From Deltaproteobacteria bacterium (lineage in GTDB: Bacteria; UBA10199; DSSB01; JACPFA01), in the NCBI GenBank assembly GCA_016183235.1, contig JACPFA010000028.1, positions 1 to 34,623 on the forward strand: DNA of 34,623 nucleotides, given 5' to 3'. The position numbers and the translations under genes were made by a program. Under the pieces are notes generated by a model, which saw only the letters and a list, made by a program, of their open reading frames with translations, was not told the DNA's origin and did not search any database. Positions 1 through 34,623 of this stretch are shown piece after piece; positions within the stretch are counted from its first letter, which is position 1, and each line of letters opens with the position of its first letter.

Positions 1-112
1 AATTTAATACAAATTCAGACAAGACCCTTTCAACAGGCTGCAAGCTTAAAGCACAGCTCTGTTAAATTTTATCGGTTATTACCCATTCGTGGCATTTTGC
101 CCTAAAAATCGT

Positions 113-182
113 TTTGAATAGAAAAGTTCCTTCGTCATGAACCCCTCTTTGAATAGAAAAGTTCCTTCGTCATAAACCCCTG
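113..182. repeat. Two-copy 35-bp tandem repeat
   Basis: Two back-to-back units of 35 bp (113-147 and 148-182) differ at only two positions; each carries the core GTTCCTTCGTCAT. The same TTCCTTCGTCAT string reappears near the loop of the large palindrome at 34148-34360, so this may be the edge of a dispersed repeat family. With two adjoining copies and no spacers it is not a CRISPR. Apart from this and the direct repeats at 272-312, I see nothing recognisable in the first 325 bases. Confidence 0.8.
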
Positions 183-271
183 TTTCACCAATCTCTTTTT
201 ATAGGCCATTTATGAAAGCCGTTTTTAAACTAAAAGAAAAGAAAATGCCAAAAAGATAAAAAATTCACTCG

Positions 272-312
272 GGACATTTTTACTGATCCGTTAAAGGACA
301 TTTTGACTGATC
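272..312. repeat. Pair of 17-bp direct repeats, possible IS terminus remnant
   Basis: GGACATTTTTACTGATC at 272-288 recurs with one mismatch at 296-312, a period of 24 bp. Closely spaced, slightly divergent terminal repeats of this look are known from IS21-type insertion sequence ends, but no transposase gene is in the window. The repeat is certain; the IS interpretation is a weak inference. It lies just beyond the stop codon of the methyltransferase gene at 326. Confidence 0.5.
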
Positions 313-325
313 TACGACATAGACT

Positions 326-1369
326 TCACGGTGAGGAGTAAAATTTAAAATGCCATAATTGAATTTCTTCTTTTTTCAATACATCGTTCCACCATGAGTA
401 GGGATTTTTTTTTGCCAATCGTTTGCGGGCAGTGGTTATTTTTGTAATTAAATTAAAATTGTATTGTTGAGCCAGCTTTGCAATGGGATTATGACCGGTT
501 AAACCCAACAATTCCCCCAAATTCGAAAATAAAATCACTAAATCTCCACCTGCCTTTAATTTCGTGGGCACAGTGCTGAAAATTTGTTCAAGATAATTTT
601 CGCTATGATAAGAACCTTCGTCTAATAACGAATTAGGCTCGATGCGTAGCCAAGGTGGATTAATCACAATAAGATCCGCAGCAGTTTCAATATCCAAATC
701 CAAGGCGTTGGTTAATTTAGGAATAATTTTATTTTTTAAATCTAATCGTTCAATTTCATCTTCAAGCCCTTGAATAGCAAAGGGATTAATATCTGTTGCA
801 TAAATCTTAGCCAGGCCATGTTGTTGCAAAATAAAACCTAACACCCCGCACCCGCAGCCGGCATCAAGCGCGATCTTGCCTTTAAAATTACCTTTACCTA
901 AAAATTGATCCAATAATTCGAGGTGTTCAATCCGAGTTGGAAAATAAACATTATAATAAGGGTGCAGTTTAAAAGGTAGCATGGGGTACTGAATGCCCCG
1001 TTGATACCATTGCCAAGAACCATTCAACCCCAAAACCTGTTTAATCGGTAGAAAAAATAATTCTTTTTGAGGATAAAATTTTTCTAACCAACCAATGGTG
1101 GGGGCCTTTTTTAATTTGATCTTATGATTCTCAATGGGGATGAGCAAATGAGATAAAAATTCCACCCAAAATTTTTTAAACTTACGCTCACTCGTATAAT
1201 CATCGACTTTATATTGAGTTAACGCTTTTCGTTTAAGCCAGGAGTGAATCGTTAAGGCCGTCGGCCAAGTGTCTTCAATGCTTAAGTCTTGGCCTTTTTC
1301 CAACCACTCCCAAATTTTAGGGTAGGGGGTATTACCGTTAATATTTTTATAAGCAAGTTTTGATCTCAT
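326..1369 (-). CDS. Class I SAM-dependent methyltransferase
   Basis: A 347-residue protein with a Rossmann-type methyltransferase domain in its second half. Motif I is DAGCGCGVLG (about residues 169-178), the acidic ribose-binding residue is in ATDINP (about 192-197), and motif IV is NPPW (237-240). An (N/D)PP(Y/F/W) motif IV is typical of enzymes methylating amino or amide nitrogens, as in PrmC/HemK, RsmC and N6-adenine methylases, so the target may be a protein glutamine, rRNA or DNA base. The first 160 residues match nothing I recognise and may bind substrate. The ATG at 1369 has only a weak upstream GAG. It is divergent from the TA pair starting at 1450, with the TA operator lying in the 80-bp gap. 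Specific substrate unknown. Confidence 0.8.
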   Translation of the reverse strand: MRSKLAYKNINGNTPYPKIWEWLEKGQDLSIEDTWPTALTIHSWLKRKALTQYKVDDYTSERKFKKFWVEFLSHLLIPIENHKIKLKKAPTIGWLEKFYPQKELFFLPIKQVLGLNGSWQWYQRGIQYPMLPFKLHPYYNVYFPTRIEHLELLDQFLGKGNFKGKIALDAGCGCGVLGFILQQHGLAKIYATDINPFAIQGLEDEIERLDLKNKIIPKLTNALDLDIETAADLIVINPPWLRIEPNSLLDEGSYHSENYLEQIFSTVPTKLKAGGDLVILFSNLGELLGLTGHNPIAKLAQQYNFNLITKITTARKRLAKKNPYSWWNDVLKKEEIQLWHFKFYSSP

Positions 1370-1394
1370 TTGACAGACTCATTTAAAAAAACAG

Positions 1395-1443
1395 ATCATA
1401 CGTACGTTTTAGTATTGACGTACGTACGATTATGGGATATTAA
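1395..1443 (+). promoter_or_regulatory. Operator/promoter of the Phd-PIN operon
   Basis: A near-perfect inverted repeat has arms ATCATACGTACGT (1395-1407) and ACGTACGTACGAT (1418-1430), 12 of 13 positions complementary, 10-bp spacer. A candidate promoter TTGACG (1415-1420), 17-bp spacer, TATTAA (1438-1443) overlaps the right arm. The ATG at 1450 is only 6 nt beyond the -10 box, so transcription should start at or next to the start codon. This fits autorepression by the antitoxin, as known for Phd-type systems. Confidence 0.6.
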
Positions 1444-1449
1444 TGCATT

Positions 1450-1680
1450 ATGGTTCTTACTACCTCAAAATTAAGAGAAAATATCTATCGCTTTTTAGAT
1501 CAAGTGTTGAAAACAGGCCAACCTCTTGAAATTGAGCGCAAAGGAAGGCGTTTAAAAATAGTCCCTGTTAAACCCGCTGGTAAACTTAATAATCTGCCAT
1601 CCCGTTCAATTGTTTCGGGAAGTCCTGAAAGTATTGTTCATATCGATTGGTCGAAAGAATGGAAGCCAAAAATAAAGTAA
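1450..1680 (+). CDS. Phd/YefM-family antitoxin
   Basis: A 76-residue protein with the N-terminal Phd/YefM fold: a short strand and helix (SKLRENIYRFLDQVLKTG), then the strand pattern EIERKGRRLKIVPV typical of the DNA-binding dimer of this family. The C-terminal half is polar and would wrap the toxin. It is the first gene of a two-gene operon; the toxin start lies inside its 3' end. No Shine-Dalgarno precedes the ATG and the promoter suggests a leaderless message. By analogy with the family it neutralises the PIN toxin and represses the operon through the palindrome at 1395-1430. Identification rests on size, fold pattern and the downstream PIN gene. Confidence 0.8.
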   Translation: MVLTTSKLRENIYRFLDQVLKTGQPLEIERKGRRLKIVPVKPAGKLNNLPSRSIVSGSPESIVHIDWSKEWKPKIK

Positions 1681-2054
1681 TCTACCTGGATACACATGTA
1701 TTAATTTGGCTTTATGAAGGCAAGATTGATCTTATCCCTAAACCTGCCCAACTTAAAATTGAAGAAAGTGAAATATTTATTTCCCCCATGGTTGAGTTAG
1801 AACTCCAATATCTTTTTGAAATAGGGAAGATCAAAGAACAGGCGAAAAATATCATTATAGATTTGCAAGCTAGAATAGGCATCGATTATTGCAAACAACC
1901 TTTCCCCCAAATTATTATTCAAGCTTTATTAGAAGATTGGACGCGAGATCCTTTTGATCGAATCATTGTTAGCCAAGCCAAACTAAGCAACGCATTACTA
2001 TTGTCTAAAGATAAGCTGATTTTAAAAAATTACAAACAAGCCTTCTGGAACTAA
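1659..2054 (+). CDS. PIN-domain toxin (VapC-like ribonuclease)
   Basis: A 131-residue PIN-domain protein. The first catalytic acid lies in YLDTHVLIWL near the N terminus, and the conserved late motif is RDPFDRIIVSQA, with its acidic residue. PIN toxins are Mg-dependent ribonucleases that cleave tRNA, rRNA or mRNA; this subgroup (DTHVxxW) commonly pairs with Phd/YefM antitoxins, as here. I chose the ATG at 1659, which overlaps the antitoxin gene by 22 nt; an in-frame TTG at 1647 would add four residues. The overlap implies translational coupling. Specific RNA target not predictable. Confidence 0.85.
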   Translation: MEAKNKVIYLDTHVLIWLYEGKIDLIPKPAQLKIEESEIFISPMVELELQYLFEIGKIKEQAKNIIIDLQARIGIDYCKQPFPQIIIQALLEDWTRDPFDRIIVSQAKLSNALLLSKDKLILKNYKQAFWN

Positions 2055-2065
2055 GGGCCTGTAGC

Positions 2066-2170
2066 CTGTGTGGAACATGTGGGGATTGAACCCGCGAAGC
2101 AGGCAAACACCAGCCAGTGGCTGGTGGCAAACTGCGAAGCGTATAAGGGAAATTATCCGAGCTAGCTGTA
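2066..2170 (-). pseudogene. Degenerate tRNA-like remnant with inserted hairpin
   Basis: Bases 2068-2097 match the T-arm and 3' acceptor end of the adjacent tRNA-Lys at about 25 of 30 positions. The other end, near 2159-2165, reads GAGCTAG, resembling the tRNA 5' end on this strand (GAGCTAATGTCCC). The middle holds the hairpin CACCAGCCAGTGGCTGGTG (about 2110-2128) instead of an anticodon arm, so no functional tRNA can form. Most likely a decayed duplicate of the tRNA gene disrupted by a small palindromic insertion. Confidence 0.5.
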
Positions 2171-2196
2171 GGTTCGCAGAAAACTAGGGGCTTGTG

Positions 2197-2257
<61 letters not shown>

Positions 2258-2269
<12 letters not shown>

Positions 2270-2338
2270 TGATAAACTCTACTTTACAACTGCCCGCCGG
2301 AGGCGGGTCCGCCTCTGGCGGAAGCTAATGTCCCTGAT
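2258..2338. repeat. 16-bp tRNA-Lys 5'-end echo flanking a REP-like palindrome
   Basis: AGCTAATGTCCCTGAT occurs at 2258-2273, across the tRNA 5' end, and again at 2323-2338. The 49 bp between them contain two GC-rich palindromic units (2293-2322: CCGCCGGAGGCGG and TCCGCCTCTGGCGGA). This is the layout of a small palindromic element bounded by a duplicated target, placed where the tRNA promoter should be. Confidence 0.7.
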
Positions 2339-2416
2339 TGCGCAAGGAGACATATTGAGATAAGGCTATAAAGTCAAGTTGCCAAAAAACCATCTAAATT
2401 AACCAAGAGGTGCTTT

Positions 2417-2929
2417 GTGGAACAATTAGCCCGATTTCATTTTCAAACGGTTCATTTCCCGATTGCCTTAAGTTTTACGGCCTTATTTTTGATCGTCGTT
2501 GGCTTGTTAAGTAAAAAAGAAAAATTTTTTATTTCAGGGAGAATTATTCTTTACCTAGCCACGTTAGGTGCGCTGGTAGCCATGACCACTGGTCTTATGG
2601 CCGAAGAATATTTACCGCACTCGCATGCTGGGGAGATCCGTGCGATTATGGAATGGCATGAAACCTTGGGGATCACAATTGTGGTGAGCTTGGTAGTTAT
2701 TTCGCTACTTGCTTTTTTAGAAAGTCGCAAACCTTCACAAACTATAAAAACATTTATTAGTATTTTGCTCATTGTTTTAGTGGGTGCGGTAGGTTTTACG
2801 GGTTATTTAGGTGGGCGTTTGGGCCACGAATTTGGCGTTGGCATTAAAAAGGAACAACCTGCGCAACAACCTATTGAACAACCCGTCGATAAACATGAAG
2901 GTCACGAGCATCATGATCATTCCCATTAA
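2417..2929 (+). CDS. DUF2231 membrane protein with His-rich tail
   Basis: A 170-residue integral membrane protein. Four hydrophobic segments lie at roughly residues 17-33, 41-60, 83-103 and 110-130. The N-terminal FHFQTVHFPIAL is the family signature of DUF2231, whose conserved histidines are thought to sit near the membrane face and could bind metal or haem. The last 35 residues are polar and end in a histidine-rich run (HEGHEHHDHSH), an obvious metal-binding tail. The GTG start at 2417 is supported by AAGAGGTG just upstream. Its TAA overlaps the stop of the convergent HelD-like gene by 4 bp. Molecular function unknown. Confidence 0.8.
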   Translation: MEQLARFHFQTVHFPIALSFTALFLIVVGLLSKKEKFFISGRIILYLATLGALVAMTTGLMAEEYLPHSHAGEIRAIMEWHETLGITIVVSLVVISLLAFLESRKPSQTIKTFISILLIVLVGAVGFTGYLGGRLGHEFGVGIKKEQPAQQPIEQPVDKHEGHEHHDHSH

Positions 2930-4710
2930 TCTTTTTCCTGCGCCCAATTTTCCAGCCATTCTAGTTCTTCTTGATTTTCTCTTTTGATCGTCTTGGTGTG
3001 CCAGTGATCCACGGGTAATAAGGGGGTAGGTTGGTCTTTCAATAAGAAATCTAAATGTTCTTCGGCGCGAGTGATGGCAACATAAAGCAGATTGCGGTCA
3101 AGCCGTGAGTTGCCACGATAGTGTTCATCGGATGGATTGGTAATAAGCACATTACGAAACTCTAAGCCCTTAACATGCTCAATCGAGGTTACCGTGATCC
3201 CAGGTTCAAAGGAAAAGCTATGTTCTTCACCGAGGCGCAGGCCTGAGGTCCCCAAGTTTTGTAGATTTTGAAAAACATTACGAGCATCTTTAGGCGTGCG
3301 GCATAAAATAGCACTATGGCTGTGGGGATAATGCTGCTTCATGTCGACAATCCAATCTTGAATAGCAAAAATATAATCTTGTTCAGATTCAAGTTGGATA
3401 AATTCGGGTTCAGGGCCTACAAATACACCCTGACTTGCCTCTTCGGGTAATTGGCCATCGTGTCGCACATGCTGTGCCAGTTCTAAAATTTGTTTAGTGG
3501 AACGAAAACTCAAACGAAGTTCTACCAAATGCTTGTGGTTGAGTTTCAAGGTGTCAACCACCTCTTTGAAACTATGCAACTTGCCACCTTCAATAATTTG
3601 TTGGCCAAAATCTCCCACCAGGGTGAGGCAATGGTTCGATGCTACGGCTTGAGTGAGCACTTGCAAGGCCTGTGGACTTAAATCTTGAATTTCATCAACC
3701 ACCAAATGATCAGCGGTTACCCCTAGCTTGCCTTGTTCATAGGCTGTCCACAGCGTTTGAGTTAATTCTTGTTGAGAGTGCAGATGGTTGGGCAGAGAAA
3801 TCCTGGCCTCACGTAATCGCTCATGAACCCATTCGCTGTAGGTTAAAACCTTAACGTCTTTTAAGCCTAATTCAGGTAGACATTCTTTGATATAAAGTTT
3901 GAGAATTTGGTTAAACACCAACACAAAACAACGGTTAGCTTTGGCTCGGCTATTTTTATGATGTAAGAGCCAAGCCAGACGATGCAGTGCCACCGTGGTT
4001 TTGCCGCTACCTGCAATCCCCTCAATCAATAGGGGTTTGTCAACTTCGCTGGTGATCATGGCATATTGATCGGCCGTGATGAGGGAGAGAATAGGGGGTA
4101 AATAATGGGGTTGTCCCTGGCCGCGGCTACGGATGCGGCTCCCCTGGCTATCCACCTGATAGGGGTGATACTTCCATTCGCCATTTTGTTTAATGATTTG
4201 CCCTTGCGGGCATTCGACAAGATAAAGCTCGCGGCCTTTGCCTTTAAAACCACGCCGCACGACGATTTGGCCTTCTCGGTAGAGGCCAGCAATTTCGTCG
4301 CTATAATCATCACCCTCATTATATTCGTAATACAGTTTTGCAATGGGGGCCTCACGCCAATCGATAATGCGTTTTTTTGGAAAACTCGCCATTCCTAAAT
4401 AAAAAGAAAATCGTTTGCCATTTTCTTCGCATTCTAACCTAGCAAAATAGGGTTGTTCCAATAACAATTCGAGTTTATTTAGTTGGCCTTCCCGCAAGCG
4501 GGATAAACCGTGAGCCACCGCTTCATCACTAATAATCTGTAGTTGATCTTCTTCGCGCCGCGTATTGACTAACTCTTGCGTTAGTCTTTTGGCCTCTTTA
4601 AAGTCTTCATCGGCATAGCGCGTGGTGAGCTTGGCTGCCTGGACGATGCTGTCATAGGCGTCTTGCCAGCGTTGTTCTTCTTCTTGTGCAATTTTTAAAT
4701 AATTTTCCAT
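2926..4710 (-). CDS. HelD-like UvrD/Rep superfamily 1 ATPase
   Basis: A 594-residue superfamily 1 helicase-like protein. Residues 1-80 look coiled-coil. The segment IIDWREAPIAKLYYEY (about 115-130) matches the conserved WRAPIA region of HelD proteins. Motor motifs follow in order: Walker A GIAGSGKTT (231-239), Walker B VDEIQD (338-343), motif III DFGQQ (367-371), motif IV SFRST (401-405), motif V HVKGLEF (512-518) and motif VI YVAITRAEEHL (543-553). HelD proteins free RNA polymerase from nucleic acids in Gram-positive bacteria; E. coli helicase IV is a relative. This copy is shorter than the usual 700 or so residues. It is last in a same-strand run after phhB and the M3 peptidase. A DNA-repair helicase role cannot be excluded. 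Confidence 0.85.
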   Translation of the reverse strand: MENYLKIAQEEEQRWQDAYDSIVQAAKLTTRYADEDFKEAKRLTQELVNTRREEDQLQIISDEAVAHGLSRLREGQLNKLELLLEQPYFARLECEENGKRFSFYLGMASFPKKRIIDWREAPIAKLYYEYNEGDDYSDEIAGLYREGQIVVRRGFKGKGRELYLVECPQGQIIKQNGEWKYHPYQVDSQGSRIRSRGQGQPHYLPPILSLITADQYAMITSEVDKPLLIEGIAGSGKTTVALHRLAWLLHHKNSRAKANRCFVLVFNQILKLYIKECLPELGLKDVKVLTYSEWVHERLREARISLPNHLHSQQELTQTLWTAYEQGKLGVTADHLVVDEIQDLSPQALQVLTQAVASNHCLTLVGDFGQQIIEGGKLHSFKEVVDTLKLNHKHLVELRLSFRSTKQILELAQHVRHDGQLPEEASQGVFVGPEPEFIQLESEQDYIFAIQDWIVDMKQHYPHSHSAILCRTPKDARNVFQNLQNLGTSGLRLGEEHSFSFEPGITVTSIEHVKGLEFRNVLITNPSDEHYRGNSRLDRNLLYVAITRAEEHLDFLLKDQPTPLLPVDHWHTKTIKRENQEELEWLENWAQEKD

Positions 4711-4768
4711 GGCTTCTTAATTAAACCCGAACATTGGGCTTTACCGGAAACCCCGTCGATTGAAAAGA

Positions 4769-6601
4769 TCAAAAATGACCTTTCGAAATCCAGGCCTCGA
4801 ATTGTTTTGCTAGGCTTGAATTCCCCGACTTATTATCGGCAATCAGCTCTGCGCCATGAACTAGTTTGATTTGACAATTTAAAGACCCACGCCAGTTGGG
4901 AGTAGGTTGTTTTTCAATGAGTTGGATGCGTTTTTGAGATTGTTGTAAGCGTTTTTCTAGAGGTAAAATAGTATTTTCAATGAGTGCCGTGGCCGAAATG
5001 GGTTTGCCAGTCAGGCTTTGAATAATTTCTTTAAAAGTTTGGCTATTGCCGGGGTTCCAATAATACTTCATGAGTAAGGGAGCGACGTTAGGGTTGTCGG
5101 CGATCGTTTCAAATTTATCAAAAAAGAATTTGCGAGTTTGAGCAACACCAAACATGGCAAAAAGATAACCGTGGTAGGTGGCCGAAGAATCAAAGCTTAA
5201 TAAATGAGGGATGGTTAAAAGCGGTCGGGCACTAGCCATGCCAAAAATTTTTCGTTCAATATCTCGGCCTAAGGTTTTAAGATTGTTAGGTGTTAAATCA
5301 GCGGGCGGCATTTCATAAACACATTTTTCAAATTCCGAGACCACTAAAAGCGAAAGCACTCCATTAGGAAGCAGGGGGTGATTGAGCCGAATTGATTTTT
5401 CAATAAGCCCAATGGGGATAGATTGGCCTTGTTGGTTTTTCGAATAACGTACTTGCCAATGGCCATCACTCACCAATGCATCCATGAACATCGATTGCGT
5501 TTCTGCTAAGGCCATCGAAGTTGGCGGATATTCTTGGCTGAACACAGGGGAGGGCATTTTAATATTGCTAAAGTGGGCTGCGTGTCCCCCTTCATGAAAA
5601 AGCGTATTGATGGCGCGAAACCCACTGCCTATTTGGTTGGGTTTGGCGTTGGCGGTGAAGTTGATTCTAGCCGGGTGCCATTTTTCTTTTTGAAAATAAG
5701 AGGGTTCAGGCCCGTGCATAAATCCATTTTCGTATTTTCCTTTACGATCTAATAAATCAAGGGTGAGGGTGGCACCTTGATAATCAACTCCTAATGCCTC
5801 AAAAGATTGAACCCAAACTTCAATGGCTCGGGCAAAAGGAAAATAAGGATCAATTTCGTGACTTAAATCGCCTGTGGTTTGATAGCGAAAGTTCCAGGGG
5901 TATAAAATCCCCTTACCAAATTTATCCACGATGCCCTGTAAACTCTTCTGCCATATTGGCCACACGCCTTCATAAACTTCTTTGATGAGTTTAAAGGTTT
6001 CTTGTTTGCTCATGTCTTCGGCGTATTGGCATTTGTATTCCATGAAATCAGCATAGCCCAAGCTTTGAGCAAAACGATTGCGTAGGCTGATCAATTCAAG
6101 ATAACCCGATTTTAAAACGAAATCTTCGATTGCTAACAATCCTTCATAGGCGGCTTTCCGTAAGACCTCATCCTTTTCAGTTCCCACCATCATGGCCAAT
6201 ACGTTGCTAGAGGCCTCTTTAAACTCTCCTGATTTTGGATCGTGGTAACCTGAAACTAAATTACGTTTTTCAGTTTGAATCTTTGTTTCAAAGTCAATAA
6301 TTTCATGAAGGAGCTTACGAGCTGTTTCAGATTCGAGAACATTTTTTTCAAAAAATCTTAACCATCCCTTTATAATAAGGGTTTCGGGATTTTGCGAAGG
6401 GGTTTGTTGTGCAATCGAGCGGGCTTCTAGCAAAAAGGCGCTGTTGGTTTTAAACTCTTGCAGGGCTTTTTCAGCAGCGACCAATTCTGATTGTTGATCG
6501 GTGATCCCCATGTAGGTGTTCCAAAAATAGTCCTCCCGCTTACGGTGTAACTCCAGGAATTCATTTTCAATTTTTTTAATAAACGTATTTTCTAAATTCA
6601 T
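4769..6601 (-). CDS. M3-family zinc metallopeptidase (oligoendopeptidase F-like)
   Basis: A 610-residue, all-helical-looking metallopeptidase with no signal peptide, so presumably cytoplasmic. The zinc site is LFHEGGHAAHF (HExxH at residues 336-340), with the third ligand most likely Glu367 in LAETQSMFMD, 27 residues later, which is the M3 family spacing. M3 enzymes such as thimet oligopeptidase and oligoendopeptidase F degrade short peptides. Length is typical. The ATG at 6601 lacks a clear Shine-Dalgarno but follows phhB by only 25 bp and precedes the HelD-like gene by 58 bp, so the three are probably co-transcribed. The sequence resembles the PepF branch more than Dcp, judged by eye. Confidence 0.88.
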   Translation of the reverse strand: MNLENTFIKKIENEFLELHRKREDYFWNTYMGITDQQSELVAAEKALQEFKTNSAFLLEARSIAQQTPSQNPETLIIKGWLRFFEKNVLESETARKLLHEIIDFETKIQTEKRNLVSGYHDPKSGEFKEASSNVLAMMVGTEKDEVLRKAAYEGLLAIEDFVLKSGYLELISLRNRFAQSLGYADFMEYKCQYAEDMSKQETFKLIKEVYEGVWPIWQKSLQGIVDKFGKGILYPWNFRYQTTGDLSHEIDPYFPFARAIEVWVQSFEALGVDYQGATLTLDLLDRKGKYENGFMHGPEPSYFQKEKWHPARINFTANAKPNQIGSGFRAINTLFHEGGHAAHFSNIKMPSPVFSQEYPPTSMALAETQSMFMDALVSDGHWQVRYSKNQQGQSIPIGLIEKSIRLNHPLLPNGVLSLLVVSEFEKCVYEMPPADLTPNNLKTLGRDIERKIFGMASARPLLTIPHLLSFDSSATYHGYLFAMFGVAQTRKFFFDKFETIADNPNVAPLLMKYYWNPGNSQTFKEIIQSLTGKPISATALIENTILPLEKRLQQSQKRIQLIEKQPTPNWRGSLNCQIKLVHGAELIADNKSGNSSLAKQFEAWISKGHF

Positions 6602-6626
6602 AACTGAGCATCATAACATATTCACC

Positions 6627-6944
6627 CTAAAGTGCATCCACTTTTGCAGCGCAGATAAAATCGTTTTCTGAAAGCCCATTGACTGCGTGGGTGCTATAAG
6701 TGACCGTACAAATACGATAGCCCACGTAAAGATCGGGGTGATGGTCTTCATAGTGTGAAATCCAAGCCAGAGCATTAACAAAGGCCATCACCTCATAGTA
6801 ATTTTTGAAGTTATAGGTTTTGGTGATTTTGCCGTCGCTCAGTTGCCACCCTGGAATTTTTTCCAAATAGCTTTGAACGGCTTGTTGGGATAAGGCCATG
6901 CCTAGCTGGTCGCAAGGCTTACAATGTTTTTGCGCGAGTTCCAT
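6627..6944 (-). CDS. phhB: Pterin-4a-carbinolamine dehydratase
   Basis: A 105-residue protein that dehydrates 4a-hydroxytetrahydropterin, recycling the cofactor of aromatic amino acid hydroxylases. It shows the family pattern: N-terminal LAQKHCKPC, the PGW motif near 31-33, and the active-site motif EDHHPD (66-71) followed by TYSTHAVNGLS. I chose the ATG at 6944 because GGAGG lies 9 nt upstream (6954-6958) and the family usually begins M-x-L; the longer reading from 6980 adds 12 unlikely residues. No phenylalanine hydroxylase gene is in the window, as in many genomes where this enzyme stands alone, perhaps serving molybdopterin or another pterin pathway. Confidence 0.92.
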   Translation of the reverse strand: MELAQKHCKPCDQLGMALSQQAVQSYLEKIPGWQLSDGKITKTYNFKNYYEVMAFVNALAWISHYEDHHPDLYVGYRICTVTYSTHAVNGLSENDFICAAKVDAL

Positions 6945-6987
6945 AGCGTTGAACCTCCAATAATGAAACATAATACACACTAAAAAG

Positions 6988-7016
6988 TTGACCTCATCTT
7001 ATTTTTTCATTTTAAT
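6988..7016 (+). promoter_or_regulatory. Candidate sigma70-type promoter for the 7070-8325 operon
   Basis: TTGACC (6988-6993), a 17-bp spacer and TTTAAT (7011-7016) lie in the divergent gap between phhB and the gene at 7070. Predicted start near 7023 leaves a leader of about 47 nt containing GGAG before the ATG, in contrast to the leaderless layout of the TA operons. Confidence 0.45.
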
Positions 7017-7069
7017 GATTGCAATAGGCACAACTGCTCTTTAGAAAGTTCCGAAACCAATGGAGCGTT

Positions 7070-7609
7070 ATGGATACTCAATCTATTTTAAACAAAGTTG
7101 AACAAGGTCGTCCCGAAGTGGGGTGGGCTATTTTCAGTTTTCATTCGGGGCCTTGTTTGGTTTCTTTGTTGGGTAATGCCCTGTTAACCTTGGTTATGCT
7201 GGGGTTTGCGGCGGTGATGGGTTATTTCTTATTAACAGGGCAGGCCTATGCTCAATATGGGGATCAAGCCAATGTCATGTTGTTTGGTGGAGTGGTTCTT
7301 GGGTTTTTTGGGATTTATTTTCTCTGGAAAATTTTAAAACTCACCCGTATTTTTTTAGCCGGAAAAAGTAATTGCCTTGTTTTAACTGATCAAGGAATAA
7401 TTAAACGTTTGGCTGGTAAGGTTGAAAGTTATCAATATTCCCACATTGAAAATCTAATTTTAAATACCATCACGGGTAGGTCGGTTACCCCCAAGCGCGA
7501 AATTAATTTTTGGGACAATCAAGCCAATCGCCAAGTGCAACTAGTCGACGCCAATTATTTTGGCAATCCACAACAAATCTTTCAAATCCTTCGGGGCAAA
7601 TTAAATTAG
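7070..7609 (+). CDS. Uncharacterised membrane protein, PH-like C-terminal region
   Basis: A 179-residue protein with two strong hydrophobic segments (about residues 31-55 and 66-87), giving a hairpin in the membrane with both ends on the same side. The C-terminal 80 residues alternate strands (CLVLTDQGIIKRLAGKVES...IENLIL...REINFWD) ending in a helix (NPQQIFQILRGKL). This pattern resembles bacterial PH-like domains (bPH family), but I cannot confirm it. A Shine-Dalgarno GGAG precedes the ATG at 7070. It is followed 11 nt later by the next gene, with which it forms an operon. I do not recognise a specific function. Confidence 0.75.
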   Translation: MDTQSILNKVEQGRPEVGWAIFSFHSGPCLVSLLGNALLTLVMLGFAAVMGYFLLTGQAYAQYGDQANVMLFGGVVLGFFGIYFLWKILKLTRIFLAGKSNCLVLTDQGIIKRLAGKVESYQYSHIENLILNTITGRSVTPKREINFWDNQANRQVQLVDANYFGNPQQIFQILRGKLN

Positions 7610-7620
7610 GAGGTTCGTTT

Positions 7621-8325
7621 ATGGCACCTTGGGGCTATATTGCTTTATTTATTTTATTTCTCGTAGCGATGAAGTTTTTAATTCCTATCCTTAATAAAGG
7701 CATGGGCGCCGTTTACAAAACCATGGGTTATGATCCCAAAAAAATTGAAGAAGAAAATAATCGGCAGTGGAAGGCTATTGCAGATTATTTGGGGCTACAA
7801 TTTACTGCCGTGGCCAAACCTGAAGATAAAAAGGTGTGGCAGGGTGGTGGGGTGATGTTGAAAGGCCCCTATCGTGGCAAGCAAGTCGAGATGCACTTTT
7901 TATCTGAGACTCGCGAATATGCCTCGGGCCTGACCACGGGGTTTACTTGGAAAAATGATCGTCGTGTTATGGTGGCAACCGGCAAACCAGATCAATGGCG
8001 TGTCGAGCCTAAATCAAATGCTGTGATTGGGCTACAAACGGGCATTGCAGAATTTGACAAGGCTTTGAGCTTTCAAGGTAAGACCTTGAGTTTGACCCAA
8101 GATCAAATCAAAAAGTTGGCGCAATATGGTTGGATGAATCTGGCAATGAAAGACGGTTGGTTAATTTTTAATGATGATTACATGGAACATGTTCAAGCAA
8201 CCAAAGGTTCTATGGCTATGATCAGTGTGGTTCACCCCATCTGGGGAACTTCGGCCAAACAAGTTCAAGTTGCTCCAGAACGGGTCAAGGCATTATTGGA
8301 CTTGCTCGTTGATATTGCCAGCTGA
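7621..8325 (+). CDS. Uncharacterised protein with N-terminal membrane anchor
   Basis: A 234-residue protein starting with a single hydrophobic segment (residues 3-22) and otherwise soluble. The start at 7621 is fixed by AGGAGG at 7608-7613, which overlaps the stop codon of the preceding gene; the reading frame is open further upstream but without a better signal. Mid-protein there is a strand-rich region (GVMLKGPYRGKQVEMHFLSE, VMVATG, DGWLIFNDDY). No catalytic motif is evident. The tight spacing suggests it acts with the membrane protein encoded at 7070, possibly as a complex. No family assigned. Confidence 0.75.
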   Translation: MAPWGYIALFILFLVAMKFLIPILNKGMGAVYKTMGYDPKKIEEENNRQWKAIADYLGLQFTAVAKPEDKKVWQGGGVMLKGPYRGKQVEMHFLSETREYASGLTTGFTWKNDRRVMVATGKPDQWRVEPKSNAVIGLQTGIAEFDKALSFQGKTLSLTQDQIKKLAQYGWMNLAMKDGWLIFNDDYMEHVQATKGSMAMISVVHPIWGTSAKQVQVAPERVKALLDLLVDIAS

Positions 8326-8334
8326 CAGCATTAC

Positions 8335-8368
8335 GTCATCCCGGCCTTGAGCCGGGATCCATGATGAC
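8335..8368. repeat. Short palindromic repeat (TCATCCCGGC type)
   Basis: GTCATCCCGGC at 8336-8346 is mirrored by GCCGGGAT, followed by ATGATGAC. It sits between the convergent genes ending at 8325 and 8383. It belongs with the larger elements at 15201, 18322 and 24961, which begin TGTCATCC. It could serve as a bidirectional terminator. Confidence 0.6.
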
Positions 8369-8382
8369 AAGAATCTTCCTTT

Positions 8383-9729
8383 TTATTCTTTGATCTCAAT
8401 ATACGAATATTTGGCTTTTTCTTTATTATAATACGCTTGAACTAGGTCGCTATTAATATCCATTCCACCATCTTTACCTAAGATAAACAAATCAAACCCA
8501 AAATCATCGGTGCTGGGCAAGTTCTTCAAGGCTTCAGCTAAGTTCACCACCAAGCTTCCTTCTGAAGCGGTGATGCTGATCATCCGATCGTTGAGCGATT
8601 GTTGTAATTCTAAAAGAACACTGATGACGCGGAAAGATTTTGCTTGAACCTCCGAGACAGGGGTTTCTTTATTGGGAGCGGGTAAAAGGGAATTAAAATC
8701 TTGTGCCCAAAAGCTTGGCGAATACACCTGAATCGAGGCATGGATGGCAGCAGATAAGCTTGCGCTTACCAGCGGAATGACCTCGCTCGCATCTTTGCTA
8801 CCCCGCAAACTAAAGGCCTTGGGGGCTTGGTTCAATTCTTTAACTAGCAATTTGTCGTCGGTGAATGCTTCGGCTGATTTGATACCAGAATGATAATGCG
8901 TTGCCAGATTTCCAGTGGTGATCACGCTCGTTAAATAAAAATCTAATAACGAGGCAAGTGGAGCATTGAATACATGCTGCTTGTCGTCCATTTCAGGGTT
9001 GGGAAAATTCAGAGGGATCTCCATGTGAGGATCATGAGCCATGGCCTTGGCGAACACGTGAAAATCAGGCCCAACTCGATTTAAGAAATTTTTGACGCGA
9101 TCGATGATTTGATCGACACTATGCCCATGCAATTCATGGGCCTTTGCAAAAATATAAAGGTTTGAAACATCTGGAGGGAGAGGGTTCACATCTTTAATTG
9201 CCGTCTTGTAATTACTTTCTATAGCTTTTGCGAATTCCTCTGTGTTGCCCTGGGGCCCAAAAATCGTACTTTTAAACTTACGTTCATCATCCAATAAAAA
9301 ATAGGCCATGTCGTCACTTTCAACTTCTAAAAAGACTCGCGACCAAAGGGCAATAAAGGCAGCTTCGGTATTAGGATGGGTTGGGTTTATCCCTATAGAT
9401 TCATTGAAGACAAGACTCGCCTTACAATTTGCAGTTATAAAATCACCTTGGTCAAAGGCAGATCTTGCTTCTACTAATCCTGGTTTTTCAGGGCTGCAGC
9501 CATTAGGAATAGAGACCCTATTATTTTCGTCTCGTGCTTGGTCGGGGTTACAGGTAAATTGATTATTGGCAACTGAGACGGGTGTTTCGTTCTTGGGTAT
9601 ATCTTTATTTTCATCAGGAACAGGTAAGTCACCTAACAATTGACCACTACGGCCACAACCTATAGAAAAAATAAAAACTAATGTGATCAGCGCGCTTGGA
9701 ACAAAAGGAAATTGTTTGAATCTGAACAT
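8383..9729 (-). CDS. Probable lipoprotein, uncharacterised
   Basis: A 448-residue protein with a basic N terminus, a hydrophobic stretch (about residues 8-23) and the lipobox-like FSIGC, with Cys25 as the probable lipidated residue; that makes it an envelope lipoprotein. A Pro/Asp/Asn-rich linker follows and then a soluble, mainly helical domain with no motif I recognise. The ATG at 9729 is preceded by a G-rich Shine-Dalgarno-like run; a TTG at 9744 would add five residues. It is divergently transcribed from the M20 peptidase gene, 91 bp away. A three-residue run of histidines and acids (HELHGH, HDPHME) could bind metal, which is speculation. Confidence 0.7.
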   Translation of the reverse strand: MFRFKQFPFVPSALITLVFIFSIGCGRSGQLLGDLPVPDENKDIPKNETPVSVANNQFTCNPDQARDENNRVSIPNGCSPEKPGLVEARSAFDQGDFITANCKASLVFNESIGINPTHPNTEAAFIALWSRVFLEVESDDMAYFLLDDERKFKSTIFGPQGNTEEFAKAIESNYKTAIKDVNPLPPDVSNLYIFAKAHELHGHSVDQIIDRVKNFLNRVGPDFHVFAKAMAHDPHMEIPLNFPNPEMDDKQHVFNAPLASLLDFYLTSVITTGNLATHYHSGIKSAEAFTDDKLLVKELNQAPKAFSLRGSKDASEVIPLVSASLSAAIHASIQVYSPSFWAQDFNSLLPAPNKETPVSEVQAKSFRVISVLLELQQSLNDRMISITASEGSLVVNLAEALKNLPSTDDFGFDLFILGKDGGMDINSDLVQAYYNKEKAKYSYIEIKE

Positions 9730-9820
9730 GGTCCCCCCTGACAATTAAATAAAAAATGATCCTATCCTAAAGGCTTTTTCGTAGATAAATCCTATAAAGT
9801 TGCTTATATTCAGCAACAAG

Positions 9821-11218
9821 ATGGATTTAACGCAAAGTCCCATAGCTTACATTCACAAGAATTTTGACCGTTTTTTAAAAGAACTACAGGCCTATGCTAG
9901 AATTCCTAGCATTAGCGCCCCAGGTTTTCCAAAAGAACCCTTGGAGGCTTCCGCTCAGTGGACAGCACAGCGCATGCAACAAGCGGGGCTCTGTAATGTA
10001 GAGTTGTTGCGGGTTTCTGATGCGCCTCCCTTTGTTTATGGAGAATGGCTCAAGGCTCCTGGCAAACCTACGGTGTTGTTATATGCCCATTACGATGTGC
10101 AACCCCCCGGGCGCGAGGCCTATTGGAAAAGCTCGCCTTTTGAGCCGCAAATTCGGGAAGGCAGGCTTTATGGCCGAGGCACGGCCGATGATAAAGCCGG
10201 TGGTATGATGCATTTAGCCGCTATCGAGGCCTATCTTAAAACAGCAGGTGAGCTTCCCGTGAACATTCGTTTTATTATTGAAGGCGAAGAAGAGGTGGGG
10301 AGCATTCATCTGCAAGATTTTTTAAAATTTTATCAAGAGCGCCTTCAAGCTGATGTTATGGTACTGACCGATACTGCTAACCTCGATGTTGGCCTGCCTT
10401 CAATTACTTACCGTTTGCGTGGCTTGGTTGATGCCATCGTCGAAGTGCGCACCCTCGATCACCCCGTGCATAGTGGCATGTGGGGTGGGCCAGTGATCGA
10501 TGCACTCACCGCATTAAATCAGGTTTTATCACGCTTAGTCACACGAGAGGGCAAGATTGCTATTCCCGGTTTTTGTGATGACGTTGCTTTAATTTCTAAA
10601 ACAGAACAACAACAATTACAGCGCCTACCTTTTGCAGACGAAAAATTTCGTCGAGAAGTCGGAGCTGTTGCTTCTTTACAATGGGCGGGTGATTCCCAAA
10701 AAAGTGTGTATGAAAAAATTTGGTGTGAGCCGGCCTTAGCTATTTTAGGCGTAGATGCCCCCAGCGTTGCTACGACTAGCAATCAAATTGTGGAGTGGGC
10801 GCGGGCCAAGATTTCAATTCGTATCGTGAACGATCAAGATCCAAAAAAAATGTTAAGGTTGTTGTGTGATTTTTTACAACAAGAGCCACCCTTTGGCTGC
10901 GAGGTTAAAGCCACCGCTGGTGCAGCCGGTGACCCTTGGAAAGGTGATATTGAGGGCCCAGCATTTAGGGTGGCCCAAAGGGCCTTGGCTAAAGGTTACG
11001 GGCGTGAACCGGTATTTATTGGCTGTGGGGGCTCGATTCCTTTTGTAAAACCACTTACCGACGCATTTCCCAACATGCCGGCCTTACTCATTGGGGTAGA
11101 AGATCCTTACACCAATGCCCACGGTGAAAACGAGAGTTTGCATATTGAAGATTGGAAAAAGGGAATTTTATCCGCGGTTTATTTATATAAAGAGCTTGCT
11201 GCGCAGAGTTCATCGTAA
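9821..11218 (+). CDS. M20-family dipeptidase/deacylase
   Basis: A 465-residue di-zinc peptidase of the M20 (ArgE/DapE/CPG2) family, closest in pattern to the dipeptidase branch. Visible ligands are His90 in YAHYDVQP, Asp123 in GRGTADDK, the glutamates of EGEEEVGS (156-158, catalytic base plus bridging residue), Asp184 in LTDTAN and a late His in NAHGENE. The central lid/dimerisation domain is present (HPVHSGMWGG). Substrate is probably a dipeptide or N-acyl amino acid. I chose the ATG at 9821; a TTG at 9800 is alternative. The C terminus ends LAAQSSS inside a 32-bp inverted repeat shared with the convergent gene, so the last residues and stop codon are element-derived on one side or the other. 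Confidence 0.9.
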   Translation: MDLTQSPIAYIHKNFDRFLKELQAYARIPSISAPGFPKEPLEASAQWTAQRMQQAGLCNVELLRVSDAPPFVYGEWLKAPGKPTVLLYAHYDVQPPGREAYWKSSPFEPQIREGRLYGRGTADDKAGGMMHLAAIEAYLKTAGELPVNIRFIIEGEEEVGSIHLQDFLKFYQERLQADVMVLTDTANLDVGLPSITYRLRGLVDAIVEVRTLDHPVHSGMWGGPVIDALTALNQVLSRLVTREGKIAIPGFCDDVALISKTEQQQLQRLPFADEKFRREVGAVASLQWAGDSQKSVYEKIWCEPALAILGVDAPSVATTSNQIVEWARAKISIRIVNDQDPKKMLRLLCDFLQQEPPFGCEVKATAGAAGDPWKGDIEGPAFRVAQRALAKGYGREPVFIGCGGSIPFVKPLTDAFPNMPALLIGVEDPYTNAHGENESLHIEDWKKGILSAVYLYKELAAQSSS

Positions 11219-11338
11219 TCAACGGGTGACCCGGGCAGGGGGCCCCCCACCAGCGCGCAGTCCTGCTTTGAGGACGAGCACTGCTGGGGGAAAGCCCGGG
11301 GCCGGGCCCGTTGATTACGATGAACTCTGCGCAGCAAG
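11195..11338. repeat. Palindromic element with 32-bp perfect arms spanning two gene ends
   Basis: Arms at 11195-11226 and 11307-11338 are perfect reverse complements. The GC-rich centre holds a nested hairpin (CCCCCACCAG near 11244 against CTGCTGGGGG near 11281). Each arm contains the last codons and the stop of one of two convergent genes, at mirror positions (11216-11218 and 11315-11317). The centre shares GACCC..GGCAGGGG and GGGGCCGGGCCCG with the hairpin at 23101-23159, whose arms are unrelated. It could also terminate transcription from both sides. Confidence 0.92.
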
Positions 11339-11620
11339 TCCTTTCAATAGCTTAAAAGTATAAATGCCCGTGTTGTGGCCATCGCTCCAAATAATTTGAA
11401 TGGCGTAGTGCCCTACGATTTTTATGTCTTTAATATCAATGCTGGGATTAATCATATTTTTTTGGACACGTTTTTCCCGCGTCCATTCGTCAACACACAA
11501 GGCACAAGGGCACGCGGCCCTTAAATCAACAAAGGGGTAAGAAGTTTGAGTGCCATCTGCCCAATCAATGGTTAGGGTATGGTTGGCACTTCGGGCAATT
11601 TGTTTAGGAATTATTTCCAT
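11315..11620 (-). CDS. DUF971 (GBBH-like N-terminal domain) protein
   Basis: A 101-residue single-domain protein. WADGTQTSYPFVDLR followed by CPCALC (Cys37, 39, 42) and then IVGHYAIQIIWSDGHNTGIYTF is the signature of the DUF971 domain, also found at the N terminus of gamma-butyrobetaine hydroxylase, where it binds zinc. Stand-alone copies are widespread and often occur near iron-sulfur assembly genes; function is unsettled. The usual ending after GIYTF is replaced by KLLKGLAAQSSS, whose last seven residues equal the C terminus of the convergent M20 peptidase because both lie in the inverted repeat. Stop codon at 11315. It lies 3 bp beyond the winged-helix gene on the same strand. Confidence 0.88.
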   Translation of the reverse strand: MEIIPKQIARSANHTLTIDWADGTQTSYPFVDLRAACPCALCVDEWTREKRVQKNMINPSIDIKDIKIVGHYAIQIIWSDGHNTGIYTFKLLKGLAAQSSS

Positions 11621-11623
11621 AGA

Positions 11624-12331
11624 TTATGCGTGTCCTTTTAAAGTCCAATAAGCCCCGCGCCCTCTTCCTTTCTGGATTAGTTTTAAACTCTTAAAATCAA
11701 TGAGGGCTTGTTGTCTAGAAAGAGAATGTTTTAGTTCTTCAAGATAATCCGAAAGTCGGATTTGTTTTTTCTTAGTTAGAATTCGTTTTAGAATATTGAG
11801 ACGAGAAATGCGTTCCCAACTGCCAAGCGATTTTCTTTCTTGAGAATCTATTACAATAGCTTCTCGCCCCAAGAACCCCCATGCTTTGAATTCTTTTAAA
11901 CTCTCAGTACTTGCCTTTTCAGCCAAAACACCTCCAGGGGAGTAAAGACCCATAAAATAAAATTGCGTGGGTACGGGCTTTAACCTAGCTATTACATAAG
12001 ACCAAAAGAGCTCTGATTCTAAATCATGAGGCTTGGCTTGTTTAATGAACGCGGCGATAACGCCTACGGTTTGAGGCGTGGCCATGGTTTGCATGGCGAT
12101 TCGTAAATTTTGTGGTTTAAGGTCTTGCCAATGTTGGGCCCCGTAGTTTACTAAAATTTGCAAGAGCCTGGGGTCAAAACGGCTCCAATCAGCGGCCAGG
12201 GCAAAAAGGGATTCTTTATTTTTTACAACATAGGTCCATTTATTTTTCGCACCCACAGACCTGGCACCTATTTTGCCAAGCTCATAGTAGAGGCGGGATA
12301 ATTCCTTTAGACTAGGTGGGGCTAAACTCAT
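11624..12331 (-). CDS. Winged-helix partner of the nucleotidyltransferase (AbiEi-like)
   Basis: A 235-residue protein I do not recognise as a whole. The C-terminal third (about 180-235) reads as a winged helix: helices around LNILKRILTKKKQIRLSDYL and LSRQQALIDFKSLKLI, then a wing GRGRGAYWTLKG. The middle has a helical region and a strand pair (PTQFYFMGLYSPGG). It overlaps the nucleotidyltransferase gene by 4 bp (ATGA), so the two are translationally coupled. A DNA-binding partner next to a nucleotidyltransferase is the arrangement of AbiE-type (type IV) TA systems, although there the DNA-binding antitoxin gene comes first and here it is second. Function inferred from context only. Confidence 0.65.
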   Translation of the reverse strand: MSLAPPSLKELSRLYYELGKIGARSVGAKNKWTYVVKNKESLFALAADWSRFDPRLLQILVNYGAQHWQDLKPQNLRIAMQTMATPQTVGVIAAFIKQAKPHDLESELFWSYVIARLKPVPTQFYFMGLYSPGGVLAEKASTESLKEFKAWGFLGREAIVIDSQERKSLGSWERISRLNILKRILTKKKQIRLSDYLEELKHSLSRQQALIDFKSLKLIQKGRGRGAYWTLKGHA

Positions 12332-12858
12332 ACTTCAATTCCCATTTGTTCGCATAGGTCATAAAAGAAATCGCGGGCTGTTTCGGCCTTGGGTAATCCT
12401 ATTTCGATACAATGTTGTAAATGGCTGGCGACTAAAGAAGTGTTAACGTTTTTTTTCAAAAGGGCCCTGGCATGGGGCAGATCTTTTTCGCGGCCCGCAA
12501 AACATTTCATAATGAGCAGGTCTTCTTTGCTTAAGGCGAAGGCAGTTAGTTTTTTACCTCTAAAAATGGTGATAAGGCGTGAACCATAATCTTTAGGGAG
12601 TGAATAAGTAAAGGTTGCAAAATAGGTATTGAGCCAATCAGGGGGCAAACCTAGTTTTTTGGCCACTTTTTTAACGACCTTGTCAATCTCAGCCAATTCC
12701 AACTTGGTTTGATAGGGGATGCCGTCTATATCCATGGTAGAAAGGGGAATATGATGGGCCAAGACAAAGGCCGCACCACCACCCACGAGCAATTGCAAGG
12801 GTGCTGGAATCTCGTCATCCAGGGCCTGTAAGGCGGCTTTCATCTGTTGAGCATCCAT
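12328..12858 (-). CDS. Nucleotidyltransferase-fold protein (DUF6036/AbiEii-like)
   Basis: A 176-residue protein with the minimal nucleotidyltransferase signature: LLVGGGAAFVLAHH followed by STMDIDG, giving Gly26-28 and the metal-binding Asp43 and Asp45. The rest (KVVKKVAKKLGLPPDWLN, LSKEDLLIMKCFAGREKD) matches the layout of DUF6036/AbiEii-type proteins, where the lysine-rich KEDLLxMK region is conserved. Toxins of this superfamily transfer nucleotides, for example to tRNA 3' ends, blocking growth and phage. First gene of a two-gene operon. The ATG at 12858 lacks a Shine-Dalgarno; a strong promoter places the transcript start at this codon. The third catalytic acid is not obvious. Confidence 0.75.
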   Translation of the reverse strand: MDAQQMKAALQALDDEIPAPLQLLVGGGAAFVLAHHIPLSTMDIDGIPYQTKLELAEIDKVVKKVAKKLGLPPDWLNTYFATFTYSLPKDYGSRLITIFRGKKLTAFALSKEDLLIMKCFAGREKDLPHARALLKKNVNTSLVASHLQHCIEIGLPKAETARDFFYDLCEQMGIEV

Positions 12859-12865
12859 TGGGATA

Positions 12866-12894
12866 ATTATATATATAATTGACTAGTAGTCAAT
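12866..12894 (-). promoter_or_regulatory. Promoter and palindromic operator of the nucleotidyltransferase pair
   Basis: Read on the minus strand: TTGACT (12893-12888), a 16-bp spacer and a perfect TATAAT (12871-12866), then only 7 nt to the ATG at 12858, predicting a leaderless mRNA. The inverted repeat ATTGACT/AGTCAAT (12878-12894, 3-bp centre) covers the -35 box and is a natural repressor site, presumably for the winged-helix partner. The remaining stretch up to 13012 holds nothing I recognise. Confidence 0.65.
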
Positions 12895-13012
12895 AGTCTT
12901 GTCATTTTTCCACTCTTATCGCCGATTCCCACTCCAAAGCGGATCTTCACCGTGGTTTGTGGAGCTTGAGTTTGATACGGCCCTCACTTAAGGAGCCGCA
13001 TCCTAGGTTCGT

Positions 13013-13399
13013 CTACCAAATGGTTTCTACGTGGGGATATTCAATGAGTCTTTCGTCTTTTGTGACAAGTTGGCAGGAATGTTTTTTTGCGGTAGCAACT
13101 AAAAAACGATCAGCAGGATCTTGGTGCAACTTACCTGGTAAGCGGGTACTCAACACCGCAATCTCTGGGGTTAATTCCAGAGCGAAGATTTTTGGAAAAG
13201 AGAGTGCTTTCTGGACCCATTCTTCAACATCGCGATCCAACGAAAGTCTTCCTTTTTCAATCAGCATGGCAACTTCCCAACAAGAAATTACGGACACACC
13301 CAGGCTTTCTTCTTTTTCAATTGCTCGCAGCGCTTTCTGAGAAAGTTTGATTGGATTATGGATCCACCATAACCAAACGTGGGTATCCAGCAGGATCAC
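13013..13399 (-). CDS. PIN-domain toxin (VapC-like), second copy
   Basis: A 128-residue PIN ribonuclease: ILLDTHVWLWW at the N terminus with the first catalytic Asp, ISCWEVAML in the middle with the conserved Glu, and QDPADRFLVATA with the late Asp. I chose the GTG at 13399 because it overlaps the antitoxin stop in GTGA, has GGAGG 7 nt upstream and gives the usual N terminus M-ILLDTHVW; the ATG at 13414 would add five residues. The predicted product is a toxin cleaving RNA, restrained by the Phd-type protein encoded directly upstream. Only distantly similar to the PIN protein at 1659, so not a recent duplicate. Confidence 0.9.
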   Translation of the reverse strand: MILLDTHVWLWWIHNPIKLSQKALRAIEKEESLGVSVISCWEVAMLIEKGRLSLDRDVEEWVQKALSFPKIFALELTPEIAVLSTRLPGKLHQDPADRFLVATAKKHSCQLVTKDERLIEYPHVETIW

Positions 13400-13626
13400 C
13401 TCATTGCCTCCCATTCCACCTCAATGGGAGAAATAAGATCCCCTTCATAGATAATCGACCCTCTTAATTCATGGTCTTTTAGAGAATGATTTTTTGTTTT
13501 AAGGGGGATCACTTCGGCAATGGGTTTGCCCCGTTTGGTGATAATAAGCCGTTCTTTTTTTGTTCTTACCCGCTCTAGGAGCGATAGGCACTTCGATTTA
13601 AACTCTCCCACGGCAATGGTCTTCAT
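13396..13626 (-). CDS. Phd/YefM-family antitoxin, second copy
   Basis: A 76-residue protein: KTIAVGEFKSKCLSLLERV, then ERLIITKRGKPIAEVIPL, the classic Phd/YefM N-terminal DNA-binding fold, and a C-terminal tail (SLKDHELRGSIIYEGDLISP) typical of the toxin-binding part in PIN-associated members. I chose the ATG at 13626, spaced 6 nt from GAGG; two ATGs are adjacent and a longer reading from 13650 is possible. First gene of a coupled pair with the PIN toxin. Unlike the other TA modules here it has a clear ribosome-binding site. Confidence 0.88.
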   Translation of the reverse strand: MKTIAVGEFKSKCLSLLERVRTKKERLIITKRGKPIAEVIPLKTKNHSLKDHELRGSIIYEGDLISPIEVEWEAMR

Positions 13627-13638
13627 CATGAACCTCTT

Positions 13639-13676
13639 GACTATAGTCATAGTATCATAGTCATCTATAAAGACAA
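13639..13676 (-). promoter_or_regulatory. Promoter/operator of the second Phd-PIN operon
   Basis: On the minus strand TTGTCT (13676-13671), 16-bp spacer, TACTAT (13654-13649) forms a promoter. ATAGTCAT is repeated directly at 13643-13650 and 13657-13664, and GACTATAGTC (13639-13648) is a perfect palindrome. These iterated sites overlap the -10 region and probably bind the antitoxin. Confidence 0.55.
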
Positions 13677-13706
13677 GGTCGAAAAATAGGAATTCTGAAA
13701 TATTTT

Positions 13707-15074
13707 TTAAACGTCGGTGCCGGAAATCGCGGCTAATTTTTGATTAAGTACAGCGTTGATGCGGGCGATTTCTTTATTGGGTGATGGGATCTTGCCGGAC
13801 TTGGCGTATTCTTGAGCATCTTTGATTTTTGCAAGGACATTGCCGCTTTCACCCAACCTTGCTTCGGTCATAGCATCTTGGAGGCATTTCCCCATGGCAT
13901 TGCCATAAGCGGTTAGCAGAATTTTATCTCTTAAAGATGTGAGGGCTTGATTATTGGCCTTGGCTAAGTTTGCATTGGCATCGGTTAGAACCAATTTAAC
14001 GGCATCAATATTGCCGTGCTTGGCCAATGCAGCGGCTCTATCGAGATGAGTGCGCGCTAAGGTGCTGTAGATGGCTGAAAGTTCTTTTGGGTTGATGGCG
14101 ACGCGATGTTTTTTGGCGTGAGTGGTGGCTAAGTTTAAATGGAATATTGCAGGAAGATCGTCTCCTTGTTTAGCCAAACTCCGGGCTTGTCCTAGGTGGT
14201 GTTCAACATAGGTAGTGTGAATAATAGCTATGTTATGTTTAAGTACTGCAAATTTTTTATTTGGGGGGACTTTTACAGCCATGGCGTGGTGCAGTGCCAG
14301 ATCTAAATGTTTGTTAGTTTCAGTTAATTTCCCTTTTTGAGCAGCTTGGTGGGCGAGTTTGAATTCTTTGAGTGTAGCTCTTTTTAAAGCCCTTTGTCGA
14401 TTAACTTGCATGAATCTTACTTTCTCACGTGGAAGAATCTCCGTATTTGCTGTTGCTGCACGAAGGGTCATATCAATGCCATATTCAACCTGAGCAACTT
14501 CGCCGCGCTGTGCAAGTTTGGGCAATTGTTTGAGGGCTTTTTCTTTCATGGCTTGAGCTTTTTTCGGGTCAACTATTGGGATATCGGCTTTGCGTGCGTA
14601 AATGTTGGCCATGGCCAAGGCGCCTTCAAACATCACCAAGTCGCCTTTGGTTAAATAACGTTGTGCCTCGGCTCTCTTGAGCGTAGAGGCACTGTCAAAT
14701 CCTTCTTTTCTCAACAAAGTTTGATAATCGCCATCAATATAGTTTGCAAGCAGGCTGGTTTCAGCTACATGATAGGCACGCTTAATTTCATTCTCCATGA
14801 TTTCGGCCTTGCCAGTTGCAGCAGCATTGGCAGCCCTTTCTAGGTGTTCGCAATAACTTTGAAGCGTTTTTATCGAAGTGCCTTTAGGGATTTCCGTCAA
14901 TCCGGTTAACCGTGTAAAATTGGGATCAGGCGCTTTTAGTTCGGTAGGCTTTGCTTTTTTAGAACCTTGCTTAACTAATAATTTATCTTCGGCAGGTTGA
15001 TAAATTCCATCAGCGTTGCTGTCTTGAATAAAATATTCTTTTCCACTAATTTCCCCTAAACTGAAATCAGCCAT
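13707..15074 (-). CDS. Helical-repeat protein with one EF-hand-like loop
   Basis: A 455-residue soluble protein without signal peptide. Near the N terminus DSNADGIYQPAE (residues 18-29) fits a calcium-binding EF-hand/dockerin-type loop (acidic or Asn at positions 1, 3, 5, Gly at 6, Glu at 12). From about residue 70 onward it is a run of amphipathic helices rich in Ala, Lys and His with the recurring pattern A-x-x-x-A-x-x-G (for example LKEFKLAHQAAQKGKL, VEHHLGQARSLAKQG, LDRAAALAKHGN), which looks TPR-like with a period near 35-40 residues. GGGAG lies 9 nt before the ATG. Flanking genes give no functional hint; I do not recognise the family. Confidence 0.75.
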   Translation of the reverse strand: MADFSLGEISGKEYFIQDSNADGIYQPAEDKLLVKQGSKKAKPTELKAPDPNFTRLTGLTEIPKGTSIKTLQSYCEHLERAANAAATGKAEIMENEIKRAYHVAETSLLANYIDGDYQTLLRKEGFDSASTLKRAEAQRYLTKGDLVMFEGALAMANIYARKADIPIVDPKKAQAMKEKALKQLPKLAQRGEVAQVEYGIDMTLRAATANTEILPREKVRFMQVNRQRALKRATLKEFKLAHQAAQKGKLTETNKHLDLALHHAMAVKVPPNKKFAVLKHNIAIIHTTYVEHHLGQARSLAKQGDDLPAIFHLNLATTHAKKHRVAINPKELSAIYSTLARTHLDRAAALAKHGNIDAVKLVLTDANANLAKANNQALTSLRDKILLTAYGNAMGKCLQDAMTEARLGESGNVLAKIKDAQEYAKSGKIPSPNKEIARINAVLNQKLAAISGTDV

Positions 15075-15200
15075 AAAATTAAACTCCCAATCAAAACGGG
15101 CCCCTAATCATTCAATTTATCGGCAAAAACACACTTAAAGTTGCTCTAAATGATCTTTTATTAAAAAAGTATACATTGTCTTGTTGGAAAATGCATTTTC

Positions 15201-15272
15201 TGTCATCCCTGCGGAGGCAGGGATCCAGATATCTAACTTTAGGGCTGGGTCCCTGCCTGCGCAGGGATGACA
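15201..15272. repeat. 72-bp palindromic repeat (TGTCATCC type) upstream of trmFO
   Basis: TGTCATCCCTGCGGAGGCAG starts the unit and CTGCCTGCGCAGGGATGACA closes it, giving arms of about 20 bp with few mismatches. It lies 33 bp before the trmFO start codon and belongs to the family also seen at 18322 and inside dprA at 24961. The rest of the 15075-15305 gap holds nothing recognisable. Confidence 0.9.
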
Positions 15273-15305
15273 AGAAATGTATTTTGATCTAAGGCTGTTT
15301 TAGCT

Positions 15306-16616
15306 ATGCATCGACAAATTACCATTATAGGGGCAGGGCTTGCCGGTTGTGAGGCGGCTTGGCAATTGGCCCAAAAAGGGTTCAAAGTAAATTTATTAGA
15401 ACAAAAACCGCTTGCTCGAACTCCAGCCCAAAAATCCGATCATTTAGCGGAATTGGTTTGTAGCAATAGCCTGCGTTCGGCTGATCCTGAAAATGCCGTA
15501 GGTTTATTGAAACAAGAAATGCGTAGCTTAAATTCTTTGATCATCCAAATGGCCGATCGGCATCGCATTCCGGGCGGGAGTGCGTTGGTGGTCGATCGCG
15601 AAGGTTTTAGTGAGGGCATCACTGAGGCCATTAAAAAACATCCTCATATTAAAGTAGGAAGTGTCGCAGTCACCGCCATTCCAAGTGACCGGCCTCTGGT
15701 GATTGCAACGGGGCCACTCACCACCCCGGCCTTTGCTCAGGCCATTCAATCCCTCACCGCAACTAATTATTTATATTTTTATGATTCCATTGCCCCCATT
15801 GTAGAAGTTGATTCGATCAATCGAGAGATTGCCTTTAAGGCCTCGCGCTATGACAAAGGCGAAGCGGATTATCTTAATTGCCCCATGACAAAAGAAGAAT
15901 ACGAGACTTTTGTTAACGAATTAATTTCTTCTGAAAAAGTGCCCGCCAAGGATTTTGAAAAAGAGATTTATTTTGAAGGGTGCTTACCCATCGAGGTGAT
16001 GGCTGCCCGCGGTCTTAAGACTTTGGCCTTTGGCCCGATGAAGCCTGTGGGTTTAACCGATCCACGCACGTGCATGCGCCCTTATGCCGTGGTGCAGTTA
16101 CGCCAAGATGATTTACATGCCAGCCTTTATAATATGGTGGGGTTTCAAACTCGGATGAAATACCCCGAACAGATGCGGGTCTTTCGAAAGGTGCCAGGTC
16201 TTGAAAATGCCCAATTTGTAAGATTGGGCAGTATGCATCGCAATACTTATATTAATTCTCCCCAATTATTAAACCCCTATCTTGAGTTAAAAAATCACCC
16301 TGGCATTTATTTTGCTGGGCAAATTTGTGGAGTGGAAGGGTATGTGGAGAGTGCGGCCATGGGGTTGTATGTGGGGCAAGTGTTAGGGGCAAGGCTGCAA
16401 AATAGAGATCCAGATTTTTTGTCAACCCGCACCGGGCTGGGGGCTTTGGTGAGGCATATTACTGAGGCTAGTTCCCGTGGCTTTCAACCCATGAATGTTA
16501 ATTTTGGGCTCTTTGAAATAGCAGAAGCAGAGCGCAAGAAAATTAGCCGTAAGGAACTTGTAGAAGGGAGTTTAAAGATGGTATCCTCTTGGCAACAACA
16601 ATTATGGAATCTTTAA
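15306..16616 (+). CDS. trmFO: Methylenetetrahydrofolate-tRNA (uracil-5-)-methyltransferase
   Basis: A 436-residue FAD enzyme that makes the m5U54 of the tRNA T-loop using methylenetetrahydrofolate. The N-terminal GAGLAGCEAAWQLAQKG (residues 9-25) is the dinucleotide-binding motif, LVCSNSLRS (about 50-58) carries the conserved cysteine-containing signature of TrmFO, and YFAGQICGVEGYVESAAMG near residue 337-356 is the C-terminal FAD-site signature. Length is normal. No strong Shine-Dalgarno precedes the ATG. It overlaps xerC by 13 bp. The trmFO-xerC-hslVU order is conserved in many Firmicutes and Deltaproteobacteria. Confidence 0.97.
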   Translation: MHRQITIIGAGLAGCEAAWQLAQKGFKVNLLEQKPLARTPAQKSDHLAELVCSNSLRSADPENAVGLLKQEMRSLNSLIIQMADRHRIPGGSALVVDREGFSEGITEAIKKHPHIKVGSVAVTAIPSDRPLVIATGPLTTPAFAQAIQSLTATNYLYFYDSIAPIVEVDSINREIAFKASRYDKGEADYLNCPMTKEEYETFVNELISSEKVPAKDFEKEIYFEGCLPIEVMAARGLKTLAFGPMKPVGLTDPRTCMRPYAVVQLRQDDLHASLYNMVGFQTRMKYPEQMRVFRKVPGLENAQFVRLGSMHRNTYINSPQLLNPYLELKNHPGIYFAGQICGVEGYVESAAMGLYVGQVLGARLQNRDPDFLSTRTGLGALVRHITEASSRGFQPMNVNFGLFEIAEAERKKISRKELVEGSLKMVSSWQQQLWNL

Positions 16617-17500
16617 CCGACATTCTGCATCAGTTTCTCGATTATTTAAAAAAAGAAAAACAATATTCCCTTCACACCGTGATGGCCTATCAACGAGATT
16701 TGCAGGCCCTTATTAAATTTTTAAAAAAACAATTTGCCTCTCTGCAACAATGGAAAGAAGTCGATACCTATCATTTGCGTTCTTATCTAGCCGCTGCCTT
16801 TCATAACACCCAAGCGGCCACTCGAAACCGCCGTTTGTCGACCCTGCGGTCTTTTTGGAAATTTTTAAAAAAGTTAAAGATTGTCGAAAAAAATGTGGCG
16901 AGTTCATTGCGGGGGGTAAAGCAAATGCAAAAATTGCCCCAATTTTTAGATGTCGAAGAGAGTCAGCTTTTAATGGAAGCGCCCCAAGCCAAAGATTTTA
17001 ACGGCTCTCGAGATAAAGCAATGCTTGAGCTTTTATATGGATGCGGCCTTCGTATTGGGGAATTATGTAATTTAAGGTCCCGCAATATTGATTTTGCCAC
17101 TAAAATGATCACCTTAAAGGGGAAAGGCAATAGGGAAAGAATGGTCCCCATGGGTGATTATGTAGCTAGCGCGCTGACTCAGTATCGGTCGTGGCGAGAA
17201 CGTAAAAATAAGTTAGGTGGTGAAGATTTTATTTTTTTAGGCAGTCGAGGCAAACCCCTCTCAGTGCGCTATGCCCGTAAGTTGGTAGGAAAATATGCCC
17301 TGCTAGCGGGGTTAGGGCGTCGGTTGTCGCCGCATACCCTAAGGCACACCTTTGCCACCCACTTATTGCGGGAGGGTGCGGATTTGCGGGGTATTCAAGA
17401 ATTGTTGGGGCATCAGTCGCTTTCGACCACTCAAAAATACACCCACGTGAGTCTTGATAAATTAATGGAAGTGTACGATAAAGCCCACCCTAAGGCTTAA
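16604..17500 (+). CDS. xerC: Tyrosine recombinase XerC
   Basis: A 298-residue tyrosine recombinase that with XerD resolves chromosome dimers at dif. The N-terminal SAM-like core-binding domain covers about 1-95. The catalytic domain shows Arg150 (GCGLRIGEL), Lys174 (LKGKGNRER), His244 and Arg247 (SPHTLRHTFATHLL), His270 (LLGHQSLSTT) and the nucleophile Tyr279 (KYTHV). Starting at the ATG 16604 gives a standard N terminus; a TTG at 16589 would add five residues. XerC rather than XerD is assigned mainly from its place between trmFO and hslV. Confidence 0.95.
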   Translation: MESLTDILHQFLDYLKKEKQYSLHTVMAYQRDLQALIKFLKKQFASLQQWKEVDTYHLRSYLAAAFHNTQAATRNRRLSTLRSFWKFLKKLKIVEKNVASSLRGVKQMQKLPQFLDVEESQLLMEAPQAKDFNGSRDKAMLELLYGCGLRIGELCNLRSRNIDFATKMITLKGKGNRERMVPMGDYVASALTQYRSWRERKNKLGGEDFIFLGSRGKPLSVRYARKLVGKYALLAGLGRRLSPHTLRHTFATHLLREGADLRGIQELLGHQSLSTTQKYTHVSLDKLMEVYDKAHPKA

Positions 17501-17507
17501 TCAAAGG

Positions 17508-17580
17508 TGTCATTCCGAGTGAAACGAGGAATCTCGATAGGATTAAATGGAAGATTCTTCGCCTTCGGCTCTGAATGACA
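17508..17580. repeat. Palindromic repeat (TGTCATTCCGAG type) between xerC and hslV
   Basis: A 73-bp unit begins TGTCATTCCGAG and ends CTCTGAATGACA, with internal GAAACGAGGAATCT against AGATTCTTCGCCTTCGG as imperfect arms. It ends 9 bp before the hslV start codon and so fills the whole intergenic space. Confidence 0.8.
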
Positions 17581-17589
17581 GTAATATTT

Positions 17590-18120
17590 ATGATTCGTAG
17601 CACAACGATATTGGCGGTTAAACAAGGTAAGCATGTCACCATGATCGGTGACGGGCAAGTCACTTTAGATAAAATGGTCATCAAAGGTTCTGCTAAAAAA
17701 GTGCGGCGAATGTATGAAGATAAAGTCTTGGCGGGTTTTGCCGGTTCTACGGCAGATGCCTTTACTTTATTTGAAAAGTTTGAGGGTAAACTCAACCAAT
17801 ACAATGGCAACCTCACTAGGGCGGCGGTAGAGTTGGCCAAGGAATGGCGAGGGGATAAATATTTACGGCAACTCGATGCCCTGTTGCTAGTGGCCGATGA
17901 GCAAAACATGTTCACCGTCAGCGGGCACGGGGATGTGATTGAGCCCGATGATGGTATCGCGGCCATTGGGTCGGGTGGTTTTTATGCGCTGGCAGCGGCA
18001 CGGGCTTTGGTGCGCAAAACACAACTTTCCCCCAGCGAAGTTGCCCATGAGGCCATGAAAATCGCCTCTGAGATTTGTGTGTTTACTAACGATCAATTTG
18101 TTGTCGAGGAATTAAAATAA
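17590..18120 (+). CDS. hslV: ATP-dependent protease subunit HslV
   Basis: The 176-residue proteolytic subunit of the HslUV (ClpQY) protease. The N terminus [10 protein letters not shown] indicates a four-residue propeptide removed to expose Thr5 as nucleophile, as in related bacteria (E. coli has only Met). [34 protein letters not shown] and [17 protein letters not shown] are family hallmarks. I chose ATG 17590 over an upstream ATG at 17575, because that one lies in the palindromic repeat and has no family counterpart. No Shine-Dalgarno is obvious. The partner hslU follows after an unusually long 315-bp gap containing two palindromes. Confidence 0.97.
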
Positions 18121-18121
18121 T

Positions 18122-18274
18122 GGGAATTTCTGAAAAAAATTACCAAAGTGCGAAGAAGTCTTGGCGAATCCGGCAGAGGTTCCCTCAACCCTTAAGCATT
18201 GGGGTTTCGGGTAACCTCTTCTCGCTTCGCCAAGATTTCTTCCAACTTTGATAAAATTTTTTCAGCGGTCCCCA
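18122..18274. repeat. ~150-bp imperfect palindrome between hslV and hslU
   Basis: The sequence from 18122 inward (CTGAAAAAAATTACCAAAGT, CGAAGAAGTCTTGGCGAA, AGAGGTT) is matched by the complement running back from 18274, with arms of about 60 bp at roughly 80 percent identity. It starts right after the hslV stop codon and would form a long hairpin in the transcript. It resembles no other element in the window. Confidence 0.8.
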
Positions 18275-18321
18275 CCAATTAAACAGATTATAGTATTTTA
18301 ACTTTTTGATAGTATGTTTTC

Positions 18322-18398
18322 TGTCATCCTCGCGAAAGCGGGGATCCAGTTCTGTAAGTGGGGTTAAGCACTGGATCCCCGCTTTCGCGGGGATGACA
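18322..18398. repeat. 77-bp near-perfect palindrome before hslU
   Basis: TGTCATCCTCGCGAAAGCGG opens the unit and CCGCTTTCGCGGGGATGACA closes it; arms extend through GGATCCAGT, giving about 29 paired bases around a short loop. Same terminus type as 15201 and 24961. It ends 37 bp before the hslU ATG. Confidence 0.92.
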
Positions 18399-18435
18399 GC
18401 CTATTTAAAAGTTAAAACACTATAGAGGTATTCTA

Positions 18436-19830
18436 ATGGAAGAAAATCATACGATCAATTTTACCCCCCGAGAAATTGTTTCGGAGCTTGATAAATATAT
18501 TGTGGGGCAGGGGGATGCTAAACGTTCGGTGGCTATTGCCCTGCGCAATCGTTGGCGGCGTTTGCAAGTGCCTGCTGAATTGCGCGAGGAGATTGCCCCT
18601 AAAAATATCATTATGATTGGGCCCACCGGGGTTGGCAAAACCGAGATTGCACGGCGCTTGGCAAAATTGGCCGGGGCGCCTTTTATTAAGGTGGAGGCTT
18701 CGAAATTTACCGAGGTGGGTTATGTGGGTAAAGATGTTGAATCGATGATTCGTGAACTCACCGATATTGCGGTGAACATGGTGAAAGAAGAAGAAAAGGC
18801 CCAAGTGCAGGTAAAGGCGCAAGACTTGGCCGAAGAAAGAATTTTAGATTTGCTCGTGCCCCCGGCGCGCAAGGTGGCCCAAACCTTCGATGGGCAAGAG
18901 GAAGCGGCCGATCAAGCGGCACAAGATACTAAGGCAGAGGTCGAACTCACGCGTGAAAAATTTCGCAAAATGTTGCGTGAAGGCAAATTGGATGAGCGGA
19001 GGGTAGAATTAGAACCTCCCCGTGGGCCAGCCATGCCCATGGTAGAAGTGGTGGCCGGTGGCAGCATGGATGAAATTGGCATGAATTTGAAAGAAATGTT
19101 TTCTAATCTTTTCCCTAAAGGCCAAAAGCGGCGCAAGTTTAAGGTGAAGGAAGCCCTAGAATATTTAACCCAAGAAGAGGCCAGCAAATTAATCGACATG
19201 GAAAATGTGAAAAAGTTGGCGGTGATTCGGGTAGAACAAAACGGCATTGTCTTTTTAGATGAGATCGACAAAATTGCCTCCCCGGCAGGGCAGACGGGGC
19301 ATGGGCCCGATGTTTCGCGCTCGGGCGTGCAACGTGACATTCTCCCCATCATTGAAGGTTCAACGGTTAACACCAAACACGGCATGGTGCGCACCGATCA
19401 CGTTTTGTTTATTGCAGCGGGGGCGTTTCATTCCACCAAGCCTTCTGATTTAATCCCTGAACTGCAAGGCCGTTTTCCTATTCGCGTTGAACTCAAAGCC
19501 CTTACGCAAGGGGATTTTTTACGCATCTTGAAAGAGCCAGCCAATTCTTTAACCAAACAGTATGTAGCTTTAATGACGACCGAAGGGGTGAAGATCAATT
19601 TTACCGAAACCGGATTAGAAGAGATCGCCGACATTGCAACCAAGATGAACGAAAAACTCGAAAATATCGGCGCCCGGCGCCTGCATACCATTTTAGAAAA
19701 GGTGTTAGAAGAAATCTCCTTTACCGCTCCCGACAAGAGTGGTAGCGCGGTCAAAATTGATGCCGCTTATGTGAAGAAGCAGTTGAAAGATATTGTTAAA
19801 GACCAAGATTTGAGTAGATATATTTTGTGA
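18436..19830 (+). CDS. hslU: ATP-dependent protease ATPase subunit HslU
   Basis: The 464-residue AAA+ unfoldase of the HslUV complex. Walker A is GPTGVGKT (residues 62-69) and Walker B FLDEID (about 273-278). [26 protein letters not shown] is the pore-loop region, and the long charged insertion between them is the I domain that handles substrates. The C terminus DLSRYIL is the tail that inserts into HslV to activate it. GAGGT before the ATG is a fair ribosome-binding site, so hslU can be translated independently despite the palindromes separating it from hslV. Confidence 0.98.
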
Positions 19831-19836
19831 CAATGG

Positions 19837-19901
19837 TGTCATTGCGAGCAAAGCGAAGCAATCTCTCTTTTAAGATTGCAACGCTTGCGCTCGCAATGAC
19901 A
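19837..19901. repeat. 65-bp palindromic repeat (TGTCATTGCGAG type) between hslU and argB
   Basis: TGTCATTGCGAGC at the left end and GCTCGCAATGACA at the right are perfect inverted termini, with further pairing (AAGCAATCT against AGATTGC). The element at 30642-30743 has the same termini. It ends 10 bp before the argB ATG. Confidence 0.92.
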
Positions 19902-19911
19902 ATAAGAATCG

Positions 19912-20793
19912 ATGGATGAAATAATCAACAAAACCAAAGTGCTCATGGAGGCCATGCCCTATATCCGCAAATTTAGGGGCAAGACCTTTGTGATCAAATA
20001 CGGCGGCAGTGCCATGGTCGACGAGGCTTTGAAAGAAGGCTTTGCCAAAGATATTGTTATGCTCAAATACATTGGGATCAACCCCGTGATCGTGCATGGG
20101 GGCGGGCCGCAGATTGGTGAAGTGCTGGCTAAAATGGGGATGGAATCAAAGTTTCACAAAGGCGTGCGGATTACCGACGATGCCACCATGGATGTGGTAG
20201 AAATGGTATTGGCCGGCCAAGTGAATCAAGAGATTGTGCGTTTGATCAATCGCCACGGGGGCAAGGCGGTGGGCTATTCAGGGGTCGATGGCAACATGAT
20301 CAAGGCCAAAAAATTACCCAAAGAAAAAGTGACCTTTGATAAGAAAGTAAAAGAGATTATTGATTTAGGCCGAGTGGGTAATGTGACCGAAATTGATTGC
20401 TCTATCATCACTTCGAATACGAGCGAATTATCGATCCCGGTGATTGCACCCTTAGGGGTTTCGTCTGAAGGCGAGGTGCTTAATATCAATGCCGATTTAG
20501 TGGCGGGTGCTATGGCCGTGGCCTTGAGGGCCGAAAAATTAATTTTGTTAACCGACGTGGCTGGGGTGTTAGATGATGAGGGCAAGCTAATTCACAGTCT
20601 TTCTCACAAGACGGTTAAGGAATGGAAAGAAAAGGGAGTCATTAGTGGGGGCATGATCCCTAAAATTAAATCTTGCCTTGATGCAGTAGAAAAGGGGGTC
20701 AAGAGTGTTCACATCATCGATGGAAGGGTTCCCCATTCTATTTTACTCGAAGTTTTTACCGACGTAGGGATTGGCACGGTTATTACCGAATAA
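19912..20793 (+). CDS. argB: Acetylglutamate kinase
   Basis: A 293-residue amino acid kinase catalysing the second step of arginine synthesis, ATP-dependent phosphorylation of N-acetylglutamate. The phosphate-binding motif is KYGGSAM (residues 29-35), HGGGPQI (62-68) is the substrate glycine loop, and LILLTDVAGVLD near the middle of the C-terminal half is the nucleotide-site signature. GGMIPKIKSCLDAVEKGV is the conserved late motif. An extended N-terminal helix (residues 1-20) as seen here is typical of arginine-inhibited enzymes, so feedback regulation is likely. It closes the trmFO-argB cluster and converges on the SDR gene with a 1-bp gap. Confidence 0.97.
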   Translation: MDEIINKTKVLMEAMPYIRKFRGKTFVIKYGGSAMVDEALKEGFAKDIVMLKYIGINPVIVHGGGPQIGEVLAKMGMESKFHKGVRITDDATMDVVEMVLAGQVNQEIVRLINRHGGKAVGYSGVDGNMIKAKKLPKEKVTFDKKVKEIIDLGRVGNVTEIDCSIITSNTSELSIPVIAPLGVSSEGEVLNINADLVAGAMAVALRAEKLILLTDVAGVLDDEGKLIHSLSHKTVKEWKEKGVISGGMIPKIKSCLDAVEKGVKSVHIIDGRVPHSILLEVFTDVGIGTVITE

Positions 20794-20794
20794 A

Positions 20795-21562
20795 CTAATT
20801 CATCCCCATCCGCAAAGCGCCATCTAATCGAATCGTTTCTCCGTTTAACATTGGATTTTCGATGATAAGCTTGGCCAACGCAGCAAATTCGAGCGGGTCG
20901 CCAAAACGTTTAGGAAAGGGGATTTGTTGGGCAAGGGCGGTGCGGGCCGGCTCAGGGAGTTTTTGTAAGAGGGGAGTATCAAACAGTCCCGGTGCAATCG
21001 TATTCACACGGATTCCATAAGGTGCCAGGTCACGGGCAATGGGTAAAGTCATCCCTACAATGCCACCTTTGCTAGCGCTGTAAGCGGCTTGGCCAACTTG
21101 CCCATCAAAAGCGGCGATGCTGGCAGTATTAATAATCACCCCCCGTTCTCCATGGGTGTTGGGAGTATTGTTTTGCATAAGATTGGCAGCCAATCGCGTA
21201 ACGTTAAAGGTGCCTACCAAATTAACTTGGAGTGTTTTAATAAACGATTCAAGGTCGCTAGGGCCTTTTTTCGAAAGGGTCTTAATGGCAAAGGCAATGC
21301 CCGCACAATTAATCGCAATATGCAAAACACCCCATTTTTTTTGAACCGTATCGAGGGCCGCTTGCACTTGTTCGGCATTAGTCACATCGGTTTTAATAAA
21401 GAGGCAATTTTCGCCAAACTCTTTTTGTGCCTTAAGCCCTTGATCTTCCCCCACATCGAGGATTAACACCTTACTCCCCGCTTTAAGCAATGTTTTGACA
21501 CAACCTAATCCCAACCCCGATGCACCGCCGGTGACTAAAGCAATTTGGTTTTGAAGTTCCAT
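20795..21562 (-). CDS. Short-chain dehydrogenase, 3-hydroxyacyl-CoA dehydrogenase type 2-like
   Basis: A 255-residue classical [11 protein letters not shown] (11-18) binds the dinucleotide, Asp36 after the second strand (LILDV) indicates NAD preference, NCAG is at 86-89 and the catalytic residues are Ser148, Tyr161 and Lys165 (YSASK). The pattern [27 protein letters not shown] together with [10 protein letters not shown] and DGALRM at the C terminus is that of HSD17B10-type 3-hydroxyacyl-CoA dehydrogenases of branched-chain and fatty acid breakdown. AAGGAG precedes the ATG. No beta-oxidation gene is adjacent, so the substrate remains inferred. Confidence 0.88.
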
Positions 21563-21637
21563 GAATGACTCCTTAAAATAATAAGATTCTAATTAGCTCA
21601 ATACACAATCCTTGATCTATGATCTAGGATAGGATGC

Positions 21638-21782
21638 TTTCTCTTCCCGAAGAACGAATTACGAAGAACGTGAACGAAAATTTGGCGGATTCGAACCGTC
21701 GAAAGAAAGACAAAGATCGCAATTCGTTGACGTTTTTCGTTCTTCGGGCAAAAAATTTGTCTTAAGCCAAATTTTTTGTGCC
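21638..21782. repeat. ~145-bp dispersed repeat, copy A
   Basis: Together with copy B (22520-22649) this forms a direct-repeat pair around the BrnTA-like genes; copies agree at about nine of ten positions, with copy A carrying about 14 extra bases near its left end. Inside, CCCGAAGAACGA (21646-21657) pairs with TCGTTCTTCGGG (21737-21748), and AAAAAATTTG pairs with CAAATTTTTT at the right end, so it can fold into two hairpins. The remaining 21563-21800 gap holds nothing else. Confidence 0.9.
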
Positions 21783-21800
21783 TAACTGACAGCCTGGTTT

Positions 21801-22043
21801 TCAGGCGGCTTTCTTAAGCCGTTCTAACCCATCCAAAATAAAAACACGAATTAACACTTGATACGGAATACCTTGTTTTTCAGCGGTTCGTTTCAGTTCA
21901 GAGATAGTAGAGTCGTCCAATGCAACACTAGTTGGCCTTTTGCGAGCATTTTTATATCTTTTCATCGCCTCAAGAATCTTGACGGCATCTAATTGAACCG
22001 GTTCTTTATACTCCTTTAGAGATTTTGCGTAAGATTTCTTCAT
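21801..22043 (-). CDS. BrnA-like CopG/ribbon-helix-helix antitoxin
   Basis: An 80-residue basic protein. The C-terminal half reads RPTSVALDDSTISELKRTAEKQGIPYQVLIRVFILDGL, a ribbon-helix-helix (strand, helix, helix) as in CopG antitoxins that pair with BrnT. ATG 22043 is preceded by AAGGAAG and lies 38 bp inside the 3' end of the toxin gene, so translation is coupled. Predicted role: neutralise the toxin and repress the operon via the operator at 22376-22393. The order toxin first, antitoxin second is normal for BrnTA. Confidence 0.82.
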   Translation of the reverse strand: MKKSYAKSLKEYKEPVQLDAVKILEAMKRYKNARKRPTSVALDDSTISELKRTAEKQGIPYQVLIRVFILDGLERLKKAA

Positions 22044-22362
22044 ACTGCTTCCTTTCTTTGCGGTGAGCTGGCCTAGCACTGATCACTCGAACACGTCCCT
22101 CTCTTAAAACCATGACGACTTGAAGTAAACGACCGGCAAAAGTCGGTCCAACTACTCCCAACCGTTGTTCATCCACCGGTGGATGAACTTGAATGCCTAG
22201 TGGCAAAGCAGAGCCAGATTTAAAGACCTCCTCAGTTTCAGCGATCGAGATACCATGCTTGGCTGCGTTCTTAGTGTTATTTCCATGGTCCCATTCAAAT
22301 TCGAAATGCGGTGTCTCAAGTAACCAAATGAGTAACCATTCTACAAATTTCCACTGAGCCAT
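22006..22362 (-). CDS. BrnT-family toxin (RelE-fold ribonuclease)
   Basis: A 118-residue protein with the BrnT pattern: FEWDHGNNTKNAAKHGISIAE, EEVFKSG, and late RVRVISARPAHRKERKQYEEI. BrnT is a RelE-like ribonuclease toxin. The N terminus carries about 20 additional residues (WKFVEWLLIWLLETPHFE) before the usual start of the family, amphipathic or hydrophobic, which is uncommon. ATG 22362 is preferred; a GTG at 22377 is in frame and would add five residues. Neither start has a Shine-Dalgarno. Confidence 0.85.
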   Translation of the reverse strand: MAQWKFVEWLLIWLLETPHFEFEWDHGNNTKNAAKHGISIAETEEVFKSGSALPLGIQVHPPVDEQRLGVVGPTFAGRLLQVVMVLREGRVRVISARPAHRKERKQYEEILRKISKGV

Positions 22363-22367
22363 GATTA

Positions 22368-22396
22368 ATACTACCACACTATTATTATAGTGTCAA
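22368..22396 (-). promoter_or_regulatory. Promoter/operator of the BrnTA-like operon
   Basis: On the minus strand a consensus TTGACA (22396-22391), 17-bp spacer and TAGTAT (22373-22368) end 5 nt before the ATG at 22362. The inverted repeat ACACTAT/ATAGTGT (22376-22393, 4-bp centre) lies between the boxes. An alternative -10, TATAAT at the palindrome centre, would start transcription at the GTG 22377. Either way the message would have essentially no leader. The stretch 22400-22519 holds nothing else I recognise. Confidence 0.6.
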
Positions 22397-22519
22397 AATA
22401 GTGTTTTCATCGCTCATGCTGGAAATAAGTAGCTTTTGGGACCGAAATAATAATTTTTGGTTGAGCCGGGAAGCTCTCATAAAACGGGCCCCATGGAAAA
22501 GATAGATAAAGAAAGACGG

Positions 22520-22649
22520 TTTCTCTTCCTGAAGAACGTGAACGAAAATTTGGCGCATTCGAATCGTTGAAAGAAAGACAAAGATCGTAATTCGTTCACG
22601 TTTTTCGTTCGTCGGGCAAAAAATTTGTCTTAAGCCAAATTTTTATGCC
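22520..22649. repeat. ~130-bp dispersed repeat, copy B, abutting tRNA-Arg
   Basis: Direct copy of the repeat at 21638-21782 in the same orientation, lacking about 14 bases. Its right end touches the 3' end of tRNA-Arg (22646). The AT-rich hairpin ending in a T-run could terminate the tRNA transcript, although it is read here from the opposite side. Confidence 0.9.
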
Positions 22650-22718
22650 CCCGGCATGAATCGAACATGCGACCAACGGTTTAGGAAACCGCTGCTCTAT
22701 CCACTGAGCTACGAGGGC
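22646..22718 (-). tRNA. tRNA-Arg (anticodon CCT)
   Basis: On the minus strand acceptor GCCCTCG pairs with CGGGGGC (one G-U), the D-arm is AGCTCAGTGGATAGAGC, the anticodon stem GCGGT/ACCGT encloses TTCCTAA (CCT at 34-36), and the T-arm loop is TTCGATT. Discriminator A; CCA not encoded. The first 18 nt are duplicated 130 bp upstream at 22831-22848. Confidence 0.95.
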
Positions 22719-22848
22719 GAATTGCAACCTCGATCGTTATCTCATGGTTTAACTCAAGGGCAAAGTAGCTTTTTATACTCCGCAAAATCTACGATTTTGC
22801 TGCGCGGCTGGAGTAAATCCAGCCTTGCTGCCACTGAGCTACGAGGGC
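22701..22848. repeat. 18-bp tRNA-Arg 5'-end echo with 112-bp hairpin-bearing insert
   Basis: CCACTGAGCTACGAGGGC occurs at 22701-22718, the 5' end of tRNA-Arg, and identically at 22831-22848. The 112 bp between contain two hairpins (GCAAAATC..GATTTTGC and CTGGAGTAAATCCAG). This mirrors the duplication beside tRNA-Lys at 2258-2338. Confidence 0.85.
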
Positions 22849-23100
22849 TATTTTTAGGACGCGCTAGTCCTTAACAACGACATGAGTAAAAGTAAAATTA
22901 ATAAAATTTAATGATTTCAATTAGATAGTTTTTTTAGATTTACTCCGTCTCATCTTTCTTAGAAAATAAGTTGAGGGGAAATAAATCTTGCTTGAGCTTG
23001 TTAAGGTCTAGCTCATTAAGGAGCGAATAGTTGATTCGTTTTAATATGGTTTTATACACAACTTATGTACTATTTTGTCGAACATAAACAATATATCTCA
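22849..23100. other. AT-rich intergenic region, no gene seen
   Basis: No open reading frame or RNA gene is supported here. The only structure is a short imperfect direct repeat, AGCTTGTTAAGG (22995) and AGCTCATTAAGG (23010). With the hairpin at 23101 and the flanking repeats, about 500 bp between tRNA-Arg and the secreted-protein gene are non-coding. Confidence 0.5.
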
Positions 23101-23159
23101 TAGAAGATATAAAAAGCGGCGACCCAAGGCAGGGGCCGGGCCCGTTTTTATATCTTCTA
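23101..23159. repeat. Hairpin with 15-bp perfect arms and GC-rich core
   Basis: TAGAAGATATAAAAA (23101-23115) is perfectly mirrored by TTTTTATATCTTCTA (23145-23159). The core GACCCAAGGCAGGGG-CCGGGCCCG matches core pieces of the palindrome at 11195-11338, but the arms are unrelated. With A-run before and T-run after it could act as a bidirectional terminator. Confidence 0.85.
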
Positions 23160-23219
23160 CTTAAATACTTAAATATCTTGCAAAAAACGGTCATGCCAAA
23201 ATGAGGGAGTCACGATTCT

Positions 23220-23810
23220 ATGCAACTCAAATTTAAATACCTTTATTGGATTGTTTTTTTGCTCTGTTCGCCAAGCCTTATGGTCCATGCGCAGATCCCC
23301 AACAACGGCAGTTTTAAAATTCCTCCGTTGAAACCACCCCCACTTAATATTCCAAACCAAGGCAATAACAACAATAATAATGCACAGCCTCCTGTCCCTC
23401 CTGCAAGGGTTGATTTTGGTAATCATGATATTTTTGGACAAAGACCTATCGAAAACTGCCCCGTGATGTTAGGGCGTCCTCCGTCTGAGCGAGGTGCTCT
23501 CATTCAGCTTAAATCGTGCGAAAGTGCCATTGATCCACGGACAAATTGTAAATATCTCTTTTATTCCCAGGCCGATGATACGGCCCATCCAGGAGAAAGA
23601 TTAGGTTGCTTTATTGTCAAGGATGCTACAGGGCAATCTCACGACGGTTTTTTGTGTTTCGGAGACCATACTCGGTTAAGCCAAGACGATGTTAACCGCC
23701 TACTTTCTATTCGCTGTTTTAATACTTTGGAATATATAAAAGCTGCGACGATGCCAGGGACTGTTCTCATCACCTTCCCCGTGCAGCCACAAATGGAGAA
23801 TCTTCCCTAA
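23220..23810 (+). CDS. Secreted protein with six mature cysteines, uncharacterised
   Basis: A 196-residue protein with a clear signal peptide (basic start, hydrophobic core, cleavage likely after VHA at residue 24). Residues 25-65 are a Pro/Asn-rich low-complexity linker (IPPLKPPPLNIPNQGNNNNN). The remaining 130 residues form a compact domain with six cysteines (ENC, KSC, TNC, LGC, FLC, IRC), suggesting three disulfides in the periplasm or outside the cell. GGGAG precedes the ATG by 9 nt. I do not recognise the domain. The next gene, for HU/IHF, is 132 bp downstream and probably separately transcribed. Confidence 0.75.
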   Translation: MQLKFKYLYWIVFLLCSPSLMVHAQIPNNGSFKIPPLKPPPLNIPNQGNNNNNNAQPPVPPARVDFGNHDIFGQRPIENCPVMLGRPPSERGALIQLKSCESAIDPRTNCKYLFYSQADDTAHPGERLGCFIVKDATGQSHDGFLCFGDHTRLSQDDVNRLLSIRCFNTLEYIKAATMPGTVLITFPVQPQMENLP

Positions 23811-23942
23811 AAGAGAGAAAATTAGATTCTCCTTGACCGCCTCATGCGAAATCGGTACCATTTTGATTAGTGATAACCTTGAGTTAGATCCCCTTGGGTT
23901 CTAAAGGGAGGTTACGACACCCTCTAAATGGGAGTTTTGCCC

Positions 23943-24239
23943 ATGAGTCTCAATAAATCTCAAATCATTGATATCCTTAGTGAACGTTCTAAAATTCCAC
24001 GCAAACGTGCCGAAGATGTAGTTGATTTGATCTTTGATTCGTTAAGCGATGCTCTGGCTAGTAATGAACGCATCGAGATTCGTGGTTTTGGCAGTTTTGT
24101 TTGCCGAGAATATGGTTCTTATAAAGGCCGCAACCCGCGAACCGGCGAATCGATCGATGTTAAACCCAAACGGCTGCCTTTTTTCAAGGTAGGTAAAGAG
24201 CTCAGGGAAAAAGTGGATGGTGAAGAAGAAGTGGTATAA
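23943..24239 (+). CDS. HU/IHF-family DNA-binding protein (IHF beta-like)
   Basis: A 98-residue nucleoid protein that bends DNA as a dimer. N-terminal helices NKSQIIDILSERSKIPRKRAEDVVDLIFDSLSDAL are followed by IEIRGFGSFVCREYGSYKGRNPRTGESIDVKPKRLPFFKVGKEL, the beta-arm with the conserved GRNPxTGE turn and the intercalating proline. I chose ATG 23943 (GGGAG 8 nt upstream); the ATG at 23928 would add five residues. The IHF-beta label versus HU is judged from KRLPFFKVGKELRE and is tentative. It precedes dprA by 23 bp, and IHF is relevant to recombination and DNA uptake, but the grouping may be coincidental. Confidence 0.9.
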   Translation: MSLNKSQIIDILSERSKIPRKRAEDVVDLIFDSLSDALASNERIEIRGFGSFVCREYGSYKGRNPRTGESIDVKPKRLPFFKVGKELREKVDGEEEVV

Positions 24240-24262
24240 AAATTGCTACTCCACAAACACGC

Positions 24263-25198
24263 ATGGCCCATCCCCTCAAGAAAATTCTAGTGGTGACGCC
24301 GGGGCATTCTCATTACCCGGCTAGGTTACTACCCTTATCCGGTCATCCCAAAAATTTATATCTGTTAGGTGATCTGCAACTTTTGCAAGGTCGACCCATG
24401 ATTGCAGTCGTGGGTACGCGCCGCGCTAGCCATTATGCAGTCTCGATCACCCGTCGTTTGATTCAACAAATGAAACCTTGGCATCCGACCATTGTCAGTG
24501 GCATGGCCATGGGAATCGATGCTGTTGCCCAGCAAGCTGCGTTAGACCATGGATTGAAAACCATTGGGGTGTTGGGGTGCCCGGTGGATGTTGTTTATCC
24601 CCAACAAAATGAAGCTTTGTATACACGAGTGAAACGTGAGGGGTTGCTAGTATCCGAATTTGCTCCAGGTAGTCCGATTTACGCCAGTCATTTCCCAGCA
24701 CGCAATCGGATTATTGCAGGGCTCAGCGATGCAGTTATTGTAGTTGAAGCACCCGAAAAAAGTGGGGCCCTGATTACGGCAGGCTTTGCAGCCGATTATG
24801 ATCGCGCGGTTTTTGTAGTGCCAGGTCCTATTAGCATGCAAAAAAATTTAGGCGGGCATCGGTTGATTGAAGATGGGGCGCACCTTTTATATGATGTTGA
24901 AGAAATGTTTAAAATTTTGAAATTCGAAAAAACTTTTGCCCACCCACGTCATCCCGGCATTGTCATCCCTGCGAAGGCAGGGACCCATGATATCGGAGCC
25001 ATCTCCCGTGTCTTAACTTTCTTAACTGCCGAACCTATTCATATTGACAAAATAATCACAATGAGTCATGAGCCGCCGAATCGTGTTATGGCTCTATTAA
25101 GCGAAGCGACCCTAGCTGGCATGGTTGAAGAGTTGCCAGGTAAATTTTTTGTAAGGACAAATGTCATCCTCCGCGCAGGCGGGGGAGCCATATTATGA
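24263..25198 (+). CDS. dprA: DNA-processing protein DprA
   Basis: A 311-residue Rossmann-fold protein that loads RecA on incoming single-stranded DNA. MIAVVGTRRAS (46-56), VSGMAMGIDAVAQQAAL (78-94), GCPVDVVYPQQN (105-116) and FPARNRIIAGLSDAVIVVEA (144-163) are the family signatures. The N-terminal SAM-like domain common in DprA is missing or very short. The winged-helix domain (about 245-298) remains. The linker residues 226-244, reading PGIVIPAKAGTHD, are translated from a palindromic repeat, and the C-terminal VILRAGGGAIL from a second partial copy. ATGA overlap with topA. Confidence 0.93.
   Translation: MAHPLKKILVVTPGHSHYPARLLPLSGHPKNLYLLGDLQLLQGRPMIAVVGTRRASHYAVSITRRLIQQMKPWHPTIVSGMAMGIDAVAQQAALDHGLKTIGVLGCPVDVVYPQQNEALYTRVKREGLLVSEFAPGSPIYASHFPARNRIIAGLSDAVIVVEAPEKSGALITAGFAADYDRAVFVVPGPISMQKNLGGHRLIEDGAHLLYDVEEMFKILKFEKTFAHPRHPGIVIPAKAGTHDIGAISRVLTFLTAEPIHIDKIITMSHEPPNRVMALLSEATLAGMVEELPGKFFVRTNVILRAGGGAIL
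24948..24990. repeat. Palindromic repeat inserted in the dprA reading frame
   Basis: TGTCATCCCTGCGAAGGCAG (24961-24980) followed by GGGACCCATGATATC matches the left half of the unit at 15201-15272; a further GTCATCCCGGCAT sits just before it. It is read in frame as PGIVIPAKAGTHD in the DprA interdomain linker. A second partial unit, GTCATCCTCCGCGCAGGCGG (25163-25182), encodes the DprA C terminus. Confidence 0.88.
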
Positions 25199-27447
25199 CC
25201 AAAGCATTAGTCATTGTTGAATCGCCTGCCAAGGCCAAAAGTATTGGCAAATATTTAGGGCGAAATTATGTAGTCAAGGCCTCAGTGGGGCACGTGCTGG
25301 ATTTGCCGCCCACCAAGCTTGGGGTAGAGGTTGAAAAAGATTTTCAACCAACCTATGTGATCATTAAAGGCAAAAAACCCATTATCGAAGAAATCAAAAA
25401 ATTAGCGAAGAGCAGCGATTCGGTTTATTTGGCAACCGACCCTGACCGAGAAGGGGAGGCCATTGCCTATCACCTTGCCCAAAGTATTAAATCGGCTAAA
25501 GTCCCCGTGCATCGGGTGTTGTTTAACGAAATTACTAAAAAAACGGTTTTAGATTCTATTGCCCATCCCAAGCAAATCGATGAAAATCTTTTTAATGCCC
25601 AACAAGCGCGGCGCATTTTAGACAGATTGGTGGGTTATAAAATTAGCCCCTTGTTGTGGGAAAAGGTGCAGCGAGGTTTATCGGCCGGGCGGGTGCAATC
25701 GGTGGCGTTGCGGATTGTGTGCGAACGCGAAACCGAAGTGCAAAGTTTTAAGGCTGAAGAATATTGGTCGTTGCATGCCCTATTAGAAGGTTCCATTCCT
25801 CCAGCCTTTCAAGCCAAACTGATTAAAATTAACCAAAAAGAGGCTAAGCTTGCAACTGGGCCAGAAGTTGAAGACTTAAAATCAAAAATCAGCCAACAAA
25901 ATTTTGTTTTAAAACAAATTGTCAAAAAAGAACGGCGCCGCAACCCGGCCCCACCTTTTATCACCAGTACCTTGCAACAAGAGGCCGCCCGTAAATTGGG
26001 CTATTCAGCCAAACGCACCATGCAGTTGGCACAAATGCTCTACGAGGGGGTGGAGCTAGAAGACGGCGAAGTGGCAGGGCTGATCACTTATATGCGTACC
26101 GATTCAACGCGGATCGGGGCCGAGGCCTTGCAGAGTATAGCTGGTTATATTGTTAAGCAATACGGCAAAGAATTTCTCCCTGAGACTGCAAGAATTTATA
26201 AAACCAAAAAAGCTATTCAAGATGCCCACGAGTGCATTCGCCCCACCTCCATGGATTTGCCACCCGAACGGGTAAAGGCCTTATTAAAAAAAGATTTGTT
26301 TCGTTTGTATGAATTAATTTGGAAACGCACGGTGGCCTGCCAAATGGCCGCCGCAATTTACGATCAAACCACTTTTGATATTGAAGCCGGGCCTTATGCC
26401 TTTCGTGCCACGGGGTCTATTTTAAAATTTTCTGGGTTTATTGAAATTTATTTAGAAGGTCGTGACGAGGCCAACGCAGAAGACGAAGATGAAGAAGGCA
26501 AACGCCTGCCTGATTTAAAAGAAGGCGAGCAGTTAAAATTAAATGATTTGACCGGCGAGCAACATTTTACCCAACCCCCACCGTGCTTCACCGAGGCAAG
26601 TTTGGTAAAAACCTTAGAAGAATTAGGCATTGGCCGGCCTTCTACTTATGCGGCGATTTTAAGCACCTTAGTTGATAAAAAATATTGTGAAAAATTAGAA
26701 AATAAATTTCACCCCACTCAGTTGGGTAAAATTGTTAATGAATTGTTGGTGGGCAGTTTCCCTGAAATCCTCGATGTAAAATTCACCGCCCAGATGGAAG
26801 ATAAACTAGACGAAATCGAAGAAGGCAAACGCCAGTGGGTGGCAACGTTGCACGAGTTTTATCAACCCTTTGCAAAGACCTTGAGCCTTGCCAAAACCAA
26901 CATGAAAAATATCAAGAAACAAGAGATTGCCACGGAGTATTCTTGTGAAAAATGTGGCAAGCCCATGGTGGTAAAATGGGGGCGGCATGGGGAATTTTTA
27001 GCCTGCGTGGGTTACCCCGATTGCAAGTCTACCAAAGAGATCAAACGCAAAGACGATGGGGGTATTGCGGTGCAAGCAACTCCCACCACCGATGAGGTTT
27101 GTGAAAAATGTGGTAGCCCCATGGTGGTAAAGCGCGGCCGCTTTGGGCAATTTTTGGCCTGCTCCAAATATCCCGATTGTAAAAGTACCAAGGCCATCAG
27201 CATGGGGGTTGCGTGCCCCGACTGTGGCAAGCCATTGTCGGAGCGTCGCACCAAACGTGGCAAACCTTTTTATGGTTGCACCGGCTACCCCAATTGCAAA
27301 TTTGCCTTGTGGGATAAACCCGTCAAAGACAAGCCCTGCCCCCAATGCCAAGCGCCCTTTTTGCTAGCCAAATTTAGCAAGCGCGATGGGCAAAAGTTCG
27401 TGTGCTATAAAAAAGAATGCGGGTATGAAGAAAAACAAAACTCCTAG
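25195..27447 (+). CDS. topA: DNA topoisomerase I
   Basis: A 750-residue type IA topoisomerase relaxing negative supercoils. The TOPRIM domain has VESPAKAKSIGKYLG (8-22) and DPDREGE (82-88, metal-binding acids). The nucleophile is Tyr299 in GLITYMRTDSTR. LSAGRVQSVALRIVCERE and GIGRPSTYAAIL are further hallmarks. The C terminus carries four Cys4 zinc ribbons starting near residues 584, 636, 674 and 715. The ATG overlaps the dprA stop. The dprA-topA pairing is common; in many relatives trmFO follows topA, but here trmFO lies 10 kb upstream instead. Confidence 0.98.
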   Translation: MTKALVIVESPAKAKSIGKYLGRNYVVKASVGHVLDLPPTKLGVEVEKDFQPTYVIIKGKKPIIEEIKKLAKSSDSVYLATDPDREGEAIAYHLAQSIKSAKVPVHRVLFNEITKKTVLDSIAHPKQIDENLFNAQQARRILDRLVGYKISPLLWEKVQRGLSAGRVQSVALRIVCERETEVQSFKAEEYWSLHALLEGSIPPAFQAKLIKINQKEAKLATGPEVEDLKSKISQQNFVLKQIVKKERRRNPAPPFITSTLQQEAARKLGYSAKRTMQLAQMLYEGVELEDGEVAGLITYMRTDSTRIGAEALQSIAGYIVKQYGKEFLPETARIYKTKKAIQDAHECIRPTSMDLPPERVKALLKKDLFRLYELIWKRTVACQMAAAIYDQTTFDIEAGPYAFRATGSILKFSGFIEIYLEGRDEANAEDEDEEGKRLPDLKEGEQLKLNDLTGEQHFTQPPPCFTEASLVKTLEELGIGRPSTYAAILSTLVDKKYCEKLENKFHPTQLGKIVNELLVGSFPEILDVKFTAQMEDKLDEIEEGKRQWVATLHEFYQPFAKTLSLAKTNMKNIKKQEIATEYSCEKCGKPMVVKWGRHGEFLACVGYPDCKSTKEIKRKDDGGIAVQATPTTDEVCEKCGSPMVVKRGRFGQFLACSKYPDCKSTKAISMGVACPDCGKPLSERRTKRGKPFYGCTGYPNCKFALWDKPVKDKPCPQCQAPFLLAKFSKRDGQKFVCYKKECGYEEKQNS

Positions 27448-27458
27448 ATTATTTACTC

Positions 27459-27487
27459 TTGCAATTTTTGTATACATTGTTTACATT
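27459..27487 (+). promoter_or_regulatory. Promoter of the RHH/RelE operon
   Basis: TTGCAA (27459-27464), 17-bp spacer, TACATT (27482-27487), then 7 nt to the ATG at 27495, again a leaderless layout. TGTATACA within the spacer is a perfect 8-bp palindrome and a likely operator half. Confidence 0.5.
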
Positions 27488-27494
27488 TGAATAC

Positions 27495-27713
27495 ATGAGC
27501 GTAGCTGTATCCGTTCGGATTCCAAAAAAAATGGCAAATTGGTTGGCAAAGTTGGCTAATAACACAGAACGTAGCCGCTCTTACCATGTGCAGCGTGCTT
27601 TAGAAGAATACATGGAAGATTGTGCAGATTTGCAGATTGCGCTTGAACGTCTCCGTGATCCACATGATCGCCTCATTCCCAGTAAAGAGTTTAAAAAGAA
27701 ACTTGGTCTATAA
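27495..27713 (+). CDS. Ribbon-helix-helix antitoxin
   Basis: A 72-residue protein: strand SVAVSVRIPKKM, then helices ANWLAKLANNTERS and SYHVQRALEEYMED, the ribbon-helix-helix fold of RelB/CopG/ParD-type antitoxins; the C terminus (PHDRLIPSKEFKKKLGL) is the toxin-binding tail. I chose ATG 27495 because it begins the strand correctly and the promoter lies just before it; the frame is open back to 27459. No Shine-Dalgarno. Its stop codon overlaps the toxin start region. Confidence 0.85.
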   Translation: MSVAVSVRIPKKMANWLAKLANNTERSRSYHVQRALEEYMEDCADLQIALERLRDPHDRLIPSKEFKKKLGL

Positions 27714-27954
27714 AATATACTACAAAAGTTCGGTAGAGAAAGATCTAGAACGACTAGACAAGTCAGAGCAGCTTCGCATTGTTAAAAAAATTGAAAGTCA
27801 ACTAAGGAATAATCCACTTCTCTGTCCAATGTTGCATGGTAGGCTTGCAGGTCTAAGAAAGTTGCGAGTAGGAGATTACCGAGTGATCTATTCAGTCATG
27901 GATGATCATGTTTGGGTTTTACGGATTGCAAACCGCAAGGATGTTTATCGATAG
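27703..27954 (+). CDS. RelE/ParE-family toxin
   Basis: An 83-residue RelE-superfamily protein: YKIYYKSSVEKDLERLDK at the N terminus, LRNNPLLCPMLHGRLAGLRKLRVGDYRVIYSV in the middle and VWVLRIANRKDVYR at the end, all typical of RelE ribosome-dependent mRNA interferases. The TTG at 27703 gives the canonical start and an 11-bp overlap with the antitoxin gene; longer readings from ATG or upstream codons inside the antitoxin gene are unlikely. Coupled translation is expected. Confidence 0.88.
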   Translation: MVYKIYYKSSVEKDLERLDKSEQLRIVKKIESQLRNNPLLCPMLHGRLAGLRKLRVGDYRVIYSVMDDHVWVLRIANRKDVYR

Positions 27955-27998
27955 GGGGCAATTCTACTTACCAAAAGCAAGTCAGAGGCGTCAGTCGT

Positions 27999-30518
27999 TT
28001 AGTCTGGCACAGGCGCTTCAGCTGGTGCTTCAGCCTTTGCTTTAGCGGCTTGAGCCTTGGTTAAAGCTTCATCAGCCTTGGTTGTTGCATCTGGGTCTTT
28101 ATTGGCGGTAATAACAGCTTGTGCCGCAGCAATGGCTCGATCGGCTAAACGTAGGGCGGCAGGCTTATTGCTGGCTAAGGTTTTTTCTGCCTGAGTGGCT
28201 AATTGAAAGGCACGATTGGCTTGTGCCATGGCCTTTTGTGCAGGGGTGCGGGTGTCACGGGGTGCGTCTTCTGCATCTGTCCCTTCTGGCACATCTGGGG
28301 CTGCTTCAGCGCCTCCGCCAATGCTGGCGGGGGCGATGTTGAATTGTGGCACCGAACCGTCATCAAAATAATATTCAATGCGGCGATTGAGTTCGCGGAA
28401 GTAGTCCTTGGTTTTCTTATTACCCACTTCGGCAAAGCGAGGCATGAGTTCGCCAAAGGCATAGATCTTAATGCGATCAGCGGGGATGCCTTGAGCCATT
28501 AAATAAAGTTTTGCAGCAATGGCTCGGCGAGCAGAGAGGTGCAGGTTGTGCACGGCATTGGCTTCGCCACTGGTATGGGCACGAATCACAATGCCTTTTG
28601 TTTTGATTTCTTCAAGTTCTTCGGCGGTTAAAGGACTAGCAGGATCTGGGGAGAGTTTACCTGAAAAGACTTCGGCTGTGTGGGTTTGGTTAACGAATTC
28701 TGCGGCGAGATTTCCGTAAACGCCACCAAAAGCGGTCATGAAGGCCTTAGCAGTCTTTTTGCCCTCTGCATCGAGTTTGCCATCAAGTGCTACTGGGAAA
28801 CTCAGTGTGCCTGCCCGCACTTTTTCTACATAGGCATGCATACGTTTAAGCTGGGTTGAAGCTTCGATGTATTCTGTCCAATGATCATTGAGATCACTAT
28901 TGATGGCTGCCGTAAAGGCAGACAGAGCAGCACGATCTTCACGACCATCTTTTTTAAGAGAGGCCATGTTGAGATCTGTGCGCTCAGCTTTTAAACGATT
29001 AAAAGTATCATCGAAAATTTGGGGGGTTTTACCATCGGGTCGGTTGACTTGGAACCGTACGTTGGCGAAACTATAGGCTGCTCCACGCACCACCCGTTCA
29101 CTCTTTTCCACTCGGCCGAAGATGAGGGCCAACAATTCTAATTTGCGAATGATCTGCTCTTTATTCGTTGATAATTGACTGTGTTCACCGGTTAAGCGGC
29201 TGTAAGTGTCATCGACATCGCGGCAGGTTGCTTTGTTGAGATTGGTGCGATAGGGGTCAGGATAAAGGGCCCAGAAATTATAGTCATCGGGGAAACGCTC
29301 TACCACTCTTGCATCGATGCCTGCCGTATCTAAGCGGAGGGCTGCCAAACGGCTAGCAATTGTTGGGCGAACATTTTCATTAATATCTTGCTCATCTCTG
29401 CCTGCATCTTGAGCTTCTTTAATCATGGCCGCTTCTATTTCACGAGCCTGAGATTCTAAGACCACTTTGTAAATGCTGCGATTCACATCACGCATCTTGG
29501 TGGGGTCTAAGAGGTCTTTGATATGTTCAATGTCGAGGTTGGGGTTAATGGCCTTGAATGCAGCCGTAATTGCGGCTTTTTCCTCGGGGCTTAATTCAGG
29601 GGCATCGGTGAGTAGTTGATGGAACTTATCAAAATTGCCCGTGAGTTCAGTAATCTCAGTACGGAAGGTCCTGTTTTCACGTTGTATCCTGTCCATCCTT
29701 TGTTTTTGAGCATCACAACGTTCAACTCCGTAGGGGAGGTAGGTAGTTTTACCTTGGAAATCCCAATCTAATCTCAAGGCACCACCGGCCATCAAATCGG
29801 CAACCGTTAAATCGTTTCCAAAGATGGAATGTTTAATTTCTGCAGCCAAGACAATGGCTTGTTCATCACCCACAGGAATGCGTACAACGTCAAAAGCTGC
29901 GCCATAACTTCTTACCAACGCCACCCCATCTCCATCTGACAGATCATGCAATAGCGCTCCATCGGTGATCGTTACGACTCGTCCCCCACCAACGCCACCG
30001 CGAACGGCAACTTGATTAAAAAAGTAGGGAAGGGCCTTAGTCCATTCTAAAATTAATGCCCCATTGATTAAGACGGCCCATTTAGAGGCGCCAAAAGTAT
30101 TTTCGTTGCCTTGTTGAAATAGGGCTTCAAGTTCAGGGGCGATTCGAAAGTTTAATAGATGATCATCAGTACCTGTGACGCGGAAGGCCGCTCCAAAACG
30201 GGCTGCAATTTGCTTGTAATCCCAACCTTCATTAAAGCTATTAAAATTAGTGGAAAATTCGGAACCTTCTGGGCCACCTTGGCGACCGTTAAAGTAAGCT
30301 AGTGCCAGTTGAAATCTAATAAAATCATCATAAGTACTGAAGGCACTGCCAGTGGCTAATATGGCGGGGATGCGTGCATCATCGGGCAGCAGGCCGGCAT
30401 TATCTTTCGGAACACTCAAATCTCTGGGTGGGGTAATATCAACCGGGCGTTCGACACACTGTTGAAAGAGATGAATCCAAATCTGATCGGCAGGACAATT
30501 AATAGTAGGTTCAACCAT
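27999..30518 (-). CDS. Large OmpA-C-domain protein without visible signal peptide
   Basis: An 839-residue protein. Residues about 640-715 form an OmpA/MotB peptidoglycan-binding domain: IRAHTSGEANAVHNLHLSARR, AAKLYLMAQGIPADRIKIYAFGE and ELNRRIEYYF fit the (H)T-x-x-G..N..LS..RA..V..L...G....R....G.G pattern with some drift. Residues 1-270 are strand-rich and unrecognised, 270-620 helical, and the last 110 residues an Ala/Lys-rich helix resembling TolA-type tails. The N terminus (MVEPTINCPADQIW) has no hydrophobic signal. AAGAGG precedes the ATG at 30518. Without export it could not reach peptidoglycan, so either the start is misjudged, export is atypical, or the domain has another role. Confidence 0.7.
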   Translation of the reverse strand: MVEPTINCPADQIWIHLFQQCVERPVDITPPRDLSVPKDNAGLLPDDARIPAILATGSAFSTYDDFIRFQLALAYFNGRQGGPEGSEFSTNFNSFNEGWDYKQIAARFGAAFRVTGTDDHLLNFRIAPELEALFQQGNENTFGASKWAVLINGALILEWTKALPYFFNQVAVRGGVGGGRVVTITDGALLHDLSDGDGVALVRSYGAAFDVVRIPVGDEQAIVLAAEIKHSIFGNDLTVADLMAGGALRLDWDFQGKTTYLPYGVERCDAQKQRMDRIQRENRTFRTEITELTGNFDKFHQLLTDAPELSPEEKAAITAAFKAINPNLDIEHIKDLLDPTKMRDVNRSIYKVVLESQAREIEAAMIKEAQDAGRDEQDINENVRPTIASRLAALRLDTAGIDARVVERFPDDYNFWALYPDPYRTNLNKATCRDVDDTYSRLTGEHSQLSTNKEQIIRKLELLALIFGRVEKSERVVRGAAYSFANVRFQVNRPDGKTPQIFDDTFNRLKAERTDLNMASLKKDGREDRAALSAFTAAINSDLNDHWTEYIEASTQLKRMHAYVEKVRAGTLSFPVALDGKLDAEGKKTAKAFMTAFGGVYGNLAAEFVNQTHTAEVFSGKLSPDPASPLTAEELEEIKTKGIVIRAHTSGEANAVHNLHLSARRAIAAKLYLMAQGIPADRIKIYAFGELMPRFAEVGNKKTKDYFRELNRRIEYYFDDGSVPQFNIAPASIGGGAEAAPDVPEGTDAEDAPRDTRTPAQKAMAQANRAFQLATQAEKTLASNKPAALRLADRAIAAAQAVITANKDPDATTKADEALTKAQAAKAKAEAPAEAPVPD

Positions 30519-30641
30519 AAAAGCCTCTTTATTTTAACTTGGTCGTTTTTCCAGGCCCCCCTGCCTTAAAGAATAAATTTTCATTAAAAATTCTAGCCAG
30601 GCTATCGTGGTATTGCGGTAAAGGTTGCGCAAATAAATAAA

Positions 30642-30743
30642 TGTCATTGCGAGCCCTAAGCCTGCCCCGGCCCCCGAGCCGGGGTGGCAATCCCACCGCT
30701 TAGGCAGAAGAGATTGCTTCGGCAGGCTTGCCTCGCAATGACA
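30642..30743. repeat. 102-bp palindromic repeat (TGTCATTGCGAG type)
   Basis: TGTCATTGCGAG at the left and CTCGCAATGACA at the right are perfect inverted termini, as at 19837-19901. Nested pairs occur inside (CCGGCCCCCGAGCCGG, and CCTAAGCCTGCC against GGCAGGCTTGCC). It fills most of the gap between the divergent OmpA-like and TSP3 genes; the rest of 30519-30874 holds no gene. Confidence 0.9.
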
Positions 30744-30874
30744 GAGGAATTCATTAATTACCAAGCAACTTATTTTGGGGGGTGTCGAGCACGCAGCAAA
30801 CAGGTCAAATCTATAATATTGTGAAATTAGGTAATGTGTTTGGGGGGTTATTCAAATCAATAAGGGGTCAAGGC

Positions 30875-33800
30875 ATGAAGAAGATTATTTATTTCGTTTT
30901 GGCCTTTTTGGCCCTTGCGGCCAGTGCCCAGGCTGAAACCTTTCATGTGGTTAATAACAATGACCATGGCAATGGTAGCCTGCGCACCGTCATTCATAGT
31001 GCCTGTAACGAAACCGCCGGTGATGACACCATTGATTTTGGGATTTGGTCGCCCGACTTTCCCGATAGTAAAACCATTCATCTCGATAGCCCCTTGGTGA
31101 TCCCTGCCAATTGCCAGGGTAAAATTACCCTCATTGGCCGTGAAGATATGGAGATCACATTCAATGGGTCTGATTTAGGCGGGGCCGAAGCTGCTTTAAA
31201 GATTCAAAAAGACCATACCCATATACAAAATTTTGTTTTTATTGGGGCGCCTACTGCGATTTTGGTGGAGTCCAATTTTAACGAAATTACTCTTAATCGT
31301 ATTGGTTGGTCACCAGGCCAAGGCAAAGAGCCTAATGGGGTTGGGATTTTAGTAACCGGCAATGATAATCAAATTTATGAAAATATTGTAGCGGGTAATG
31401 ATGTAGATGGGTTTTTGGTCAGCGGGGATCGTAATCATTTTAGCAAAAATTACATTGGGACTAACCCAGCTTTTCAAGACTTAGGCAATGGTGGCCGTGG
31501 GATTCTCTTTACCGATGGGGCGTCAGACAATGAAGTTGGGGGCAATAACGACAACAAAAAGAATTGGATTTATTTTAACAACATTGGTGTAGGGGTGGCC
31601 GGCAATAATAGCATGGGTAATCGCATCAGTCGCAATTCGATTGCCCGCAACGATGGTCTAGGCATTGATTTAGGTGCCAACGGGGTTACCGAAAACCAAG
31701 CTAATAATAATGGCCCTAATGAATGGGTGCATTTTCCTACGATGCTGCGATCGGTGCCGGTGAATATTAATGCCGCTAATCCCAATAGTTTTTTTATTCA
31801 AGGGCGTGGGGTGCCAGGTACGAAGATTCAAATTTATTTAGTGGCCCCTAATGATCAAGACACCCACGGGGAAGGCAAAGAATTTTTAAAAGAGGCCCCG
31901 GTTCCCAATCAAGCGGGTGACGATGGTTATGCAGCTTTTTCCGTATTGCTCAATGGCCGTGCCGTGGGCGATAAAATTTCAATTATTACCATAGCGGCTA
32001 ATGGCAATACTTCGGAATTTGCCAATACTTTAACCATGCATAGTGGCCCTTCGCCAACGCCTAATCCCATTCCAACCCCAACGGCGCCACCCAATCTTAC
32101 TTTTCCTCAACCAACCCCAACGGCTGAGCCAACACCAACAGCTACAGCAACGCCGACGGTCGAACCGACTCCTACGCCAACGAGTGAACCAACGGTTCCA
32201 CCCGATGCCCCTTTGAATTTAGTAGCTGAAACTGCTTCTATTAGCGAAATCAATGTGACCTGGAATGATGCCAGTGATGATGAACAAGGCTTTCGCTTAG
32301 AGCGTTCGGATGATGCTAATTGTTTAAATGATATTAATGCGGTCTTTGAACAAATCGCACAGCTGGCTGCCGGTACCACGCAATATCAAGATCAAGGCCT
32401 GCTTCCTAACACGACTTATTGTTACCGTGTGCGTGCCTTTAGCCCAGCGGGTAATTCCAATTATTCAAACCGCGACGATGCCACCACCTTGCCCGATAGC
32501 GATGGTGATGGCATTACCGATTCAGAAGACAATTGCCCTACCACACCAAACCCTGGCCAAGAAGATGGCGATGGTGATGGAATAGGGGATGTGTGCGATA
32601 ATTGTGTAGACGTTGGCAACCCCGATCAACTCGATCAAAACCCCATTAATGGCATTGGCGATCTTTGTGAGACCCCCATTCCCACGCCTACGGCAACTCC
32701 CACTCCAACCCCGTTCGTCGATGGAGACGGTGATGGGGTGCCCGATGACATCGATAATTGTAAAGAGGTTCCAAACCCCGGCCAAGAAGATGGAGATTTA
32801 GATGGCATTGGCGATGCGTGTGATGATTGCCCTAACGACCCCACCAATACCTGCAACATTGGGCCCGAGAGTTGTAACGCCGATTCGCCGGATACCGATG
32901 CCGATAATATTTGCGACCTTCACGAAGATGCGCCGGATGTCGATACCGATACCGATGGCGAACCTGATTTTAAAGATCTCGATACCGACAATGACACCAT
33001 TCCTGATATTGTAGAAGCCGGAGACGATGATAAGGCTACACCACCGGTAGATACCGATGGCGACGGTATTGGCGATTGGCGCGACCCTGATTCGGATAAT
33101 GACGGTATACCCGATGAAGAAGAAGCAGGGCCAGACCCGACCAACCCAGTTGATACCGATGACGATGGTTTGCCTGATTTTCAAGACACCGATTCCGACG
33201 ATGATGGGATTCCCGATGGTGATGGTGAAAATCCAGTTGATAATTGTCGCATTGTATTTAACCCCGATCAAACCGATTCGGATGGCGATGGCATTGGTGA
33301 CGCTTGTGATGATCAGGCTGGCAATTGCACGCCCGACGCGCCCGATAGCGATGCCGATACGATTTGTAATTTAGATGAAGATGCACCCAGCGTTGATACC
33401 GAGGGTGATGGTACTCCTGACTATCTTGATTTAGATACCGATGACGATAGCATTGCCGATGATGATGAAGCCGGCGATGCCGATTTAACCACGCCACCAG
33501 TGGATACCGATGATGACGGCATAGGCGATTGGCGCGACCCTGATTCTGATAACGATAGTTATCCCGATGATGAAGAAGCCGGTGATGACAACATCGACAC
33601 GCCGCCTGTTGATACCGATCAAGATGGCATGCCTGATTTTCAAGACACCGATTCCGATAACGATACCATCCCCGATGGTACCCTGGCCGGGCCCGTCGAT
33701 AATTGTCGATTGATTCCTAATGCCGATCAAGCCGATGCCGATGGTGATGGAATAGGTAATGCGTGTGATCCAACCCCGGGGACCGGAATAATTCCAACTC

Positions 33801-34000
33801 CAACACCCAAGATTGAGCCGGATCCGCTTTTTGAAACCTTACCTCCCGACATGTTTATTCAGGGTGGTGGAGGATGTTCCATTGTTAATCAAGTAGATAG
33901 ACACAATGCATTAAACTTTTACTTTATATCTTGCGTTCTTGGTTTGATTGCAACATTTATGTTGCGTTTTAAAAACAAAACATATAAAAGGGTGTCATAA
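30875..34000 (+). CDS. Thrombospondin type 3 repeat surface protein with beta-helix and FnIII domains
   Basis: A 1041-residue exported protein. The signal peptide is [20 protein letters not shown] (1-20); ATG 30875 is therefore preferred over the upstream GTG at 30782. Residues 21-370 form a right-handed beta-helix with the GNGSLRTVI start seen in CSLREA-type domains and many N-x-I turns. A Pro/Thr linker (390-440), a fibronectin III domain (about 441-538) and about 430 residues of calcium-binding TSP3 repeats (DxDxDGxxDxxD) follow. A 151-residue block is duplicated inside. The C terminus has GGGGCS (near 996), a hydrophobic span and a basic end, like bacterial sorting signals. Likely a calcium-stabilised adhesin or stalk; role unproven. 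Confidence 0.9.
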
Positions 34001-34029
34001 GTTTAATTTCCCTAAACCCCATACCCCTA

Positions 34030-34071
34030 GAAAGCCCCTGTATTTGGCTCTAGTTCAGATCAGGGGCTTTC
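34030..34071 (+). terminator. Hairpin terminator after the TSP3 gene
   Basis: GAAAGCCCCTG (34030-34040) pairs perfectly with CAGGGGCTTTC (34061-34071), loop 20 nt, followed by ATTTAT. The 11-bp stem lies 30 bp after the stop codon at 34000; the T-run is weak, but the symmetrical A/T ends suit bidirectional use. Confidence 0.65.
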
Positions 34072-34147
34072 ATTTATCTAACGCCTTCCTTATATCATCC
34101 GAATCTTCCATTTTATTCTTCAATTCATATGCAAATTGTTGCATCTA

Positions 34148-34360
34148 AAAAGTTTTACTGAAGTGGGCTAAAGGGTAATTTGAGAACTCGCACCCGTGAA
34201 GCCTACTCGGTCCAAAAAATCCTTTATTTTTATTGAATTAGAGTATTCCTTCGTCATCCTCTAATTCAAAAAAATAATAGGATTTTTTGAACCTCCTACG
34301 GCTTCACTTCTGTGCTAAAAGTTCTCAAATTACCCTTTAGCCCACTTCAGTAAAACTTTT
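34148..34360. repeat. 213-bp palindrome with 40-bp perfect arms
   Basis: Bases 34148-34187 are the exact reverse complement of 34321-34360. Inward, GTGAAGCC pairs with GGCTTCAC, CAAAAAATCC with GGATTTTTTG and GAATTAGAG with CTCTAATTC, so almost the whole unit folds on a short loop containing TTCCTTCGTCATC. No open reading frame. That loop string recurs in the tandem repeat at 113-182. Confidence 0.92.
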
Positions 34361-34460
34361 CATATCTCTGCAAATATTTGAGAAATATAAAAAGAGAGTG
34401 AAGTGACTTTGAAGGTGAGGTGGTTTCGCCGACCCATCGCGGAAGCGGCGGGGTCCCCAT

Positions 34461-34534
34461 GTGGGCTAGCCGGCGAGGATGCGCCGAGGCCCGCCTCTGG
34501 GCGGGAACGCGGAAGGATTCCATGCCGGCTAGCC
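34461..34534. repeat. GC-rich palindromic stretch at the right edge
   Basis: GGGCTAGCCGGC (34463-34474 region) is mirrored by GCCGGCTAGCCC about 60 bp later, with CCCGCCTCTGGGCGGG nested between. Base composition is far richer in GC than its surroundings, and the nested part resembles the REP-like unit beside tRNA-Lys (2311-2322). The reading frames crossing it look like repeat translations, not genes. Nothing else is recognisable from 34361 to the end. Confidence 0.7.
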
Positions 34535-34623
34535 CCATGAGAAGATATGGATGACCTCAGCACTTGCCACCGGGCGCTGGTTAGCCCAATAAGAGAGTGC
34601 AACAAAATGGTTTGTTGCAACAA

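Follow-up and report, generated by a model that had tools for sequence, protein, structure and literature searches.

An M20-family peptidase and a DUF971 protein, encoded by neighbouring convergent genes, terminate in the same seven residues and the same stop codon (LAAQSSS-TAA). This shared tail is very probably explained by a mobile palindromic element situated in a 24-nt overlap of the two genes. The element belongs to a family of dispersed repeats whose outer arms differ from copy to copy and nevertheless stay paired within each copy. The stretch of DNA analysed, referred to as the window, comprises 34,623 nt.

Palindrome and shared tail at the M20-DUF971 junction

The M20 gene (positions 9821–11218, plus strand), delineated by its open reading frame, a match to PF01546 and the ends of its orthologues, finishes with ...KELAAQSSS at 11218. 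The DUF971 gene (11315–11620, minus strand; 101 aa), delineated by its open reading frame, a match to PF06155 (now named GBBH-like_N) and the ends of its relatives, finishes with ...KGLAAQSSS at 11315. An inverted-repeat search of the window returned a repeat at 11184–11226/11307–11349 with arms that are 91% complementary. Within this repeat the longest perfect arms measure 32 nt each and are separated by a spacer of 80 nt. The left arm (11195–11226, plus strand) encodes the M20 tail together with its TAA (11216–11218), and the right arm (11307–11338, minus strand) the DUF971 tail together with its TAA (11315–11317), exactly as the preliminary description had it. The palindrome folds with −114.6 kcal/mol compared to a mean of −60.6 kcal/mol for shuffled sequences (z = −11.6), and chance is therefore excluded.

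Neither protein family natively possesses this tail. The M20 orthologues L022 and L023 end with VHLYFEKFV* and VHLYFEDFE*, respectively. Relatives of the DUF971 protein end in part with LRKL*, while many continue with LRKLCPC or similar instead of LAAQ, and no DUF971 homologue in 22 genomes of the class ends with AAQSSS besides the one adjacent to M20.

Reconstruction of the junction

Excision in silico of exactly the 144 nt between 11195 and 11338, a segment without assigned strand, restores both gene ends. The M20 protein then closes with ...VYLYKESFQ*, which corresponds to the length of its orthologues and places the glutamate and the phenylalanine in register, and the DUF971 protein closes at a nearby stop with ...LLKGLFI*. 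The inferred ancestral stops are a TAG for M20 (11348–11350, plus strand), now located beyond the right arm within DUF971, and a TAA for DUF971 (11183–11185, minus strand), now located beyond the left arm within M20. In the reconstructed empty junction, ...GTTTATTTATATAAAGAGTCCTTTCAATAG, with KESFQ* and LKGLFI* as the respective ends, the convergent genes overlap by 24 nt. Excisions that take a few bases more or less of each arm yield worse ends. Among random 12-mers drawn from the window, a stop at the M20 codon in combination with a phenylalanine two codons before has a frequency of 0.0028. Independent support for clean insertion comes from copy L003, since its excision in silico rejoins AGGAGGTCAAACTATG, a Shine-Dalgarno sequence and start codon which are split by this copy. 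The ancestral overlap is a reconstruction from sequence, because no empty M20-DUF971 site was found among close relatives.

Very probably, a non-coding mobile palindrome, in which a conserved core of some 86 nt is enclosed by perfectly complementary arms peculiar to each copy, entered the 3' overlap and pushed the original stops of both genes to its far side. Owing to this displacement each gene would read into one arm and take its last residues from the element, and both would gain LAAQSSS and a stop because the arms are mutually inverted copies that were entered in the same phase. No source of the arms was found in target or donor. The earlier proposal that an element had replaced both gene ends thus holds with respect to the element at the junction, but not to the replacement, as the insertion into the overlap leaves nothing replaced.

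Repeat family and distribution

The core of the element (11224–11309, plus strand; GGGTGACC...GGGCCC) matches a covariance model built from 13 copies with E = 1.3e-16. Six intact copies of the 86-nt core are present in the genome, the one at the M20-DUF971 junction and five others, in addition to two degraded ones. The inverted arms on either side of the core differ from one copy to the next; the search for further cores with other arms, proposed in the preliminary description, was thus positive, the arms being specific for each locus. One of the degraded copies lies within the same window (23101–23159, plus strand); it is internally deleted and has its own perfect arms of 15 nt (TAGAAGATATAAAAA). 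In the other one, L008 (G000:C25:9368-9421), another sequence (..CCTTCGCTTCGCTCAGGATAAACTCC..) takes the place of part of the core, while the outer 11-nt arms are kept.

Across the class, the covariance model matches about 150 sites in 19 of 46 genomes; the phylum-level set consists of the same 46 genomes. In the remaining 147 genomes of the 193-genome search, all outside the class, no match was obtained at E ≤ 1e-5. The core structure contains pairs with compensatory changes. Neither the M20-DUF971 copy nor other copies match Rfam, the family was not detected in plasmids, phages or viral contigs, and no description of it was found in the open-licence literature. In genome G001, pairs of oppositely oriented copies lie about 120–180 nt apart on contigs C1, C98 and C123 (L069, L070 and L073), perhaps as a composite unit.

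Empty sites were found by comparison of three congeneric genomes, namely G002 and G007, which share about 93% identity, and G003, which is 70–83% identical. At three sites occupied in G002, G003 lacks the core as well as both arms, so that the arms do not represent a pre-existing palindrome; an older palindromic target or terminator was ruled out on these grounds. A target duplication is missing at the M20-DUF971 locus if the excision model holds, and the empty sites elsewhere are highly diverged.

Copy-specific arms that vary together

Among the 34 copies whose arms reach at least 15 nt, 846 of 870 arm pairs (97%) are of the Watson-Crick type. The same arm differs between copies of one genome by a mean of 9–14 edits over 17–24 nt (6.7 edits over 22 in G026), whereas the two arms within one copy differ by a mean of only 0.3–1.7 edits. 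For the G001/G002/G007 set, pairing amounts to 98% and drops to 48% when right arms are exchanged at random between copies; at least two pair types are present in 23 of the 24 arm columns. Among copies with near-identical cores, the arms are homologous but diverged in G002 and not recognizably homologous in G000 and G004.

Between the orthologous copies G002:C8 and G007:C183, 9 of 26 arm positions are changed, each time in both arms and never on one side alone, which indicates that the arms were rewritten in concert. Their cores differ at 3 of 72 positions and their flanks are 93% identical. Similarly, the paralogues C26 and C5:3148 combine identical cores with three arm changes, each present in both arms, and in one orthologous pair some changes are best read as mirrored 3-nt indels. 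In the orthologous pair C26/C66 the sole arm change is single and one-sided, hence arm change is episodic. Deviations from pairing cluster beside the core. Read on the core strand, G.T outnumbers A.C among them by 14 to 1; this strand asymmetry is weak, because 6 of the 14 G.T fall at the single pair adjoining the core.

The arms of several copies have therefore changed together and not independently. This backs the earlier suggestion of ongoing arm correction; the perfect identity of the arms, taken before as a sign of a recent event, does not imply recency. The most likely and simplest cause is inferred to be template switching at the hairpin, by which one arm would be copied onto the other, and selection for a stable hairpin possibly aids the matching. 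Capture of the arms from elsewhere in the genome was rejected, as strong matches occur only at the own loci of the arms in the four genomes searched. It seems unlikely that the element creates a fresh, perfectly matched pair of arms whenever it inserts, or renews its arms in bursts, with sequence from neither donor nor target; such a process would make it a mobile hairpin whose arms are actively diversified.

Copies between and inside genes

Of 129 copies examined, 52 are located within open reading frames that encode 150 aa or more and reach 100 nt beyond the copy on either side, 32 on the same strand as the frame and 20 on the opposite one. Copies are found in frame within housekeeping proteins for 17 of 22 cases in G017 and 9 of 10 in G032, whereas in G000, G002, G014 and G028 they are mostly intergenic or at gene ends. 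Across genomes the genes with in-frame copies include those for HemB, MnmE, HisF, PurL, YggS, AccC, RsmE, TruA, Der and MutL, and the insertion in hisF is common to G032 and G037. Compared to solved homologues, the inserts comprise 26 aa in MnmE, 27 in HemB, 29 in HisF, 29 in RsmE and about 33 in PurL.

For PurL, HisF and RsmE, all from other genera, the insert corresponds to about the core and one arm or less, and one arm there thus seems to be largely native; the origin of the arms may differ between copies. In PurL of G017, a flank encoding GATIDFD is faced by an inverted near-copy encoding VSQNRQW, with a net insert of 30–33 codons. The left side is conserved and the right side resembles it in inverted form, and copying of a flank may occur here, unlike at the M20-DUF971 locus.

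Other features of the window

A further long palindrome is found near the contig end (34143–34365), with 46-nt arms that are 96% complementary and 131 nt apart, an inner hairpin, and a part resembling the tandem repeat at 113–182. A hairpin repeat of another type (TGTCATCCCTGCG..GCAGGGATCCA) is dispersed in the window at 15188–15285, 18317–18399 and 24956–24996. A tRNA-Arg (CCT) is located at 22646–22718, and its end (CCACTGAGCTACGAGGGC) recurs at 22829–22853, possibly as an integration scar. Two 114-nt direct repeats (21663–21776 and 22531–22644) are 95% identical and 868 nt apart. Two adjacent small open reading frames (13013–13650) may encode a PIN-domain toxin and its antitoxin, and the segment 32491–33768 contains repetitive coding repeats of the DxDxDG type, similar to thrombospondin type-3 calcium repeats.

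Alternative explanations

A different origin of the shared tail, one of the two options in the preliminary description, is inverted copying of one gene end onto the other; with fold-back or template switching at a hairpin as the mechanism, one tail would be native and the other overwritten. Hairpin arms are known to arise and to be repaired by template switching (PMC8794818). The near-copied flank and small net insert in PurL of G017, and the inserts in HisF and RsmE, which amount to the core and about 15 nt, fit such a process, as does the continuation of many DUF971 relatives with LRKLCPC or similar. However, a native arm should cause the joint excision of both arms and core to fail, whereas it gives M20 an end like that of its orthologues and DUF971 a stop, and the relatives of both proteins end without the tail. 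Inverted copying of a gene end is hence distinctly unlikely at this locus. That a fold-back read was joined to the contig is a concern with a draft genome of 51 contigs, palindromes being prone to chimeras, but an artefact is extremely unlikely in view of cores with arms at over 120 loci, spread across 19 separate genomes, of orthologous sites in the genome pairs G002/G007 and G032/G037 and of copies in frame within housekeeping genes.

The hairpin could be a domesticated functional RNA, a transcript end or mRNA stabilizer, with pairing kept purely by selection on the RNA through compensatory mutations. The very stable fold, the location of the copies in the source genome at gene ends and the excess of G.T deviations are in line with this, yet nearly half of the latter derive from the one pair next to the core, and many copies reside in open reading frames in either orientation. 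Moreover, the arms outpace the flanks in one orthologous pair and show mirrored indels, neither of which is predicted by stepwise compensation, and a role of RNA selection alone is quite unlikely. Mobilization as a REP-type repeat by a RAYT (Y1) transposase appears very unlikely. No mobility enzyme was identified in the transposase search, which addressed Y1_Tnp. Genes of this type are present in 37 of the 46 genomes, and many copies in G002 and G007 carry GGAG or GGTG at one foot. On the other hand, Y1_Tnp gave no match in G004, G007, G037, G039 and the copy-rich G017 (23 copies, 98% completeness), and because of G017 RAYT was rejected as an obligatory mobilizer. A GTAG tag at the arm ends was found in 8 of 129 copies, which is about chance level, and a CGTC tag in 3 of 129, with about 7 expected by chance.

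Comparison with known systems

Palindromic selfish DNA inserted in frame is best known from Rickettsia. The family described here is a second and unrelated-looking one, dense in the housekeeping genes of an uncultured class, and its copies, orthologous pairs and empty sites suffice for studying the mode of insertion of such elements and their tolerance by proteins. The M20-DUF971 locus illustrates that one insertion can confer an identical new C-terminus on two unrelated proteins. The unusual part, and the most interesting point of the family, is the concerted, copy-specific arms, which make a long-standing question testable, namely whether it is selection or template-switch correction that maintains stems.

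Rickettsia palindromic elements (RPE) are short palindromic repeats of about 100–150 nt without a known transposase. Their numerous copies are found in intergenic regions as well as in frame in genes for conserved proteins (PMC2229807, PMC10969869); in R. conorii, they are reported to carry a CGTC tag at one end (PMC3733652). Like RPE, the present family forms long stem-loops from a short palindromic repeat and occurs in frame in conserved genes (HemB, MnmE, HisF, PurL, RsmE, AccC, Der and MutL). In contrast to RPE, it belongs to a different phylum, lacks the CGTC tag and possesses copy-specific arms changing in concert instead of a shared terminal sequence. By this description the family would work like RPE and may be set beside them as an analogue, not as a demonstrated member. 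The bacterial MITEs (Correia/NEMIS, ERIC, RUP) are likewise small non-autonomous elements with inverted repeats, sometimes fused in frame. Their terminal repeats are common to all copies, whereas the outer arms differ here, and neither an autonomous partner, as judged by the Y1_Tnp search, nor, at the M20-DUF971 locus under the excision model, a target duplication was seen.

REPs, 20–40 bp long and equipped with a GTAG or CGTC tag (PMC3733652), resemble the family, as do BIMEs with RAYT, in being dispersed palindromes near gene ends, but differ from it by the tag, which is at chance level here, and by the Y1 transposases, which the copy-rich G017 lacks. Long perfect inverted repeats with both arms encoding protein have been reported for mitochondria of Nematomorpha (PMC6649704); unlike the present elements, these coding palindromes are located inside mitochondrial genes and do not form a dispersed element. 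Hairpins generated by template switching and quasipalindrome correction acquire perfect arms in one step and change on both sides in a matched manner (PMC8794818). The arms at the M20-DUF971 junction differ from such copies of a flank in that they were inserted, while PurL of G017 approximately fits. Template-switch correction has been described for host sequences and RNA genes; in the present case its substrate would be a mobile repeat family.
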